A stretch of DNA of 64,000 nucleotides from Oceanidesulfovibrio indonesiensis (GTDB lineage: Bacteria; Desulfobacterota; Desulfovibrionia; Desulfovibrionales; Desulfovibrionaceae), in contig NZ_QMIE01000003.1 in NCBI RefSeq assembly GCF_007625075.1, positions 43,326 to 107,325 of the forward strand. The letters are read 5' to 3'. Below the pieces are notes generated by a model that was not told where the DNA came from, made no database searches, and saw only the letters and a list, made by a program, of their open reading frames with translations. A program made the translations under genes and the position numbers. Every line of letters begins with the position of its first letter. Positions within the stretch are counted from its first letter, which is position 1. Shown here one piece after another: positions 1 to 64,000 of this stretch.

Positions 1-86
1 TTTTCGGAGACAGCGCGGCGCCGCTCAGGTTGGTGAGCATCTTTTTCGTGATTATCGGACTGGCTGGCCTGAAGCTCGCCGGCTAG
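1..86 (+). CDS. C-terminal end of a small multidrug resistance (SMR) efflux protein
   Basis: The open frame from base 3 to the TAG at 84-86 encodes 27 residues: FGDSAAPLRLVSIFF, a hydrophobic run, then GLAGLKLAG. This matches the start and body of the fourth membrane helix of SMR/SugE-type transporters, which typically ends in a G-x-x-G-L-K-L pattern. SMR proteins are about 105 residues and export cationic drugs or guanidinium by proton exchange. The rest of the gene lies outside the window, so the subfamily cannot be fixed. Confidence 0.7.
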   Translation, partial: FGDSAAPLRLVSIFFVIIGLAGLKLAG

Positions 87-244
87 CTGGTCAGTTGTGC
101 ACAGGGAATCGCATGAGATGGCAATTTTCCGCACGTGCAGGCGAGCAGGATGCTGTCGTTCGCCCGAATGGCAATGCCCGGACATATTGCGGAATCATTC
201 AGGGCTTTTCATTTGACGGCTGACGCGGTACACCGGCGCTTCGC

Positions 245-334
245 GGAGGGATGGCCGAGTGGTTGAAGGCGGCGGTCTTGAAAACCGCTGACCTCGCAAG
301 GGGTCCGGGGGTTCGAATCCCTCTCCCTCCGCCA
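245..334 (+). tRNA. tRNA-Ser (anticodon TGA)
   Basis: The acceptor stem 245-251 (GGAGGGA) pairs with 324-330 (TCCCTCC). It is followed by discriminator G331 and an encoded CCA at 332-334. The anticodon loop reads CTTGAAA, giving TGA, and a long variable arm follows, as expected for class II serine tRNAs. The T loop GTTCGAATC is intact. The 3' end from 315 onward is also the left copy of the direct repeat bounding the integrated element, so the tRNA stays functional after integration. Confidence 0.97.
315..334 (+). repeat. attL: left 20-bp direct repeat of the integrated element
   Basis: The last 20 bases of tRNA-Ser (G315 to A334, ending in CCTCCGCCA) recur exactly at 8134-8153. The bases just outside differ (C314 versus A8133). 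An integrase gene lies 90 bases away and points inward. A repeat covering the T-arm and acceptor 3' strand of a tRNA is the usual core att site of tyrosine-integrase elements. Confidence 0.93.
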
Positions 335-346
335 GTGAATTTTAAT

Positions 347-387
347 GCCTTGCTTCTCAGTATCTTACTGAATGGCAAGGCTTTTTT
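347..387 (+). terminator. Element-borne terminator downstream of tRNA-Ser
   Basis: GCCTTGC at 347-353 pairs with GCAAGGC at 375-381. A second perfect 6-bp stem (357-362 with 366-371) lies nested inside, and T382-387 follows. It replaces the host tRNA terminator displaced to 8164-8210 and separates the tRNA transcript from the integrase. Confidence 0.85.
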
Positions 388-423
388 CTTTCCACTGCTC
401 CAGCAAACTGTTACAGTGGAGCC

Positions 424-2196
424 ATGGAAAAGATGCCCGGACACCCACGACTTTTCAGGCGCGGAGCTGTCTACTACCACCGCGCTGCTATACCCGTTGA
501 CATCAAGGATACCTACCCGAAAACTGAGGAAACCTTCTCGCTGAAGACGAAGGACTATCGGGAGGCTTTACGCAAGGTCCGAGTTGCTGCCGTCAAGGTG
601 GATCAACGATTTGAAGAGCATCGGCGTAGACTGGCGCAGCAAGCAAAGCCGCCTGTGAAGGAACTCTCGGGGGCTGAGATCAAGCGGATCGGGGAGATTT
701 ATTACGCCTACCGTCTTGAGGAGGACGATGAAGCACGGCTCCAGGGTTTCTCGCCAGCGGTTCGTCAGACCAAAGAATTTGGAGACGACCCCGCGCAGAT
801 CAAAGACGCTCTATCAGAGCAAGGCTTCACGCCCCCTTCCTTCGATGAATACGTCGAAGACCACAAAGAGATCAACGAGATCACCCGGCATGACTTCGCC
901 CGAGGACAGATCGACCCCTTCTTCGTCTCCGAGGCGATGGAGGTTCTTACCTGGGACGGCATCGATATCAGGCTGGACAAGGCATCCCCAAGCTGGAGAA
1001 AACTGGTGCGGGAACTTCAAGCCGCCAGCATCAAGGCTGCCAAAGTTATACAGCAAAGGAACGAAGGGGGCGTAATCGAAACCCCGTCTATACCTGGGGT
1101 GGAGCCTGGGTCTGTTGCTCCCCTGCTCTCCGTGGCTGTTGAAGATTGGATCGATGAAAAGACCCGGACAAGCTGGGTACCCAAGACAGCGCACGAGCAC
1201 CGCACATGGATGAGCCACTTCATCGCGGTCATAGGAGACAAGCCTATTGATACGTACACGAAGGCAGATGCACGCGCCTTCAAGGCAATGCTCCTCAAGC
1301 TCCCGGCGAACTGGGTCAAATACAAGGAGTTGAATGGCTTACCACTGGACAAGGCCGCAGAGAAATCCCACAGGCTGGGCTTGCCGCCTATGTCGGACAA
1401 GAACGTCAACAAGCTCCTGGGCTATGTTGGCTCCTTCTGGAACTGGGCGGCTGATAACTACGATGATGTTCCTACAACACCCTTCAAGGGGTTGAAGATC
1501 AAGCTGCGCAAGAAGGCACGCGAGGAACGCGACCCGTTCACCTTGGATGAGCTACACGCCATCTTCAACGCACCCATATACACTGGGTGCAAGTCCCGGC
1601 GCTTCTGGTCTGAACCCGGCTCGGAGATACTCAGAGATTCCGGCTACTACTGGGTGCCGCTTATCAGCCTCTACACAGGCGCACGAATGGGCGAGATCAT
1701 CCAGCTTTACACCGAAGATATACGGGAAGAAGACGGCATCCTGTTCTTCGACATCAACAGCAGCGGTGAGGACAAGAGACTCAAGACCACTTATTCGATT
1801 CGATCCATCCCGATCCACCAGAGCCTGTTGGACATGGGATTCATGGAATTGGTTGAGAAACACCGTAAGCGTGGTGACAAGCGGCTTTTCCCGGACCTGC
1901 CTATGGGTAAGGACGGCTACTACTCTTCACCGTTCTCGAAATGGTTCAGCCGCTTCCTCCGTGAAGCTGGCGTAAAGAGCAAGACGAACGCCTTCCACAG
2001 CTTCAGACACTGCTTCGAGGACGCGTGCCGGGACTCGGATATATCCAAGGAGATCATGGACGCGCTACAGGGACATGGCGAAGAGGGGATGTCTGATCGC
2101 TATGGACGCGGCTACATGCTCCAGAAGCTCAATGAGGCGATGCAAAGGCTACAATACCGGGGTCTTGACCTGGACCACCTGAAGATCAATAAATAG
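424..2196 (+). CDS. Tyrosine recombinase / integrase with DUF6538-like N-terminus
   Basis: This 590-residue site-specific recombinase would catalyse integration of the element into tRNA-Ser and its excision. The N-terminus (about 5-70, PRLFRRGAVYYHRAAIP) resembles the DUF6538 region of phage-type integrases. A core-binding SAM-like domain follows at about 235-350, then the catalytic domain at 370-570. Visible catalytic residues are R421 (TGARMGE), a candidate K454, H525 and R528 (HSFRH), H551 (QGHGEEG) and nucleophile Y560. The gene begins 90 bases from attL. The Shine-Dalgarno GGAG sits only 2 bases before ATG 424 and 11 before the in-frame ATG 433, so the start is uncertain. A 7-bp inverted repeat (391-397/414-420) overlaps this leader. 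The set looks intact and probably active. Confidence 0.93.
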   Translation: MEKMPGHPRLFRRGAVYYHRAAIPVDIKDTYPKTEETFSLKTKDYREALRKVRVAAVKVDQRFEEHRRRLAQQAKPPVKELSGAEIKRIGEIYYAYRLEEDDEARLQGFSPAVRQTKEFGDDPAQIKDALSEQGFTPPSFDEYVEDHKEINEITRHDFARGQIDPFFVSEAMEVLTWDGIDIRLDKASPSWRKLVRELQAASIKAAKVIQQRNEGGVIETPSIPGVEPGSVAPLLSVAVEDWIDEKTRTSWVPKTAHEHRTWMSHFIAVIGDKPIDTYTKADARAFKAMLLKLPANWVKYKELNGLPLDKAAEKSHRLGLPPMSDKNVNKLLGYVGSFWNWAADNYDDVPTTPFKGLKIKLRKKAREERDPFTLDELHAIFNAPIYTGCKSRRFWSEPGSEILRDSGYYWVPLISLYTGARMGEIIQLYTEDIREEDGILFFDINSSGEDKRLKTTYSIRSIPIHQSLLDMGFMELVEKHRKRGDKRLFPDLPMGKDGYYSSPFSKWFSRFLREAGVKSKTNAFHSFRHCFEDACRDSDISKEIMDALQGHGEEGMSDRYGRGYMLQKLNEAMQRLQYRGLDLDHLKINK

Positions 2197-2308
2197 CCAG
2201 ATTTTCATGACATAAAAATGTGAGCGCCTTTTCTAAAGACGCTGTTCGCTCATTCCCCCCCGTGGGGTACCCACAACCATAGTAAGCAACACCATGTAAT
2301 TCTTGACG

Positions 2309-2821
2309 ATGCTGGACAACGCCAAGACTACCCGATGGACGCTGCGCTTTGCTCTGCTTACCCTACTGCCCCTTGCTCTACTACTGCCCTCTTCGCTGCT
2401 GGCCTGGGAGGGGAAGGCGGTGCGGATCGTGGACGGGGATACCATCGTGGTGCTGCGTGACGGCAAAGAGCAAGTCCGGGTGAGAGTCTACGGGATCGAC
2501 TGCCCGGAGAAGAAGCAGCCTTACGGCAGGAAAGCTACCCGCTTCGCTGCTGCCATGGTGGGCAATGAACTGGTGGATGTGGAGCATATCGACACCGACA
2601 GGTACGGCAGAACCGTGGGGATCGTTCGAACCCTGAAGGGTAAACACGACCTGGGAGAAGCCTTGCTCCAAGCTGGGCTGGCCTGGGTGTACGCACGATA
2701 CTGCACCCGGCCTGTTTGCTCCAGGTATGTCCAGGTTGAAGCCGAGGCTAGATCACGAGGTGAAGGGTTGTGGTCTGAGCAAATGCCTACACCGCCGTGG
2801 AGGTGGAGAGCAGATAAGTAA
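2309..2821 (+). CDS. Secreted thermonuclease-like (SNase-fold) nuclease
   Basis: The 170-residue protein has a basic, hydrophobic N-terminus (about residues 8-33, ending LLPSSLLAW) that looks like a signal peptide or anchor, followed by one SNase domain. Conserved family features are VDGDTI (41-46), VRVRVYGIDCPE with R58 and D64, and DRYGRTVG with R101. The two C-terminal cysteines in YCTRPVCSRY could form a disulfide. The family cleaves DNA or RNA in a Ca2+-dependent manner. A TTG at 2303 is an alternative start; neither start has a convincing ribosome site. It is element cargo lying between the integrase and a terminator. Its role (defence, competitor DNA degradation, nutrition) is unknown. 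Confidence 0.88.
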   Translation: MLDNAKTTRWTLRFALLTLLPLALLLPSSLLAWEGKAVRIVDGDTIVVLRDGKEQVRVRVYGIDCPEKKQPYGRKATRFAAAMVGNELVDVEHIDTDRYGRTVGIVRTLKGKHDLGEALLQAGLAWVYARYCTRPVCSRYVQVEAEARSRGEGLWSEQMPTPPWRWRADK

Positions 2822-2868
2822 CCACCCTCTCTGCTATTAATAAAGCAAAAGAGGGTGGCCTCTTTATA
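2822..2868. terminator. Bidirectional terminator between convergent genes
   Basis: CCACCCTCT at 2822-2830 pairs perfectly with AGAGGGTGG at 2850-2858. T-rich sequence follows on the plus side, and AT-rich sequence lies in the loop. It sits between the nuclease gene and the oppositely oriented lipoprotein gene and can serve both. Confidence 0.8.
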
Positions 2869-2869
2869 T

Positions 2870-3277
2870 CTATTTGTCCTTTAACTTTTGATATGCCTCA
2901 TAGACATGCTTTCTATAACTAAGGACCAAAGATGAAAGTATATCAACCTCTTTCTTCTCATCAGGGTTCATATACACCTGCCGGATATATCCTGGATATC
3001 CCTTTGATTGTAGATGGTAGTAAGTCATTCTTTCTTCATCACACATATCCCACATGACTTGAGCGATCGTTCTAGCGTCACTTTTGAAGTCATCATACTC
3101 TATCATTTTTGCCTCGTAGCAATCATACATAGCCTTTTCTGCAATCTCTATCTGTTGCTTGGGGGCCTTTTCGCTAGTTGTGGTTTTCTTTGGTGTAAAA
3201 TATGTTGCATCTGTCTTCTTATGGTGACATCCAACACAGCAGAGTAGAATCAATAAAGGCACAATACACCTTAACAA
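2870..3277 (-). CDS. AT-rich hypothetical lipoprotein
   Basis: This 135-residue protein has a short hydrophobic leader ending in a lipobox (LCCVGC, Cys17 as the lipidated residue), then a polar, charged, helical body with no recognised domain. The start is taken as TTG at 3277, supported by an AAGGGGG ribosome site about 9 bases upstream; no ATG fits. Codon use is clearly more AT-rich than in the neighbouring genes, suggesting a different origin within the element. It is the only leftward gene of the element and may be an independently expressed surface function such as superinfection exclusion, but nothing in the sequence proves that. Confidence 0.7.
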   Translation of the reverse strand: MLRCIVPLLILLCCVGCHHKKTDATYFTPKKTTTSEKAPKQQIEIAEKAMYDCYEAKMIEYDDFKSDARTIAQVMWDMCDEERMTYYHLQSKGYPGYIRQVYMNPDEKKEVDILSSLVLSYRKHVYEAYQKLKDK

Positions 3278-3390
3278 TGAAATAACCCCCTTGATTTTAA
3301 CAAGTTTAAGTGCAACTATGTCGTGTTTATTTTATCCAGAAAGGCATCGTTTGTCTAGAGTGCCTTTGGAAATCTAGGGACAATGCGTTC

Positions 3391-3410
3391 GGATAGGGTA
3401 CACTCTATCC
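3391..3410. promoter_or_regulatory. Near-palindrome upstream of the resolvase gene
   Basis: GGATAG at 3391-3396 is mirrored by CTATCC at 3405-3410 around an 8-base centre that is itself partly symmetric. It lies 55 bases before the -35 box of the resolvase promoter. It could be a resolvase subsite or an operator. Confidence 0.4.
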
Positions 3411-3464
3411 TGACACCCTGGACACCCGTGAAAAGTGTTCGCCTAGAATCGCAATCATGTTTTC

Positions 3465-3493
3465 TTGACACTGTGTTCATGGTGGTCTATAAC
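3465..3493 (+). promoter_or_regulatory. Sigma-70 promoter of the resolvase gene
   Basis: A perfect -35 TTGACA (3465-3470) is separated by exactly 17 bases from -10 TATAAC (3488-3493). The start codon follows at 3549, after the ribosome site AAGGAGAG. This is the best consensus promoter seen in the window. Confidence 0.85.
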
Positions 3494-3548
3494 TCTTTCC
3501 GAACAGGGCTTAGGCCACCTACCTGACATAGCCAAGGAGAGAACGACC

Positions 3549-4136
3549 ATGACGAACACGACCACGCACAGCCAGCGAGAGAAAGGCACCAATGGGCAGC
3601 ACGTTGGATATCTTCGAGTGAGCACGCTGGATCAACACACCGGCAGACAGCTTGAGGGGATCACGCTGGATCGGCGGTTCGAGGAGAAGGCCAGCGCGAA
3701 GGACACCAAGCGCCCCGAGCTGAAAGCCTGCCTGGAATACCTCCGACATGGTGATACCCTCCATGTCCACTCCATCGACAGGCTTGCCCGGAATCTCTCC
3801 GACCTTCAGAAGATTGTGGATGACCTGACAAGCCGGGGCGTGGCTGTTCAGTTCCACAAGGAGAAGCTGACTTTCACCGGCCAGGATGGCTCCATGCAGA
3901 AGCTCATGTTCCAGATGATGGGAGCCTTTGCCGAGTTCGAACGGTCCTTGATCCGGGAGAGACAACGGGAAGGGATCGCCATAGCCAAGGCCAGGGGCAA
4001 GTACAAAGGCCGCAAGAAGGCGCTCACGAACGAGCAGGTGGAGGAGATCAAGGCCAGGAAGGATCGTGGGGAATCCATGTCCAAGTTGGCGCGGGAATAT
4101 GGTGTGAGCAGGACCACGCTGTACGCTTCGCTGTAA
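3549..4136 (+). CDS. Serine recombinase (resolvase/invertase family)
   Basis: The 195-residue protein has the small serine recombinase layout. The catalytic domain (about 18-140) has nucleophile S25 in YLRVSTLDQ and the SIDRLARN segment. The long E helix (FQMMGAFAEFERSLIRERQREG) follows, then a Hin-like helix-turn-helix (AREYGVSRTTLYASL) at the C-terminus. The ATG at 3549 is preceded by AAGGAGAG at good spacing; longer in-frame starts would run through the promoter. Members of this family resolve cointegrates or invert segments. As an extra recombinase beside the tyrosine integrase, it may resolve multimers of the excised circle. The protein looks intact. Confidence 0.93.
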   Translation: MTNTTTHSQREKGTNGQHVGYLRVSTLDQHTGRQLEGITLDRRFEEKASAKDTKRPELKACLEYLRHGDTLHVHSIDRLARNLSDLQKIVDDLTSRGVAVQFHKEKLTFTGQDGSMQKLMFQMMGAFAEFERSLIRERQREGIAIAKARGKYKGRKKALTNEQVEEIKARKDRGESMSKLAREYGVSRTTLYASL

Positions 4137-4163
4137 TGGACCTCATCACACCGTGATGGGTTG

Positions 4164-4199
4164 AGCGCTCTGGGCTACTGCCTGGGGCGCTTTGCTTTT
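4164..4199 (+). terminator. Terminator after the resolvase gene
   Basis: A 12-bp stem (4164-4175 with 4180-4191) containing G-U pairs has a 4-base loop TACT and is followed by TTGCTTTTA. It ends the resolvase transcript. Confidence 0.7.
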
Positions 4200-4214
4200 A
4201 CTCGATCCATGGCT

Positions 4215-4276
4215 ATGTTTCACGGAAATGTTTCACGTTCTGCCTGTTTGACCGGGCGACCCTCGAATAATATCAG
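4215..4276 (+). promoter_or_regulatory. Promoter with tandem 10-bp repeats before the Bro-N gene
   Basis: ATGTTTCACG occurs twice with a 13-bp period (4215-4224 and 4228-4237). A -35-like TTGACC (4248-4253), a 17-base spacer and a -10-like TATCAG (4271-4276) follow. The repeats are placed where an activator or repressor would bind. The -10 match is only moderate. Confidence 0.5.
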
Positions 4277-4343
4277 GTCGTTACGTAAAGAGGCCGAGTT
4301 TCGCCCAGAAGCACCTATATAAGGCACGAAACCGTTTTTATGA

Positions 4344-4487
4344 CCCATAAGCTGCCTCGCATCGTTTTCGCGCCTGAGAATCGCTCACATCGCTTTGTTC
4401 TGCCTGGAGGACGGCTACGTCTATCGCAACGACGCCAACGTCCGCGTCCTGGCCCGTGGCACCAAGATCGAGATCATGGCCGGTTAA
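4344..4487 (+). pseudogene. Possible gene fragment or short unannotated ORF before the Bro-N gene
   Basis: The frame is open from 4344 to the TAA at 4485-4487. Its last 28 codons (LEDGYVYRNDANVRVLARG and onward) have codon use and amino-acid composition that look protein-coding, yet there is no ATG start and no ribosome site. It ends 19 bases before the Bro-N start. It could be the tail of a lost gene or a short protein starting at CTG 4374 or TTG 4395. A competing ATG frame at 4340 ends inside the Bro-N start but has no ribosome site. Confidence 0.3.
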
Positions 4488-4506
4488 GAAAGAGGAGGAA
4501 GAACAA

Positions 4507-5193
4507 ATGAGTGAATGCGCTGTCATCAACGATAAGAAGGCTATGGAAATCATCAAGACCGAGTCCGGTCAGGAGATCATGAACTTCAAGTTCCCCATGC
4601 TCAAAGACAGCGAGCATCCGGAGCGGCGGGTTCGTGTGATTCAGGATGAGAATGGGGAACCGTGGTTCGTGGCGAAAGATGTTTGTGACATCCTCGGGCT
4701 AACCAATCCTTCTGAGACACTCACCCGTTTGGACGACGACGAAAAAGCTGACATCAGTCTGGCTGAGGTCAGCTCAAATGGTGTGAAGCAAAAGAGAAAT
4801 AGGAAGCTCGTCAACGAACCCGGTCTCTACTCCCTGATCCTCCGATCCGACAAGGCCCAGGCCAAACGGTTCAAGCGGTGGATCACCCACGATGTCCTCC
4901 CCACCATCCGCAAGACCGGCGGCTACATCCACGCCACCCCGGAGATGTCCGACGCCGAGATCATGGCCCGCGCCCTCAAGGTGGCTGACACCACCCTGGA
5001 GCGGGTCAAGGAGGAACGGGACCGGCTGCTCAAGCAGAACGTGGAGATCAGCCTGAAGAACGTGAAGTTCCGCAAACAGACAGAGGCGATGGAGAAGCCC
5101 GCCCCAAGATCATCCACCGATACTGTTGGGGTTGCTCCGGTTGACCACCAAGCAAACCATGCAATAGTTGATCGATGGGCAATAAATAGATGA
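4507..5193 (+). CDS. Bro-N (BRO family, N-terminal) antirepressor-like protein
   Basis: The 228-residue protein carries a BRO-N domain at about 38-140. Recognisable blocks are VRVIQDENGEPWFVAKDVCDILGL, the LDDDEK turn, and NEPGLYSLILRSDKAQAKRFKRWITHDVLPTIRKTGGYI. A coiled-coil stretch (about 165-200) follows, then a low-complexity tail. BRO-N proteins of phages bind DNA and often act as antirepressors, usually with a KilA-C or ANT domain; that second domain is missing here. The ATG at 4507 follows a strong GAGGAGG site. It probably controls element induction, but this is inferred from family and context. Confidence 0.85.
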   Translation: MSECAVINDKKAMEIIKTESGQEIMNFKFPMLKDSEHPERRVRVIQDENGEPWFVAKDVCDILGLTNPSETLTRLDDDEKADISLAEVSSNGVKQKRNRKLVNEPGLYSLILRSDKAQAKRFKRWITHDVLPTIRKTGGYIHATPEMSDAEIMARALKVADTTLERVKEERDRLLKQNVEISLKNVKFRKQTEAMEKPAPRSSTDTVGVAPVDHQANHAIVDRWAINR

Positions 5194-5360
5194 ATCATCC
5201 AATTAGAATGCCAATCAAATATGCACTTTGGTTTATATTTCTAAACCTTGGCCCCGATGTAAACTGTTAGCAGAAGTGCAATGTATTATTTTTATTGACT
5301 ATTATAGCCAGCATACCTATATAACAGCAGAAAATAAACTTTCATCAAGGAGGATTTACA

Positions 5361-5558
5361 ATGATTAAGGTTTCACTCGGATGGCTTCACTTCGCTATGA
5401 TCCTTGGGAAGGGCATGAATACCTATGGAGATGTTGAAGATGTCTGGTTTCGGGTGGAATTGAGCTATCCCATGAGAATGATCCACATCACCCTGCCCTT
5501 CCTGGGATCGTTCTTCTACGCGCCAGGGGCGAACCTTCCCCCGGCTTTCAGCCGCTAG
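5361..5558 (+). CDS. Small hypothetical protein (65 aa)
   Basis: The ORF has a strong AAGGAGG ribosome site 9 bases before ATG 5361 and is closed by a terminator at 5599-5632, which together argue that it is expressed. The product is 65 residues with aromatic and hydrophobic stretches (GWLHFAMILGKGM, MIHITLPFLGSFFYAPG) that might touch a membrane. It matches no family I recognise. It stands alone between the Bro-N gene and the phage-promoter-like repeats. Confidence 0.6.
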   Translation: MIKVSLGWLHFAMILGKGMNTYGDVEDVWFRVELSYPMRMIHITLPFLGSFFYAPGANLPPAFSR

Positions 5559-5598
5559 ACCTGACCTACTAACACCCATCACATACCCGTCACATAAG

Positions 5599-5632
5599 GC
5601 CCCGCTGGTTAACCACTGGTGGGGCTTTGTTT
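5599..5632 (+). terminator. Terminator after the 65-aa ORF
   Basis: A 10-bp stem (5599-5608 with 5616-5625), including three G-U pairs and enclosing TTAACCA, is followed by TTTGTTT. Confidence 0.75.
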
Positions 5633-5973
5633 AATCAATCATCACGAGTGCTTGGAATTAGGGGACACCTACCAGAGACAGATGGGAACAGTCTCAACCT
5701 AGGCGCATATATGGATTCGTGAGCAATGAGGATCATCAATGGTCACAGCATGTTGTAATTAGGGCCCACTCACTGGCGGTAGACTTGGCAGGATGCATGG
5801 CAGGGCCATGTTTATGTGCATTTATTTTAGGGTCTTGGAATTATGGGCCACAATAGGAGGGCTAAACCCTTATCAGCAACCGACGCTGATACGGCGTCAC
5901 AGAGCAGGCAGGACAGGCAGGACATGTATGTATGATCATCAACCACAAACCAAACAAATGAAGGAGTTATGTC
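5633..5973 (+). promoter_or_regulatory. 341-bp gene-free leader with three 18-bp direct repeats
   Basis: No credible gene lies here. Three related direct repeats occur at 5651-5668, 5752-5769 and 5834-5851. They share TTGGAATTA (TTGTAATTA in the middle copy), a 5-base G-rich spacer, and CAC. The layout AATTA-N5-CAC resembles the core of single-subunit phage RNA polymerase promoters such as those of T3 and SP6. All three point toward the small-terminase-like gene. They could instead be iterons or activator sites. Confidence 0.45.
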
Positions 5974-6261
5974 ATGAGCTACACCAATGCTTACAAGAAT
6001 GAGCACGAGGAAGCACAGGCCAAGTTGTTGGAGATTCACAGGCTAGTGACGGAACGGTGTCTTGAGGCACTGAGAGACGAGGAGAACCCGCCCAATGCGG
6101 CCATGATGCGCGTGATCGTGGCGTTTCTGAAAGACAACGGGATCACCAGGGATTCAAGCGTGCCCATGAAGGACGCTGAAAACATGCTGGAAAAAATGCT
6201 GGATGACCTGCCGGACTTCTCCTCCTCCAGCGATGATGGCACGGGGAGGAATGACCAGTGA
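5974..6261 (+). CDS. Podovirus-type small terminase / DNA maturase A-like protein
   Basis: The 95-residue acidic, helical protein has the segment LLEIHRLVTERCLEALRDEE, then AAMMRVIVAFLKDNGIT. This resembles the helix-turn pattern of T7 gp18-like small packaging subunits (ELH..., then NVxRQFLKDNxI). A well-spaced AAGGAG precedes the ATG. The gene overlaps the next by GTGA (stop at 6259-6261, start at 6258), so the two are translationally coupled. No large terminase is present. A lone packaging-specificity subunit is typical of satellites that redirect a helper phage's packaging. The family call is by pattern and moderate. Confidence 0.5.
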   Translation: MSYTNAYKNEHEEAQAKLLEIHRLVTERCLEALRDEENPPNAAMMRVIVAFLKDNGITRDSSVPMKDAENMLEKMLDDLPDFSSSSDDGTGRNDQ

Positions 6262-6986
6262 GCAAGACGGATACGGTATGGCTCGACCTGGATGACATCC
6301 TAGTAGAGGACCAGTTCCAGATTAGGGCGAAGATGAGCGGGGAAGCCATACAGCGCTATGCCTGTGCGTACAGGAATGAGCAGGACATGCCGCCCTTGAA
6401 GGTTGCCAGGGTGGTGACGCAGGAAACGGGGGATGGGGAAGCCTGTCCCCCCGTCCTGCTCCTGGTGGATGGGTTCCACAGGTATGCAGCCCTGCGACAG
6501 ATTGGAGCAGCCGGGGTGGAAGCCGTGGTGGTTGATGCCACATGGACGGATGCCCAATGGCTGGCGGCACAGGCCAACCTTACGCACGGTATCCCCCTCA
6601 AGAGCAAGGAGCTACGTAAGGCGTTCAGGATGTACATCAAGGCTAGGAAGCACCGGGAGGGGCAGAAGGGTTTCATAAAGTCCTACCGGGAGATTGCGGC
6701 AGAGCTTGGGGGACTACGATCACATGTGACCATCAGGAACTGGATGATGAAAGACTTCCCGAAGATCGCCAGGGCAATGACAGACCAAGACTTTCCCAAC
6801 GAAGGGCCTGGGAAACCTAAGTATGACGCCATAACGCCCGGTCAGATCGCCGCTGATCACATCATCCAGGCACGGAATGCCGCCCGTGGTGTTACTGATC
6901 CTGAAGAGCGGTGGGAACTGGTCAGGCAGCTTAAGGAGATTGTGGAGGAACTGGAGGACAGAGGCACACGAGAAACAGCCTTCTAA
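6258..6986 (+). CDS. ParB N-terminal-like domain protein
   Basis: The 242-residue protein starts at a GTG overlapping the previous stop. The N-terminal half (about 8-110) has the ParB/Srx-fold pattern: ILVEDQFQIR, then LLLVDGFHRYAALRQIG, followed by AQANLTHGIPL. The middle (residues 120-155) contains a helix-turn-helix-like stretch (SYREIAAELGGLRSHVTIRNWM), and the C-terminus is helical and acidic. Such proteins on mobile elements bind DNA for partition, replication control or transcription. Without a ParA partner, a regulatory or packaging-recognition role beside the small-terminase-like protein is as plausible as partition. Confidence 0.75.
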   Translation: MSKTDTVWLDLDDILVEDQFQIRAKMSGEAIQRYACAYRNEQDMPPLKVARVVTQETGDGEACPPVLLLVDGFHRYAALRQIGAAGVEAVVVDATWTDAQWLAAQANLTHGIPLKSKELRKAFRMYIKARKHREGQKGFIKSYREIAAELGGLRSHVTIRNWMMKDFPKIARAMTDQDFPNEGPGKPKYDAITPGQIAADHIIQARNAARGVTDPEERWELVRQLKEIVEELEDRGTRETAF

Positions 6987-7242
6987 CATCCTGAGATGTC
7001 TCAATTTTCTTTAGGCAGTGTTAAATTTTAACACTGCTAATAACAGACGCATGCCTTTTGCTACGTAATATCAGCAGTTTATGCATGTTTCCCGAACCTA
7101 CTGAATTTTCGCCCATGAATTTATTTCACATCATATCAGGCTGTTAGATCAAATCTGAACAGCCACCAACAAGCCTTTTACGCGTCAAAGCGTAAAGGTT
7201 TCAGGTAGTTATACACAAAACACATCAGGGAGGTTTCCCAAT
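6987..7242. promoter_or_regulatory. Intergenic control region with three inverted repeats
   Basis: This 256-bp AT-rich gap holds a perfect 11-bp inverted repeat with a 1-base centre (7015-7037, GCAGTGTTAAA mirrored), an imperfect repeat at 7141-7162 (CTGTTAGAT / ATCTGAACAG) and a 7-bp repeat at 7177-7196 (TTTACGC / GCGTAAA). The first could be a terminator or a repressor operator; the last two lie just before the next gene and look like operators. Confidence 0.5.
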
Positions 7243-8028
7243 ATGGCACGACGCGATGCACGTGAGCGTTTGGATGAACTGCGCCGTAATCCCCAGCAAT
7301 GCGAAGTCCCCGGCTGCTACGCCTACAGACAGAAATGGGGCCGGTACTGTGAGCACCACGACAGGGTGAACGAACGGACCGGACACCCTGAAGGTCATAC
7401 GATACGCAAGGGGCAGCTACGCCCCTACGCTGCGAGGGCTACGGAGTTCATCCAGGAACAACACCAACACCGGGGCGTACAAGCCGCCCTGGAATGGATC
7501 GAGGAGCTACTTGCCAATGCTGAAGACCCCGGTGAGCTTCACCGCAGTAGTCTACCGTCTCAGCGAGTCGGGAAGTGGTTCCACAAGATGCACCTTGCCG
7601 GGATCACCGCAGAGGAAGTCTTGTCCACCGTGGTGGGCCTGTACCTGCTGCGGGAGCTTGACCCCAGGCAGTTCAAGAGTGACAGGCACTTTCAGCACAT
7701 GCTGGCAATCCGCGTCTTGCGGCTGGTCCCTGCGCCGTTCATACAGGCATGGTGCAATGGCGAAGGACGGCGGCTGTACCACAGGATCGGCGTGAAGATG
7801 CGGGAACACCTTGCGGACCGTCTGAACGCTGCCCTGGGGCTGCTGGCGCTGCGTATGGCCAGGGAGATCAAGAAGCGGATGGAGGAGGAGCAACGCCAGG
7901 AATGGCTGGATAGGCTGGATGGTGTAGCCGATCCGTTCATGAAGCCGGACAGGGATATGGTCTACCATGCTTCGCCCACGGGTTCGGAGGACAAAGAGGG
8001 ATTCGAACTGGAACACGGCGACTTCTAA
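7243..8028 (+). CDS. Hypothetical protein with N-terminal Cys/His cluster
   Basis: The 261-residue protein has a putative zinc-binding knot near residues 20-45 (CEVPGCYAYRQKWGRYCEHH). A long, mostly helical and charged body follows, including LALRMAREIKKRMEEEQRQEWLDRL, and the tail is acidic. I recognise no family. GGGAGG precedes ATG 7243. It is the last gene before the right end of the element and is preceded by operator-like repeats. The zinc knot plus basic helices would fit a DNA-binding or excision/replication accessory factor, but that is a guess from position. Confidence 0.7.
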   Translation: MARRDARERLDELRRNPQQCEVPGCYAYRQKWGRYCEHHDRVNERTGHPEGHTIRKGQLRPYAARATEFIQEQHQHRGVQAALEWIEELLANAEDPGELHRSSLPSQRVGKWFHKMHLAGITAEEVLSTVVGLYLLRELDPRQFKSDRHFQHMLAIRVLRLVPAPFIQAWCNGEGRRLYHRIGVKMREHLADRLNAALGLLALRMAREIKKRMEEEQRQEWLDRLDGVADPFMKPDRDMVYHASPTGSEDKEGFELEHGDF

Positions 8029-8058
8029 GGCCACCAAGGAGCCCTTGAAAGTGTTACA

Positions 8059-8119
8059 GAAACGCGTTACATCTCAGACCTGAGCAGTGGACTTAAAGTA
8101 CTGAGATGTAACGCGTTTC
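8059..8119. repeat. Perfect 19-bp inverted repeat next to attR
   Basis: The arm 8059-8077 (GAAACGCGTTACATCTCAG) is repeated exactly in inverse orientation at 8101-8119, with a 23-bp spacer. It ends 14 bases before the right att repeat. A 9-base part (CTGAGATGT) also occurs at 6991-6999. There is no T tract. Position and perfection suggest a recombination or replication site (arm-type integrase or excisionase binding), rather than a terminator. Confidence 0.8.
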
Positions 8120-8133
8120 CTTCCTGGCCACGA

Positions 8134-8153
8134 GAATCCCTCTCCCTCCGCCA
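8134..8153 (+). repeat. attR: right 20-bp direct repeat of the integrated element
   Basis: This is an exact copy of 315-334 (the tRNA-Ser 3' end including CCA). It is not preceded by the remainder of a tRNA, so it is the partial att copy. Host sequence resumes at 8154 with the tRNA terminator. Confidence 0.93.
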
Positions 8154-8163
8154 ATAGTATTCT

Positions 8164-8210
8164 AAAACCCGTCGATCTGGCAGCCTGTCGGATCGACGGG
8201 TTTTTCTTTT
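8164..8210 (+). terminator. Displaced original terminator of tRNA-Ser
   Basis: A perfect 14-bp stem (8164-8177 with 8191-8204, AAAACCCGTCGATC mirrored) has a 13-base loop and a TTTTTCTTTT tail. It starts 11 bases after attR. In the uninterrupted chromosome it would stand just after the tRNA CCA. Confidence 0.93.
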
Positions 8211-8350
8211 CAACATGGTTCCGTAGAGCCATCAAAAGAATCCCCCGTTGTCTCAATATCCCTGAAAAACACTCTTCATCGACCTGCATCTTTCTGCCAC
8301 ACTAAAAACTTAAAGAATCCTGAACTACTAAGACCGTGCACGGAGGCTGC

Positions 8351-9622
8351 ATGTTCCTGCGCCTGTTTTTTGCTGCGCTTATCGCGCTAGCAATGTCTTT
8401 ACCCCACACGGCCAACGCCCAGGAGGAAAAATGTCTGGGATGCCACAAGGGCATCTCGCCGATGATCGTCTCCGACTGGCAGCACAGCGTCCATTCGGAA
8501 GTGGGCACCACATGCGTCAGCTGCCACGGCAGCGAACACACCACAGCCAAGGACACCGACAAGGCCGGCCTTGTCACGCCGGAAACCTGCAGGACATGTC
8601 ACCCGGACAGGGTGGAAGAATTTTCCCGAGGCAAGCACGCATTTGCCTGGGATTCTTACAGAGCCATGCCCACTACGCACTGGCAGCCCATGATCCTGCG
8701 CGAGGGTCTGCAAGGGTGCTCCGGCTGCCACAAGATCGGCCTCAAGAGCGAGGAGGAGATTCAGGCGCTGCGGGATCAGGGCAGCAATTACGGCGCAGGC
8801 TCCTGCGATTCCTGCCATACACGACACCTGTTCTCAAAGAAGGAGGCCCAGTCGCCCCAGGCGTGCCGCACCTGCCACATGGGCCTGGATCACCCGCAGT
8901 GGGAGATGTACGAGTCCTCCAAGCACGGCGTGCGCCACCAGCTCAAGGTGACCGGCGCCCTTCCCGAGAACGCCGCCGCGCCCACCTGTCAGGCCTGTCA
9001 CATGAATGAAGGCGACCACGCCGTGATGACCGGATGGGGATTTCTGGGCGTGCGTCTGCCCATGCCGGATGACGAGGAATGGGCCGCCGACCGCACCACA
9101 CTGTTCAAAGGCTTCGGCGTACTCTCGCCGGAAGGCGAGCCCACGGAGCGGCTCGAAGTGTTGAAAGAGGTGCAGGCCCTGCGCGTCACCGAGGAGGCGT
9201 TCCAGGAGCAGCGCGAGAAGATGGTCGCAACCTGCGGCCAGTGCCACAGCGAAAGCTACGCCCGCAATGAACTCGCCAGGGGCGACGAAATGATCCGCAT
9301 TTCCGACGCCCTCCTGGCCGAGTCGATCCGCGAAGTCGCCTCGCTTTACAAGGACGGCATCCTGGAGAAGCCGGAGAGCTATGCATACGCCTACCCGGAC
9401 CTGCTCTCGTTCCACGACGCGCCCACCGAAATCGAGACGCAGCTATGGCTCATGTTCCTCAAGCACCGTATGCGCACCTTCCAGGGTTCGTTCCACATGA
9501 ACCCGGACTACGCCTTGTGGTATGGTTGGAGCGAGATGGTCCGCGACCGCAACGCGATCGCCGAGCGCGCGGAGGAACTCAGGCGCCGCGCCAGGGTGAT
9601 GGGCGCAATAGAAACCGAATAG
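8351..9622 (+). CDS. Octaheme c-type cytochrome of the hydroxylamine oxidoreductase (HAO) family
   Basis: The 423-residue periplasmic protein has a signal peptide (cleavage near ANAQ24). It has eight CXXCH heme sites at about residues 28, 55, 80, 123, 152, 172, 213 and 295. Spacing and blocks such as GSCDSCHTRHLFSKKEA, ACRTCHMGLDHPQWEMYESSKHG and the C-terminal HMNPDYALWYG match HAO-like octaheme enzymes. Non-oxidising members reduce nitrite or hydroxylamine, or act on other small N or S compounds. The ATG at 8351 has GGAGG at ideal spacing; the upstream GTG would place the ribosome site inside the gene. A hemerythrin gene follows 72 bases later, hinting at a role in NO/O2 stress. Confidence 0.9.
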   Translation: MFLRLFFAALIALAMSLPHTANAQEEKCLGCHKGISPMIVSDWQHSVHSEVGTTCVSCHGSEHTTAKDTDKAGLVTPETCRTCHPDRVEEFSRGKHAFAWDSYRAMPTTHWQPMILREGLQGCSGCHKIGLKSEEEIQALRDQGSNYGAGSCDSCHTRHLFSKKEAQSPQACRTCHMGLDHPQWEMYESSKHGVRHQLKVTGALPENAAAPTCQACHMNEGDHAVMTGWGFLGVRLPMPDDEEWAADRTTLFKGFGVLSPEGEPTERLEVLKEVQALRVTEEAFQEQREKMVATCGQCHSESYARNELARGDEMIRISDALLAESIREVASLYKDGILEKPESYAYAYPDLLSFHDAPTEIETQLWLMFLKHRMRTFQGSFHMNPDYALWYGWSEMVRDRNAIAERAEELRRRARVMGAIETE

Positions 9623-9694
9623 GATGGAGACGAGCCACGCCCGGCAGACACGCCGGACAAGAGACGACTTACCTCAAGCACCGGAGATACGCCC

Positions 9695-10231
9695 ATGGAA
9701 CCGATCGGTCCGCTCATGCACGAACACAGGCTCATAGAACGCATGATCGCCCTGCTCAATGCCGAGGCCGAACGCCTCGAAAACGGCGAGAAGCCCGACC
9801 TGCCCTTCCTGTTCAACGGCATCGAATTCATCCGCGTCTATGCGGACAAGCTCCACCACGGCAAGGAAGAGGACGTGCTCTTCCGCGAGATGGAAAAAAA
9901 GGATCTGACCCCGGAGCACGAATCAATGCTCCGCGAGCTCGTGGAGGACCACAAGTACGGCCGCAGCCTCGTGGCCGAGTTGGAAAGCGCGGCCTCCGCC
10001 TTCAGCGAGCATGGCGACCCGAACTCGGTGGCCCAGGTGCTGCGCAAGCTCACTGATTTCTATCCGAAACATATCGAGAAGGAGGACAAGCACTTTTTCT
10101 TCCCTGTGCTGGAGTACTTCAGCAAGGAACAGCGGCAAGCCATGCTGGATGAGTACGAGGAGCTCGAAAAGAACCTCGTGAACCAACGTTACAAGGGCAT
10201 GGTCGAGCAACTCGAAACCAGGAAGGGATGA
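9695..10231 (+). CDS. Hemerythrin HHE-domain protein
   Basis: The 178-residue protein folds as a hemerythrin-like four-helix bundle. Likely diiron ligands are H9/H11 (MHEHR), H54 or H55 with E58/E59 (LHHGKEED), H86 (EDHKYG), and H126 with E130 (KHIEKED). These proteins bind O2 or NO and, in anaerobes, protect or sense. No membrane or regulatory domain is fused, so it is a cytoplasmic single-domain type. Its stop overlaps the next start (ATGA at 10228-10231), coupling it to the DNA ligase gene. That links oxidative or nitrosative stress with DNA repair. Confidence 0.9.
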   Translation: MEPIGPLMHEHRLIERMIALLNAEAERLENGEKPDLPFLFNGIEFIRVYADKLHHGKEEDVLFREMEKKDLTPEHESMLRELVEDHKYGRSLVAELESAASAFSEHGDPNSVAQVLRKLTDFYPKHIEKEDKHFFFPVLEYFSKEQRQAMLDEYEELEKNLVNQRYKGMVEQLETRKG

Positions 10232-11190
10232 TGCGATACGCGCCCATGCTCGCCACCCTCGAGCACGAGGCGTTCTCGCACCCGGACTGGATATACGAAC
10301 GCAAGCTCGACGGCGAACGCTGCCTCGTGGTCAAGGAAGGCCGCGACGTCACCCTCTTCTCCCGCAACGGAAAGGAGTTGAACAACGCCTATCCCGAGCT
10401 TGCCGAAGCCTTCGCAGAGCAGGACGGTTCGTTCGTTGTTGACGGGGAGATCGTGGCTTTCGAGGGCAGCGTCACCAGCTTCGCCAGGCTCCAGCCACGC
10501 ATGCAGGTGCGCGATCCTGAAGAAGCGCGCGACTCCGGCGTGGCCGTGTATTTCTACGCCTTCGACATGCTGGAACGAGAAGGCGAGGACTTCACCGACA
10601 AGCCGCTCGATGAACGCAAGTCCGCGCTCAAAAAGGCCATCGATTACAAGGCCCCCATTCGCTTCACCCCGCACCGCAACGAACATGGCGAGGCGTACCT
10701 CGCCCAAGCCTGCGACAAGGGATGGGAAGGACTCATCGCCAAGGATCGACACTCCAAATACGTGCACCGCCGGTCCCGCAAGTGGCTCAAGTTTAAATGC
10801 ACGGCCCGGCAGGAATTCGTCATCGGCGGGTTTACCGAGCCCCACGGAGAGCGGATCGGCTTCGGCGCGCTGCTTGTGGGGTATTACGAAACACGCGGCG
10901 GCGACACCCTGCGCTACGCCGGCAAGGTGGGTACGGGATACGACGATGATACCCTGAAAAGCCTGCACGGACGGATGCAGAAGCTCGAACGCGCCACACC
11001 GCCTTTCATGCCGTTCGAGGGCGAACGGCTACCGGACAAGGGCACAACCTGGATCACGCCGTCACTGGTCTGCGAGGCAGGCTTCACGGAATGGACTGGT
11101 CCACCCGGCTCGCCGGCCAAACTCCGTCATCCGCGATTCCTGGGTCTGCGCCGGGACAAGGACCCAAAGGACGTTGTCCGCGAAGGATGA
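10228..11190 (+). CDS. ATP-dependent DNA ligase, LigD ligase-domain type
   Basis: The 320-residue protein has an adenylation domain with motif I KLDGER (K26 is the AMP-accepting lysine), VDGEIVAFEG (motif III region), EGLIAKDRHSKY (motif IV) and WLKFKC (motif V). An OB-fold domain follows from about 205 (EFVIGGFTEPHGERIGFGALLVGYY). This matches the stand-alone ligase part of bacterial NHEJ LigD. The next gene, overlapping by ATGA, is the LigD polymerase part, so the activities that are fused in LigD are separate proteins here. No phosphoesterase domain or Ku gene is in the window. Confidence 0.93.
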   Translation: MMRYAPMLATLEHEAFSHPDWIYERKLDGERCLVVKEGRDVTLFSRNGKELNNAYPELAEAFAEQDGSFVVDGEIVAFEGSVTSFARLQPRMQVRDPEEARDSGVAVYFYAFDMLEREGEDFTDKPLDERKSALKKAIDYKAPIRFTPHRNEHGEAYLAQACDKGWEGLIAKDRHSKYVHRRSRKWLKFKCTARQEFVIGGFTEPHGERIGFGALLVGYYETRGGDTLRYAGKVGTGYDDDTLKSLHGRMQKLERATPPFMPFEGERLPDKGTTWITPSLVCEAGFTEWTGPPGSPAKLRHPRFLGLRRDKDPKDVVREG

Positions 11191-11195
11191 TCCCC

Positions 11196-12122
11196 ATGAC
11201 TATGCTTCGTTTCGGCAAGTACTCAGTGTCGTTCGACAAAGAAGACAAGGTCTTCTACCCGGCGCACGACGGCGACGACGCCGTGACCAAGGGCGACGTG
11301 ATCCGCTACTACAAGGACATAGCCGAGGCCATGCTGCCCCATGTGCGCGGCCGGCCCCTCACCCTGCGGCGATTCCCTGACGGCATCGAAAGCCAGGGCT
11401 TCTACATGCAGGAGGCGCAGGACTACTTTCCGGAGTGGGTCGAGCGTGTGTCGGCAACGCGCAGCGACGGCTCCACCATCCGCCACGCCGTGGCCCGTCG
11501 CGCGGCCGACCTCGCCTACCTCGCCAGCCTGGGCACCCTGGAGATCCATACATGGCTTTCCGGCGAAGACGATCTTCGCAAACCGGACTGGCTCGTGTTC
11601 GATCTGGACCCGCCCGGCCACGACGCGGACGCCTTCGACGTGGTGCGCCACGGCGCCCTGGACGTGCGCGATCTGCTGGATGAGCTGGGTCTCGCGGCTT
11701 TCGTCAAGCTCACCGGCTCCAAGGGGCTGCATGTGGTTGCGCCTATCGCGCCGGGGGAAGACTTCGACGACGTGCGCGCCTTCGCCCGGGACGCAGCCCG
11801 GCTCCTGGCGTCACGCAAGCCGGACGACTACACGACCGAGCAACGCAAGGACAAGCGCAAGGGCCGGCTCTATCTGGACATGATGCGCAACGCCTACGGC
11901 CAGCACGCCGTGGCCCCCTACTCCCTGCGTCCCCTGCCGGGCGCTCCGGTGGCCGCGCCGCTGGATTGGGATGAGGTGGAGGACAGCGCACTCACCCCGC
12001 GGGCCGTGACCATCCGGACCGTGTTCCGCCGCCTGGGCCAGAAAGACGACCCCTGGAAAACCATGGCCCGGCGCCGCCGCAGCCTGAAGAAGGCTCGACG
12101 AAGGCTGGAGGCCAAGCTCTGA
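11196..12122 (+). CDS. LigD-type primase-polymerase (NHEJ polymerase)
   Basis: The 308-residue archaeo-eukaryotic primase-like polymerase of the LigD PolDom family would add nucleotides at double-strand-break ends. Signature elements are VFDLDPP with metal-binding D136 and D138, FVKLTGSKGLHVVAP (171-183), and KGRLYLD further on; the N-terminal DKVFYPAHDG motif is also typical. ATG 11196 has GAAGG 9 bases upstream. ATG 11187, which overlaps the ligase stop, is an alternative. The arginine-rich C-terminus (MARRRRSLKKARRRLEAKL) probably helps DNA contact. Confidence 0.93.
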   Translation: MTMLRFGKYSVSFDKEDKVFYPAHDGDDAVTKGDVIRYYKDIAEAMLPHVRGRPLTLRRFPDGIESQGFYMQEAQDYFPEWVERVSATRSDGSTIRHAVARRAADLAYLASLGTLEIHTWLSGEDDLRKPDWLVFDLDPPGHDADAFDVVRHGALDVRDLLDELGLAAFVKLTGSKGLHVVAPIAPGEDFDDVRAFARDAARLLASRKPDDYTTEQRKDKRKGRLYLDMMRNAYGQHAVAPYSLRPLPGAPVAAPLDWDEVEDSALTPRAVTIRTVFRRLGQKDDPWKTMARRRRSLKKARRRLEAKL

Positions 12123-12158
12123 CCAGTGTTCTGAAGAAAGAATATCAGGAGGATAGAT

Positions 12159-13148
12159 ATGCGCGCCATGATGCTGCACGATTTCGGCGATGTCTCCAAC
12201 TTCAAGCCGGGCGAGCTGCCCAGGCCGGAACCAGGACCCGGCGAGGTCCTGGTCAGGATAGCGGCCTCGGGCGTCAACCCCGTGGACACCAAGATCCGCG
12301 CTCTGGCCCCGGCCTTTGCCCCCAGACTGCCTGCCGTGCTCGGCATGGACATGGCCGGCACAGTGGAGGCCGTGGGCGCCGGCGTGACGGACCTTGCCGT
12401 GGGCGACGAGGTCTGGGGCTGCGTGGGCGGCCTGGCCAATATGCAGGGAACCCTGGCAGAGTACGTGGCCGCCGATGCGCGCCTCATGGGCAGGAAACCG
12501 AAGCGCCTGTCCATGCGGGAGGCCGCGGCCATGCCGCTGGTCACCATCACGGCCTGGATGCTCCTCCACGAGCGGGCGAATATTCAGCAGGACCAGTTCA
12601 TACTGGTGCACGGCGGCACTGGCGGCGTCGGCCACATGGCCGTTCAGCTCGCACACGCAGCCGGCGTCCGCACGGCCACCACCGTCTCCACGGATGAGAA
12701 GGCGAAGATTGCACGCAGCCTGGGCGCCGACGAGACGATCCTCTACACCGAGGAGTCCGTGGCAGAATACGTGAAACGCTTGACCGACGGCCAGGGATTC
12801 GACGCAGTCATCGACACCGTGGGCGGCAGGAGCCTGGACGCGTCCATGGAAGCCGCGTGTCTCGAAGGCATCATCGCTTCCACCAACACCCGCTCCAGCC
12901 ACGATCTTTCCACCATGCACGCCAAGGCGCTGACCCTCTCGGTGGTGCTCATGCTTCTGCCCATGATTACGGGCGTAGGACGCGAACGCTACCGGGCCAT
13001 CCTGGACGCGGCAGCCCCGCTGGTGGACGCCGGCAAGCTCACGCCGCTCATGGACTCCCACCGCTTCGGCCTGGAAGACCTCGCCGAGGCCCACTCCCTG
13101 CTTGAACAGGGCGCCATCGTGGGCAAGGCCGTCGTGGATATCGATTGA
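12159..13148 (+). CDS. MDR-family zinc-free quinone oxidoreductase-like protein
   Basis: The 329-residue medium-chain dehydrogenase/reductase has a GroES-like N-terminal half with GVNPVDTKIR and LGMDMAGTVEAVG. The Rossmann half has HGGTGGVGHMAVQLAHAAG (nucleotide-binding, AxxGxxG-type) and FDAVIDTVGG. The catalytic zinc ligands of alcohol dehydrogenases are absent, pointing to the quinone oxidoreductase/zeta-crystallin group that uses NADPH. A strong AGGAGG precedes ATG 12159. It lies 36 bases after the LigD polymerase gene and may share its transcript. The substrate is unknown. Confidence 0.85.
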   Translation: MRAMMLHDFGDVSNFKPGELPRPEPGPGEVLVRIAASGVNPVDTKIRALAPAFAPRLPAVLGMDMAGTVEAVGAGVTDLAVGDEVWGCVGGLANMQGTLAEYVAADARLMGRKPKRLSMREAAAMPLVTITAWMLLHERANIQQDQFILVHGGTGGVGHMAVQLAHAAGVRTATTVSTDEKAKIARSLGADETILYTEESVAEYVKRLTDGQGFDAVIDTVGGRSLDASMEAACLEGIIASTNTRSSHDLSTMHAKALTLSVVLMLLPMITGVGRERYRAILDAAAPLVDAGKLTPLMDSHRFGLEDLAEAHSLLEQGAIVGKAVVDID

Positions 13149-13155
13149 CGAAATC

Positions 13156-13210
13156 GAGGGCCGCCGTCCCTCATGCACCACCGTCAGGGAGCATCGCTCC
13201 CTGGCTCATA
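13156..13210 (+). terminator. Hairpins closing the 8351-13148 gene row
   Basis: A small stem (GAGGG 13156-13160 with CCCTC 13168-13172) is followed by a perfect 8-bp stem (13185-13192 with 13196-13203) with a 3-base loop. Only a weak T-rich tail (CATATTTTG) follows. It lies between convergent genes and is probably a terminator, but not a textbook one. Confidence 0.45.
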
Positions 13211-13268
13211 TTTTGGGTCACGGGGAACGGTGCGTCCCCTGGACCGCAGGCGTGTCGCAAAGGAAGCG

Positions 13269-14222
13269 CTAGTATCCCAGCTGTTCGATCTGTTCTCGCA
13301 GCACGGCGGCCGAGCGCTTGAGCGCGTCCTCTTCCTCCGGCGCGAGCGGCGCGTCCAGCACCCCTTCGACTCCCGTGCTCCCCAGAATGGAGGGCAGGGA
13401 CAGGCATACGTGCTCGATTCCATATGACCCCTGTACGAGGCTGGAGACCGTGAGCACGCTTTCCTCATCACGCTGGATGGAGCGGATGATGCGCACCAGG
13501 GCGAGGCCGATGCCGTAGGCTGTGGAGCCTTTGCGATCGATGATCTCGTAGGCTGATTCACGCACCTGCCGTTCGATGTTCTCGCGATCCACCTTGCCGC
13601 ATTTGCGGTCGCAGGTGGTGCAGAAATCCGCCAGGGATACGCCGGCGATGTTCACCCGGCTCCACAGGGCCAGTTCGCTGTCCCCATGCTCGCCTATGAC
13701 GTGGCAGTGCAGGTTGCGCGGGTCCAGCCGGCAGTGCTGGGCCATGAGGTAGCGAAAGCGCGCGCTGTCCAGCACCGTGCCCGAGCTGATGACCCGCTCG
13801 GGCGGCAGGCCGGATTCCTTGAGCGCCACATACGTCATTACATCCACCGGATTGGTGACCATGATGATGATCGGGTTCGGGTTGTGCTCCAGAATTCTGT
13901 GCACGATGTCCTTGACGATGGCGGCGTTCTTCCTGGAGAGATCCAGCCGGGTATCGCCGGGCCCCTGCGCCGCGCCGGCCGTGACCACTACGATATCCGC
14001 TCCGGCGCACAACTCGTAGCTGTCACCGCCGTCTATCTGCATGGGGTAGGACATCGCCATGGCGTGCCCCAGGTCCATCACCTCGCCTTCGGCCTTTTCC
14101 GCGCTTCTGTTGATAAGGGCCAACTCGCGCACCGCTCCCTTGATGGTCAGTGCGTACGCCAGGCTCGCGCCCACGTTGCCGGCGCCTATGATTGCAACTC
14201 GTGATCTGGGTGGCTCCATCAT
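13269..14222 (-). CDS. ldh: L-lactate dehydrogenase (LDH/MDH superfamily)
   Basis: The 317-residue protein has GAGNVG (13-18), a substrate loop AAQGPGDTR with Q86 (Gln marks lactate; Arg would mark malate) and R92, R155, and the catalytic H179 in GEHGDSE. It interconverts pyruvate and L-lactate. The residue after strand beta-2 that selects NAD is normally Asp (LID); here the sequence reads LINRS (N38-R39-S40), a pattern seen in NADP-preferring Rossmann enzymes. The ATG at 14222 has GGAG 9 bases upstream; a second ATG follows directly. It lies 28 bases downstream of ppsA, as the last gene of a gap-ppsA-ldh operon. Confidence 0.85.
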   Translation of the reverse strand: MMEPPRSRVAIIGAGNVGASLAYALTIKGAVRELALINRSAEKAEGEVMDLGHAMAMSYPMQIDGGDSYELCAGADIVVVTAGAAQGPGDTRLDLSRKNAAIVKDIVHRILEHNPNPIIIMVTNPVDVMTYVALKESGLPPERVISSGTVLDSARFRYLMAQHCRLDPRNLHCHVIGEHGDSELALWSRVNIAGVSLADFCTTCDRKCGKVDRENIERQVRESAYEIIDRKGSTAYGIGLALVRIIRSIQRDEESVLTVSSLVQGSYGIEHVCLSLPSILGSTGVEGVLDAPLAPEEEDALKRSAAVLREQIEQLGY

Positions 14223-14250
14223 GAGGGTCGTCTCCACGTTTCGATTATTG

Positions 14251-16644
14251 TCACTCGCTCCTGAGCGCAGCTTCGGCCTGGGCAACGCGCTTCTGCGTCA
14301 AGAGCACAGAGTCTGGGTTCAGGGAGAGGGAATCGATGCCGTGCTCCACGAGGAAGGCGGCGAACTCCGGATAGTCGCTGGGCGCCTGGCCGCAGATGCC
14401 GACCTTCACGCCCTTGGCGTGCGCCGTCTCGATGAGCTGGGCGATCATCCGTTTGACCGCCTCGTTGCGCTCGTCGAACACCTGTGCAAGCTCGCCGGAG
14501 TCGCGATCCACGCCGAGCACGAGCTGGGTAAGGTCGTTGGAGCCGATGGAGAACCCGTCGAACCGCTCGGCGAACTCCTCGGCCAGCACGATATTTGACG
14601 GCACTTCGGCCATCACCAGCACCTCCAGCCCTTCCTTGCCGCGCACCAGGCCGTTTTTCGCCAACTCGGTGAGCACCCGGTCGGCCTCGTCCACTGTGCG
14701 GCAGAACGGGATCATCACGGCCACGTTGGTCAGGCCCATGCGTTCGCGAACCCGCTTGACGGCCAGGCATTCCAGGGCGAACCCGGGCGCATATCTGGGC
14801 GAGTAGTAGCGCGAGGCCCCGCGGAAGCCGATCATGGGGTTTGCTTCGTGGGGTTCGAACTGCGCACCGCCTATGAGTTCGGCGTACTCGTTGGTCTTGA
14901 AGTCGCTCATGCGCACGATGACCGGCTCCGGGTACTGGGACGAAGCGATCTTGCCCAGGCCCAGGGCGAGCTTGTCCACGAAGTACTCGGCAGGTTCGTC
15001 GTAGTCTTTGGTCAACTCGCGCAGGCGCTTTTTCGCCTCTTCGTCCTTCACCGCGTCGATGTCGATGAGGGCCATGGGGTGCGCCTTGATGACGTCGTTG
15101 ACGACGAACTCCATGCGCGCCAGGCCGATGCCCCTGGCTGGCAGCCGCCACCAGCGGTACGCCGCTGCCGGGCTGGCGATGTTCATCATGATCCGCGTTT
15201 CTGTCTCGGGCAGGTCCGAGAGGTCCAGCTCCTCCACGGAGAAGTTCAGGCTGTCGTCGTACACGTAGCCTTTGTCCCCTTCGGCGCAGGAGACCGTGAC
15301 CATACGGCCCTGGGGAATCCTGTCCATGGCCCCCTCGGCGCCGACCACGGCGGGTATGCCCAGCTCCCGGCTCACGATGGCCGCGTGGCTGGTGCGGCCG
15401 CCATGTTCGGTCACGATTGCCGCGGCCTTCTTCATGATGGGCGCCCAGTCCGGGTCGGTCATTTCCGTAACGAGCACGGCGCCTTCCTCGAATTCCTCGA
15501 TGGCGTCCGGAGACTTGAGCAGAAGAGCCTTGCCCGTAGCCACGGCGTCGCCCACGCTGAGCCCTTCGACAAGCACCTCGCCCCGTTGCTCCAGCCGGTA
15601 GGATTTGAGCGTGCCCTTCTGACGCTGGGACTGCACTGTCTCCGGCCGGGCCTGCACGATCTTGAGTTCGCCGGTCTCGCCGTCCTTGGCCCACTCCATG
15701 TCCATGGGCATGCCGTAATGGTCCTCAATGATGACGGCCCAGCGCGCCAGAGTCAGGATCTCGTCATCCTCCAGCACAAAGCGTCCGCGCTCATCCTTGG
15801 GCGTGTTCACGTTCTTCGTGGTCTTGGAGCCGCCGCGGGCGTAGACCATCTTCTTTTCCTTGGCCCCCAGGGTCTTCTCCACGATTGGCACGAGGGACGT
15901 GTCGTCGAGCAGAGGTTTGAACACGCGGAACTCGTCCGGGTTCACCGCGCCCTGGACAACGTTCTCGCCCAGGCCCCAGGCCCCGTTGATGAGCACGGCC
16001 CGGGGGAATCCTGTCTCCGTGTCGATGGAGAACATCACCCCGGAGCAGCCCGTGTCGGCGCGGACCATTTCCTGCACGCCCACGGACAGGGCGATGCTCA
16101 GGTGGTCGAAGCCCCGCTCCTCGCGGTAGCTGATGGCGCGATCCGTGAACAGGGAGGCATAGCAGCGCTTGGTTGCGTCGAGCAGCTCCTCTTCCCCGCT
16201 CACGTTCAGGAAGCTTTCCTGCTGGCCGGCGAAGCTCGCTTCGGGCAGGTCCTCGGCCGTGGCGCTGGAGCGCACCGCCACGTCCGTGTCCTCCTTGCCC
16301 TTGCGCTCGCAGAGCTTGGCGTACGCTTCGCGCACGGCGCTCGCCAGCCCTTCCGGCAGCTTGGCCTGGCCGAACAGCCGGCGGATGGACGTGCCGGTCT
16401 TGTGCAGGCTCTTCCTGCCGGCGTGGAAGTCGTCCAGGCGCTGGCGGATCTTGTCCTCCAGGCCGTTTATCTCGATGAACTCGCGGTACGCCTCGGCCGT
16501 GGTGGCGAACCCGCCGGGCACGCTGATGCCGTGGTCGGCCAGGGAGCGGATCATCTCGCCGAGGGAGGCGTTCTTGCCTCCCACCCGCGAGACGTCTTCG
16601 TTTCCCGTCTCCTCGAACCAGAGAATGCGCTCTATGTCTGCCAT
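14251..16644 (-). CDS. ppsA: Phosphoenolpyruvate synthase (pyruvate, water dikinase)
   Basis: The full-length 797-residue enzyme converts pyruvate, ATP and water to PEP, AMP and phosphate (EC 2.7.9.2). The N-terminal ATP-grasp domain starts VGGKNASLGEM and has RSSATAEDLPEASFAGQQ at about 125-142. The swivelling phosphohistidine domain carries H420 in GGRTSHAAI. The C-terminal PEP/pyruvate barrel ends with C751 in VGICGQAPSDYPEF and the S-L-N-P-D signature. The start has GAGG 8 bases upstream and lies 7 bases after the GAPDH stop. With GAPDH and LDH it supports growth on lactate or pyruvate by gluconeogenesis. Confidence 0.97.
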   Translation of the reverse strand: MADIERILWFEETGNEDVSRVGGKNASLGEMIRSLADHGISVPGGFATTAEAYREFIEINGLEDKIRQRLDDFHAGRKSLHKTGTSIRRLFGQAKLPEGLASAVREAYAKLCERKGKEDTDVAVRSSATAEDLPEASFAGQQESFLNVSGEEELLDATKRCYASLFTDRAISYREERGFDHLSIALSVGVQEMVRADTGCSGVMFSIDTETGFPRAVLINGAWGLGENVVQGAVNPDEFRVFKPLLDDTSLVPIVEKTLGAKEKKMVYARGGSKTTKNVNTPKDERGRFVLEDDEILTLARWAVIIEDHYGMPMDMEWAKDGETGELKIVQARPETVQSQRQKGTLKSYRLEQRGEVLVEGLSVGDAVATGKALLLKSPDAIEEFEEGAVLVTEMTDPDWAPIMKKAAAIVTEHGGRTSHAAIVSRELGIPAVVGAEGAMDRIPQGRMVTVSCAEGDKGYVYDDSLNFSVEELDLSDLPETETRIMMNIASPAAAYRWWRLPARGIGLARMEFVVNDVIKAHPMALIDIDAVKDEEAKKRLRELTKDYDEPAEYFVDKLALGLGKIASSQYPEPVIVRMSDFKTNEYAELIGGAQFEPHEANPMIGFRGASRYYSPRYAPGFALECLAVKRVRERMGLTNVAVMIPFCRTVDEADRVLTELAKNGLVRGKEGLEVLVMAEVPSNIVLAEEFAERFDGFSIGSNDLTQLVLGVDRDSGELAQVFDERNEAVKRMIAQLIETAHAKGVKVGICGQAPSDYPEFAAFLVEHGIDSLSLNPDSVLLTQKRVAQAEAALRSE

Positions 16645-16651
16645 CCAAGCC

Positions 16652-17647
16652 TCACAAGCTCTTGCTCACGTGCTCCAGGCAGCGCACGAGCTGGCAGCAG
16701 AAGCCCCACTCGTTGTCGTACCAGGAGAGAACCTTGGCGAGCCGGCCCTTGATGACCTTGGTGCTCAGGCCGTCGATCACCGTGCCGTGATCGTCGCCGA
16801 TGAAGTCCGTGGAGACGAGATAGTCGTCGGTGTAGCCCAGGGTGGGGTTCACATTCTTTTTGAATACCTCGTTCAGGGCCTCGGCGTCCGTCTCCTTTTC
16901 CAGATGGAACACGGCGTCCACCAGGGAGGCGTCCGGCGTGGGCACGCGCACGGCCATGCCGTCCAGCCGGCCTTTGAGCTCCGGCAGCACCAGGGTCACG
17001 GCCTGGGCAGCGCCTGTGGACGTGGGAATCTGCGAGAGCGCGGCGGCTCGGCCGCGGCGGGGGTCCTTGCCGGCCGGGCCGTCAAGAATGGCCTGGCTGG
17101 TGGTGTACGAGTGGATGGTGGTCATCAGCCCGTACTCGATGCCGAAGTTCTCGTGCACCACCTTGGCCATGGGGGCCAGGGCGTTTGTGGTGCAGGACGC
17201 GACCGACAGGATGTTGTGCTTGGCCGGATCGTAGTCATCGTGGTTCACGTTGAAGACCATGGTCAGGTCTTCGCCCTTGGTCGGCGCGCTGATGATCACC
17301 TTTTTCGCGCCGGCGGCCATGTGGTGTTCGCAGGATTCGCGGTCCTTGAACTTGCCCGTGGCCTCCACCACTATGTCCACGCCGGCGTCCGACCACTGGG
17401 CTTCCGACGGTTTGGGCCAATGATACGCGCGGATCTTGCGGCCGTTGACGATGAGGTTGTCCGCGTCGTGCTCCACCGTGCCTTTGAAGCGGCCGTGAAC
17501 GGAATCGTACTTCAGCAGCCTGGCGTACTCGTCCACCGGGGACCGGGCGTTGTACGCCACGAGTTCGAGTGTGTCGTTGTCTTCCAGAATGCGCGCCAGA
17601 CAGCGGCCGATGCGGCCGAAGCCGTTCAATCCAATACGAGTCGCCAT
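16652..17647 (-). CDS. gap: Glyceraldehyde-3-phosphate dehydrogenase, type I
   Basis: The 331-residue protein is the first gene of the gap-ppsA-ldh operon. It has the Rossmann start GLNGFGRIGR, catalytic C152 in SVASCTTNALAP, H179 region TTIHSYTTSQ, and the C-terminal WYDNEWG. The segment after beta-2 reads AYNARSP: N33 is kept, but the Asp that contacts the adenine ribose in NAD-specific enzymes is Ala34 followed by Arg35-Ser36. This suggests altered or dual NAD/NADP use. GAGG lies 8 bases before the ATG. Its direction (glycolytic or gluconeogenic) is probably gluconeogenic, given ppsA next door. Confidence 0.95.
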   Translation of the reverse strand: MATRIGLNGFGRIGRCLARILEDNDTLELVAYNARSPVDEYARLLKYDSVHGRFKGTVEHDADNLIVNGRKIRAYHWPKPSEAQWSDAGVDIVVEATGKFKDRESCEHHMAAGAKKVIISAPTKGEDLTMVFNVNHDDYDPAKHNILSVASCTTNALAPMAKVVHENFGIEYGLMTTIHSYTTSQAILDGPAGKDPRRGRAAALSQIPTSTGAAQAVTLVLPELKGRLDGMAVRVPTPDASLVDAVFHLEKETDAEALNEVFKKNVNPTLGYTDDYLVSTDFIGDDHGTVIDGLSTKVIKGRLAKVLSWYDNEWGFCCQLVRCLEHVSKSL

Positions 17648-17901
17648 GGTATCGCCTCACTGTGCGTTTGATTATGGGTGTCGATCTGAAGGCCGGCGTC
17701 ATCCTGCATGCCGGCGCTTCGTTGCGGGAGGCCCGAACCGAACCGGACAGCCTCCTTTCGCTGCGCCGGGATGCAGTACACGGCGCACAAGCTCTGCACG
17801 GCATCCCGGCACAGGGATATTCGGCCCAGAATGCGGGCGTGCGAAGACCGGCCCCCTGGAAGCGCCACGGGACCGGCTGTTCATCGCACGGGGATGAGCC
17901 A

Positions 17902-18174
17902 TTACACGTTGCTTTCCGCTCCCACTCCCACGGAGCCTTCGTTCATGGCGTCCAGAAGCACGCGGTCCGGAGTGAAAATGAGCTCGCGGCGCTGCCCTTT
18001 CGGGTCCACGCGGAACTCGCCCACGCCATGCAGCGTCACCACGTCGCATCCTTTCACGGCTTCCTTGAGGGCGTCGTAGAAGGCGTTCACCACCTCGCCG
18101 GCCTTGGCGTCGTCGCCTATGGCGTCCGGCAGGCTGTCTTTCAGGGCGTTCTTGAGGGTCTTGGTATCAGGCAT
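17902..18174 (-). CDS. HU/IHF-family DNA-binding protein, divergent
   Basis: The 90-residue protein has an HU-like pattern: an N-terminal helical dimer region (LKNALKDSLPDAIG...AGEVVNAFYDALKEAVKGCDVVTLHGVGEFRV), then a short basic strand segment. The DNA arm with its R-N-P tip is largely replaced (DPKGQRRELIFTPDRVLLDAM), so DNA bending may differ from classical HU. AAGGAG sits 8 bases before the ATG. It follows another HU-like gene by 30 bases, suggesting a co-expressed pair that might heterodimerise. Confidence 0.8.
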   Translation of the reverse strand: MPDTKTLKNALKDSLPDAIGDDAKAGEVVNAFYDALKEAVKGCDVVTLHGVGEFRVDPKGQRRELIFTPDRVLLDAMNEGSVGVGAESNV

Positions 18175-18204
18175 TGGTCAATCTCCTTGGATCGTTGCGG
18201 GCTA

Positions 18205-18504
18205 TCAGACGTTGAGGCGGCACGAGCCGGCGATTTCCTTCATCCCGCCGGTCGGCTCGAACTTCACGATGCGGTAGTGCTTGGAACCCGGCGATTCCTG
18301 ATGCGGCTTGTACTCCACGGAGAAGGTGCCTATCTCGGAGAACTCCATCTTGTCGGCGTTCTTCAGCGCCCGTGGGATAGCCGCGATCATCACGTCCACG
18401 GCCATCTCGGCGTCGAATTCGCTCAGGCCGGTCTTCTGCATCACGTGGTTCAGAAAGAACCTGGTGTCGTCGTCGGTTCCTTTTCGTACAACTGCTCGTC
18501 TCAT
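18205..18504 (-). CDS. HU/IHF-like protein with shortened DNA arm
   Basis: The 99-residue protein has the HU dimer core (FFLNHVMQKTGLSEFDAEMAVDVMIAAIPRALKNADKMEFSEIGTFSVEY), typical up to the G-x-F-x-V strand. A non-standard arm (KPHQESPGSKHYRIVKFEPTGG) and a short tail follow. The start at 18504 is set by a strong AAAGGAGG 8 bases upstream; the longer frame has no ribosome site. It is upstream of, and probably in one transcript with, the 17902-18174 gene. The basic N-terminus (MRRAVVRKG) is unusual for HU. Confidence 0.75.
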   Translation of the reverse strand: MRRAVVRKGTDDDTRFFLNHVMQKTGLSEFDAEMAVDVMIAAIPRALKNADKMEFSEIGTFSVEYKPHQESPGSKHYRIVKFEPTGGMKEIAGSCRLNV

Positions 18505-18763
18505 GGTACAGCCTCCTTTGATGGTTCTTCGATGCTTCTTTCCTTGTAGCAGAGTCGACGGAAGAAAAAAGGTGGCATTTCCTGAAATACCCTGAAATGA
18601 CCGCATTCTAATCGGTTTATCCCCAATCGCTCTTCCAGCCGTGTACCGGATGACGACTTTTTCCGAGCCCTATCCGCTCCTCGCTTTTCTTGCCGTCGCC
18701 CTCCTGCTAATGAACAGAAAGAACACAAGGCATTCCGCCACCAGGCAAGCAGAGGGCTGACAG

Positions 18764-21700
18764 ATGGCTGACAGGAAGAAGCAGGACGAAGCGCAGAAAA
18801 AAACCGCACAGGAACAGGAAGAACGGCAGCCCGAAAAGGCTGACGCCGGCGGTGGAAGCAGCGGCGAAGTAGAAAAGGAAAGAACCTCCAAACCCCAAAG
18901 CGGCTCTTCCCCACGTGTCCAGTCCAAGCACATGGGGCAGGCATCAAGCCTCCTGCTCGTGGGCATCGGCGCCTCGGCCGGCGGGCTCGACCCCATTTTC
19001 CAGGTAGTCGAACAGCTGGACCCGGACGATCCCGGCGCCTATTTCGTTGTGCAGCACCAGGCCATGCAGACAGGCGAAGACCTGCTCTCTTCTCTGCTCT
19101 CAAAGCGCAGCGAGTGCGATGTGAAGCTCGCCAGACAAGATATGACAGTGGAGCCGGGCGTCATCTACGTGGCGCCGCCGGACAAGCTGCTTTCATTCCA
19201 CAACATGCGTCTGCGGCTCGACGATAAACCGGTTCGTAACAAGCCCATAGATCATCTGCTGCGCAGTCTGGCCGACACAGCCGGCGAGCGCAGCATGGCC
19301 GTGATCCTCTCCGGGTCGGACACGGACGGCACACTGGGCGCGCGCGCCGTCATGGAAAGCGGCGGCGTCGTCATCGCGCAGGAACCGGAAACCGCTGAAT
19401 ATACGACCATGCCCCAGTCCATCATCGACAACAACCTGGCGGATCTCATGCTCCCGCCGGATAATATCGCGGAATATATCCAGGAGTTCGCCCAGAAGCT
19501 CGGTTCGCGCGATTCGGCCGAGAACACGGTCGATCTTCCCCAAAAGCTGCGGGAGGAGCTGCTCGAAGAGGTCAAAGACCGGGCTGGCCACGATTTCACG
19601 GATTATAAGGAAAACACCATCAACCGGCGCATCCGCCGGCGCATGGACTTCAATAAGATTGAGCGGCCCAAGGACTATGTGGCCTTTGTGAAAGCGCGCC
19701 CTGACGAGGCGCAGGAGTTGTTCAAGGACATGCTCATCAGCGTGACGAACTTCTTCCGCGATCCGGCCTGCTTCGAGGCGCTCAAGCAGGCGCTCGTCAA
19801 AGATTACCTGCCCCGGAAGAACTCCAACGAGTTCCGCGCCTGGGTGCCGGGCTGCGCCACGGGCGAGGAGGCGTACACCCTGGCCATAATCCTGGCCGAG
19901 GCCATGGCCGAGGCGGATGTGCACTGCGAGGTGAGCATCTACGCCACGGACGTGGACGCCCAGGCCATAGCCAGTGCCCGCAAGGGCGTCTTTCCCGAGA
20001 ACATCGAGTCCGACGTGAGCGAGCAGCGGCTGCGGCGGTTCTTCACCCACCAGAACAATCAATACAAGATCAAGCAGAAAATCCGGGACATGCTCATCTT
20101 TGCCGAGCAGAACGTGCGCCAGGACCCGCCCTTCTACCGGCTGGACGCCATCGTCTGCCGCAACCTGCTGATGTATTTCAAGCCGGAGGCGCAGCAGAAG
20201 GTGCTCTCCCACTTTTGTTACGCACTCAAGCGCAACGGCCTGCTCATGCTCGGCACCTCGGAGAGCGTAGGCCAGTACAACGACTGTTTGCGCTCTCTAG
20301 ACTCCCACTGCCGGCTGTACGCGGCCAAACGCGGCATAGAAGACAACTCCAGGGATTTCGGCGGCCACTCGTCGCGTATTTTCTCCATGACCGGCATACG
20401 GGGTGGCCGGCAGGAACGGAGCCGTCCGGAGGATATCGGCGAGGATGGTGGTATCCGTTCCATGGAGCGCATCCTCCTCAAGCTTGCCACGCCGCCGTCC
20501 GCCATCGTGAATCGTCAAGGAGACATCCACTACCTCCACGGCCGCACGGGCAAGCTCCTGGAGCCGGCGCAGGGCAAACCGGACGCGAACATCCTGCGCA
20601 TGGCGCGGGAAGGGCTGCGCATGGACCTGGCCACACTGCTCAGTGAGTGCGCGCACAGCCAACAGGTGCAGCGCCGCCGCAACGTCCGGGTGCGCACCAA
20701 TGGTGACGAAGAGTTCTTTGACATCGCCATCCATCCCGTCAACTCGGACCAGTTCGAAACCCCCATGTTCCTGATCGAGTTCCGCGAATCGGACGAGCCG
20801 TCCGAAGGCGCCCTGGAACTCCCGGACATGGACGGCGTCGCGGAAACGGTCAAAAGACGCATTGCAATTTTGGAGTCCGAAGTACAGGAGTGCCGGGACA
20901 GCATGCGCATCATGACCGAGGAGTACGAGGCGGCCAACGAAGAGCTCAAGTCTTCCAACGAGGAATTGCAGTCCACCAACGAAGAGCTCAAGAGCACGGT
21001 GGAGGAGCTTGAGACAGCCAAGGAGGAGGTGCAGTCCATCAACGAGGAGCAGGCCACCCTGAACGACGAACTGCAATCGAAGAACAGCGAGCTCCAGCGC
21101 ATCAGCAGCGACCTGGACAATCTTCTTGTGAGCACCGAGATCGCCACCCTGTTCCTGAACGCCGACCTGGAAATCAGACGTTATACACCAGCCATGACGG
21201 AACTCATGAGCCTGCGCGAGTCCGACGTGGGCCGGCCGGTCACGGACATCGCCATGAAGCTCGATTACGCGGACCTGTCCAGGGACGCGGCCCGGGTGCA
21301 GGAGACCCTCAAACCAATAGCCCGCGAATTGGAAAGCGACAATAACACCTGGCTCCAGATGCGCATCCGCCCGTACAGAACCACGGACAACCGCATCGAC
21401 GGCGTGGTGGTCACGTTCAACGACATCACGCAGCTCAAACGCAGCGAACGCACCTCCAGAAGCGCCCAGTCCCTGGCCGAATCCATCATCGAGATATCCT
21501 CGGCTCCCATCCTCGTGCTCGACGAGAACCTCGTCATCCAGAGCACGAACCGCGCCTTTCTTGACATCTTCGGCGTGACCGAGAAAAGGACACTGGGCAA
21601 ACGCATCAGCGAGGTGGCTCACGGCCGGCTCGATGTACCTGCGCTCACCAACGCGCTCGGCAGGCTCGTGAAGGAAAAGGAGGTGCTGCGCAACCACGCG

Positions 21701-21841
21701 GTGGAGGCGGAGGTGGAGCCATCGCGCCGTGTTCGACTGTTCATCAACGCCAAGTACGTGCCGTTTTCCACCATGGAAGGCGAAGCCAGGCGCATCCTGA
21801 TGTCCATCGCGGACATCAAGCCGCTGAACGAGGAGGGCTGA
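18764..21841 (+). CDS. CheB-CheR-PAS chemotaxis-type fusion protein
   Basis: The 1025-residue cytoplasmic signalling protein begins with a charged, low-complexity segment (1-60). The CheB methylesterase domain (62-245) has catalytic S71 (GASAGG), H98 and D188 (GSDTDG). The CheR methyltransferase (about 255-520) has RRIRRRM, NFFRDP and the SAM motif WVPGCATGEEAYTLA. A PAS-like region follows, then a long coiled coil (about 700-790) of repeated EELKSSNEELQSTNEEL heptads, and two PAS domains to the end. Such proteins link methyl-based signalling to kinase pathways and usually lack a receiver. GAGGG precedes the ATG. A hybrid kinase gene 124 bases downstream is the likely partner. Confidence 0.93.
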   Translation: MADRKKQDEAQKKTAQEQEERQPEKADAGGGSSGEVEKERTSKPQSGSSPRVQSKHMGQASSLLLVGIGASAGGLDPIFQVVEQLDPDDPGAYFVVQHQAMQTGEDLLSSLLSKRSECDVKLARQDMTVEPGVIYVAPPDKLLSFHNMRLRLDDKPVRNKPIDHLLRSLADTAGERSMAVILSGSDTDGTLGARAVMESGGVVIAQEPETAEYTTMPQSIIDNNLADLMLPPDNIAEYIQEFAQKLGSRDSAENTVDLPQKLREELLEEVKDRAGHDFTDYKENTINRRIRRRMDFNKIERPKDYVAFVKARPDEAQELFKDMLISVTNFFRDPACFEALKQALVKDYLPRKNSNEFRAWVPGCATGEEAYTLAIILAEAMAEADVHCEVSIYATDVDAQAIASARKGVFPENIESDVSEQRLRRFFTHQNNQYKIKQKIRDMLIFAEQNVRQDPPFYRLDAIVCRNLLMYFKPEAQQKVLSHFCYALKRNGLLMLGTSESVGQYNDCLRSLDSHCRLYAAKRGIEDNSRDFGGHSSRIFSMTGIRGGRQERSRPEDIGEDGGIRSMERILLKLATPPSAIVNRQGDIHYLHGRTGKLLEPAQGKPDANILRMAREGLRMDLATLLSECAHSQQVQRRRNVRVRTNGDEEFFDIAIHPVNSDQFETPMFLIEFRESDEPSEGALELPDMDGVAETVKRRIAILESEVQECRDSMRIMTEEYEAANEELKSSNEELQSTNEELKSTVEELETAKEEVQSINEEQATLNDELQSKNSELQRISSDLDNLLVSTEIATLFLNADLEIRRYTPAMTELMSLRESDVGRPVTDIAMKLDYADLSRDAARVQETLKPIARELESDNNTWLQMRIRPYRTTDNRIDGVVVTFNDITQLKRSERTSRSAQSLAESIIEISSAPILVLDENLVIQSTNRAFLDIFGVTEKRTLGKRISEVAHGRLDVPALTNALGRLVKEKEVLRNHAVEAEVEPSRRVRLFINAKYVPFSTMEGEARRILMSIADIKPLNEEG

Positions 21842-21965
21842 CACAACCACACCCGAAAACTGACCTTCGCAACGCCCGCCCGGGAACGTATTTTAGAAGA
21901 TAGTTGTATCCAGCAACCTTCACTCATGTTCCGACAACAGACCACGGCGCGTCAACGGGGAATCC

Positions 21966-23687
21966 ATGCCTCACGAAGAACTGAATCGCGAGAAACTGAG
22001 ACGGCTGGCACGAGAATTTGCAAGCGAGGGCAGATCGCCCGATGTACAAAGCCTGTCCCCCGATGACGTGGAAAAGCTTCTTTACGAGTTCGGTGTCTAC
22101 CAGAGCGAATTGCAGGCGCAGAACGAACACCTCAGCGACCTGCGCGACGAACTTGAGAGTTCCAAGGACAAATACGCCCTTTTGTACGATCTCGCGCCAT
22201 TCGGCTACGCCACCATAGACGCCAACGGCCGAATCCACGACTGCAACATCGCCTTCGCCTCCATGGCCGGCAGCAACCGCAAGCACCTCACGGACACGCT
22301 CATCCAGCATCTCGTTCCGGCGCACGATCAGAACACGCTGTTCAACCTGCTGGACGACGCCGCCCAGAGCGAGAGCCTGGAATCCAGCGAGTTCGAACTG
22401 CGACACGGCGACGGCTACGACAACAGGATCGTCCGTTGCGACGCCCGCATCCTGCGCTATCCCCCTGGGAATGGCATTCGCTACCTGCTCGCCTTCATTG
22501 ATGTGACCGACCGCCGCCGGCTGGAGACCGAGCTGCGCCTGTCCAAGGCCAAGGCCGAATCCGCCAGCCAGGCCAAGAGCGAATTCCTGGCCAACATGAG
22601 CCACGAGATACGCACGCCCATGACCGGCATTCAGGGCATGCTCAAGCTGCTGGACAAGACCGCGCTCGACGAGCACCAGCGCGAGTACGTGGAGATGGCC
22701 CAGACCAGCTCAAACAGCCTCCTGGAGCTCATCAACGACATCCTGGACCTCTCGCGCATCGAGGCCAACCGGCTGGAGATCGTCACCCAGCCCTTCGACA
22801 TACGCGAACTCGTCGAAAAGCTCGTGGGCATATTCCGCCCGCTGGCGGATCAGAAGGGGCTGAACCTCGAATACACCATCGAGGGATCCATTCCCCGCTG
22901 GCTGGAAGGCGACCAGCTGCGGGTCCGCCAGGTGCTCTTCAATCTGGTGGGCAACGCCGTGAAATACACGGATGAAGGATCGGTCACCCTCAACGTCCGC
23001 ACAATGCACACCCTCAGGGAGCGCGGCCGCATGGTCCTGTTCCACATAGCGGACACCGGCACGGGCATTCCCTCGGACAAGCTGGAAACCATCTTCCAGC
23101 CCTTCACCCAGTCCGATTCGAGCTACGCCAAGCAGATGGCCGGCACCGGCCTCGGTCTGACCATCGTCAAGAAGCTCGTGGAGCTCATGGCCGGACACAT
23201 TTCCATCCAGTCCAAACAGAATGAATGGACTCGCGTGACGCTCACCCTGCCCTTCCGCGATACGGAAGCCCCGAAGCGCGAAGCCGAGCCTTCACCAGAA
23301 GAGCCCATCCCGCACGGCTACAGAGTCCTCCTTGCCGAGGACAACCGCATCAATCAGAAAGCGGTGAAGATGTTTCTGGAACAATACGGCCACACGGTGA
23401 GCATTGCCCAGAACGGCCAGGAAGCCATAGACATGCTCAGGCAGGGCGAATTCGACGCCGTGCTCATGGATGTGCAGATGCCCGGCATGGACGGCCTGGA
23501 GGCGACACAGGCCATCCGGAAAAGCGAGGAAAGCTCTCCGGGCATCCCCATCATCGCGCTCACGGCCTACGCCATGGACGAAGACAAGGACAAGATCCTC
23601 GGCGCAGGCATGAACGAGTTCCTCACCAAACCCATCGATTACGACAAGCTCAACGGCATCCTGCACCGGCTCATCAACAAAAAATGA
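21966..23687 (+). CDS. Hybrid histidine kinase: PAS, HisKA, HATPase, receiver
   Basis: The 573-residue soluble kinase has an N-terminal helical stretch (1-70), a PAS domain (about 70-185), a HisKA domain with H213 in [12 protein letters not shown], an HATPase with [17 protein letters not shown] and GTGLGL, and a receiver domain (452-570) with phospho-acceptor D502 (VLMDVQMPG) and K at LTKPID. There is no transmembrane segment, so the input is cytoplasmic, or comes from the preceding CheB-CheR-PAS protein. GGGGA precedes ATG 21966. No DNA-binding output is fused; phosphate probably moves to a separate HPt. Confidence 0.95.
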
Positions 23688-23729
23688 GCGCGGCTGGCGC
23701 GAGCCCGCCTGTTTCCTGAAAAGCTTGCG

Positions 23730-24296
23730 TCATCCTCTCTGCGACAGCTTTTCCAGAAGCTCCGACGATGATGCGAACCGGCATCCCGCTTCACGCATGG
23801 TCTGCTCAGCCTTCTCCACGTCCCCTTGCTCGGCGTCCACGCCTTTCACTCCGTCCGTCACCACGGCGACTGCATAGCCCCGCTCCCGTCCGCCCAGGGC
23901 CGTCTTCAACACGCAGTGCTCCGTGGCCACGCCGGTGACGAGCATCTCGTCCAGATCCCGGCACCCTAACAATTCCGGGAACTGCGGCTGCTCGAAGGTG
24001 TCAATGCAGCACTTGGGGATGACGATGTCTCCCGGCGCCGGAGCCAGTTCCGTGATGACCTGCGCCCCTTGCGTGCCCCGCACGGCATGGGGCGGCCAGT
24101 CCCTGAACTCCGGGTCCTCGGGGTGGTGCGCATCGCAAAGAAAGATGACGAGGCCGCCGGCCTTGTGGAATGCTGTGCGCAGGCTGTCGATGGCGGGTAC
24201 GCAGGCGTCCGCGCCCTTCACGGCCAGTGCGCCGGCCGGCCGGACGAAATCGTTGAGCATGTCGATTATAACGAGGGCCTTGCTTTCAAATGCCAT
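23730..24296 (-). CDS. pncA: Nicotinamidase-type cysteine hydrolase
   Basis: The 188-residue isochorismatase-fold amidase has a D12 (VIIDMLNDF), K95 (IPKCCIDTF), C128 (GVATEHCV) triad. The metal-site candidates near DAHHPEDPEF fit nicotinamidase. It would convert nicotinamide to nicotinate. The strongest support is that the gene just upstream in the same operon (40-base gap) is a nicotinate phosphoribosyltransferase, the next enzyme of the salvage pathway. AAGGAG lies 8 bases before the ATG. Confidence 0.85.
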   Translation of the reverse strand: MAFESKALVIIDMLNDFVRPAGALAVKGADACVPAIDSLRTAFHKAGGLVIFLCDAHHPEDPEFRDWPPHAVRGTQGAQVITELAPAPGDIVIPKCCIDTFEQPQFPELLGCRDLDEMLVTGVATEHCVLKTALGGRERGYAVAVVTDGVKGVDAEQGDVEKAEQTMREAGCRFASSSELLEKLSQRG

Positions 24297-24336
24297 GGTG
24301 CGTCTCCTTGTGCGTCTTTACTTCTTCGACCGGGCT

Positions 24337-25455
24337 TCAGATCATGCGGACCAGGCGGGGATTCTCATGAAAGCCTCGGCCGTCCTTGGCGAGGTCCACA
24401 TCTTCCACCTGAACGATGTCCGAGGTGGCGTGCATGGCCGGAAAAACGCCGCCTATGCCCATGGAGTCGAACAGACGGCCGTGCCGGCGCTCGCCCTCAA
24501 CGAAGGCCCGCACCTTCTCCACCTTGCCGAACCCGCTTGAGAGCACGATCTTCACATGCTCGTACCCGGCCTTGTCCAGGGCCTCCCGCGCGGCCTTGTT
24601 CATGCTCACTGTCACGCCAGATCCGCCCCAGTAGCCGTGGTAGATGTCCGTGTCCTTGTCTTCCGGATCGGCTCCCTGTCCGGGGTGCTCGCCCGGGGTG
24701 TCCAGCCGGATGCCGAACAGATCGTCCCCCAGGGCGCGCGCCGTTGCCAGGGCGTCGTCAATTTCCCTGTTGAACGTGTCCACCAGGGCGATGCGCGGCG
24801 AGTCCGGCTCGATATGTCGGTGGAAAGCCTGCGTGGCCTTGAGCGTGGCCTGCTCCCGGCCGTAGACGTGCGCGTACACGAGAACCAGCGCGTGGGGGAT
24901 GGTGCCCACGCCGTGCTCGAATCCGCCGGCCTGGGCGCCCACGTCCGTGGAGGCGCCGTCCCATCCCTCCTTCAGCACGGCCTCGCTGATGGCCGCGTCC
25001 GCATCGTACCGCCAGTGCCTCGCGCCGAAGTAGATGAGTTGCTTGTCCGGACACAGCTTGCGGATGGCCCGCGCGCGCTCGGCGACCTGCTTCAGGTCCA
25101 CCTCCCCGCCTCCGTTGGCGCGTGTGGTCTCGGCGGTGAGCACGCCGAGGTACATGGTTTCCAGCTCGATGAGGTCCTGCACGGGACCGCGGATGTGCAT
25201 GAGCGGTTCGGCGCTTTCGTACCGGGAGCCATCCGGCAGGGCATGCACGGATCCGCCCTTGGCCGCGAGGTCCGGCGCGTAGGTGTCGATGACGGCCACG
25301 GCCTCGTCAATGCCCCGCACGACGCCAGGGTCGCGGATGAACACCTCGTAGGAAACCATGGGGTTGAACCCGTCGCCCTCCAGGATGGTGCGCGAATGGA
25401 TGAAATATGTGTCGGTGTATGGTCTGTGGTCATTCGGAAAAGTGTATGCTGGCAT
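24337..25455 (-). CDS. pncB: Nicotinate phosphoribosyltransferase
   Basis: The 372-residue cytoplasmic enzyme condenses nicotinate with PRPP to give nicotinate mononucleotide. Family features are the start TDTYFIHSRTILE, FIRDPGVVRGIDEA, the YFGARHWRYDADAAISEA block, STDVGAQAGGFEHGVGTIPHAL, and ALVDTFNREIDDAL in the barrel. It is shorter than E. coli PncB but close to the archaeal/deltaproteobacterial form. AAAGG lies 9 bases before the ATG. It is co-transcribed with pncA, so the pair recycles nicotinamide into NAD. Confidence 0.9.
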   Translation of the reverse strand: MPAYTFPNDHRPYTDTYFIHSRTILEGDGFNPMVSYEVFIRDPGVVRGIDEAVAVIDTYAPDLAAKGGSVHALPDGSRYESAEPLMHIRGPVQDLIELETMYLGVLTAETTRANGGGEVDLKQVAERARAIRKLCPDKQLIYFGARHWRYDADAAISEAVLKEGWDGASTDVGAQAGGFEHGVGTIPHALVLVYAHVYGREQATLKATQAFHRHIEPDSPRIALVDTFNREIDDALATARALGDDLFGIRLDTPGEHPGQGADPEDKDTDIYHGYWGGSGVTVSMNKAAREALDKAGYEHVKIVLSSGFGKVEKVRAFVEGERRHGRLFDSMGIGGVFPAMHATSDIVQVEDVDLAKDGRGFHENPRLVRMI

Positions 25456-25515
25456 GATGCAATACCTTTCGTTGTCATGTGTTGTCGCGCCGGCATCTAC
25501 CCCGGTTCTTTCATG

Positions 25516-26184
25516 TCATTCGCCTGTGCCGGGCGGCCGCTGCGCCGTGTCTGTCAGATCGGCCACGTGCGCAACCTCTGCCCCGGCGTCGTACACCTCG
25601 GTTCCGCGCTCAAGCAAAGGACACTGGAGTATGGCGGCAATCCGCGAGCCCACCGCGGCAGCTTCTTTTGTATCACGAAATCCATGTTCAGTCCCGCCAA
25701 GTACGAACACGGTGCCGGACATCGTCGCTTCGCGTTGCGTGCTTTCAGGGTCGGATTCACCGTTGCCCACGGACAAAAGCAATACATGGCCCCGCCCCGA
25801 CGGTCTGGCCGCCATGGAGACCCCTCTGACCTGGGCAATGCTGTACGCTCGCCTCGCATTGCCGCCCAGAGTCCGCCTTTCCAGCTGAACGGCCCGGCCC
25901 GGATTGTCCGAGGAAATCACGAGTTTGCGCATGGAGAACAACGCCGCGGCGGCAAAGGCCAGCATGAACGCGGCAGCCCCCAGACCCGGCACGGCCAGCC
26001 ATGCCGGGAGGTCCCGGCCGCTCTGGAACAGCATGAGGGAAGTCAGCGCCAGAGCTATGCCTCCGCACGCCAGGAGAATCGCCCAACCGCTTCGGCGCTG
26101 CATGAAGACAAGCCGGTGCCCGCCTTCCTCGGCAAGCCGCATGGCCGGCCGTTGCACCGCGCGTTGCGAATCGTGTTCGGGCAT
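25516..26184 (-). CDS. Hypothetical membrane protein with two helices
   Basis: The 222-residue protein starts at ATG 26184 (GGAG 8 bases upstream); longer starts add an unlikely leader. After about 30 residues come two closely spaced membrane helices (about SGWAILLACGGIALALTSLMLF and LAVPGLGAAAFMLAFAAAALF). A cytoplasmic beta-rich domain follows (LVISSDNPGRAVQLERRTLGGNARRAYSIAQVRGVSM), reminiscent of PH-like bacterial domains. The function is unknown. It follows the minus-strand GH65 gene after about 190 bases and precedes pncB. Confidence 0.65.
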   Translation of the reverse strand: MPEHDSQRAVQRPAMRLAEEGGHRLVFMQRRSGWAILLACGGIALALTSLMLFQSGRDLPAWLAVPGLGAAAFMLAFAAAALFSMRKLVISSDNPGRAVQLERRTLGGNARRAYSIAQVRGVSMAARPSGRGHVLLLSVGNGESDPESTQREATMSGTVFVLGGTEHGFRDTKEAAAVGSRIAAILQCPLLERGTEVYDAGAEVAHVADLTDTAQRPPGTGE

Positions 26185-26375
26185 GGTCGGAACTCCGGAT
26201 AAACGCACTTCCGGTCTATGGTGGAATACGCCATCAATATACAACAGCAGCAGCGCTCGGGAGCAATCTCGAACACCCGCGCATAGGCTGAGGATTTTCA
26301 GACAAACGCATCGAATCCCGGATGCGGAGTCGCCACGAGAGCGACGTCGCGCAATCCACAAGCAACAAAGGGGCG

Positions 26376-28799
26376 CTACTCCTCGCCATTCACCAGCGGC
26401 AGCGTGACCCGGGGATTGTCCTGCGAAAGATCGATCTCTTCATTGTCGTGGAAGAATGTCAGGGCTTCGCCGTCTTCCAGGTCGTAGGTCACATCGTCCC
26501 GATCCAGGACGATCCGCAGCCGGCAGCCGCGAATGGTCAGCGGCGCTTCGAAGCGCCGGAGCCGCGGCAGTTTGCGGGGAGAGAAGCGGATGCAGCCGTC
26601 GTCGTCCCGCAGGCCCAGCATGCCGCCTGTGAGCGCCATCCAGACCGCACCCATGGAGGCGACGTGCAGCCCGTCGTGCGCGTTGCCGGCCACGTCGCCC
26701 AGATCCATGAGCGTGGCGTACAGGAAGTACTCCCGGGCCTTCTCGCGCTCGCCCACCTCCATGGCCACGATGCCTTGTATGCCCACTGAAAGCGATGAAT
26801 CACCGGTGGTGCGCTGGTCGTAGTAGTCGAAGTTGCGCCGCTTTTCCTCCAGGGTGAAATTGTGGCTGAGAAGGTACATGGCGAGCACGGCGTCCGCCTG
26901 CTTGATGACCTTGTAGCGATAAATAACCAGCGGGTGGAAGTGCAGCAGCAGCGGGTATTTGTCCTGCGGCGTGTTTTCGAAATCCCACTCCTCCTTGTCC
27001 AGAAAGCTGTCGTCCTGCGGATGGATGCCCAGTTCCTCGTCGTAGGGAATGAACATGGCGTCGGCTGCGCGGAGCCATTCTTTTGGCTCGTCCTCGTTCA
27101 GACCCACGGCATACACGAGGGCCTTGTATTCTTCGGGTGCGGCCTCGCGCATGCCCGCCACGGACGCTGCAGCGAAACGCAGGTTCTCCCGCGCCATGAG
27201 GTTGGTGAAGAGGTTGTTGTCCACCACCGTGGTGTATTCGTCCGGCCCGGTCACGCTGTCTATGCAGAAGGCCCCGCCCTTGCGCCTGGAATAGAAGCCG
27301 AGGTCGGCCCAGAGCCGAGCCGTTTCCACGAGGACCTCCATGCCCTCTTCGAACAGGAACTCCATGTCCCCGGTCGCGGTGACGTACTTGCGCAAAGCGT
27401 AGGCGATGTCCGCATTGATGTGGTACTGCGCAGTGCCGGCCGCGTAGTAGGCGCTGGCCTCTTTGCCGTTGATGGTCCGCCACGGGAACATGGCTCCGCG
27501 CTGGCTCATCTCCTTGGCCCGGTATCGGGCCTGGTCCAGCATGCCGAAGCGGAACCGCAGCAGATTCTTGGCCAGACGCGGCTCCGTGTAGAGCAGAGCC
27601 GGCATCACGTATATCTCGCTGTCCCAGAAGTAGTGGCCTTCATAAGCCTGTCCGGTCAGCCCCTTGGCAGGCACGCCGCCGCCTTCGGCCCTGGCGGCGG
27701 CCTGGTGTATCTGAAACAGGTTGAAGCGGATGGCCTGCATGGTCTCGTCCGTGGAGTGCCTGGCCTCGCCCTCCTCCATGTCGATGCGGATGTCGCTGCA
27801 CTTCCAGAATTCGTCCAGGTGTTCGCGTTGCTCCTCCAGCAGCGACGCGGCGCCTTGCAGAATCCCGCGCTTCACGGTGCGCCGCCCCCGCAAAATGAGT
27901 TCTTCCGGCGACCGGCTGCGGGAGGAGTGATACGCGGCAATCTTCTCCAGCCGCACGGTCTGGCCCTCCTCAAGCCGTCCCGAGAAGTCCACCGTTCCCA
28001 GGCTCCCGCCTTCTACTTCGCGCCAGGAGGAATCCACAGCCAGCCGGGCCTCGCCGTGCAGGGAATGGTCCACCACGATGCCGAGCCCCATGCCGCTGCG
28101 CTCGGCCTTGAGCCCCAGCTCAAGACGAGTGCCCTCGTTTCTGGCGATGTCGGTCTGCGGCCTGAGGCCTGCCCCCTGGGCCTTTCGCGGATCATCCGTC
28201 ATGACGATGCCGGCGTACGACTCCGTTGCCTGGCCGTCTGATTGCTTGCCGCCGCCCGGGCGCAGCTCGGAGCTGAGCGCGATGGGCGCGCTGCCTTTCT
28301 CCATGGTCACCTCGTAGGAAACCAGGCCGAGGTGGCGCTGTGTGAGCGAAACCATGCGCGTGGATCGCACACGCACCAGCTTGCCGGCCGGCGTTTCCCA
28401 GAGCAGCTCGCGCTCCAGCACGCCGCGGCGCATGTCCAGCACGCGCTCGTACTTCTGGAGTACGGCCGTTGGCAGATACAGTGGTTCATCGTCCACGAAC
28501 AGCCGGATGGCCGGGAAGCCGTGAACGTTGCACATGGTCTGCCCGGTTTTGGCAAAGCCATGGGCCTCCTCCCCGTACACGATTGGCCAGGTCTCGTGAA
28601 AACCGTTGACGAACATGCCGCGCTCATGGGCGGGCTCGCCCTCGTCGCACCAGCCCCGCACGCCGATATATCCGTTGGATACGGCCATGATGGACTCCAT
28701 CATGCCGATGAGCGGGGGATGGAATCTGGACTCGACGATGCGCCAGGGGTTCACGGGGTAGATGTGACGCGGCGGGTCGACCCGGCGGCGGTGTATCAT
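26376..28799 (-). CDS. Glycoside hydrolase family 65 disaccharide phosphorylase
   Basis: The 807-residue protein has the GH65 three-part layout: an N-terminal beta-sandwich, a linker, and an (alpha/alpha)6 catalytic barrel. Recognisable blocks are FRFGMLDQARYRAKEMSQRGAMFPWRTINGKEAS, and DSVTGPDEYTTVVDNNLFTN, where the Glu is the catalytic acid. The C-terminal beta domain follows. GH65 enzymes use phosphate to split maltose, trehalose, kojibiose or related glucosides, releasing beta-glucose-1-phosphate; the exact sugar cannot be told. ATG 28799 has GGAGAG 7 bases upstream and is preferred over 28832. It is transcribed divergently from the CocE/NonD gene. Confidence 0.93.
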   Translation of the reverse strand: MIHRRRVDPPRHIYPVNPWRIVESRFHPPLIGMMESIMAVSNGYIGVRGWCDEGEPAHERGMFVNGFHETWPIVYGEEAHGFAKTGQTMCNVHGFPAIRLFVDDEPLYLPTAVLQKYERVLDMRRGVLERELLWETPAGKLVRVRSTRMVSLTQRHLGLVSYEVTMEKGSAPIALSSELRPGGGKQSDGQATESYAGIVMTDDPRKAQGAGLRPQTDIARNEGTRLELGLKAERSGMGLGIVVDHSLHGEARLAVDSSWREVEGGSLGTVDFSGRLEEGQTVRLEKIAAYHSSRSRSPEELILRGRRTVKRGILQGAASLLEEQREHLDEFWKCSDIRIDMEEGEARHSTDETMQAIRFNLFQIHQAAARAEGGGVPAKGLTGQAYEGHYFWDSEIYVMPALLYTEPRLAKNLLRFRFGMLDQARYRAKEMSQRGAMFPWRTINGKEASAYYAAGTAQYHINADIAYALRKYVTATGDMEFLFEEGMEVLVETARLWADLGFYSRRKGGAFCIDSVTGPDEYTTVVDNNLFTNLMARENLRFAAASVAGMREAAPEEYKALVYAVGLNEDEPKEWLRAADAMFIPYDEELGIHPQDDSFLDKEEWDFENTPQDKYPLLLHFHPLVIYRYKVIKQADAVLAMYLLSHNFTLEEKRRNFDYYDQRTTGDSSLSVGIQGIVAMEVGEREKAREYFLYATLMDLGDVAGNAHDGLHVASMGAVWMALTGGMLGLRDDDGCIRFSPRKLPRLRRFEAPLTIRGCRLRIVLDRDDVTYDLEDGEALTFFHDNEEIDLSQDNPRVTLPLVNGEE

Positions 28800-29008
28800 G
28801 AAACTCTCCGAAGACTTGTGGATTACGCTCAACAGTGTTTCAGGGACAGGTACAATCTAACGCAATTGGGAGATGCGGACAAACCGTGTTGTGCGCCGCC
28901 TGCGGCGTTGTGCGCTCCCCCCTCTCCATCGCCCATTGTCCTCCCGCAGCTTCCCTTGCTAGGCTGCCCTTTCTTATCCCGCTCACATCAACAGCGACAC
29001 AACCCATC

Positions 29009-31042
29009 ATGCACGCACATGTCAGAACAGAATTTCCGCGGCCGGTCCGCTGCATTCCCCATACATGGATCCCCATGCCGGACGGTGTGCGCCTCTCCGC
29101 GCGCATATGGCTGCCGGAGGACGCCGGCGACGACCCAGTCCCAGCCATCCTGGAGTATATCCCCTACCGCAAAAACGACGCCACGGCGGTGCGCGACTCC
29201 ACCATGCACCCCTGGTTCGCCGGCCATGGCTACGCTGCCGTGCGGGTGGACATTCGCGGCAGTGGAGATTCCGAAGGCGTGTTGGAGGACGAATACCTGG
29301 AACGCGAACTCCTGGACGGCGAAGAGATCATCCGCTGGCTCGCCGCCCAGCCCTGGTGCACCGGCAAGGTGGGGATGATCGGCATCTCCTGGGGCGGGTT
29401 CAACGGCCTCATGCTCGCCGGCCGCAATGTGCCTGGGCTCGAAGCCGTCATAACCGCCTGCTCAACGGACGACCGCTACGCCGACGATGTTCACTCCATG
29501 GGCGGCTGCATGCTGTTGGACAACGTTTCCTGGGCTTCCACCATGTTCGGCTTCAACAGCCTTCCGCCGGACCCGGACGTGGTGGGCGACAGCTGGCGGG
29601 ACATGTGGAAGGGCCGGCTGGAAGGCAGCGGTCTGTGGCTGGACAAATGGATGCGCCACCAACATCGAGACGATTACTGGAAACACGGTTCCGTGTGCGA
29701 GGATATCGGCAAGCTCAGCTGCCCTGTCATGGCTGTGTCCGGCTGGGCGGACGGTTATTCCAACACTGTATTTCGGCTTCTGGAGACACTGCCCGGCCCA
29801 AGGCTCGGTCTCGTCGGCCCGTGGAGCCACACCTACCCGCACCTGGGCAGACCCGGCCCGGCGATCGGCTTCCTGCAGGAGGCGCTGCGCTTCTGGGACA
29901 AGTGGCTCAAAGGCATCGAGACCGGCATCATGAACGAGCCCATGCTGCGCGCCTGGATGCAGGACCCGGCCGAACCGAGCCCGGCTTACGACCTGCGTTC
30001 CGGCCACTGGGTGGGGGAAAACAGCTGGCCCTCCCCGCGCATCGGAAAGCACACCTGGGTGTTGGATCAGGCACGACTCGTGCCGGAAAACCGGGCCGGG
30101 AACATCGACCCCGGGACCTTCACGGTGCAGTCCCCGCTCTCTGTCGGCATGTTCGGAGGCAAGTGGTGCTCCTATTCCGCCACGCCGGACCTGCCTTTTG
30201 ACCAGCGATTCGAGGACGGCGGCGCCCTCGTTTTCGACAGCGACCCGCTGTGCGAGGACATGCAGATACTCGGCGCACCCGTTGCCGAGCTGACCCTGTC
30301 CGCGGATCGTCCAGTGGCCATGGTGGCCGTGCGCCTTTCGGCCATTTCAGAGAACGGCGGCGTCACCAGGATAACCTACGGCCTGCTCAACCTCACCCAC
30401 CGGAACAGCCACGAGCACCCCGAGCCGCTGGAGCCCGGCACGCCATACACCGTGCGCATCGCCATGAACGAGGCCGGGCAGACCTTCCGCGCCGGCCAAC
30501 GGCTGCGTCTCGCCGTTTCCAGTTCGTACTGGCCTCTGGCCTGGCCCGCGCCGGAGGATGCAAGGCTGACCCTGCACGCTGCGTCCAGTTCCCTGACGCT
30601 GCCGGTCCGTCCGCCGGAGCCGAATATGGACGCCGCCATCGTCTTCCAGCCCGCCGAGAGCGCCTTGCCCGCGGCGCAGGAAACAGTCCGGCCGCCGCGC
30701 ATGCGCTGGAACGTCAATCACGACTTCGGATCGCTCGAAAACGTGGTCGAGGTGATCGAGGACAACGGCGTGGTCCGCTTCGAGGACACCGGCCTCTGCA
30801 TGGGGTACGGCCAGAGCGAGTGGTACCGCTTCACAGCGAACGACTATGGCACGGTCACAGCCGAGACCGCCACTGACTGGCTCCTGGAGCGCGACAGCTG
30901 GCGGGTGCGCACCCAAACGCACACCCTGGTCACCGTCACGTCCGAGGAATTCCGCATCCGCGCCGAGTTGGACGCCTGGGAAGATAAAACTCGCGTGTTT
31001 TCCCGCAGCTGGGACACGCGCGTACGGAGGGATTGTCTCTGA
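29009..31042 (+). CDS. CocE/NonD family alpha/beta hydrolase
   Basis: The 677-residue protein has an N-terminal alpha/beta-hydrolase with nucleophile Ser in GMIGISWGGFNG, oxyanion region EYIPYRKND, and the acid/His pair around SGWADGYSNT and GPWSHTYP. A C-terminal jelly-roll (X-Pro dipeptidyl-peptidase C domain) starts near AELTLSADRPVAMVAVRLSAI. The family includes cocaine esterase, X-Pro dipeptidyl peptidases and glutaryl-7-ACA acylases. ATG 29009 is chosen because homology begins there; no ribosome site is visible. There is no signal peptide, so it is probably cytoplasmic. The substrate is unknown. Confidence 0.88.
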   Translation: MHAHVRTEFPRPVRCIPHTWIPMPDGVRLSARIWLPEDAGDDPVPAILEYIPYRKNDATAVRDSTMHPWFAGHGYAAVRVDIRGSGDSEGVLEDEYLERELLDGEEIIRWLAAQPWCTGKVGMIGISWGGFNGLMLAGRNVPGLEAVITACSTDDRYADDVHSMGGCMLLDNVSWASTMFGFNSLPPDPDVVGDSWRDMWKGRLEGSGLWLDKWMRHQHRDDYWKHGSVCEDIGKLSCPVMAVSGWADGYSNTVFRLLETLPGPRLGLVGPWSHTYPHLGRPGPAIGFLQEALRFWDKWLKGIETGIMNEPMLRAWMQDPAEPSPAYDLRSGHWVGENSWPSPRIGKHTWVLDQARLVPENRAGNIDPGTFTVQSPLSVGMFGGKWCSYSATPDLPFDQRFEDGGALVFDSDPLCEDMQILGAPVAELTLSADRPVAMVAVRLSAISENGGVTRITYGLLNLTHRNSHEHPEPLEPGTPYTVRIAMNEAGQTFRAGQRLRLAVSSSYWPLAWPAPEDARLTLHAASSSLTLPVRPPEPNMDAAIVFQPAESALPAAQETVRPPRMRWNVNHDFGSLENVVEVIEDNGVVRFEDTGLCMGYGQSEWYRFTANDYGTVTAETATDWLLERDSWRVRTQTHTLVTVTSEEFRIRAELDAWEDKTRVFSRSWDTRVRRDCL

Positions 31043-31066
31043 TACGGAACGCCGCGCCGCGCGGGG

Positions 31067-32272
31067 CTACATGAGATACGCGGCCGGGTCGATGTTGTAG
31101 CGCTTGGGGTTGAGGCACTCGATGATCTCGAGCACATGGGAGCTGTCACCGCGGTTCTCCGCCAGATCGACCTGCCGCGGGGTGCAGGGCCGTTGCATGT
31201 AGTCCAGCACCACGATGACCTGCGGATACAACGGTACCGAGATGTTGGAGCCCGAGACAACCGCGTACTCACGCGAGGAAAGTCGAACGAAGCTGCCCAC
31301 CGGATAGATGCCCATGGACTTGATGAACCGTTCCACGTAGCCGGTGTGGAAATCCTCACCGCGCATGGTGTACATCAGGGACAGCGCCTTGTACGGCAGC
31401 ATGCCTTTCTTGTAGACCCGCTCGCTGGTGAGGGCGTCGTAAACGTCGGCCACTGCGATGATGCGCGCCAGCACGGAGACTTCGTCGCCAGACGCCGCGT
31501 CCGGATACCCCCTGCCGTTGTGTTTCTCGTGATGCTGGAGCACGCCGAGCAACACGTCCTCGCCTGCGCCGCCTTGCTGAGCGAGAAGCTCGAAGCCCTT
31601 CTGCGGATGGGACTTCATGATCTCGAACTCTTCTTCGGTGAGCTTGCCGGGTTTGTTGAGTATGGCTTCCGGGATTTTCGCCTTGCCCAGGTCGTGGAAA
31701 ATGCCGGCCGATCCCAGGGCGCGCAGCATCTTGTGGGAGAGGCCCAGATTTTTGCCGAAAGCCACGGCAAGCACGGCGACATTTATGGAATGGGTGTAGG
31801 AATATTCGTCGAAGTCGCGCAGCTTTGTCAGGCTGACGATGGCGTCATCATTGCGCATCACGCTGTCGATGACCGATTCCACGAGCTTCTCGGACTTGGA
31901 GTAGTCCACGAGATAGCCCATGCGCGCGCCGTGGAGGAACTCCCGGGCGAACTGCAAAGAGTCCGTGTACAGCCTGCGCGCCCGGCCCATTTCCTCTTTG
32001 AAGCTGACCTTCCTGGAGGGAATACGGGCGAGGTCGTCGGCGTCCTGGAGCAGCGACTCCTCCAGGGGCTCCTCGTCCTCCAGCCCGGCATAGCTGCCCC
32101 TGGAGGGATCGACAAATATCTCCTCGAATCCCTCGGCAAGGATCGCGTCTATTCGCTCCTGAGACTCAATCTCGCCTTCCTCCTGATAGAGGTAGGGATA
32201 ATCCATCCAGGAAAGACCGGCATCCACAACGAACATGCCGACGCGGAGTTGCGTGGCCGGAATCTTTTTCAT
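31067..32272 (-). CDS. HD-GYP c-di-GMP phosphodiesterase
   Basis: The 401-residue protein has an N-terminal DUF3391-like region (MKKIPATQLRVGMFVVD) and an HD-GYP domain at about 150-330. H161, the HD pair at 193-194 (FHDLGKAKIP), H222, and the HHEKHNGRGYP motif (247-257) are all present, so it should be active. The C-terminal segment (FVRLSSREYAVVSG) is the usual tail of this type. A GAGGGGG ribosome site precedes the ATG. It would break down c-di-GMP and counter the GGDEF-EAL protein encoded at 60106. Confidence 0.95.
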   Translation of the reverse strand: MKKIPATQLRVGMFVVDAGLSWMDYPYLYQEEGEIESQERIDAILAEGFEEIFVDPSRGSYAGLEDEEPLEESLLQDADDLARIPSRKVSFKEEMGRARRLYTDSLQFAREFLHGARMGYLVDYSKSEKLVESVIDSVMRNDDAIVSLTKLRDFDEYSYTHSINVAVLAVAFGKNLGLSHKMLRALGSAGIFHDLGKAKIPEAILNKPGKLTEEEFEIMKSHPQKGFELLAQQGGAGEDVLLGVLQHHEKHNGRGYPDAASGDEVSVLARIIAVADVYDALTSERVYKKGMLPYKALSLMYTMRGEDFHTGYVERFIKSMGIYPVGSFVRLSSREYAVVSGSNISVPLYPQVIVVLDYMQRPCTPRQVDLAENRGDSSHVLEIIECLNPKRYNIDPAAYLM

Positions 32273-32507
32273 GCCCCCTCGTTCCCTCTGCCCGCTTGAG
32301 GAAGGAATCGGGCAGAGGCCGATAATGCATAACCTTACACATCGGGGTCAAGTGCTCACTGCTGCGGGAAACGCACTCCGCATTTGTACGGATGGCACAC
32401 ATGGGAAGGAAGGCAAAAACGCCAGCCCGGAAATGAACGGAGCTTTGGTGAAGAAACCGCGGCGCCGCCTGAAATGAAGAGGGGTCTGTTGAGCAGAATG
32501 GGCCGGC

Positions 32508-32924
32508 TCAGGCGTTGGCAGGAGAGTCGCCGTTGTTGCCCGATCGGGGTCGTGCATCCGGCAGAATGCGACGCACGCTATTGAGGAGTTTGTTGATATC
32601 GATGGGTTTCGCCAGGGCGTCGGCCACTTCCAGCGGTTGCGCTAGCTCCAGGACGGTCTGCGCATCGAAATTCTCGCCGCCGGTAATGGCGATAATCCGG
32701 CCCGCGCCGATGCGTTTGGCCAGCTCGCTCATCACGGAAAGGCCCCCGCGTTTGGGCAGGAACACATCCACGATGCAGATGTCCGGCCTGTGCTCGTCGG
32801 CCACGCGCAGGGCTTCTTCGCCATCTGAGGCCTCGATCACGTCGAGCCCTTCCGATTCGAGCACCTTGCGGAGCATCTCCCGGATCATCAGGGCGTCGTC
32901 GATGACAAGAACGGTCTGTTTCAC
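32508..32924 (-). CDS. Single-domain response regulator
   Basis: The 138-residue receiver has the acidic pair in VLVIDDALMIREML, phospho-acceptor Asp in ICIVDVFLPKRGG, ITGG, and the conserved Lys in ALAKPIDINKLL. There is no output domain. A GTG at 32924 is taken as start (GGTGA upstream, and the domain begins there), but ATG 32972 is possible. It lies 116 bases downstream of the large hybrid kinase on the same strand and may receive phosphate from its HPt domain. Confidence 0.88.
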   Translation of the reverse strand: MKQTVLVIDDALMIREMLRKVLESEGLDVIEASDGEEALRVADEHRPDICIVDVFLPKRGGLSVMSELAKRIGAGRIIAITGGENFDAQTVLELAQPLEVADALAKPIDINKLLNSVRRILPDARPRSGNNGDSPANA

Positions 32925-33040
32925 GGCATTATCACCAATTGGAGTCCGCCTACTTCCATCTGTTGCACGCATGGAGAACGTTAGAACCATAGCTTTTATT
33001 CCTGAACCAGCATCTTTTGTCGAGGGTCTCTGTCAATTTT

Positions 33041-35950
33041 TCAGGAACTTTTCTTCTCGTTCCCATCGTTGCTTTTCCCCAGCCATTCAACCATCCGTCC
33101 GGACGATTCGGCGATCATATCGACCATGCCGAACAGCTCCTGCTCGCTCGCATCCATGGCGAGCGGCTCCATGGATCGCGCTATCTCGCTCGTAGCCCTG
33201 TCGCCCACAGTGGCGGCAGTACTCTTGAACAGATGGACCAGTCGCTTGAGGTCGTCCCGGGCGCCGTTCCGCAACGCATCCCGCATGGCCTCCACATCCT
33301 TGGGCCCCTGGCGGACGTACACCTCTTCGAGCCGGTGCAGCAGGTCCGTCCTGTTGCCAAGAAGCGACAACGCCCGGCGCACGTCGTCCGGGTGTCGCGG
33401 GTCATTCGATGCCCGTGCCCCCTGATCGGCCGGTGATCCCAGGGGCATGTCAACCGAAGCCGCGTCGTTCTCTTCGCCTGCGCCTGATGCTCCCCTGATT
33501 TGCGCAGCCACTCGCGGGCGTCCGGAGAGGTACCGCTCCATGATCCCGAAAAGTTCTTTCATGTCAACGGGTTTAGCCAGATAATCGTCGCATCCCGCCT
33601 TGATCATCCGCTCTCGATCACCGGGCAACGCATGGGCCGTCATCGCTATCACGGGTACGTCCGATGGCACGGCCAACCGCTGCTTTCGCAGCTTCTTGAC
33701 GGCGGTCAGGCCATCCATCTCAGGCATCTGAATATCCATGAGCACGAGGTCCACGGGCTGGACCGACAGAAACTCCAGCGCGTCCTCTCCGCTGTATGCG
33801 TTATGCACCGTGTATCCTTTGGTGCCCAGGGCCATGCGCATGAGTTCCTGGTTCATGGCGTTGTCATCCACCACAAGAATCACCCCACGGCTTTCACCCT
33901 CCGCCAACAGCGCCCGCTGAGCCTCGTCGGCGCCGGCAACATCGGGAGCGAACATCTGCATTTCCTGAGCGTTGAGCTTGCCGACCTGAATGGTGAAGGA
34001 AAACGTGGAGCCTCGTCCTTCCTCGCTCACCACGGCTATGTTGCCGCCCATGGTCTCCACCAGCTTGCGAGAAATGGCCAGACCAAGCCCGGTGCCGCCG
34101 TATTCCCTGGAAATGGAGGTGTCTGCCTGCTCGAAGTCCTTGAAAATGACGGACTGCTTGTCCAGGGGAATGCCGATGCCCGTATCGCTGACCGAAAACA
34201 GCAGCCGCTGGAAACCGTTCACATCGTTGGCTCCCGGTGCAGAAGACGCCTTGATGACGACCTCGCCTTCACGTGTGAACTTGATTGCGTTGCCCACGAG
34301 ATTGTCCAGTATCTGGCGCAGGCGAACCGGGTCGCCTTTGACCCACTGCGGCAGGTTATCGTTGATCTCCAGGCGCACGCCGATGGTTCCTTCCTGGGCC
34401 ACCACCGCCATGGAGTCCCGCATGCCCCTGAGCAACGCGTACAAATCGAACGGCACATGCTCCAGCCGCAGGCGGTATGCTTCCATCTTGGAGAAATCGA
34501 GAATGTCGTTGACGAGATTGGACAGCGTTTTTCCGGAAAGCCTTATTATTTCGAGATAGCGTTGCGACTCCTCGGGGCTTTCAGCAAGTTCCGCAAGTTC
34601 GGCCGCTCCGAGTATGGCGTTAAGCGGCGTGCGTATTTCGTGGCTCACGTTGGCCAGAAAGTCAGACTTGGCGCGGCTGAGGCTTTCGGCCCGTTTCCTG
34701 GCCCGTTCGAGTTTGTCGGCCGTGCGTTTGTGCTCCTTGCTTTCCCTGCGCAGGGCCTCGTTCGACTCTTCCAGTTCCCGAGTCCGCAGACGCACGCGCT
34801 GCTCGAGCTCCTCGTTGGAATACCGCAACTCGTCCTGGACTTCCTTGCGGCTGGTGATGTCGTGGGAGATGCCTGCCAGACCGATCACCTCGCCGTTCCC
34901 GTCGAACAGCGGAACACGCGTGGACTCCACCCAGCGGGTGGCGCCGCTGGCATCTCTGAATTCCACGTCTTCCACCCGCTTCTTTCCGGAGCGGATGACC
35001 TCCTGATCCTGTTCAAAGAAAAACGCGCCCTGCTCGGCGCCCCAGACTTCAACTTCGTCGAGTCCCTCAAGTTCCTTGGAAGAACGACCACACGCTGCGG
35101 CGTAAGCGCTGTTCACCTCACGGAAACGGCAGTCCTTGTCCTTGAGCCAGACAAGAGAAGGCACGCTGTCCAGAATGGCGCGCTGGTGCGCCTGAGCCTG
35201 CAGCAAGGCCCGCTCGGCTGCGCGACGGTGCGTGATGTCGAACCCCAGGAGCATGACAACCCGGCTGCCGTCCACGTCCGTCATGGGGTGCCCGAACAGC
35301 TGGTATGTCTGGCCGTCCGGAGTTTCCCATTCCCACGTATCCTGCTGCGGTTCTTTCAATATCTCCGAAACCCGACACAACGCACCCCGGTCCGCATTGA
35401 GCTCGCACTCAGCGAACGAAGCATGCGTCCCGTCTTTGGCAGGCTTGCCGAACCGTTGCCTGAACGCGCGATTCGCATAGCGGATGGTCAGGTTCTGGTC
35501 CACAGTGGCCACGAAACCCGGCAAGGATTCCATGTAGAAGATCTGACGCTGCTGTTCACGGCGCAGATGCTCATCCGCGCGCTTCTCATCGGTCACGTCT
35601 CGTGAAAACACCACCACCCGCTTCTCGTCCTGCTCCTTCACCGTCGTCATGGCCATGCGGTACGTACGGCCCAGGATTTCCCCTTCAACGTGTAGGGGCT
35701 CGTCCTGGGAAAACGCCGCGGAAAGCTCCTTGCGGAACTCCCCGAGCGTGTCCGGGGGCAGGAGTGAAAACAACGAACGGCCCAGCAACGCATCCTTGGA
35801 CGCAAGTCCGAACGCATGGGCCGCCAGATCGTTGGAAGCAAGGGCCACTCCCGCTTCATCCAGCACGAAGACAGCCTCGTCCGCCGCGTCGAAAAGCGCC
35901 TGGCTATGCGGGTCCATGCTGAAAGCAGATGACGATTTGGGGGAGCTCAT
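33041..35950 (-). CDS. Hybrid histidine kinase with three PAS domains, receiver and HPt
   Basis: The 969-residue cytoplasmic kinase has PAS domains at about 16-122, 135-242 and 253-372, a coiled coil, and HisKA with His437 in FLANVSHEIRTPLN. The HATPase contains NLVGNAIKFT, DTGIGIP and GTGLGL. The receiver has the phospho-acceptor in DLVLMDIQMPEMDG. The C-terminal HPt has LVHLFKSTAATVG. The full His-Asp-His relay is in one protein. There are no membrane segments. ATG 35950 is preferred over a GTG at 35977, though neither has a strong ribosome site. The downstream response regulator is the natural last step. Confidence 0.93.
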   Translation of the reverse strand: MSSPKSSSAFSMDPHSQALFDAADEAVFVLDEAGVALASNDLAAHAFGLASKDALLGRSLFSLLPPDTLGEFRKELSAAFSQDEPLHVEGEILGRTYRMAMTTVKEQDEKRVVVFSRDVTDEKRADEHLRREQQRQIFYMESLPGFVATVDQNLTIRYANRAFRQRFGKPAKDGTHASFAECELNADRGALCRVSEILKEPQQDTWEWETPDGQTYQLFGHPMTDVDGSRVVMLLGFDITHRRAAERALLQAQAHQRAILDSVPSLVWLKDKDCRFREVNSAYAAACGRSSKELEGLDEVEVWGAEQGAFFFEQDQEVIRSGKKRVEDVEFRDASGATRWVESTRVPLFDGNGEVIGLAGISHDITSRKEVQDELRYSNEELEQRVRLRTRELEESNEALRRESKEHKRTADKLERARKRAESLSRAKSDFLANVSHEIRTPLNAILGAAELAELAESPEESQRYLEIIRLSGKTLSNLVNDILDFSKMEAYRLRLEHVPFDLYALLRGMRDSMAVVAQEGTIGVRLEINDNLPQWVKGDPVRLRQILDNLVGNAIKFTREGEVVIKASSAPGANDVNGFQRLLFSVSDTGIGIPLDKQSVIFKDFEQADTSISREYGGTGLGLAISRKLVETMGGNIAVVSEEGRGSTFSFTIQVGKLNAQEMQMFAPDVAGADEAQRALLAEGESRGVILVVDDNAMNQELMRMALGTKGYTVHNAYSGEDALEFLSVQPVDLVLMDIQMPEMDGLTAVKKLRKQRLAVPSDVPVIAMTAHALPGDRERMIKAGCDDYLAKPVDMKELFGIMERYLSGRPRVAAQIRGASGAGEENDAASVDMPLGSPADQGARASNDPRHPDDVRRALSLLGNRTDLLHRLEEVYVRQGPKDVEAMRDALRNGARDDLKRLVHLFKSTAATVGDRATSEIARSMEPLAMDASEQELFGMVDMIAESSGRMVEWLGKSNDGNEKKSS

Positions 35951-36253
35951 GAATAGCGAAGGCCTGATGTCTTGCACCGTGAAGGCTGAAGTGTTTTTTT
36001 ACGCTTGACAATAATGCGCAACAACACGGAACATTGCATGTAGTAACAGATGTCGCAGCAAAATCAATGGACATTCCCACGGACCCTTGTTGCGCAGGTG
36101 CAGCGGCACTTTCAAACCCTTCCGTTCTTTGGTAGGAACCGTCTGGTGTTGAGGGCCTTGACTTTTTCGAGGCGGCCCCGACTTGTGCAGGAGAACCTTC
36201 ACATTTCATCGACCCCGCGGCCAAGCAGCCGCCTGAGAGAGGCCGTTTCGTCC

Positions 36254-37723
36254 ATGCGTTTGTTCAGTCAGCTTCTCATTTTGATCGTAGCACTCGGATG
36301 CGCCGCGTCCGTAGCCCTGTCCGCCCCGCCGGCCTGCTGCGCGGAGGAGCAGGCCATCGACAACCTGGCCTTCTCCCTGCACCAGCACGAGGGCGACGTG
36401 GACGGGCCGACCCTTCTCGTCGTGGGCGGCATACAGGGCGACGAGCCGGGCGGCTTCAACGCCGCATCCCTGCTCGTAACACACTACAAAATAAAGCGCG
36501 GCAACGTCTGGATAGTCCCCAACCTCAACTTCGTTTCCATCATCCAGCAAAGCCGCGGGGTCTACGGCGACCTCAACCGCAAGTTCTCATTCCTCGGCCC
36601 GAGCGACCCCGAATATCCGGTCATCGAGAAAATCAAATCCATCATTACGGACGAGCGCGTGGACATCGTGCTCAACCTCCACGACGGCAGCGGGTACTAC
36701 CGGCACACATATATCGACTCCATGCGCAACCCCCGTCGCTGGGGCCAGAGCGTAATCATCGACCAGGCGCGGATACACGCACCCTTCGGCAATCTCCAGA
36801 ACCTTGCCGATCGCGTTTCCATGCGGGTCAATAACCATCTCTATGATCCCGAGCATGAGTACAACGTCAAGAACACAAAGACGCGGCTGGGCGACACGGA
36901 GATGGAAAAGACGCTGACATACTATGCCATCAACGAGGGCAAGGCCGCCTTCGGCGTGGAAGCCTCCAAAAGCTTTCCCACAAGCCTGCGTACATACTAC
37001 CACCTGCAAGTCCTCGAAGCTTTCATGGACATCATGGGCATCAAGTATTCCCGCAACTTCGGACTCGATGTCGCTGAAGTCGAGAGAACCATCGACGCGG
37101 ATGTCGCAGTGGCGCTTTACGACAGCCGGATATTCCTGGATCTGCGCAACGTGCGGAGCAACCTGCGCTACGTTCCCATGAAGAAAAACGCGCGCCTCGC
37201 GTTCGCCTCCACCAATCCCCTGGTCACTGTGGTGGGCGAAGGCGGCAACTACGATGTCTTCTACGGCAACCGCCGCGTCACCAATCTGCATCCTCAGTAT
37301 TTCGACTACGACGCCGCCCCGGACACGGTGAGCATGAACGTGGACGGCCGCACTGTGGATGTGCCCATGGGCCGACGCGTCAAGGTTTCGGACTTTTTTT
37401 CCGTGGAGCCCAGGGAAGGCTACCGCGTCAACGTCATCGGCTTTGCCCAGGACGGCGTGGTCAGCGAATGCGGCATCCGCATCCAACAGAGCGACTTCAT
37501 GAAGCACTTTTCCCTGGATACGGACGGCGACGTCTTCCGGGTGGAGATATACCGCGAGGAAACCAACGCCTTCTCCGGCATGGTGCTCGTGGACTTCGAT
37601 GCAACGTCTCCCAAGCCAGCGCCCAATCCCATGCCGGCAACGCTCTCGCCCATGCGCATCATCTCTCAGGGCAAACACCTGCCGTCCGCTTCCGGGGTGG
37701 AGGACAGCTCGGCTTCCCGGTAG
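36254..37723 (+). CDS. Csd4-like (M99) peptidoglycan DL-carboxypeptidase
   Basis: The 489-residue secreted protein has a signal peptide (about 1-30, LILIVALGCAASVALSAPPACCAEE). An M14-fold metallopeptidase domain follows. The zinc site reads GGIQGDEPGG, with Q61 where most carboxypeptidases have His, E64, and H143 in LNLHDGSGYY; the catalytic Glu is E236 in FGVEASKSF. Helicobacter Csd4, which trims muropeptide tripeptides and sets helical cell shape, uses the same atypical Gln ligand. Two C-terminal beta domains also fit Csd4. It stands alone, flanked by a divergent kinase gene and a long intergenic gap. Confidence 0.85.
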   Translation: MRLFSQLLILIVALGCAASVALSAPPACCAEEQAIDNLAFSLHQHEGDVDGPTLLVVGGIQGDEPGGFNAASLLVTHYKIKRGNVWIVPNLNFVSIIQQSRGVYGDLNRKFSFLGPSDPEYPVIEKIKSIITDERVDIVLNLHDGSGYYRHTYIDSMRNPRRWGQSVIIDQARIHAPFGNLQNLADRVSMRVNNHLYDPEHEYNVKNTKTRLGDTEMEKTLTYYAINEGKAAFGVEASKSFPTSLRTYYHLQVLEAFMDIMGIKYSRNFGLDVAEVERTIDADVAVALYDSRIFLDLRNVRSNLRYVPMKKNARLAFASTNPLVTVVGEGGNYDVFYGNRRVTNLHPQYFDYDAAPDTVSMNVDGRTVDVPMGRRVKVSDFFSVEPREGYRVNVIGFAQDGVVSECGIRIQQSDFMKHFSLDTDGDVFRVEIYREETNAFSGMVLVDFDATSPKPAPNPMPATLSPMRIISQGKHLPSASGVEDSSASR

Positions 37724-38261
37724 TTCCGCCGCGCCCCAACCATCGACCGGCTTTGGAACGTGTTGTGCAGGACGATTATTTGAGCCTCCACCAATAGCTG
37801 TTACGCTCAGCTTGCATGGCTCAGGGCGACGCCAATCTGCACCTCCCGCAGGCTGGCTGGCGCCTGGAGCGGAATGTCTTTAACAGTCTGTTCCTGCTAA
37901 TCGTCCCGCAAGGCGGTGTGCGCTCGCGAAGTCCTGCAGGTATTCCCCTTCAGTGCAGACGCAATTGAGCATGGGCAGAATTCGTAAAGACTTTTCTGCT
38001 CCCGGCAATATGTCTGCTTTGGTTTCCCCGTCGGGACAAATCAGGACCGCTCAAGCTGTTCATCGGAAACGATCTTATTAGTGCTTTAAATGTATTAAAA
38101 AACAGCTGGCTGGACAAAACTCGTTTCCCCGAAGTATAGACATCTATTCTCGTCCCCAGACGATCCGTACTGGCCGCCGGGGTTCTCCGGTGCGCCCGCC
38201 TTTTTCCGGCCCTGGCGGTCCAAAACGCGCCTTTCGCGCCGAATACGAGACGGAGAGACGC
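37724..38261 (+). other. 538-bp gene-free region before citrate synthase
   Basis: No convincing ORF is seen. The right half turns AT-rich (around 38070-38105), where a promoter for the citrate synthase gene is likely, though I could not place one with confidence. A copy of a repeat shared with 55562-55708 lies at 37985-38016. Confidence 0.5.
37985..38016 (+). repeat. Third copy of the CTGCTCCC repeat motif
   Basis: The stretch around TTTTCTGCTCCCGGCAATAT matches the right end of the element at 55671-55708 (TTTTCTGCTCCCAGTAATAT), with roughly four-fifths of about 33 bases the same. See the entry at 55562. Confidence 0.6.
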
Positions 38262-39590
38262 ATGAGCAAGACAATCAACTTGTCTGCGGCCGAAGAACGG
38301 CCAGAGACCAAAAATGAAACCGCGACGATCACGGTGCGCGGAAAATCCTACGAGCTTCCGTTGCTCGAAAGCTCCGAAGCCGAACTCGCCATCGACATTT
38401 CCCGATTGCGCAGCGAGACAGGCGTCATCACGTTCGACCCCGGCTACGCCAACACCGGCTCCTGCAAGAGCGCAATAACCTTTGTGGACGGAGAACAGGG
38501 CATCCTGCGCCACCGCGGATACCCTATCGAGCAGCTCGCGGAGAAAAGCTCCTTCGTGGAGCAGGCCATGCTGCTCATCTTCGGCGAGTTGCCCAGCATG
38601 GACGAGCTCGACCACTTCCGTTCCATGCTGCGCGAGCAGGAATTGCTGCATGAAGACCTGTTGCACCACTTCGACGGCTTCCCGCCCAACGGCGAGCCAA
38701 TGGCCATTCTCTCCGCGGTCATCAACTCCCTGGGCAGCTACCATCCCGACCTTTACGAGTTCGATGACGAGGAGCAGTTCCGCCGCGCCTGCGCGAAAAT
38801 CATGAGCAAGGTGCGCACCATCGCAGCCTTCGCCTTCCGCAAGTCCATAGGCCGGCCGTTCATGTACCCCAACCCGAACAAGAGCTACTGCGCTAACTTC
38901 CTGCACATGATGTTCTCGGTGCCGTACAAGGTGTACGAGCCGCCGCTAGGCGCCGTGCGGGCCTTGTCGCTCTTCCTCATCGTGCATGCGGACCACGAGC
39001 AGAACTGCTCCACCTCCACCGTCCGCATGGTGGGTTCCACCCAGGCCAACCTCTTCGCCTCGGTCTCCGCGGGCATCTGCGCCTTGTGGGGCCGGTTGCA
39101 CGGCGGCGCCAACGCAGCCGTCATCCAGATGCTGCAGGATATTCACGACAACAACATCAAGGTCGAGGACTATCTGGAAAAGGTGAAGAGCAAGGAGTTC
39201 CGGCTCATGGGCTTCGGCCACAGGATTTACAAGAACTTCGACCCGCGAGCGCGCATTCTGAAAGGCGCAGCCCACGAGCTGCTGCTCAACATGGGCAAGT
39301 CGGATGACGAACTGCTGTCCATAGCCCAGGAGATGGAAGAAGCCGCGCTTTCCGACGACTTCTTCAAAGAGCGCCAGCTCTACCCCAATGTGGACTTCTA
39401 CTCGGGCATCATCCTGCGCGCCCTGGGCATTCCGGTGAACATGTTCCCGGTCATGTTCGCCATAGGCCGCATGCCGGGCTGGATTGCGCACTGGTATGAA
39501 GAGTATTGCCAGCCCATGCGCATCCACCGGCCGCGCCAGCTCTACATGGGCTTCAACGAGCGCGACTACGTGCCCGTGGACAACCGCTGA
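38262..39590 (+). CDS. gltA: Citrate synthase (si type)
   Basis: The 442-residue enzyme condenses oxaloacetate and acetyl-CoA. Catalytic residues are H280 (RLHGGANAAV), H320 (GFGHRIYKNFDPRA) and D378 (YPNVDFYSG). The N-terminal beta region (ATITVRGKSYELPLLES, GVITFDPGYANTGSCKSAITFVDGEQGILRHRGYPIEQLA) is typical of the long, hexameric, NADH-sensitive type II form. The ATG has GGAGAG upstream and a strong terminator follows. In a sulfate reducer with an incomplete TCA cycle it would mainly feed glutamate synthesis. Confidence 0.97.
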   Translation: MSKTINLSAAEERPETKNETATITVRGKSYELPLLESSEAELAIDISRLRSETGVITFDPGYANTGSCKSAITFVDGEQGILRHRGYPIEQLAEKSSFVEQAMLLIFGELPSMDELDHFRSMLREQELLHEDLLHHFDGFPPNGEPMAILSAVINSLGSYHPDLYEFDDEEQFRRACAKIMSKVRTIAAFAFRKSIGRPFMYPNPNKSYCANFLHMMFSVPYKVYEPPLGAVRALSLFLIVHADHEQNCSTSTVRMVGSTQANLFASVSAGICALWGRLHGGANAAVIQMLQDIHDNNIKVEDYLEKVKSKEFRLMGFGHRIYKNFDPRARILKGAAHELLLNMGKSDDELLSIAQEMEEAALSDDFFKERQLYPNVDFYSGIILRALGIPVNMFPVMFAIGRMPGWIAHWYEEYCQPMRIHRPRQLYMGFNERDYVPVDNR

Positions 39591-39615
39591 TTCGTGAATC
39601 ACTCCGAAGTAAACG

Positions 39616-39647
39616 GCCGGGGCGCAGAAAGCGTCTCGGCTTTTTTT
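39616..39647 (+). terminator. Terminator of citrate synthase
   Basis: A 10-bp stem (39616-39625 with 39631-39640, two G-U pairs) has loop AGAAA and seven T residues directly after. Confidence 0.9.
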
Positions 39648-39728
39648 GTCTTGCTATCACCTTCAGGAAAAGGTCCAGCTTTCCAGCAGGCTCATTGAAG
39701 CGCTTCTTTTTTCCAGGCTGGAAATGCT

Positions 39729-41852
39729 CTAGCCGCGAACCTTGCCCACATCCACGTACCGCAATGCCTCGTGGATCTCGTCGACGAGTTGCAGGAACTG
39801 CCTGCTCGCATAGAACTCCACCGACTGGGTGTATTCAGGGTGAGCCATCACGGCCTTGGCGAGATAATATGCCGCTTCGCTGCGCTCGCCGCCCGACTCC
39901 AGCGTTTTCAACGCTTCTGCCTTGAAGCGCATGTAGGCGATGAGACGCTTCGGGTAATTCGCCTGCTTGCGCCGCTCCAGGAAATCTTCCAGAAACCCGG
40001 CGAGCCAGACCAGACTTTCCTTGCCGGCGCTTCGGCACATGCTGGTCCTGGCCTGGAGAAACTCCACGATTGTTTTGCTCGCAAGAACAGACTCTCTGGC
40101 GAAGAACTCGGGGATTTTCTTCGCCAGATTGTACGCGAGCACCAGAGCGTCCTTCTGCTGACCCGTGAGAATGAGCCGTTCGAGCCGCTCCTGGAAATAC
40201 ACCGACCTGGCCACGAGCTCCGGCACCTGCATACGTTTTTTCGTCTGATCCACGGTGTCGAACAGGTCAACCACGGTTTCCAGCACCTGGTAGAGCTGAT
40301 GGTTCTTGTAGAACATCTCGTTCTGCGCCAGGGCTGGTTCCAGCATGAGCCCGCGCACGATGGCGCCGGCGCTTTCCAGTTCCTTGTGCTCCACCGCGTA
40401 AGCCACCGCAAGGTTGAAATTCACCGCCGCTTTGTTGGGCGGGTCCAGGTCGAGCAGCCGGTTGTAGATGTCTATGGCCCGCAGCGGCCCTTCCAGCTTG
40501 CGCACGAGGGTGCCCATGTAGATGATCTCATTGCAGGCCTCGGCAAAGTGGCTTTCCTCTCTGGCGGCCTTGAACAACAGCCGCTCGGCCTCCGTAAAGT
40601 TGCGGTCCTCTATGGCGGCCAGTCCCAGAAAAATGAGCTGGCCCGCAGGCAGTTCGTCCATCTCCGTGTTGGCCACCTTGTTGAAAGCCGTTCGGGCCAT
40701 GGCCCCGAGCTTCTTCACCGCCGGATGGTTCTTGCCCAGCCTGCTTCTGAGATCGATCTTCATGAGATCGCCGGCAATACGCGTGACGGCTTCCACATCC
40801 CGTTGCCGGTGGTCCTCCTCGCCAAGCGGCTTGATGGCCGAGGCCTTGTCCAACGCTTTCTGGAAATTTGCCAGCGCATCGTCCAGAAGCTGCATGACCT
40901 CGGCATGCTCCGGCGACTCTCCCGCCCGGACGCGTTCCTGGGCCTGAAGCACACGGACCATGCCGATCTCCTTGTTGGGCTCCGGGCTGCCCTCCGCCAC
41001 TTCTTCGGCCTGCGCGAAACGCATGAGCGCCTTGGGATACCGCTTGAGCCGCACATAGGTCCGACCGCTCTCCATGTACGCTGAAGGGTTCTGGGGGTAC
41101 GTTTCGATGGCCTTGGAGAAGCACTGCACGGCGCGTTCCCAGTCCCCGGCGGCGCGGGCCTCATGGCCCTGGCGTATCCACTGGTCGGACTCGGCCTTGC
41201 GCGCGGAGAGTTCCCGCTCCTCCTGGCGCTCTTTGAGCTCTTCCAACCGGCCCTCGCGGTGGGGCAGGTATTCCGTCAGGTAGTCGCGCACCTCCCGGTA
41301 GCGTTCCATAAGCTGCTCTTTGGCGTGAATCTCGCGCATCCTGGGAGCCAGGTTGGCGAGGGATTCCAGCTTCTGAAGAATGAACGCGCCGGAGATGCCG
41401 TATTGCGCCAGGGTGATGAGCGTGTTCTCACGCTTCTGGGAGAAGTGGATGTCAGTGAACACGGGCACGCACTTCGACAGCGTCTTCATTACATCGCGAC
41501 GGGTGTTGCCCACCACGAGCTTCACTGTCTCGAAGTACTCGGGCAAATCCTTGGGAATGCGCGTCTTGCTGCCGGGAGATACCGCGTGAGCGGGCGGGTT
41601 GACCAGGAAGACACCCTCGCGGGTGAGCAGGAGCTGCCCGAGGGTGCGGGCGTTCTCGAAGTACGAAAGCGGGGCTTTGTGAACAATGACGTTGGAGAAC
41701 TTGAGCGCTTCGAGGATAACCCTGAGCTGGTCGCGCAGGGCGCGGTCGATAACGTAGATGTGGAACGGCTTGTCGCGATACGGCGTCAGAACATCGGCCG
41801 CCGGTTCAGACGGCTCCGCATGGTTCCGGGAATTCCGTGTCGCTCCACCCAT
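39729..41852 (-). CDS. Receiver-like N-terminal domain plus TPR repeat protein
   Basis: The 707-residue protein starts with a divergent receiver-like alpha/beta domain (about 25-180; HIYVIDRALRDQLRVILEALKF, then VGNTRRDVMKTLSKCVPVFTDIHFS). A coiled coil follows, then tetratricopeptide repeats, for instance HEARAAGDWERAVQCFSKAIETYPQNPSAYMESGRTYVRLKRYPKALMRF and VNFNLAVAYAVEHKELESAGAI. Similar proteins in Desulfovibrionaceae are annotated as response regulators with TPRs; function is unknown. ATG 41852 is preferred over GTG 41882. The gene follows panB by about 30 bases on the same strand. Confidence 0.75.
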   Translation of the reverse strand: MGGATRNSRNHAEPSEPAADVLTPYRDKPFHIYVIDRALRDQLRVILEALKFSNVIVHKAPLSYFENARTLGQLLLTREGVFLVNPPAHAVSPGSKTRIPKDLPEYFETVKLVVGNTRRDVMKTLSKCVPVFTDIHFSQKRENTLITLAQYGISGAFILQKLESLANLAPRMREIHAKEQLMERYREVRDYLTEYLPHREGRLEELKERQEERELSARKAESDQWIRQGHEARAAGDWERAVQCFSKAIETYPQNPSAYMESGRTYVRLKRYPKALMRFAQAEEVAEGSPEPNKEIGMVRVLQAQERVRAGESPEHAEVMQLLDDALANFQKALDKASAIKPLGEEDHRQRDVEAVTRIAGDLMKIDLRSRLGKNHPAVKKLGAMARTAFNKVANTEMDELPAGQLIFLGLAAIEDRNFTEAERLLFKAAREESHFAEACNEIIYMGTLVRKLEGPLRAIDIYNRLLDLDPPNKAAVNFNLAVAYAVEHKELESAGAIVRGLMLEPALAQNEMFYKNHQLYQVLETVVDLFDTVDQTKKRMQVPELVARSVYFQERLERLILTGQQKDALVLAYNLAKKIPEFFARESVLASKTIVEFLQARTSMCRSAGKESLVWLAGFLEDFLERRKQANYPKRLIAYMRFKAEALKTLESGGERSEAAYYLAKAVMAHPEYTQSVEFYASRQFLQLVDEIHEALRYVDVGKVRG

Positions 41853-41885
41853 ATGTCGATTCCGAGAAAAGCCGGGTCCCACGGG

Positions 41886-42716
41886 TCAGGAAAGCTTCTT
41901 CTCTTCCTCCGGGTCCATGGAGAAGGAATGCTCCTCACCGGGGAAGGCGCCGCTTTCCACCTCGCTTTTGTACTGAGTCACCGCCTCGCGCACGTCCTGT
42001 GCGAGGTTTGCATATTTCTTGACGAATCTGGGTGTGAAGCGCTCGAACAGGCCAAGCACGTCGTGGATCACCAGAACCTGTCCGTCGCAGTGCGGACCTC
42101 CGCCGATGCCGATAGTGGGCACGGCGAGGGACTGTGTGATGAACCGGCCCATGGGAGCCGGCACCGCCTCCAGAATGATCGCGAAGCAGCCGGCGTCTTG
42201 CAGCGCCCTGGCGTCCTCCAGGATGATCCGCGCCGCCTCGGCTGTCTTGCCCTGCACCTTGAAGCCGCCGAGCTGGGCGATGCGCTGCGGCGTGAGTCCC
42301 ACGTGCCCGACCACCGGAATGCCCGCCTGGACCAGGGCCTTTGTCTGGGGCGCTACCTCGCGGCCGCCTTCGAGCTTCACGGCGCGCACGCCGCTTTCCT
42401 TCATGAGACGTCCCGCGCTGGCCAGGGCCTGTTCCGGCCCGGCCTCGTAGCTCATGAAGGGCATGTCCCCAACCACCAGGGCGCGGGAGACCCCGCGCGT
42501 CACGGCGCGGCAGTGGTGGACCATCTCGTCCATGGTCACGGGTATGGTGTCGTCGTAGCCCAAAACCACCATGCCCAGCGAATCGCCAACCAGGATCATG
42601 TCTATCCCGGCCTCGTCCACAAGCCTGGCCGTGGGATAGTCATACGCCGTGAGCATGGTGAGCTTGCGTTCGCCCTTGGCGGCCATTATGTCGGGTGCGG
42701 TGAGTTGCCTGGTCAT
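41886..42716 (-). CDS. panB: 3-methyl-2-oxobutanoate hydroxymethyltransferase
   Basis: The 276-residue barrel enzyme is the first step of pantothenate synthesis (ketoisovalerate plus methylene-THF). Signature blocks are [36 protein letters not shown] with metal-binding Asp, [39 protein letters not shown] with the catalytic Glu, and [25 protein letters not shown] 42716 is taken as the start; a TTG lies two codons earlier. The C-terminal tail ([21 protein letters not shown]) is the usual one. panC and panD are not in the window. Confidence 0.96.
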
Positions 42717-43154
42717 AGTCAATCCACACAGAATAATTCGCTCAATCCGAAGGAATTGGCCTTCATTTCATATTTACTGCAATTCTTCGCGGTTGGATAG
42801 CCCCCGCAAGAACGCAGGACAGGCGCGGCATGGCTCATTGCGGCGGGGGGTGACTGTTTGCGAGGAGTCGCACCGGCATACCGAAAGGCTGACAGACGGC
42901 AATGTCGTGGCAATCGCGGGGGAGTGGCCGCCGCACACCGCCGACACCGGGATTTCAAGTTCTGCGGGTCGGCGCCAGGGGAGCCTGGCGCATCGCTGGA
43001 TTCCGCACGCTCGATCTCTGCCGGATGAGTTGCCGGAAACAGACGTCCCGATGGTCTAGAGGGATTGCGGGGACCCCGACCTCGATCCGCGCACGGCGAC
43101 GTCCTGCAAACACACGGCAAGCGGCGCGTCAGGATCGCAGTAAGATGAACGGTA
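42717..43154. other. 438-bp gene-free region upstream of panB
   Basis: I see no gene. A perfect 8-bp hairpin (GCGCCAGG 42972-42979 with CCTGGCGC 42984-42991) lies in the middle but lacks a T tract on either strand. There is no recognisable riboswitch. Confidence 0.4.
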
Positions 43155-43397
43155 TTACCGCAACCGACGTTCGAGCTCGGCTTTGTCGCGCTCATCATCC
43201 TCCATTTCGAGAAGACGGCGTCTGTCTTCGCGCGTTTCCTTCTCAACGGCCTGATAGAACTTGAGCACCTTGGAAAAAGCCATCTCCGCCTGAACGATGG
43301 ACACGCCGCCGAGCGGCCGCCAGCCTTCCATGAGATGCTTGCGCACCTCTTCTTCGAGTTCGTGGTCTGACGAGGCCTTGATGATCTTGTACTTCAC
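43155..43397 (-). CDS. DUF1737/DUF4177-like small protein
   Basis: The 80-residue protein starts at GTG 43397, fixed by GGAGGAG 8 bases upstream. The core KYKIIKASSDHELEEEVRKHLMEGWRPLGGVSI is the DUF1737-type beta-alpha-beta pattern. A highly charged helical tail (ETREDRRRLLEMEDDERDKAELERRLR) follows. No function is known for the family. It is divergent from the protease gene. Confidence 0.75.
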   Translation of the reverse strand: MKYKIIKASSDHELEEEVRKHLMEGWRPLGGVSIVQAEMAFSKVLKFYQAVEKETREDRRRLLEMEDDERDKAELERRLR

Positions 43398-43619
43398 GGC
43401 GTTGCTCCTCCGCGTCTGCGGCATTTCACGGTATTTCCGGGGGCTTCCAATGATCCATCCGATGCGTGACTCCCCCCTAGCACAAAACCGCACGATTCAA
43501 AAAGAGGCTGAAACGGGGCAGCCGCAAACTTGCTGAGTCCGTCTCTTTCCCGTAGGTTGACAACGAGTTCGTCTGTACAGACTCACCTCTTTGCACAACC
43601 AACACACGGAGCCCTTGTC

Positions 43620-44360
43620 ATGAAGACGCTTCCGTTCGCAGTCGTCATGCGTTTTGCGCCTATCCTGTTCATCGCGCTGCTGTGCCTGCCGCGTTCCGCC
43701 GCTGCCCTCGACGCCCAGGCGCTGTTCCGCAGCGCTCAGAGTTCCGTGGTGGTGGTCGTGCCCGTGGACGCCTACAACAGGCCCATGGGGCTCGGCACCG
43801 GTTTCTACATCAAGGACGGTCGCTACGTGGTGACGAACTACCACGTCGTCAAGGATTCGTCCGAAGTCCGCGTGAAGATATCCGAGGGCAAAGTGGTGAC
43901 GGCCGCGCGGGTGCGGGCCGTAGACAAGAAACACGACATCGCCATCATTGAGATGCCGTCCGATGGCTTGGGTGATCCCCTGCCCCTGGCCGGCGGCGAT
44001 CCCGAGGTGGGCCAGGCGGTCCTGGCCATCGGCAATCCCAGCGGTCTGGAGAAAACCCTGTCCACCGGCGTAGTCAGCGGCTTGCGGCGCATGAACGGCG
44101 GGTCGCTCGTTTACCAGATCACCGCACCCATCTCGCCTGGCTCCAGCGGCGGTCCGGTGCTCAACGAAGCCGGTCAGGTGCTTGGCGTCACCAGCTTCCA
44201 GGCAGCGCAGGGACAGAACCTGAACTTCGCCATGCCTGTCCTTTACATCCACAAGCTTCTGGGCAACCCCGCGGGTGGGGACTCTTTCGAGTCCGTCCCC
44301 AAACGCAGGTTGCAGATAGAGCAGGACGAGTCGGGCGTCATCAACATCTTCGATCGCTGA
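43620..44360 (+). CDS. Secreted trypsin-like serine protease (S1C-like, no PDZ)
   Basis: The 246-residue protein has a signal peptide (1-29, FAPILFIALLCLPRSAAA). The protease domain has the triad H75 (TNYHVV), D106 (KKHDIAI) and S176 (SPGSSGGPV). It resembles DegP/HtrA proteases but ends soon after the catalytic domain, lacking any PDZ domain, so it is likely unregulated by C-terminal peptides. GGAG lies 9 bases before ATG 43620. It is a probable periplasmic quality-control or processing protease. Confidence 0.88.
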   Translation: MKTLPFAVVMRFAPILFIALLCLPRSAAALDAQALFRSAQSSVVVVVPVDAYNRPMGLGTGFYIKDGRYVVTNYHVVKDSSEVRVKISEGKVVTAARVRAVDKKHDIAIIEMPSDGLGDPLPLAGGDPEVGQAVLAIGNPSGLEKTLSTGVVSGLRRMNGGSLVYQITAPISPGSSGGPVLNEAGQVLGVTSFQAAQGQNLNFAMPVLYIHKLLGNPAGGDSFESVPKRRLQIEQDESGVINIFDR

Positions 44361-44408
44361 ACCGACCCCGGCTACCGGCTCGCCCTGCCTGGCAGTTCCG
44401 TTGATGAC

Positions 44409-45734
44409 TCAGGAGAGGGACGGCGCGATGGTTTCGGCCAGGCTCTCGGTGCGGGCGTACCGGGCCATGCGCTCGTACCGGGGCGGTTTGCGGCCGTCGA
44501 AAAATCCGCACGCCCGGTAGTAGGCCACATCCTCGCCCCAGACTCTGAATGCTTCCTTATCCCGCAGAATTGAACGCCCCAGCGCAACGGGACTCCGCAG
44601 CGCCTGCATCACAGGGCCCAGCATTTCAGACGGGTCGCGGAAGCACTCCCAGTCACATTCGCGGCAGTCCGGCGCGGGCATGGCGGCCAGGTCCAGATCC
44701 CAGAACCTGCCCAGGTTTTCCGAGCCGCGGTAGCCGCACGGGTATGTGTTCATGTCCTTGCAATCCACGAAGAAAAAATCCACCCCGCCGCGGCAGGCCG
44801 CACCCTGCGGCTCTCCCGACGCATAGGACCGCACCAGCGCCAGCAACGAGCAGCGCGGAGAGAATATGCGCAAATCCCCCCGGAACTCCGGAATGGTATC
44901 GGACAGTGCCCGGAACAGCAGCGCCTTTTCCGCCGGCCGGAAACGGATGAAATCGTCCTCGGATGTGGCCGCATACACGGCCTCGCTCTCGTCGTCGAAG
45001 CTCATGGGGTAGCAGGCGTTGGCCATGGTAAAGCCGAGATCGTGCGCCATGCGGTAGAACCGTCGGAATGCATTGCGCGCCGCAGCGTAGAACCGCCGGG
45101 CCGCGTCGTTCGAGTTCGGATCGTCCGTGGCCGGGCCGGCATAGTCGGGCAGACGGTGCGCACCGTCTCCGCCGGTGAGACGGTTGATGCCCAGGTTGGC
45201 CGCCGGATAGATGCCTGCCTCGTGGAAGATTGGCAACGCCTTCTCCATGCCCGCCATGATGCCGGAGAAGCCGCGGTTGCGCTCGTGCACGGCGGCGTCG
45301 GCCGAATCCACGCTTATCCAGAACGTATTCAGGGGCGTGGCGGCGAGCCGCCCCGCCATGCGTTTGATCCTGTCCTCCCAGCCCGGCTTTTCGTGACCGC
45401 GGAAAATGAATCCGTTGGTGCCGGTGCGCACGAAGGGTATGCCCAGGCGGCCGGCGTGCTCCATAAGCTCGACGATCTCGTCGAAGTGGAGCAACGGCTC
45501 GCCGCCGGTGAAGGAGACGGAGCGCACGCCGCGTTCGGCCGCTGCATCCAAAAGCCTTCTGGCCTGGGCCGTGTCCATGGAACTGCGCTCGAACGTGCTG
45601 GTCCGACGCATGCCGCACTGGGCGCAGGCCGCGTTGCAGCGGTCCGTGTACTGGATGACCACCTGGCCGGGAATACGACCGGCGGCCAGGCGTTTCCAAG
45701 TGGCGAGTTGGAACAGGGGATGGCGGCGCTTCAT
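44409..45734 (-). CDS. Radical SAM protein
   Basis: The protein is 441 residues if started at ATG 45734 (471 from the frame's first start). The [4Fe-4S]-SAM motif is C33-x3-C37-x2-C40 (DRCNAACAQC), and SFTGGEPLL is the SAM-binding GGE motif. The C-terminal part has more cysteines (CRGGVDFFFVDCKDMNTYPCGYRG and CRECDWEC), suggesting an auxiliary cluster as in SPASM/twitch proteins. No ribosome site fits any start. A perfect 18-bp inverted repeat (45750-45795) sits immediately before ATG 45734, or inside the N-terminus if ATG 45806 is used. The substrate is unknown. Confidence 0.85.
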   Translation of the reverse strand: MKRRHPLFQLATWKRLAAGRIPGQVVIQYTDRCNAACAQCGMRRTSTFERSSMDTAQARRLLDAAAERGVRSVSFTGGEPLLHFDEIVELMEHAGRLGIPFVRTGTNGFIFRGHEKPGWEDRIKRMAGRLAATPLNTFWISVDSADAAVHERNRGFSGIMAGMEKALPIFHEAGIYPAANLGINRLTGGDGAHRLPDYAGPATDDPNSNDAARRFYAAARNAFRRFYRMAHDLGFTMANACYPMSFDDESEAVYAATSEDDFIRFRPAEKALLFRALSDTIPEFRGDLRIFSPRCSLLALVRSYASGEPQGAACRGGVDFFFVDCKDMNTYPCGYRGSENLGRFWDLDLAAMPAPDCRECDWECFRDPSEMLGPVMQALRSPVALGRSILRDKEAFRVWGEDVAYYRACGFFDGRKPPRYERMARYARTESLAETIAPSLS

Positions 45735-45749
45735 GACAGGGGTTCGCAG

Positions 45750-45795
45750 AATGCTAGAGGACCCGGCATGACGGCTGGCCGGGTCCTCTAGCATT
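45750..45795. repeat. Perfect 18-bp inverted repeat at the start of the radical SAM gene
   Basis: The arms are 45750-45767 and 45778-45795 with a 10-base loop (core CTAGAGGACCCGGC). No T tract follows on the minus strand. It lies between the chemoreceptor stop (45873) and the radical SAM start (45734), so it could end the chemoreceptor mRNA, mask the ribosome site of the next gene, or be a processing site. Confidence 0.8.
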
Positions 45796-45872
45796 TCCTC
45801 GTTCATATTCGAATTCTGTACCATACACGCCGGGCTAGCATTACGACGTGTCGAATGCGTGTCGCCGCTGCG

Positions 45873-48179
45873 TCATCCTTTCCGCAGCGACTCCATGAGA
45901 TCCGTAAGCTGGGTGGCGATGCGGGTGAGCTTCTCGATGGCCTCCACCGCCTCGTCCATGTTCTGCGCGGTGTCGGTTGAAAGGTCCCGCACGGAATCCA
46001 TGGTCCGGCTGATGGTCTCGCTGGACGCGGACTGCTCCTCCGAGGCCGTGGCGATTGCCCGGACCTGGTCCGAGGCTTCGTCCACCATGCGCACGATATC
46101 TTCAAGCGCGGAGCCTGCCTGCCCCGCCAGGTCGCTGGAGCGCTCCACGGCGCCGGCGGATTCCTCCATCTGCCGCCCGGCTCCGGACACGCCGGTCTGG
46201 ATGGACCCAACGGCCCTGCCTACTTCGTCCGTGGCTTGCATGGTCTTTTCTGCGAGCTTGCGCACCTCGTCCGCGACCACGGCGAACCCGCGGCCGGCCT
46301 CGCCGGCGCGCGCCGCCTCGATGGCCGCGTTGAGGGCGAGCAGGTTGGTCTGGTCGGCGATGTCGTTGATCACCGTCATGACCCGGCCGATGGCCTCGGC
46401 CTGCTCCGCCAGTTCTCTGAGACTTGCGTCCATGGCGTTGGTGGTCTCGGACACCGTATGGATGGAGCGCACCACCTCCGTGACGACCTCCTTGCCCGAC
46501 CCGGCCTTTTCCCTGGCGGCGTCAGCGCTGTGTGAGGCGTTGGACGCGCTGTGGGCCACGTCCATCACGGCGGTGTTCATCTCGCCCATGGATGTGGCGG
46601 CCTCGCCCACCTGGTCGCGCTGCGCCATGGCGGCGCGGTTGGCTTCGGCCACGCGGCTTGACAAATCACCGGCGGCGTCGTGCAGCGTGCTTACCAGACT
46701 CTCCAGTTTGCCCGCCGCCTCGCGCAGGCCTTCGCGCCGGGCCTGCATGGCGCGCTCCTCGGCCTGTCTGGCTTCTGCGAGAGCCGCCCTGGCGCGTTCC
46801 GCCTCCTCTTCGGCAAGCCGACCTTTTGCCTCGGCGTCCTGCACGGCCTGCTTCAGGGAGTCCACCATGATTCCCATGGAATCCTTGAGGTCCTGCGTCT
46901 CGCCCGGGTAGTGACCTTCCAGCTGCGCATCGAGCCTGCCTGCCGCCACCTCCTCGGAATAAGCCGCCAGGTTCCCGATGGGCCTGGTGATGAGCGTTCG
47001 GAAGTACCAGAGCAGCCCCACGGCGATGAGCAACGTGAGCCCGAGGCTCACGATGGCCAACTCCAGGGTCAGACTGCGGATGTGCTGCTCGAACGTTTCC
47101 TGCCGCCGCTCCACGACCGTCTGGATATCGTCGATGTAGATGCCGTTGCCGATGACCCAGCCCCACGGTTCGTAGAGGATGACATACGAAAGCTTGGGGA
47201 ACAGTTCCTTGGTGGCGCCGCCGTCCTCGGTGGGCTTGGACCATTCATACCAGACAAAACCTTCGCCGGCTTTGTCCGCCACCTCCACCATGGAGGCGAA
47301 CAGGTTCGCGTTTTCCAGCGGCACGGGCTTGCCGTCCACGCCGGGCTGCTTTCTGAATGCACAATCGAAGGTCTTGTTTTCCAGGATTTGACCGTCCAGA
47401 ACCGGGCTGGTGGGATGCATGATCATGCGTGGTCTGGGCCGGCCCATGTCGTTGACCCAGAAGTAGTTCCCGTCCGGCAGCCGCATGGCCTTGAGTTCAT
47501 CGAGCGCCATATCCTTGCGGACGCGCACGAGCTCCGATCGTGCAATCTCGGCGCCCACGACCAGGTCGGTTCCGGGCACACGCATCGCGAGACCGTGCAT
47601 GGTCTCGCTCGTCCCCTGCACCGCCTTGGAATACCTGTAGGAAGAAGTCCCCTCCGAGCGGCTGGAACGGATCGCCTCCCTCAGGGAGCGCTTTCCATCG
47701 GCGTCGGAGTTTCCCGCATCGTCGTAAGAGGAACCCACGAAGGATGGATCGAAGTGATGAAGAATGCGCTCGCCGTCGCTGAGCCATACGCCATGGTCGT
47801 CCATGAACCGCGTGTTGGCAGCAATGTCCATGACCAGCTCCATGCGCTCGTCCTCGGGCATGGGCTTCTCGAAGAACGGCATGATCTGGGATGCGAGCGA
47901 GCCGAGAGTGTTCGCCAGCAGCTCGGTTCCGGTGTCGTCGACCAGCTGGGCGTGACGCTGCACCACCTGGTACGGCAGGTAGGTATGGTTACGGATGGCG
48001 TTCTTGGCGCGCGACAGGACGAGGTCGTAGGTATAGTCCGCGTTGCGCTCGGACAGTTCCAGGAACCGCACCACGCTGAGTCCGGCGCCGATACCCCCGA
48101 AAAGAATCAACAAACAGATGACGACAAGTGTTGCTCGATTGCCGATTGAATGCAGTACGCCACGACGGGTACGCCTCAT
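45873..48179 (-). CDS. Methyl-accepting chemotaxis protein with Cache sensor
   Basis: The 768-residue receptor has TM1 (about 16-38), a long periplasmic region with tandem Cache-like modules (ending GWVIGNGIYIDDIQT, a sCache_2 mark), TM2 (about 375-397), HAMP (TLITRPIGNLAAYSEEVAAG), and the signalling hairpin tip (DIADQTNLLALNAAIEAARAGEAGRGFAVVADEVRKLAEKT). ATG 48179 has GGGGGA 7 bases upstream; the longer frame has no such site. There is no CheR-tethering pentapeptide. The ligand is unknown, and small carboxylates are usual for sCache_2. Confidence 0.95.
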   Translation of the reverse strand: MRRTRRGVLHSIGNRATLVVICLLILFGGIGAGLSVVRFLELSERNADYTYDLVLSRAKNAIRNHTYLPYQVVQRHAQLVDDTGTELLANTLGSLASQIMPFFEKPMPEDERMELVMDIAANTRFMDDHGVWLSDGERILHHFDPSFVGSSYDDAGNSDADGKRSLREAIRSSRSEGTSSYRYSKAVQGTSETMHGLAMRVPGTDLVVGAEIARSELVRVRKDMALDELKAMRLPDGNYFWVNDMGRPRPRMIMHPTSPVLDGQILENKTFDCAFRKQPGVDGKPVPLENANLFASMVEVADKAGEGFVWYEWSKPTEDGGATKELFPKLSYVILYEPWGWVIGNGIYIDDIQTVVERRQETFEQHIRSLTLELAIVSLGLTLLIAVGLLWYFRTLITRPIGNLAAYSEEVAAGRLDAQLEGHYPGETQDLKDSMGIMVDSLKQAVQDAEAKGRLAEEEAERARAALAEARQAEERAMQARREGLREAAGKLESLVSTLHDAAGDLSSRVAEANRAAMAQRDQVGEAATSMGEMNTAVMDVAHSASNASHSADAAREKAGSGKEVVTEVVRSIHTVSETTNAMDASLRELAEQAEAIGRVMTVINDIADQTNLLALNAAIEAARAGEAGRGFAVVADEVRKLAEKTMQATDEVGRAVGSIQTGVSGAGRQMEESAGAVERSSDLAGQAGSALEDIVRMVDEASDQVRAIATASEEQSASSETISRTMDSVRDLSTDTAQNMDEAVEAIEKLTRIATQLTDLMESLRKG

Positions 48180-48348
48180 ACTTTTCCCCCAACGGCCTGT
48201 TCTAGTCCGCCGTATCAGCCTATTCCCCCCGAACCAAACGCAAGGATCTCCTTGAATACTCAGATTATGACCGACACGTGTCGAAAGCAATCAAAAAAAA
48301 GCGGGATCCAAAACAGACCCCGCTCACACATCTCCCCGGAAACGAGAG

Positions 48349-50757
48349 TCAATTCTCTGCGAACATCGTCCAGGTGGTGTCGAAGCAGCGGGAAAGCGAA
48401 CGCGTTTCCATGTATTCCCGGGCGCTTTTGCCCATGGCCTGCAGACGCGAAGAATCGAGGACAAGAGAGAGGATGGCGTCCTTCAGCGCAACGGGATTGT
48501 TCCCTTCCACCACCAGGCCGGTCTCACCAGGCAGCAGGTTCTCCTGCGGGCCGCCCTGGTCCGTGACGATCACGGGCAACCCGGAGGCCTGGGCCTCCAG
48601 CACTACGCGGCCGAAGGTGTCCGTGGTTGAGGGGAAGACGAAAAGGTCACTGGAGGCGTACGCCGCGGCAAGCTCCTCGCCCTCCAGTTTGCCGGTGAAC
48701 ACGGCGTTCGTGCCGGCCAGATTCCGCTCCATCTCCACGCGGTAGGGGCCGTCGCCCACCACCACGAAATCGAGCTTGCCCGGGAACTGATCCACCAGCA
48801 ACGTATAGGCCTGCTCCAGTATGTGCAGATTCTTCTCCCTGGAAATGCGGCCTGCGTAGATGAGCTTTCTGGATCCGTTCAGACTGTACTTTTTGAAGAA
48901 CCCATTGCGCTTCTCCGGGGTGAAGCGCTCCACGTCCACGCCGCGGGGGTAGCGACGGATCTTGTCCGGATGCACGCCCTTGCCGCGCAGTTCCCGGCCC
49001 ACGGCGTCCGAGGGCACATACACGTAGTCCATCTGGTTGTAATACCAGACCATGGCTTTCCACATGAACTCTTCCATGCCCTCGTCTTCCGTAAGGTGCA
49101 GGGCGTACTGCGGCAGTGCGGTGTGATAGGTGCCGGAGATGGGCAGCTTGAGCGCACGGGCTATACCCAACGCTGCCAGGCCGATGGGCCCGGGCGTGGC
49201 CGAGTGGATGTGGGTGAACCCCTGGTCGTACACTTCGGTAAGCATCTGCAGGAAGGGGGGGTAGAAGAGCGAGAGCTCCGGGTACTCGGGCAGTTCATAG
49301 CGTCCAACAGGCTTGAAATTGAGCACGCCGGGCAGGTTGCGACTGGCGCCGTCGTCGCAGGTGACGATGGCGTACTCCTTGTTGCTGGCGCGGGCGAGCT
49401 GAACATGCTCCTGCAGGGTCTTGGCAACGCCGTTGGTCTCGAAGAACGTATCCGTGAAGTGGGCTATCTTCACCCGTTTCCGGGGTTGCTGCAGTCCGGG
49501 GTGGAATTCCAGGAATCTGGCCATCGCCTGATTGCAGAAAGCGCGGTCCCTGGTGAACACGGAGAACCCCACGAAAAACGGCGAGAGCAACGTATAAAGC
49601 GCCCCTGCCGATGCAAATTCTTTGTAGATACTGAAAAAATCCGCGTCCTGCACGCGCTTCAGGAGTCTGTCTCCATAGTGGGCCAGCACACGGTTCGCCG
49701 TGGCGTTGGCGAACTCGAACCACTCGAACTCGTCGGCCGCTTTGCGTACGGAATCCGGGTTCTCGCTACGGCGGGACTCGAACTCCTGGGAAGCCATTGT
49801 TTTGAGGATGGAGCGAAGCTCATCGGGCTCTTTTCGTCTGCCCCGGCGGCGCAGCGCCCCCGAGTGGTGAATCGCGGCCTTGACTCTGTCCAGAACCGTC
49901 GGTTCTGGCGAGTCCGGAGACAGGGAGCGGTCCAGAAATGTGCAGAAACGGTCCTTGTTCACGTAGCGCGAAAGGCCGAAACGCTCGCGGTAGAACTGGT
50001 AGCCGATGCCGTAAAGGATATGGCCGAAAGCCTTGGGCGAGGCGTGCCGGCCTTTGGGCTCGGAGTCACCATGGGCTACGCCGGCAAAAAACCCTTCCAG
50101 GTCCCGCGCTCCGGGAACCTCCGTGTACATGCGAGCGATGTGCAGCCCGCTGTGGTCGTCGGATCCGCCGGTCATGGATTTGCGACACGGCTCCGCACCA
50201 TAAGGCTCGATCCCGTGTTTGTCGGCGAGTTCGTCCACCACTTCCGGCGTGAGCAGGTTCAGAATGCGACGCAGGGCGTTGTTCTGCACGCTGTCCCTGG
50301 TGCCGTTGGATTCGAACACGTCGAAGAGCAGCAGCAGCTTTTCGAAGTGGTCCATTGTGAGCTTGTCGTTCACGGAAAAGAGCGGATGGGCGAGGGCGTG
50401 GGCCACCTCCGTGCGGCGCAGATAATCCGTGAGTTCGTAGATATTTCGCCGTAGGGCCTGGATCTCCGCATGGATATGCTCATCTATGTCCCAGGCCAGG
50501 ACATGGACCTTGCAGCCGTCCTCGGGAAAATGGGCGGTGACTTCCTCGCTGATGAACGTGTGCGGCAGGTGCGCTATGGAAAGTGATCCATCGATGACAT
50601 TATGGTCGGTGATCGTGACCATCCCCATGCCCTGCTCCCTGCAAACCCGATAGATGGTCTCCGGCTCCACAAAGCTCTCCGGGCAGTGCATTTTCCTCAA
50701 AATCCACTGCGACGGCCTTGAAGAGAACCTGGAATGGACATGCAGATCGATTTTCAT
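48349..50757 (-). CDS. PHP phosphoesterase fused to GT4 glycosyltransferase
   Basis: The 802-residue protein has an N-terminal PHP domain (about 1-250) with metal-ligand blocks DLHVHSRFS (H6, H8), TITDHNVIDG, EVTAHFPEDG, HALAHPLFS and GGSDDHSG. A helical linker follows (about 260-420). The C-terminal half is a GT4-type glycosyltransferase with FFETNGVAKTLQEHVQLAR, AGRISREKNL, VGDGPYR and the donor-site FVFPSTTDTFGRVVLEAQASGLPVIVTDQGGP. ATG 50757 has GAGG 8 bases upstream. The fusion suggests that the PHP part acts on a phosphorylated glycolipid or sugar product made by the transferase. Confidence 0.9.
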   Translation of the reverse strand: MKIDLHVHSRFSSRPSQWILRKMHCPESFVEPETIYRVCREQGMGMVTITDHNVIDGSLSIAHLPHTFISEEVTAHFPEDGCKVHVLAWDIDEHIHAEIQALRRNIYELTDYLRRTEVAHALAHPLFSVNDKLTMDHFEKLLLLFDVFESNGTRDSVQNNALRRILNLLTPEVVDELADKHGIEPYGAEPCRKSMTGGSDDHSGLHIARMYTEVPGARDLEGFFAGVAHGDSEPKGRHASPKAFGHILYGIGYQFYRERFGLSRYVNKDRFCTFLDRSLSPDSPEPTVLDRVKAAIHHSGALRRRGRRKEPDELRSILKTMASQEFESRRSENPDSVRKAADEFEWFEFANATANRVLAHYGDRLLKRVQDADFFSIYKEFASAGALYTLLSPFFVGFSVFTRDRAFCNQAMARFLEFHPGLQQPRKRVKIAHFTDTFFETNGVAKTLQEHVQLARASNKEYAIVTCDDGASRNLPGVLNFKPVGRYELPEYPELSLFYPPFLQMLTEVYDQGFTHIHSATPGPIGLAALGIARALKLPISGTYHTALPQYALHLTEDEGMEEFMWKAMVWYYNQMDYVYVPSDAVGRELRGKGVHPDKIRRYPRGVDVERFTPEKRNGFFKKYSLNGSRKLIYAGRISREKNLHILEQAYTLLVDQFPGKLDFVVVGDGPYRVEMERNLAGTNAVFTGKLEGEELAAAYASSDLFVFPSTTDTFGRVVLEAQASGLPVIVTDQGGPQENLLPGETGLVVEGNNPVALKDAILSLVLDSSRLQAMGKSAREYMETRSLSRCFDTTWTMFAEN

Positions 50758-50800
50758 AACCGGACCTCGCTTTTTCTCCGACACCCTCATTTCTGTGAAA

Positions 50801-50883
50801 GCAAAAAGGGCCCCTGCTGGAGGAGCCCCTTTGCGCTACGCCCGTACGCATAACGAACGACGTCGCCCCGTTTGGGGGCGACG
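50801..50883 (-). promoter_or_regulatory. Tandem hairpin leader (attenuator-like) of the PHP-GT4 gene
   Basis: On the minus strand a perfect 9-bp hairpin (50875-50883 with 50861-50869) is followed by a second, 11-bp stem with one bulge between about 50831 and 50806, directly followed by TTTTT (50801-50806 region). This terminator-like hairpin ends about 45 bases before the start codon, so read-through would be needed for expression. Confidence 0.55.
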
Positions 50884-51487
50884 CGCCTCCTGATCGCGAC
50901 TTTGACAAGTGCGGAGCCTGGGAGCACTGCATCCGATATCCGGGCGACTCCAGAGATGGACATCTGCTTCATGACTGTACACCATTCTCCATATTGGAAA
51001 AAGAGCAATACCTTGAACAACGTGCAGCACCCGACCACGACTCTGCTCGATTCCCAGCGATTTCTTGCGCCATCTCTAAGAATCGCACGTGACGTCGCAA
51101 TGACGGTTCGCTCTTATTTGGGTGACATTTCACCGAAGTATCACTGACGCCGCAGAACAAACGAACGATACCCGCAGAATGCAGCCACGACCGCATCCCC
51201 GGGCTTTAAGGGTGGTGGGACCAGGCAACGGGAATAGTGGAACCTTAGATACTCCTGCCAATATCGCAAAAAACTCCCCCGAAACATACCTGAATTGCCA
51301 TTTCCCGCTTGCGCTTCATCAAAAAAGACAATAAATATGACGCGATTATTGAGGCAAGAGTTCCGGAAATGCGCCTGCTATTGATCTTGCTGCGCACGGC
51401 TTCTGGTATACGCTGGCCGTTTTCCCCGCAGGTTTCAGGCGGTTCGGGCTGCGTAGCTTGTGAACCCGACAACACCGAGGAAGGCAT
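50884..51487. other. 604-bp gene-free region between divergent genes
   Basis: No ORF here has a ribosome site or coding character. The region should hold promoters for both the PHP-GT4 gene (minus) and the 51488 gene (plus), but I cannot place a consensus with confidence. Confidence 0.45.
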
Positions 51488-51928
51488 ATGCTCGACAAGC
51501 TTTCACGGGCGGTGGGTATCAGTTCAACCAAACGTCAATTGCAAGAACTGCGAGCCCTCGTGGACCAGTTCGTGGAGAGCGACAGCGCCGAGCTGACGTC
51601 TTTGGCAGCGAAAGTCGCCGGGTATCGGACGTTGTTCGAAAGCAAGAAAATCCGCGTCGGCGAACCCGTGGAATATCTGACGGAAAAGCCGGCTGTCATG
51701 ACGCGGATGGAAGACTATGTCCGGGATTTGAGCAAGACGGCCGACGAACTCGACGTCGAAGCGGCGCATGTCTGGCTGCACACATTGCGCGCTGCCAACG
51801 CCATCGTCAAAAAGAGCAAGGATGTCGACGAGTTCAGGAGACTTGCCACCATCATGTGGGCTGAGCTCAAAAAGGCAGCTCCACAGACATCGGACCCGGC
51901 CTTCGAGCCCGATGTTTTTTCCTCGTGA
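51488..51928 (+). CDS. Hypothetical helical protein (146 aa)
   Basis: The protein is predicted almost entirely alpha-helical (QLQELRALVDQFVESDSAELTSLAAKVAGYRTLF, TRMEDYVRDLSKTADELDVEAAHVWLHTLRAANAIVKKS) and has no signal peptide. GAGGAAGG precedes the ATG. I recognise no family. It is followed after 81 bases by a membrane protein gene and then a PilB/GspE ATPase on the same strand, so a role beside a pilus or secretion system is possible but unproven. Confidence 0.65.
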   Translation: MLDKLSRAVGISSTKRQLQELRALVDQFVESDSAELTSLAAKVAGYRTLFESKKIRVGEPVEYLTEKPAVMTRMEDYVRDLSKTADELDVEAAHVWLHTLRAANAIVKKSKDVDEFRRLATIMWAELKKAAPQTSDPAFEPDVFSS

Positions 51929-52009
51929 GACCGACCAGGTCGATGTTACCCAAGCCATCAACAACACAAAGCAACCGGGCTCGTATAGCAAACATGAAGG
52001 AGCACGCAG

Positions 52010-52483
52010 ATGTTTAATCCCGACGACACCGTTTTTGTTATCGTCGGCTCGATCATCCTCGGAGGAGCCGCCGGCTTTCTCGCGGTCCAGTTCTCCATCT
52101 TTGTTCTGAGCATCGCAGTCAGTGCATTCGGCTTTCTCAAGGAGCGGGTCTGGAACCGCCAGCATTTCGCGGTCTGGCTCAAATCCGTGGTCGGAATCGC
52201 CGTGTGCGCCATCATCACCATTCTCGGGGACTACATTTTCCGCCAGCGGCTGGGCTACAGCTACGCCGTGCTCGACCACGTGATCTTCTGGTCGATCTTC
52301 GCGCTCATTTTCCTCGGCTTCATCTTTCACATCATCCGGAAGCTCAAGAAACTCCGCGACATCGTATCCACGCCCGAGTTCGATGAGATCCACGTGTCGC
52401 ACGACTCCAACATCGACGAATATGTGCGCAAGAACATCGAACTGCTCAAGTCGCTGCAAGATGACGGCATAAGAAGAGATTAA
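52010..52483 (+). CDS. Hypothetical membrane protein with three helices
   Basis: The 157-residue protein has hydrophobic segments at about 7-40, 57-75 and 86-108, then a charged cytoplasmic tail (RKLKKLRDIVSTPEFDEIHVSHDSNIDEYVRKNIELLKS). AAGGAG lies 9 bases before the ATG. No family is recognised. It ends 28 bases before the PilB/GspE gene, so it is very likely co-transcribed with it. Confidence 0.65.
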   Translation: MFNPDDTVFVIVGSIILGGAAGFLAVQFSIFVLSIAVSAFGFLKERVWNRQHFAVWLKSVVGIAVCAIITILGDYIFRQRLGYSYAVLDHVIFWSIFALIFLGFIFHIIRKLKKLRDIVSTPEFDEIHVSHDSNIDEYVRKNIELLKSLQDDGIRRD

Positions 52484-52511
52484 TCGCTCACACGGGACGC
52501 ACGGATACAGC

Positions 52512-54221
52512 ATGCCGAAACCCAGGACACGCAAACGTCTCGGTGAAATGCTCGTGGATGCCGGGGCGCTGAGCCGGGAGCAGCTTCAGGACGCCCTCGA
52601 CAACCACAAGCGTCGGGGCTTGCGCCTGGGCGAGTACCTTATTGAAACCGGCATCATCGATGAAGCGCGGATCATCGAAGTCCTTAGCCAGCAACTGCAA
52701 ATCCGGCGGCTCGATTACGACTCCTTCGTCCCGAACCCCGAAATGGCGGAGGTCGTCCCCCTCGAAATCGCCCAGCGCTTCAAGGTCGTCCCCCTTTCCA
52801 GGCAGGGCTCCGTGCTCTGGGTCGCCGTGCAGGACCCCACGGATATCGCCGCCCTCGACGGCGTGATGCAGCACACCCGCCTCGAGGTCGAGACCGTCAT
52901 CTGCAACCGCGAAGAGCTCAACGCCATAGGCGAGGCCATCTACGACGCCAAGCTCGACGTGGACACCCACTCCTTCGAGGACATCGTCGACGATGTGTAC
53001 GTGGACGAGAGCGAAGGCGGCGAAGAAAAAGACCTCTCCATCGGCTCCCTGCAATCCCAGGCCGAGGACGCGCCGGTCGTCAAGATCATCAACACCATCC
53101 TCATTCAGGCGCTCCAGAGCCGCGCGAGCGACATACACCTGAGCCAGGGCGCCGACAGCGTTCATTTGCGATACCGCATAGACGGCGACCTGCACGACCA
53201 GCCGTCGCCTCCGAAAAAGCTCTTCATGGCCATGGTCTCGCGCATCAAGCTGCTCTCAAACCTGGATATCTCCGTCACGCGCATTCCGCAGGACGGACGC
53301 TTCACCTACCGTGTCCAGGAACGCGAAATCAGCGTGCGCACCTCCACCCTCCCCACCATATACGGGGAAAAGGTCGTCATGCGTTTGCATGTCCAGTCCA
53401 AGCGGCACCTGGGGCTGCATGAGCTCGGCATGAGCGACCGCGAGCGCAAGAAGATCGAGGCCGCCAGCCTCAAGCCGCACGGCATGATACTGGCCACAGG
53501 ACCCACCGGCAGCGGTAAGACAACGCTGCTCTACTCCCTGCTGCACAAGATATCCAAGCCGAACATCAATATCGTCACCCTCGAAGATCCCGTGGAGACT
53601 CGTCTGCACGGCATCACCCAGGTGCAGCTGAACACCAAGGCGGGCATGACCTTCGCCTCCGGCCTGCGCTCCATCCTGCGCCAGGACCCGGACGTTATCA
53701 TGGTTGGTGAGATTCGCGACCAGGAAACGGCGAATATCGCCATCGAATCCGCCATGACCGGCCACCAGGTCTTCTCCACCCTGCACACCAATGACGCGGC
53801 CGGCGCCGTCACACGCTTCATCGAGATGGAAATCGAGCCGTTCCTCATCGCCTCCACCCTGCTCGTGGTGGTGGCCCAGCGGCTGGTGCGGCGCATCTGC
53901 CCGGACTGCATCGAACCATACGAGGCCCCGCCCCAGGCATTGCGCGCCATGGGCGTGGCCGCGCAACAGAAGATGCACTTCTTCCGCGGAAAGGGCTGCC
54001 TCAAATGCAACCATACGGGTTACCGCGGCCGCCTCGGCGTGTACGAAGTTCTGGACATCGACGACCAGGTCCAGGACCTCATCCTGCGCAAGGCGTCCTC
54101 CGTGGAGATCAAACGCGCAGCCATCGCCTCCAAGAACCTCACGACCCTCAAGATGGACGCCGCCTTCAAGGTCTTCCAGGGGCTGACCACCTTCGACGAG
54201 TTCACCACCGTGGCGTTCTGA
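52512..54221 (+). CDS. PilB/GspE-family type II secretion or type IV pilus ATPase
   Basis: The 569-residue protein has an N-terminal MshEN/GspE-N domain (about 8-145, RKRLGEMLVDAGALSREQLQDAL and LGEYLIETGIIDEARI). The AAA+ motor has Walker A GPTGSGKTT (330-338), the Asp box TLEDPVE, Walker B IMVGEIRDQET, the His box TGHQVFSTLHTNDAAGAVTRF, and a tetracysteine zinc site (CPDC and CLKC). It would power assembly of a pilus or pseudopilus. No other pilus gene is adjacent; the two unknown genes upstream form its operon. The N1 domain may bind c-di-GMP in relatives. Confidence 0.94.
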   Translation: MPKPRTRKRLGEMLVDAGALSREQLQDALDNHKRRGLRLGEYLIETGIIDEARIIEVLSQQLQIRRLDYDSFVPNPEMAEVVPLEIAQRFKVVPLSRQGSVLWVAVQDPTDIAALDGVMQHTRLEVETVICNREELNAIGEAIYDAKLDVDTHSFEDIVDDVYVDESEGGEEKDLSIGSLQSQAEDAPVVKIINTILIQALQSRASDIHLSQGADSVHLRYRIDGDLHDQPSPPKKLFMAMVSRIKLLSNLDISVTRIPQDGRFTYRVQEREISVRTSTLPTIYGEKVVMRLHVQSKRHLGLHELGMSDRERKKIEAASLKPHGMILATGPTGSGKTTLLYSLLHKISKPNINIVTLEDPVETRLHGITQVQLNTKAGMTFASGLRSILRQDPDVIMVGEIRDQETANIAIESAMTGHQVFSTLHTNDAAGAVTRFIEMEIEPFLIASTLLVVVAQRLVRRICPDCIEPYEAPPQALRAMGVAAQQKMHFFRGKGCLKCNHTGYRGRLGVYEVLDIDDQVQDLILRKASSVEIKRAAIASKNLTTLKMDAAFKVFQGLTTFDEFTTVAF

Positions 54222-54355
54222 TCGCAAGCATTCTGCTTGCGCGCCACTGCCCCCAGAAAACACGAACCGCCAACGGCAGCACTCCGGCGGCGGTTATACT
54301 AAAGCCTGCAGGCGTGTTCTGCCCGAGCTGCGCTGTGCCCCGGGTGGTGCCCGTG

Positions 54356-54850
54356 CTATCCTTCGTACGCCCGTTTGATAGCGGCGATGTCGATTTTCTT
54401 CATGCCCAGCATCGCTTCCATGGCTCTCTGGGACTTTTCGGATTCGTGATCGCCAAGCAGCTCTGACATGATCGTGGGCACGACTTGCCACGAAACGCCG
54501 TACTTGTCCTTGAGCCAGCCGCACACCTGAGCGCTTTCGTCCCCGCCTTCGGTGAGCTTTTCCCAGTAGTAGTCAACTTCTTCCTGGGTTTCACAGAATA
54601 TCTGGAACGAGACGGCTTCGGTGAACGTGAACGTGGGACCGCCGTTGAGCGCGGTAAACGCATTGCCGTCGAGCTCGAACGATACGGTCATCACGGATCC
54701 CGCCGGCTTTCCATGAATCTCGTGTCCGGCTTCGCCATACCTGGAAATGGATACTATTCTGGAATTGTTGAAGATAGATGTGTAAAACCCGGCTGCCTCT
54801 TCGGCTTTGTCATCAAACCACAAACACGGCGTAATTCGGATTCGCTTCAT
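54356..54850 (-). CDS. PhnB-like VOC-fold protein (3-demethylubiquinone methyltransferase-like domain)
   Basis: The 164-residue protein has the VOC-fold pattern of the PhnB-like family: ITPCLWFDDKAEEAAGFYTSIFNNSRI, VMTVSFELDGNAFTALNGGP, EEVDYYWEKLTEGGDESAQVCGWLKDKYGVSWQVVP. The C-terminus (AMEAMLGMKKIDIAAIKRAYEG) is the standard one. The historic methyltransferase name is misleading; no methyltransferase motif is present. AGGAG lies 8 bases before ATG 54850. The function is unknown. Confidence 0.88.
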   Translation of the reverse strand: MKRIRITPCLWFDDKAEEAAGFYTSIFNNSRIVSISRYGEAGHEIHGKPAGSVMTVSFELDGNAFTALNGGPTFTFTEAVSFQIFCETQEEVDYYWEKLTEGGDESAQVCGWLKDKYGVSWQVVPTIMSELLGDHESEKSQRAMEAMLGMKKIDIAAIKRAYEG

Positions 54851-55025
54851 GGCGCTTCTCCTGGCAATGGGTCGACAAAAGGTCCCTGTCAATTAAAGAA
54901 ACGATGGCGAGCACATGCTCCATTCCATCCCTTCAAACCTAGATAGCATTACGTACCACGATCCGAATGCCTGTGCCCATGCATGCCAGAATATCCCTGA
55001 CGCTGGCCTGGAGCCCGACCATGAC

Positions 55026-55098
55026 GCCACCGCGCCGCGGCGGTGGCAAAAAAAGAAGCGCCGCCGGGTCAAACCCGACGGCGCTCTGCTTTTGTGCT
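55026..55098. terminator. Pair of GC-rich hairpins with A/T run
   Basis: GCCACCG/CGGTGGC (about 55026-55047) is followed by A7 and then AGCGCCGCCGGGT (55057-55069) pairing with ACCCGACGGCGCT (55073-55085, one C-A mismatch), with CTGCTTTTG after it. It could terminate in both directions. Confidence 0.6.
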
Positions 55099-55561
55099 GT
55101 TTTCAAGATCTGATTTGTTTCCAGAATCGGCCACGCTCACTGTATCATCAGTACTTTCCGGTTCCTGGTGTTTCGGAACTCCCTGCGTGGCCTTTTATTC
55201 GATGACTGGTCCATCGAAGCCAAGGCGCCTCGGCGCGCCGCTATGGATGAGCTGGTTCATTATTCGATGTTACCCTCCGTTGCGGTTGGTCATGTGACCT
55301 CTTGCCTCACTATTGAAGTAATCCCTTTGCGCCACATGTCCAGACCCTGACTACGATTTTTTGGGATCACTGAACCGGGCCAAATATCCAGCACCAGACT
55401 ACCGCCAGACAGGCCCAGCCTGGCGTTGCTTATACAACACCCTAACCAGCTGAATATCAATGTGATCTTTCCACCACAGCAAATACCGTCAACCGGCATT
55501 CCCGCCGGGCGTTCGCTTTCCTTCCGGGCAGCCCTGTGGTACCCGCAAGCGGATATTGCTG

Positions 55562-55708
55562 CCGACAGTATCAGGTATTACTGGGAGCAAGAAATTTTAT
55601 ACTCCTTGCTCCCGCGGCGTTCGCCGCGTGGCCCCGCCTGGAGCGTGGCCGTCCTTATAACTGGGGCGCGAAAATGTAAGAATTTTCTGCTCCCAGTAAT
55701 ATTGTCGG
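55562..55708. repeat. 147-bp element with imperfect terminal inverted repeats (MITE-like)
   Basis: The left end (from CCGACAGTATCAGG TATTACTGGGAGCA) is mirrored by the right end (TGCTCCCAGTAATATTGTCGG, ending 55708), with a small indel. A perfect 6-bp hairpin with a GTTC loop (55613-55628) sits inside. A further half-copy is at 37985-38016. There is no ORF inside. The right end abuts the CGGAG ribosome site of the flavoprotein gene at 55720. Confidence 0.65.
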
Positions 55709-55719
55709 AGAACACCGCC

Positions 55720-57090
55720 ATGCATGTAAAGAACTGCATCCTCGGCGCCGGCCCAACCGGCCTGGGCGCCGGCCACCGATTGACCGAGCTCGGCGAGCAC
55801 GATTTCGTCATCCTGGAGCGCGAGTCCCACGTGGGCGGCCTGTCCGCGAGCTTCCAGGACGACGCCGGGTTCACCTGGGACCTCGGCGGCCATGTCGTGT
55901 TCTCCCACTACGAGTACTTCGACCGAGTGCTCGATTCGCTCCTGGGCGAGGACGCCCTGCGGCACCAGCGTATCGCACGGGTCCGCATCGCCGGCGCTTG
56001 GGTCCCCTACCCTTTCCAGAACAACATCCGGCACCTGCCCGGAAAGCTCGTCTGGGAATGCGTGGAGGGACTGGTGACTGCGCACGAACGCGCTCTGACG
56101 GAATCCGCCCCGGCCGGCGATTTTGCCGAATGGATCGACCGCGTCTTCGGCGCGGGCATCGCCCGGCTCTTCATGCGGCCGTACAACTTCAAGGTCTGGG
56201 CCACACCGCCGGAGCGTATGCAGGCCGGCTGGATAGGCGAGCGCGTGAGCGTGGTGGACCTGCGACGCGTGCTGGAGAACATCATCCTGGAAAAGGACGA
56301 CGTCTGCTGGGGACCGAACAACACCTTCCGATTCCCGCTGGAAGGCGGCACCGGCGCCATCTACACCCGCCTCGCCGCACCGTTCATTGACCGCATCCGC
56401 CTGAGCACGGCCGTGGCCAGGGTGGACGCCGCATCGAAAACCGTGCGCACCGCCGACGGACTGCGCATCACGTACGAGAATCTGCTCAACACCACCCCCC
56501 TCGACCTGTTTGCGGGCACGCTGCTGGACGATGCGCCGGACGCTCTGCGCAAGGCCGCCGCCCTGCTGGAGCACAATTCCGTGTTCGTGACCGGGGTGGG
56601 CGTTGCCGGAACCCGCGACGACGACACCTGCTGGATGTACTTCCCGGAGGACGACAGCCCCTTCTACCGGACCACCAACTTCCACAACTACTCGCCCCGC
56701 AACGTGCCGGCCGGCGTGGCCGCGCGTGCGCTCATGGCCGAGACATCCTTTTCCGCTCACAAGATGGAGGACCAGTCCACGATCATGGACCGCACCGTGG
56801 ACGGCCTCGTCTCCTCCGCCCTCATGGAGGACAGCGAACGCGACGCCGTACTGACCCGCTGGGAAAAGGTGCTGCCATACGGCTATCCCGTGCCCACCCT
56901 GGACCGCGACCGCGCCCTGGCCGCGATCCAGCCCTGGCTGGAGACGCGCTCCATCTGCTCCCGCGGCCGCTTCGGCGGCTGGCGCTACGAAGTGGCGAAC
57001 ATGGACCACTCCGTGATGCAGGGCAAGGAATGGGCCGACCGCGTGACCCGCGGGGACCAGGAAACAACCTACACGATACCGACCACATGA
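55720..57090 (+). CDS. UDP-galactopyranose mutase-like FAD-dependent protein
   Basis: The 456-residue protein starts with the FAD-binding Rossmann motif ILGAGPTGLGAGHRL, then LERESHVGGLSASF and DLGGHVVFSHYEYFDRVL. The middle block AWVPYPFQNNIRHLP, and FMRPYNFKVWATPPERMQAGWIGERV, recall UDP-galactopyranose mutase and protoporphyrinogen-oxidase-like proteins from capsule or exopolysaccharide loci. ATG 55720 has GGAG 9 bases upstream. Its stop overlaps the next start (ATGA at 57087-57090). The exact substrate cannot be told; no other sugar gene lies beside it. Confidence 0.78.
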   Translation: MHVKNCILGAGPTGLGAGHRLTELGEHDFVILERESHVGGLSASFQDDAGFTWDLGGHVVFSHYEYFDRVLDSLLGEDALRHQRIARVRIAGAWVPYPFQNNIRHLPGKLVWECVEGLVTAHERALTESAPAGDFAEWIDRVFGAGIARLFMRPYNFKVWATPPERMQAGWIGERVSVVDLRRVLENIILEKDDVCWGPNNTFRFPLEGGTGAIYTRLAAPFIDRIRLSTAVARVDAASKTVRTADGLRITYENLLNTTPLDLFAGTLLDDAPDALRKAAALLEHNSVFVTGVGVAGTRDDDTCWMYFPEDDSPFYRTTNFHNYSPRNVPAGVAARALMAETSFSAHKMEDQSTIMDRTVDGLVSSALMEDSERDAVLTRWEKVLPYGYPVPTLDRDRALAAIQPWLETRSICSRGRFGGWRYEVANMDHSVMQGKEWADRVTRGDQETTYTIPTT

Positions 57091-58169
57091 TGATGCAAGC
57101 ACGACTCCGCGCCAGACGCACCCGACTCAGGCAGAAAATCCAGGACGCCGGCCTCGCCGGACTCCTCGTCAGCCATGCGGCTAACCGCTATTACCTCTCC
57201 GGCTTCGAACTGCACGACCCTCAGTGTAACGAATCCTCCGGCCTGCTGCTCGTCACCGCGACCGGGGAGGACTACCTGCTCACCGACCCCCGCTACAAGG
57301 ACGCGGCCCTCCGGCTCTGGCCCGAGGAAAACCTTTTCATCTACACCGGCGGCGCGCGCGAGGCCATCCGCGAGTTCCTGCAAAACACAGTGGACACCGG
57401 CGCCGCGCCCCTGGGGTTCGAGTCCAAGGCCATGTGCATGGACGACTACACGTTCCACGCCCAGGTCCTGCAACTGGAACCCACCGACGGCCTCGTAGAA
57501 GACATGCGGCTCATCAAGGATCCGGTGGAGATCGAGGCCATGCGCCGATCCTGCGGCCTGAACCATGCCGTGTTCTCCAAGGTGCCGGAACTTCTCGTCC
57601 CCGGAACCACGGAATCCGAAATCGCCTGGGAACTGGAAAAGCTCTTCCGCGAGCACGGCGCTTCGGAACTCGCCTTCGACGCCATCGTGGCCGTGGGCCC
57701 CAACGGCGCCCTGCCTCACGCCATCCCCGGCCAGGATCGCGTATTGGAAAACTGCCCGGTGCTGGTGGACATGGGCGCACGGCTGGACGGCTACTGCTCG
57801 GACCAGACCCGCACCTTCTGGGTGGGCGACACGCCAACGGCCGAGTTCCAGCGCACCCTGGAACAGGTGCAGGAGGCGCAGGCCCTGGCCATCGAAATCA
57901 TCAAGCCCGGCGTGCCTATGATCGAAGCGTACGAGACAGCCCGCAACTACTTCAAGGAGCAGGGGGTGGCCGAGCACTTCACCCACGGCCTGGGACATGG
58001 CGTGGGCCTGGAAACGCACGAGGCCCCCAGTCTCTCCACCCGCTCCAAAGGCGAGTTCCAGCCCGGCATGGTGGTCACTGTGGAGCCCGGTCTCTACTAT
58101 CCGGAATGGGGCGGCGTGCGCTGGGAGTACATGGTGCTCGTCACCGATGACGGGTGCGAAGTCCTGTGA
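57087..58169 (+). CDS. M24 family Xaa-Pro peptidase
   Basis: The 360-residue protein has an N-terminal creatinase-like domain (about 5-130, LAGLLVSHAANRYYLSGF) and a pita-bread catalytic domain. Metal ligands are visible in VLVDMGARLDGYCSDQTRTF (two Asp), HGLGHGVGLETHEAP (His), VVTVEPGLYYPEW (Glu) and VRWEYMVLVT (Glu), so it should be an active dinuclear aminopeptidase P/prolidase. It is translationally coupled to the flavoprotein gene before it and the DUF4911 gene after it (GTGA at 58166-58169). It is cytoplasmic. Confidence 0.93.
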   Translation: MMMQARLRARRTRLRQKIQDAGLAGLLVSHAANRYYLSGFELHDPQCNESSGLLLVTATGEDYLLTDPRYKDAALRLWPEENLFIYTGGAREAIREFLQNTVDTGAAPLGFESKAMCMDDYTFHAQVLQLEPTDGLVEDMRLIKDPVEIEAMRRSCGLNHAVFSKVPELLVPGTTESEIAWELEKLFREHGASELAFDAIVAVGPNGALPHAIPGQDRVLENCPVLVDMGARLDGYCSDQTRTFWVGDTPTAEFQRTLEQVQEAQALAIEIIKPGVPMIEAYETARNYFKEQGVAEHFTHGLGHGVGLETHEAPSLSTRSKGEFQPGMVVTVEPGLYYPEWGGVRWEYMVLVTDDGCEVL

Positions 58170-58489
58170 CCGAGGCGCCACTGCAACACGATTCCGCCGC
58201 TGCGATACCGAAGCAGGAGGCGAGCGGGAAACGCCCCAGGCGCGAGCCGCCCACGTGGTCCGCGCGGCTGTACCTGCGCATCGCGCCGATGCACATGGCA
58301 CTGGCGCGGTTCCTCCTGGAAGGCAACGACCACCTCGGCTACCTCAGCGTGCTCGATCGCACCACTGGGCTCATGGTCTTCATCCACTCGCCTGACCAGA
58401 CGCAGGAGGCGCAGGACTTCATCGAGCAGGCGCGAACTGTGCTGCCTGTCGAAGTGGTGGAGACGCCCGGGCGTAAGGAAGGGGCGTAG
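58166..58489 (+). CDS. DUF4911 family protein
   Basis: The 107-residue protein starts at GTG 58166 overlapping the M24 stop. After a variable, charged 30 residues comes the conserved core ARLYLRIAPMHMALARFLLEGNDHLGYLSVLDRTTGLMVFIHSPDQTQEAQDFIEQA. This resembles the DUF4911 family of Desulfovibrio-type bacteria. No function is known. It is the last of three coupled genes and meets the YgjP-like gene tail to tail (3 bases apart). Confidence 0.75.
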   Translation: MTEAPLQHDSAAAIPKQEASGKRPRREPPTWSARLYLRIAPMHMALARFLLEGNDHLGYLSVLDRTTGLMVFIHSPDQTQEAQDFIEQARTVLPVEVVETPGRKEGA

Positions 58490-58492
58490 AAC

Positions 58493-59209
58493 CTACGGCA
58501 GCCAGGCCGGCAGGTCCCGCCAGCAGGAGTCGATGTAGCGGTCCAACTTCTGCGCCTCGGGCTCCCACTGCTGCAGGAGGTTCCAGAATCGCGGCGAGTG
58601 GTTGGGGTGCACGATGTGGCAAAGCTCGTGGAGCAGCACATACCGCGCAGCCGGGCGGGGGATGAGCAGCAGCTTGGCGTTCAGGCTCAGCGTGCCCTTC
58701 ATGGAGCAACTGCCCCAGCGGCTTTTCTGCAACCGGATCTGATACTTCTTGGGATACACGCCGAACTGCGCCGCAAGCTCCCGGCACCAGGGCACGAGAT
58801 GCCGCCGTCCCCGGGCCTTCAGCCAGTCTTCCAGGAGCATGAGCCGGTCGAATACGCTGGAATCCGGCGTGGCGAAAACAACACTGTCGCTGTCATCGCG
58901 CCATTCTGTCCTGGAGCTGCCGGTTTCGTAAGACACGGACACGGTGCGCTCCACGGCGGCGAGGTCCACGGCATCCGGCAGAACGGGCGTCTGCGGCCCC
59001 TTTCCGCGCGCTTCCATGTCGCGCAGGGCCTTATCGATCCACTCCTGGCGCATCCGCAGCAGTTCCGGCAGCCGGCTACGGTCAAACCCTTTCGGTACGG
59101 TCACGGTCAGCCCCACGCGGGGAACGACCTTGAGGATGATGCGGCGCGCTCTGGGGTTCTCGCGCACGCGGTATGGAGGCAGATTGGTCAACGACGTACT
59201 CCGTTTCAT
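58493..59209 (-). CDS. YgjP-like metal-dependent hydrolase (DUF45/WLM type)
   Basis: The 238-residue protein has the N-terminal YRVRENPRARRIILKVVPRVGLTVTVPKGF pattern and a C-terminal zinc-peptidase-like core. SRWGSCSMKGTLSLNAKLLLIPRPAARYVLLHELCHIVHPNHSPRFWNLL carries the HELCH (HExxH) site and a downstream His. This is the M48/SprT-like YgjP family; some members hydrolyse nucleoside triphosphates. ATG 59209 is used. It is convergent with the DUF4911 gene and divergent from the LOG gene. Confidence 0.88.
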   Translation of the reverse strand: MKRSTSLTNLPPYRVRENPRARRIILKVVPRVGLTVTVPKGFDRSRLPELLRMRQEWIDKALRDMEARGKGPQTPVLPDAVDLAAVERTVSVSYETGSSRTEWRDDSDSVVFATPDSSVFDRLMLLEDWLKARGRRHLVPWCRELAAQFGVYPKKYQIRLQKSRWGSCSMKGTLSLNAKLLLIPRPAARYVLLHELCHIVHPNHSPRFWNLLQQWEPEAQKLDRYIDSCWRDLPAWLP

Positions 59210-59384
59210 GCTTCGATGATCCAGCCGCCCAAACAACAACCTGAACGGCTGTTCAGTTTAGCTATAGGTTTATCCCCTCTCATTTTGTTTTGCAACACAT
59301 GTTTTAGCACGCGTTGACCTTTTCGCGCACCAGGACTATTACCTCTTCTCTTTGCACCTCTGTCACGCCCATTCAGGAGTTTCC

Positions 59385-59969
59385 ATGCAACGCATCTGCA
59401 TATTCTGCGGTTCCAACCCCGGAAACGATCCCATATTCGCCGCGCGCGCCCAGACCATGGGCGAGGCGTTGGCCAAGCGCGGTCTTGGCATGGTTTACGG
59501 CGGCGCCGCCGTGGGTCTCATGGGCCGCACGGCCGATGCTGCGCTGGCCAACGGCGCCGAAGTCATCGGCGTGCTTCCGCGCGCCCTTTCAGAAAAAGAG
59601 CTCGCTCACCCCGGCCTTACTGAACTGCACATCGTGGAGTCCATGCACGAGCGCAAGGCGCTCATGGCCCAGCTTTCCGACGGCTTCATCGCCATGCCCG
59701 GCGGCATCGGCACGTTCGAGGAAATTTGCGAGGTCTTCACTTGGTCGCAACTCGGCTTCCACGACAAACCCTGCGGCCTGCTCAACGTGGGCGGCTACTA
59801 CGACTGTTTCCTGGACATGCTGGACAACGCCGTGACCCAGGGCTTCCTGAAGCAGGCCCACCGCTCCATCCTGTTCTCGTCCCCGCAGCCGGAGACCCTG
59901 ATCGAAGCGTTCGAGAACTTCGTGCCTCCGCGCACCAACAAATGGATCGAACGGGAAGCGCAACTGTAA
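59385..59969 (+). CDS. LOG family cytokinin-type phosphoribohydrolase
   Basis: The 194-residue Rossmann-like enzyme starts ICIFCGSNPG. It carries the two LOG motifs: SMHERK (86-91) and PGGIGTFEE (105-113), with the catalytic Arg and Glu present. Family members remove ribose 5-phosphate from N6-modified AMP or from purine/pyrimidine monophosphates. CAGGAG lies 7 bases before ATG 59385. It is monocistronic. Confidence 0.93.
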   Translation: MQRICIFCGSNPGNDPIFAARAQTMGEALAKRGLGMVYGGAAVGLMGRTADAALANGAEVIGVLPRALSEKELAHPGLTELHIVESMHERKALMAQLSDGFIAMPGGIGTFEEICEVFTWSQLGFHDKPCGLLNVGGYYDCFLDMLDNAVTQGFLKQAHRSILFSSPQPETLIEAFENFVPPRTNKWIEREAQL

Positions 59970-60105
59970 CATCACCTTCCCCGCCTGGTCTCCCTCCCTG
60001 CCGTAACCGCCTTGCGCCCGCGCCGTCACGCCCCTGAAACACACGCGGCGTAATTCTGGTCGGCGATTGCAACAAGGCAATCCAGACCAATCCGGGAGGG
60101 TGTCT

Positions 60106-62448
60106 TTGCCAGCACCTCTAGTTGTGGAAAGCGGTTCGTTGATTGCAGCGAATCCGGCAGTGTACGGTACCTTCGGCCAAGGCGGCAGCCACGTCGCCTT
60201 GGCGCTTTTCGTTGCTGCCCTTGCTGCAGCGGTCGGCTGCATGGCAGCTCTCGCCTGGGTATGGCGGCTGCGCCGCCGGATACACAGCACCTTCGGCGAT
60301 CTGGAGCAAGCCAACCGCGAGCTGCGCGAATCCGCTTCGCAACTGCGCGCCGTGTTCAACTCCATGTCCAGTCTGGTGGCCGAGGTCTCTGACAACGGCT
60401 ACGTGCTGCGCATCCTGCCCACGCGGTTCAAGCCGGACGAAACGTTTCCCGACGGCGTTGTGGATCTGCACCTGGAGTCCATCTTCTCCCGACACATAGG
60501 CGCCATGCTCATGGAAGGCATTCGGGAGGTCCGCGCCGCCTCCGCCCAGGACGAAATCATTTCCCGGGAATTCGAGTTCCGGGTGCCAGGAGGCCCCAGG
60601 TGGCTGCTCGTCACATTCTCGTCGCTCACGGCCTCTTCCATGCTCATGGTCGCGCGGGAGATTACGCGCCTCAAGAGCGCCCAGAAAGAAGTGATGAGCA
60701 AGCAGCGGTTCTACTCGGCACTCATCCGCAACTCGCGGGATATCATCAGCGTGGTGGAACCCGGCGGCCGGGTCATCTTCGAAAGCCCCTCCGCCGCTTC
60801 TTTTTCCTGCAAAACCGGTTGCGACGATACTGCCGGGAATTTCTTTCGCTCCATTCACCCGGAGGACGTCGCCATCGTGAAAGAGCGGTTCTCAAGCATG
60901 GTCCGCACCGGGATGGGCAGCGCCGCATTCGAGATGCGCCGCAAACGCAACGATGGCGCATGGGTCGTGCTGGAAGCCCAGGCAACCAACCTGCTGAATG
61001 ACGATTCCGTGGGAGGGCTGGTCGTCAACGCCCACGACATCTCCCAGCGCAAGGCGTTCGAAGAAGAGCTCCAGCGCCACGTATTCCTCGACCCCCTGAC
61101 CCGACTGCCCAACCGCGCGTTGTTCATGGATCGGCTCAACCACGCCTTGGCCCGTGTCCAGCGGCACGAGACCTATCGCTTCGGCGTCCTCTTCGTGGAC
61201 ATGGACCGTTTCAAAATCGTCAACGAAAGCCTCGGGCACGGCGTTGGCGACAAGCTTCTGCAATCCATCGCCCGGCGCGTTTCCTCCTGCCTGCGCAAAG
61301 TGGACACCATGGCCCGCCTCGGCGGCGACGACTTCATAGTGCTTCTGGACGACATGGAGGACGAGATGGAGGCCATCCGGGTGGCGGAGCGCATCAAGGA
61401 AGCGCTCGGCGAACCCCATGTCATCGATACAATGGAGGTTTTCACCTCCGCGTCCATCGGCATCGCCTACTACACGGACACCTACACCGACGCCGAGCAG
61501 ATAATCCGCGACGCCGAAACCGCCATGCACCGCGCCAAAGGCACCACGGACGAAGGTTACAAGGTTTTCCACGCGCAGATGCATACCCAGGCCATGCAGA
61601 CTCTCGAACTCGAGACCGACATGCGCCACGCCCTGGAGCGGGACGAATTCGCCCTGCACTTCCAGCCCATCATCCACCTGCCGTCCATGCGCATCGCCGG
61701 GTTCGAGGCGCTCATGCGCTGGCGCCATCCCCGCCGAGGCATGGTGCCGCCGCTGGAGTTCATCCCCATAGCCGAGGAGACAGGCATCATCGTGCCTCTG
61801 GGCGAATGGGCGTTGCGCCAGGCCTGCGATACGCTGGCGCGACTGTCCGCAATGCTTCCCGAAAACACCGGGCGCGTGACCATGAGCGTGAACCTCTCGG
61901 CCCGGCAGTTCCGCAACAAACGCCTTGCCGATTCGGTGGAGTCCTCGCTTTCCATGAGCCGGGTCCCGGCGGAGGCGTTGTGCCTGGAAGTCACGGAAAG
62001 CCTGGTCATGGAGGATCCGGCCCGCACCCGCGCCATTCTGCGGCAGATGAAGGAACTCGGCGTCAACATCGCCATCGACGATTTCGGCACCGGCTACTCT
62101 TCGCTGAGCTCGCTGCACAACTACCCGTTCGACACGCTCAAGATAGACCAGGCCTTCGTCCGGGCGATGCGCGAGGAGCACTTTACCGAACGCACCGGCA
62201 GGAATTCCATCGTCCGCACCATCCTGGCACTGGCCGAATCCATGGGCATGAGCGTGGTGGCCGAAGGCATCGAAACCGCTTTTCAGAAGGACGCCCTGCA
62301 CGCCATGGGTTGCACCCATGCCCAGGGCTACCTCTTCGCCAAACCCATGGACGCCGATTCCATCGAGCGCCTTCTGCTGGACTCGGATGACGGCGTCTTC
62401 GACGCAACCGCCGCTGTGAGCCTTCGGAAATCAGCCCCGGCATCATGA
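60106..62448 (+). CDS. PAS-GGDEF-EAL c-di-GMP turnover protein
   Basis: The protein is 780 residues from TTG 60106, chosen because GGGAGGG lies 5 bases upstream; TTG 60067 is the longer option. One membrane helix (about 28-54) is followed by two PAS domains (about 75-200 and 205-320). The GGDEF domain has signature GGDDF at 406-410, a permitted variant. The EAL domain has GFEALMRWRHP (EAL 534-536), NLSARQF, ESLVMEDP, IDDFGTGYSS and a DxFV-type QAFVRAM loop. Both catalytic sets look complete, so it may both make and degrade c-di-GMP. Confidence 0.94.
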   Translation: MPAPLVVESGSLIAANPAVYGTFGQGGSHVALALFVAALAAAVGCMAALAWVWRLRRRIHSTFGDLEQANRELRESASQLRAVFNSMSSLVAEVSDNGYVLRILPTRFKPDETFPDGVVDLHLESIFSRHIGAMLMEGIREVRAASAQDEIISREFEFRVPGGPRWLLVTFSSLTASSMLMVAREITRLKSAQKEVMSKQRFYSALIRNSRDIISVVEPGGRVIFESPSAASFSCKTGCDDTAGNFFRSIHPEDVAIVKERFSSMVRTGMGSAAFEMRRKRNDGAWVVLEAQATNLLNDDSVGGLVVNAHDISQRKAFEEELQRHVFLDPLTRLPNRALFMDRLNHALARVQRHETYRFGVLFVDMDRFKIVNESLGHGVGDKLLQSIARRVSSCLRKVDTMARLGGDDFIVLLDDMEDEMEAIRVAERIKEALGEPHVIDTMEVFTSASIGIAYYTDTYTDAEQIIRDAETAMHRAKGTTDEGYKVFHAQMHTQAMQTLELETDMRHALERDEFALHFQPIIHLPSMRIAGFEALMRWRHPRRGMVPPLEFIPIAEETGIIVPLGEWALRQACDTLARLSAMLPENTGRVTMSVNLSARQFRNKRLADSVESSLSMSRVPAEALCLEVTESLVMEDPARTRAILRQMKELGVNIAIDDFGTGYSSLSSLHNYPFDTLKIDQAFVRAMREEHFTERTGRNSIVRTILALAESMGMSVVAEGIETAFQKDALHAMGCTHAQGYLFAKPMDADSIERLLLDSDDGVFDATAAVSLRKSAPAS

Positions 62449-62607
62449 GGCCCTGTATGGCTGAATTCCACTAGCACTCCTGAATCCGCGCAGCATCGGC
62501 ACACGCCGCTTTCCAATTCCCGTGCCCTTGGGCTATCGTGAGCCGGACGCTGTCGTGCTGCATTGAGCGGCGAAGCCTTCTTCCAGCGATTGAGAATCGA
62601 GGTTCCC

Positions 62608-63063
62608 ATGGTCCCGTGTCACATATGCGGACAGAACGCCGCGTCCGGCTGGGTATACGGCATCCCCCCGGCGCCGGACCGCCAGAAGCTGGGCTTGTGC
62701 CCGAAGCACGATACCATGGAGAACCGCCGCATCGTGCGCCGGCAGTGGATTCGGCTGATGGAGGAAGAAGCGGCACGGGCCATGTCCGGACGCCCCGAAG
62801 ATGCCAAGCCGCACGGCTATGAAGTGGAAATCGATTTCCTGGACGGCGGCCGTCGCACCATCCAGTGCCGGGCCTACGATGTCATGGAAAAACAGGACCT
62901 GCTCGCCATCACCGCCGAAGACGAAGCCGTGTACTACCCCCTTCAGCACATCCGCACGTTTCGCGTGCGTCCGCTCTCGTTCCTGCCCACACACGATAAA
63001 GAGCCGGCACAGAATACGGGCAACAGTAAATCCCCCCAGCTATCGGACGAAAAAAACACATGA
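62608..63063 (+). CDS. Hypothetical protein with Cys zinc knuckle
   Basis: The 151-residue protein starts at ATG 62608 (GAGG 6 bases upstream). It begins VPCHICGQNAASGWVYGIPPAPDRQKLGLCPKHD, a CxxC...CxxH set likely to bind zinc. The second half (YEVEIDFLDGGRRTIQCRAYDVMEKQDLLAITAEDEAVYYPLQHIRTFRV) looks like a small beta domain. No family is recognised. Its stop overlaps the next start by ATGA. Confidence 0.7.
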   Translation: MVPCHICGQNAASGWVYGIPPAPDRQKLGLCPKHDTMENRRIVRRQWIRLMEEEAARAMSGRPEDAKPHGYEVEIDFLDGGRRTIQCRAYDVMEKQDLLAITAEDEAVYYPLQHIRTFRVRPLSFLPTHDKEPAQNTGNSKSPQLSDEKNT

Positions 63064-63557
63064 ACGACACAGAAAGAACGGAAGAGCCGGCACTTGCAGT
63101 ATCCGCCGCCGAACACGCCAGAACCATGGCCCGCGCCAAATTCCTGTGCGCGGAAAGCGTCTTCGCCTCACTGGTCCGCGCCAAGGGATGGGACATCCCC
63201 AACCCCACGGCCCTGGCCACGGGGTTCTGCAGCGGCGTGTCCCGCACGCGCGGCCAGTGCGGCGCCCTCTCCGGCGCCATCCTCGCCCTGGGCTATGGCC
63301 TGGGCAGAACTTCGCCCGAGGATTCCCTGGAGCCCTGCTACGCCGCCGTGGACGAGCTGGTGGACGAGTTCCGCGAGAAGTTCGGAGGCCGGGACTGTCT
63401 GGACATAGCCGGCTACGACATCGCCGACCCAGACGGCCTCGCCGCGTTCCGCCAGGCGAACATGTGGACCGAGCGCCGTGAAGAGGTCATCGCCTACGCC
63501 GTGACACGCACTATCGAACAGCTGGATGCCTGCCCTGAAGCAAAGACGGATTCATGA
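63060..63557 (+). CDS. C_GCAxxG_C_C family redox protein
   Basis: The 165-residue protein shows the family's cysteine pattern: C30 in FLCAESVFASL, then GFCSGVSRTRGQCGALSGAILALGYGLGR (normally GFGGGMGRTGxxCGAL), ...EPCYAAV and DCLDI. The family occurs in anaerobes, often near redox or metal genes. No cofactor has been assigned with certainty. It is translationally coupled to the zinc-knuckle protein before it. Confidence 0.85.
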   Translation: MNDTERTEEPALAVSAAEHARTMARAKFLCAESVFASLVRAKGWDIPNPTALATGFCSGVSRTRGQCGALSGAILALGYGLGRTSPEDSLEPCYAAVDELVDEFREKFGGRDCLDIAGYDIADPDGLAAFRQANMWTERREEVIAYAVTRTIEQLDACPEAKTDS

Positions 63558-63650
63558 CCAACCGACATCCCGGGGAAGGGAATCATATCCCCTGCAGGGG
63601 ATGCCCCAGAGTGGCAGCGCCCCTTCCGGCCGAATGATATTGCTGCGCCG

Positions 63651-64000
63651 TTACCCGGCTTCCTTCTGGCTGCGGGTTTTCTCGATGAGCTTGACCACGT
63701 AGGGATAAAGGTTCTCGGCGATGCGCCGGGCGCCTTCCTCGTTGGGGTGGATGCCGTCCGGCAGGTTGAGGTCCGGATTGCCGGCAACGCCTTCAAGATA
63801 GAACGGGTAGAAGATGACGTCATGTCGTTCGGCCAGGCGCGTGAACACGGCAGAAAAATCCTTTTCGTACGCCTCGCCCAGGTTCGGCATGGCTTTCATG
63901 CCGGTGAACAGGAGGGGGATGGAGCGTTCCGCGAATATCCGCAGCATCGCGTCGAGGTTGTCTTCCATCATCTGGGGGTCTTCGCCGCGCAGGCCGTCGT
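63651..64000 (-). CDS. C-terminal part of a GDSL/SGNH esterase (TesA-like)
   Basis: The frame is open from the window edge to the stop at 63651-63653. It contains DGLRGEDPQMMEDNLDAMLRIF, a block III-like NDGLRG segment whose Asn is just outside, and the catalytic Asp/His in LPDGIHPNEEGARRIAENLYPYV. These are typical of secreted arylesterase/acyl-CoA thioesterase I enzymes. The N-terminus with the GDS serine lies beyond base 64000. Confidence 0.88.
   Translation of the reverse strand, partial: DGLRGEDPQMMEDNLDAMLRIFAERSIPLLFTGMKAMPNLGEAYEKDFSAVFTRLAERHDVIFYPFYLEGVAGNPDLNLPDGIHPNEEGARRIAENLYPYVVKLIEKTRSQKEAG

What the first reader, a model, noticed from the sequence alone, without database searches (positions are those of the whole stretch)
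36254..37723. Csd4-type shape carboxypeptidase with the atypical Gln zinc ligand
GGIQGDEPGG places Gln where most M14 enzymes have His, as in Helicobacter Csd4, which is needed for helical shape. In a probable vibrioid deltaproteobacterium this may set cell curvature.
Basis: partly seen in the sequence, partly recalled or inferred. Interest (0 to 1): 0.55.

Follow-up and report, generated by a model that had tools for sequence, protein, structure and literature searches.

The report
Csd4-type cell-wall trimming enzyme
This gene encodes a cell-wall trimming enzyme of the Helicobacter Csd4 kind, most likely working after a Csd6-type partner found elsewhere in the same genome; the enzyme type is already known, but in this bacterial family it appears to stand in for a different, older version that is missing from its usual operon.

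Summary
The ORF is real and is a full-length member of the Csd4/Pgp1 family (Pfam M99). The AlphaFold model matches H. pylori Csd4 over residues 39-449 (Z 47), far above any other M14-like fold (Z 19). Gln46, Glu49, His128, Arg86, Arg94 and Glu222 of Csd4 are all kept. Csd4 relatives in curved deltaproteobacteria are already in print (2012), so the gene itself is a new member of a known kind. Gln is the usual state of the whole family, no special sign of this gene: of 134 M99 domains 113 have Gln, 18 His, 3 Asp. New here: in the order, a divergent M99 normally sits in an operon purB-pyrE-csd6-(membrane coiled-coil gene)-M99. In this genome and 11 other canonical-Csd4 genomes of its family that operon keeps csd6 but lacks its M99, and a canonical Csd4 lies elsewhere. 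No genome of 46 in the family has both. Across 296 genomes of the phylum, 54 of 55 with M99 also have a Csd6-type protein. Most likely the enzyme removes meso-DAP from tripeptides made by Csd6. A role in curvature is plausible but untested; this organism's shape is unknown.

The parts
36254..37723 (+). csd4/pgp1-type (M99) D,L-carboxypeptidase gene, 489 aa; alternative upstream ATG at 36050
36254..36325 (+). probable N-terminal export signal (about residues 1-24), judged by eye
   Evidence: sequence; model pLDDT below 50 for residues 1-6 and 8-34; no signal predictor run
36386..37084 (+). M99 carboxypeptidase domain, residues 45-277
   Evidence: PF17033 E 2e-87
36434..36445 (+). metal ligands Gln61 and Glu64 (Csd4 Gln46, Glu49)
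   Evidence: alignment
36680..36682 (+). metal ligand His143 (Csd4 His128)
   Evidence: alignment
36554..36580 (+). Arg101 and Arg109 (Csd4 Arg86, Arg94: scissile carbonyl and mDAP carboxylate recognition)
   Evidence: alignment; roles from PMC4220969 passages
36959..36961 (+). catalytic Glu236 (Csd4 Glu222)
   Evidence: alignment
37307..37597 (+). C-terminal Ig-like domain, residues 352-448
   Evidence: PF17129 E 9e-18
37604..37720 (+). C-terminal tail, residues 451-489, low confidence in the model; beyond the end of the match to solved Csd4
   Evidence: pLDDT below 50; the alignment to the solved chain stops at residue 448
33041..35977 (-). hybrid PAS sensor kinase, transcribed away from the csd4 gene; a homologue lies beside csd4 in G001 and G014 too
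38190..39590 (+). downstream citrate synthase gene (named by eye); kept downstream in G001, not seen near csd4 in the other 19 canonical loci tested

Best explanation
The gene makes an exported, metal-dependent D,L-carboxypeptidase of the Csd4/Pgp1 (M99) family that removes meso-diaminopimelate from uncrosslinked tripeptide stems of peptidoglycan, leaving dipeptides. Its substrate is supplied by the genome's Csd6/Pgp2-type L,D-carboxypeptidase (G000:C16, locus L187 8328-9851), which trims tetrapeptides to tripeptides. In this family the D,L-carboxypeptidase slot beside csd6 is filled in many other genomes by a divergent M99; here that slot is empty and a canonical Csd4 acts from another locus, that is, one enzyme has replaced another of the same job. 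The trimming probably helps to set cell curvature. Shown: family, fold, active-site residues, co-occurrence with Csd6, empty slot. Inferred: activity, partnership, replacement as the historical event, curvature.
For: M99 and M99_C domains. Csd4 by sequence E 2.8e-100, by fold Z 47 over 406 residues against 19.2 for the next family. All metal, catalytic and mDAP-binding residues checked are kept except Gly131 to Ser and Ala220 to Gly, at sites where Ser and Gly are also the commonest letters among the 74 relatives. In 296 Desulfobacterota genomes 54 of 55 with M99 over the cut-off have Cds6_C, against 21 of 241 without (Fisher 1.5e-40, not corrected for kinship). Slot table: M99 in the slot in 22 of 24 divergent-type genomes and 0 of 12 canonical-type ones, which keep csd6 in 12 of 12 and the membrane coiled-coil gene in 11 of 12. 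No genome with both among 46 of the family. The own Csd6 homologue has GCVA, alanine two after the catalytic cysteine, which PMC8938487 (passages) describes for Csd6/Pgp2 in place of the arginine of transpeptidases. Pgp2 supplies the substrate of Pgp1 in C. jejuni (PMC3961634, abstract and passages).
Against: No activity or phenotype data. Mutual exclusion inside the family rests on few independent events: on the PurB+PyrE tree the paired test has 4 supported pairs and no power. G218 and G298, outside the family, carry both types, so the types are not always alternatives. G034 has a canonical M99 but no YkuD hit, and G129 has M99 without Cds6_C. G005, G035, G048 and G052 keep csd6 and the membrane gene without any M99, so the cassette does not need M99. 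That canonical Csd4 entered the family twice is not shown: one clade is not rejected (AU p 0.33).
Confidence: 0.66

Rival explanations
1. It is a D,L-carboxypeptidase of peptidoglycan, but its role is wall recycling or control of crosslinking, not cell shape.
For: Genomes with the csd6 cassette and no M99 exist, and Pgp2-type proteins are not restricted to curved bacteria (PMC3961634 passage). The organism's shape is unknown.
Against: Both characterised relatives set helical shape (PMC3310789, PMC3310797 passages), and those papers report close homologues mainly or only in curved or helical bacteria.
Confidence: 0.28
2. Another M14-like amidohydrolase, such as a DoeB/AstE-type deacylase, and not a peptidoglycan enzyme.
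For: Weak hits to AstE_AspA and DoeB; these are the next folds after Csd4.
Against: NCBIfam DoeB 24.6 bits against a cut-off of 402.7; fold Z 19 against 47 for Csd4; residues that bind mDAP in Csd4 are kept.
Confidence: 0.02
3. The gene and the divergent M99 are unrelated in function; their alternation in the family is only lineage history.
For: States are strongly clustered on the species-proxy tree and the paired test has no power; both types occur together in G218 and G298.
Against: Both types keep the same Glu49, Arg86, Arg94, His128 and Glu222 positions, and Gln46 in 16 of 17 divergent rows; both go with Csd6 in nearly every genome; canonical needs 5 changes on the tree, at least 4 forced by supported branches.
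Confidence: 0.25

Closest known systems
Helicobacter pylori Csd4 (PDB 4WCK, 4WCL, 4WCN, 4Q6M)
   Same: Fold over residues 39-449, QxxE...H metal site, Arg86/Arg94/Glu222 equivalents
   Different: About 42% identical in the structural alignment; Gly131 is Ser, Ala220 is Gly; extra C-terminal tail of about 40 residues
Campylobacter jejuni Pgp1
   Same: Same family by the papers, and the expected reaction, tripeptide to dipeptide, after Pgp2 (PMC3310789, PMC3961634, passages)
   Different: Not aligned here
Divergent M99 of Desulfovibrionales (in the csd6 operon)
   Same: Same catalytic domain (PF17033, E 1e-20 to 1e-38 in the relatives) and ligands; tied to Csd6
   Different: About 29-38% identical over the catalytic part; no M99_C hit in the three copies scanned; within 3.5 kb of csd6 in 39 of 44 copies, against 0 of 14 canonical ones
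Bdellovibrio Bd1075 (Csd6/Pgp2-like)
   Same: Shows that a Csd6-type enzyme sets vibrioid curvature in another curved bacterium (PMC8938487, abstract start and passages)
   Different: It is the partner type, not the family of this gene

Membership tests
Csd4/Pgp1 (Pfam M99) | M99 catalytic domain over the curated cut-off | tested here: met
   PF17033 293.5 bits, cut-off 27
Csd4/Pgp1 (Pfam M99) | Metal motif QxxE...H | tested here: met
   Gln61, Glu64, His143
Csd4/Pgp1 (Pfam M99) | Catalytic Glu222 and substrate Arg86, Arg94 | tested here: met
   Glu236, Arg101, Arg109
Csd4/Pgp1 (Pfam M99) | Middle beta-barrel domain | tested here: inconclusive
   PF17130 15.2 bits, under cut-off 27.5; the fold aligns across it, model 39-449, 406 residues
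Csd4/Pgp1 (Pfam M99) | C-terminal Ig-like domain | tested here: met
   PF17129 64.8 bits; fold aligned to its end
Csd4/Pgp1 (Pfam M99) | Export to the periplasm | tested here: inconclusive
   Hydrophobic leader seen by eye; no predictor used
Csd4/Pgp1 (Pfam M99) | D,L-carboxypeptidase activity on tripeptide | not testable with these tools
   Needs an enzyme assay
Csd4/Pgp1 (Pfam M99) | Loss of curvature on deletion | not testable with these tools
   Needs genetics and microscopy
Csd4/Pgp1 (Pfam M99) | Csd6/Pgp2 partner in the genome | tested here: met
   One YkuD protein with two Cds6_C stretches, G000:C16
DoeB/AstE deacylases | Match over the curated cut-off of the DoeB model | tested here: not met
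   TIGR02994 24.6 bits, cut-off 402.7; the AstE_AspA Pfam domain is over its own cut-off (35.3 against 25), as a shared superfamily signal

The most novel reading that the evidence does not exclude
Csd6, a so far undescribed single-pass membrane coiled-coil protein and an M99 carboxypeptidase form one peptidoglycan-trimming module across Desulfobacterota, in which the M99 part is exchangeable: in the window's family the resident divergent enzyme was repeatedly lost and its job taken over by a Helicobacter-type Csd4 encoded elsewhere. The membrane protein would be a new shape or trimming factor that recruits or spaces the two carboxypeptidases.
Probability: 0.4. Interest if true: 0.58.

Novelty: new member of a known kind. 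Interest (0 to 1): 0.38.

Why it matters
It extends the Csd4/Csd6 trimming pathway, studied in Helicobacter and Campylobacter, to sulfate-reducer relatives with a clear prediction of partners: a csd6 homologue and a conserved, unnamed membrane protein. If the exchange of M99 types is functional, the family offers natural swap experiments, and the His- and Asp-bearing M99 branches offer natural tests of what the glutamine ligand is for.

Tried and rejected
First species-proxy tree was wrong: PurB rows of some genomes (an isolated group of eight) had been translated on the wrong strand; it was replaced with PurB+PyrE and is not used. The AU test on the full set did not finish; on 46 rows it did not reject one origin of canonical Csd4 in the family, so two acquisitions are not claimed. 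The sign test on independent pairs had no power. A neighbouring D,D-peptidase-like gene next to canonical M99 in other lineages (VanY/M15) is absent from this genome (3 of 59 relatives), so it is not a partner here. The middle domain by Pfam fell under the cut-off. Paper searches for Csd4/Pgp1 or M99 in Desulfovibrio and for the csd6 neighbourhood showed in their listings no paper on M99 in this group beyond the general statements in PMC3310789 and PMC3310797; the library lacks most subscription papers. Chan et al. 2015 on the glutamine ligand is not held; I saw only its title in a reference list.

Rows dropped: one search left out L074 (short) and L076 (the window itself again); L002 and L106 are the same sequence. 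One search used 57 of 59 relatives (G018 and G034 have no PurB hit). One search used 46 of the rows. One search found the Csd6 active-site motif in 31 of 44 rows (Ala 24, Ser 3, Val 4, Arg 0); in 13 the pattern did not match. One search used the 36 strongest matches of the membrane protein (31 beside csd6), chosen by score; weaker matches may be chance coiled coils. The tables were typed; that both calls drew the same 296 genomes is judged from equal counts and handles.

Full report
Observation. The frame 36254-37723 is open and codes for 489 aa; GGIQGDEPGG is at residues 58-67. Homologues exist widely: 74 confirmed loci in genome contigs, best segment 58% identical. The same-genus genome G001 has the gene (69%) in the same gene order from a HD-GYP gene to a trypsin-like protease gene (the last named by eye), and G014 keeps a sensor kinase beside its M99, transcribed away from it. 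The finding is real.

What the protein is. Pfam gives M99 (293.5 bits) and M99_C (64.8 bits); the middle domain is under its cut-off (15.2 against 27.5). By sequence the leading PDB hit is H. pylori Csd4 (E 2.8e-100). The AlphaFold model from a 38-row alignment has pLDDT 85 and pTM 0.81. Foldseek ranks five Csd4 entries first (E 4e-56 to 5e-55, then 3.5e-8 for DoeB); VIA-align gives Z 47.0, rmsd 1.9, 406 residues, model 39-449, against Z 19.2 for the next family, which covers the carboxypeptidase domain alone.

Active site. Numbering by alignment: Gln46, Glu49, His128, Arg86, Asn93, Arg94, Arg147, Trp148, Ile153, Glu202, Met203, Thr208 and Glu222 of Csd4 are identical in the window protein; Gly131 is Ser and Ala220 is Gly. 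Roles of these residues come from passages of PMC4220969, which also calls the Gln motif strictly conserved in Csd4 homologues. That is too strong for the family as now sampled: among 74 relatives the position is Gln in 55, His in 17, Asp in 2, and among 134 rows Gln 113, His 18, Asp 3. Gln lies on both sides of the deepest split, so it is most simply ancestral in M99 (inference); 16 of the 18 His rows form one clade, mostly Campylobacterota, and the 3 Asp rows one clade. In the His rows Arg147 is Ala in 16 of 18; in the Asp rows Arg94 is Leu and Glu202 and Met203 are changed. The complete chromosomes of Sulfurospirillum cavolei UCH003 and S. diekertiae JPD-1 have one M99 each, with His. That Sulfurospirillum cells are curved to spiral is recalled, not looked up; if so, Gln is not needed for a curved cell.

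The divergent M99 and its operon. In the closest 35 genomes of the family (G000-G034) 13 have a canonical M99 (E 1e-76 or better), 17 a divergent one (1e-22 to 1e-38), 5 none, none both (naive probability of no overlap 5.8e-6, not corrected for kinship). Eleven more genomes of the family add 9 canonical, 1 with two divergent copies and 1 without: 22 canonical, 18 divergent, 6 none, 0 both of 46. Divergent copies lie in an operon of purB, pyrE, a YkuD protein with Cds6_C (NTF2-like) domains, a membrane coiled-coil protein without a Pfam family, M99, and often a TIM-barrel-like gene (purB, pyrE and the last named by eye). In canonical genomes, the own genome included, the operon persists without M99: csd6 in 12 of 12, membrane gene in 11 of 12 (in the twelfth the contig ends), M99 in the slot in 0 of 12; in divergent genomes M99 is in the slot in 22 of 24, in G006 elsewhere and in G030 on another contig (the thirteenth canonical genome, G034, has no purB or YkuD hit). 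In G017, counted among the 12, purB lies apart from csd6. A search of the own operon with both M99 types found no remnant. Four genomes keep csd6 and the membrane gene with no M99 found (G005, G035, G048, G052).

History. On a PurB+PyrE tree of 57 relatives the canonical state needs 5 changes, at least 4 forced by supported branches, and the divergent state 10, at least 4; counts cannot tell gain from loss. On M99 trees the family's canonical copies fall apart: the window's group lies among other Desulfobacterota and some gammaproteobacterial copies, the rest elsewhere, but one clade is not rejected (AU p 0.33). So exchange is likely, its number of events open. Against a strict rule, G218 and G298 of another family carry both types.

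Link with Csd6. In 296 genomes of the phylum, 55 have M99 over the cut-off and 75 have Cds6_C; 54 have both, the exception being G129. M99 lies within 3.5 kb of Cds6_C on the same strand in 39 of 44 divergent copies and 0 of 14 canonical ones. The membrane protein goes with csd6 in 31 of its 36 strongest matches. PMC3961634 (abstract and passages) already reports co-occurrence of pgp1 and pgp2 and their closeness in four genomes, one of them a deltaproteobacterium; adjacency as such is therefore not new. The slot pattern and the membrane protein did not show in the listings and passages of the papers searched (passages).

How it works. Csd6 trims tetrapeptide to tripeptide, and this enzyme then removes mDAP to leave dipeptide (reactions from PMC3310789, PMC3310797, PMC3961634 and PMC4220969, passages). 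By analogy with Csd4, the metal held by Gln61, Glu64 and His143 polarises the scissile carbonyl, Glu236 activates water, Arg101 stabilises the oxyanion and Arg109 grips the free carboxylate. Csd6 homologues here have Ala, Ser or Val two residues after the cysteine and never Arg in 31 readable rows of 44, as expected of L,D-carboxypeptidases (PMC8938487 passages). G000 also has two bactofilins, which are nearly universal among relatives (49 of 59 over the cut-off) and so say little.

Verdict. The gene is a Csd4/Pgp1-family enzyme in a deltaproteobacterium, a kind whose occurrence there PMC3310789 and PMC3310797 already state. Its Gln is ordinary for the family. The added value lies in the empty slot beside csd6 and the undescribed membrane protein. 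Shape is the likeliest role but rests on relatives.

Noticed in passing
L187:9852-10628 (G000:C16), relatives: A roughly 230-290 aa protein with one N-terminal membrane stretch, coiled coil and a beta-rich end (judged by eye), without a clear Pfam match in the four scanned, sits directly after csd6 in 31 of its 36 strongest matches.
   Followed up: partly
L039, L075, L118 (M99 domains): An M99 clade has Asp in place of the Gln ligand, Leu for Arg94 and changed Glu202 and Met203, so its substrate may differ.
   Followed up: partly
L041 with L063; L055 with L066; L069 with L067: Genomes with two M99 copies, one with Gln and one with His.
   Followed up: partly
L067, L069, L039: Records titled Helicobacter pylori PMSS1 MAG group with Arcobacter sequences; the label is probably wrong. 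L039 is titled Chloroflexi and groups with Desulfuromonadales-like copies, perhaps a binning error.
   Followed up: no
L152:9014-9913, L136:7558-8448, L151, L153, L140: Canonical M99 of some other lineages lies beside a VanY/M15-like peptidase gene; absent in the window's genome.
   Followed up: partly
G321:C2:32508-33200, G006:C125 (L238): A divergent M99 outside the csd6 operon; in G006 the operon slot is empty and only this copy is present.
   Followed up: no
L089 (G030:C139): A His-bearing divergent M99 on a 3.9 kb contig of a 64% complete genome, nearest to copies of another family; transfer or contamination.
   Followed up: no
window 31067-35977: HD-GYP protein, response regulator and hybrid sensor kinase lie together beside the csd4 gene and are kept in G001.
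   Followed up: no
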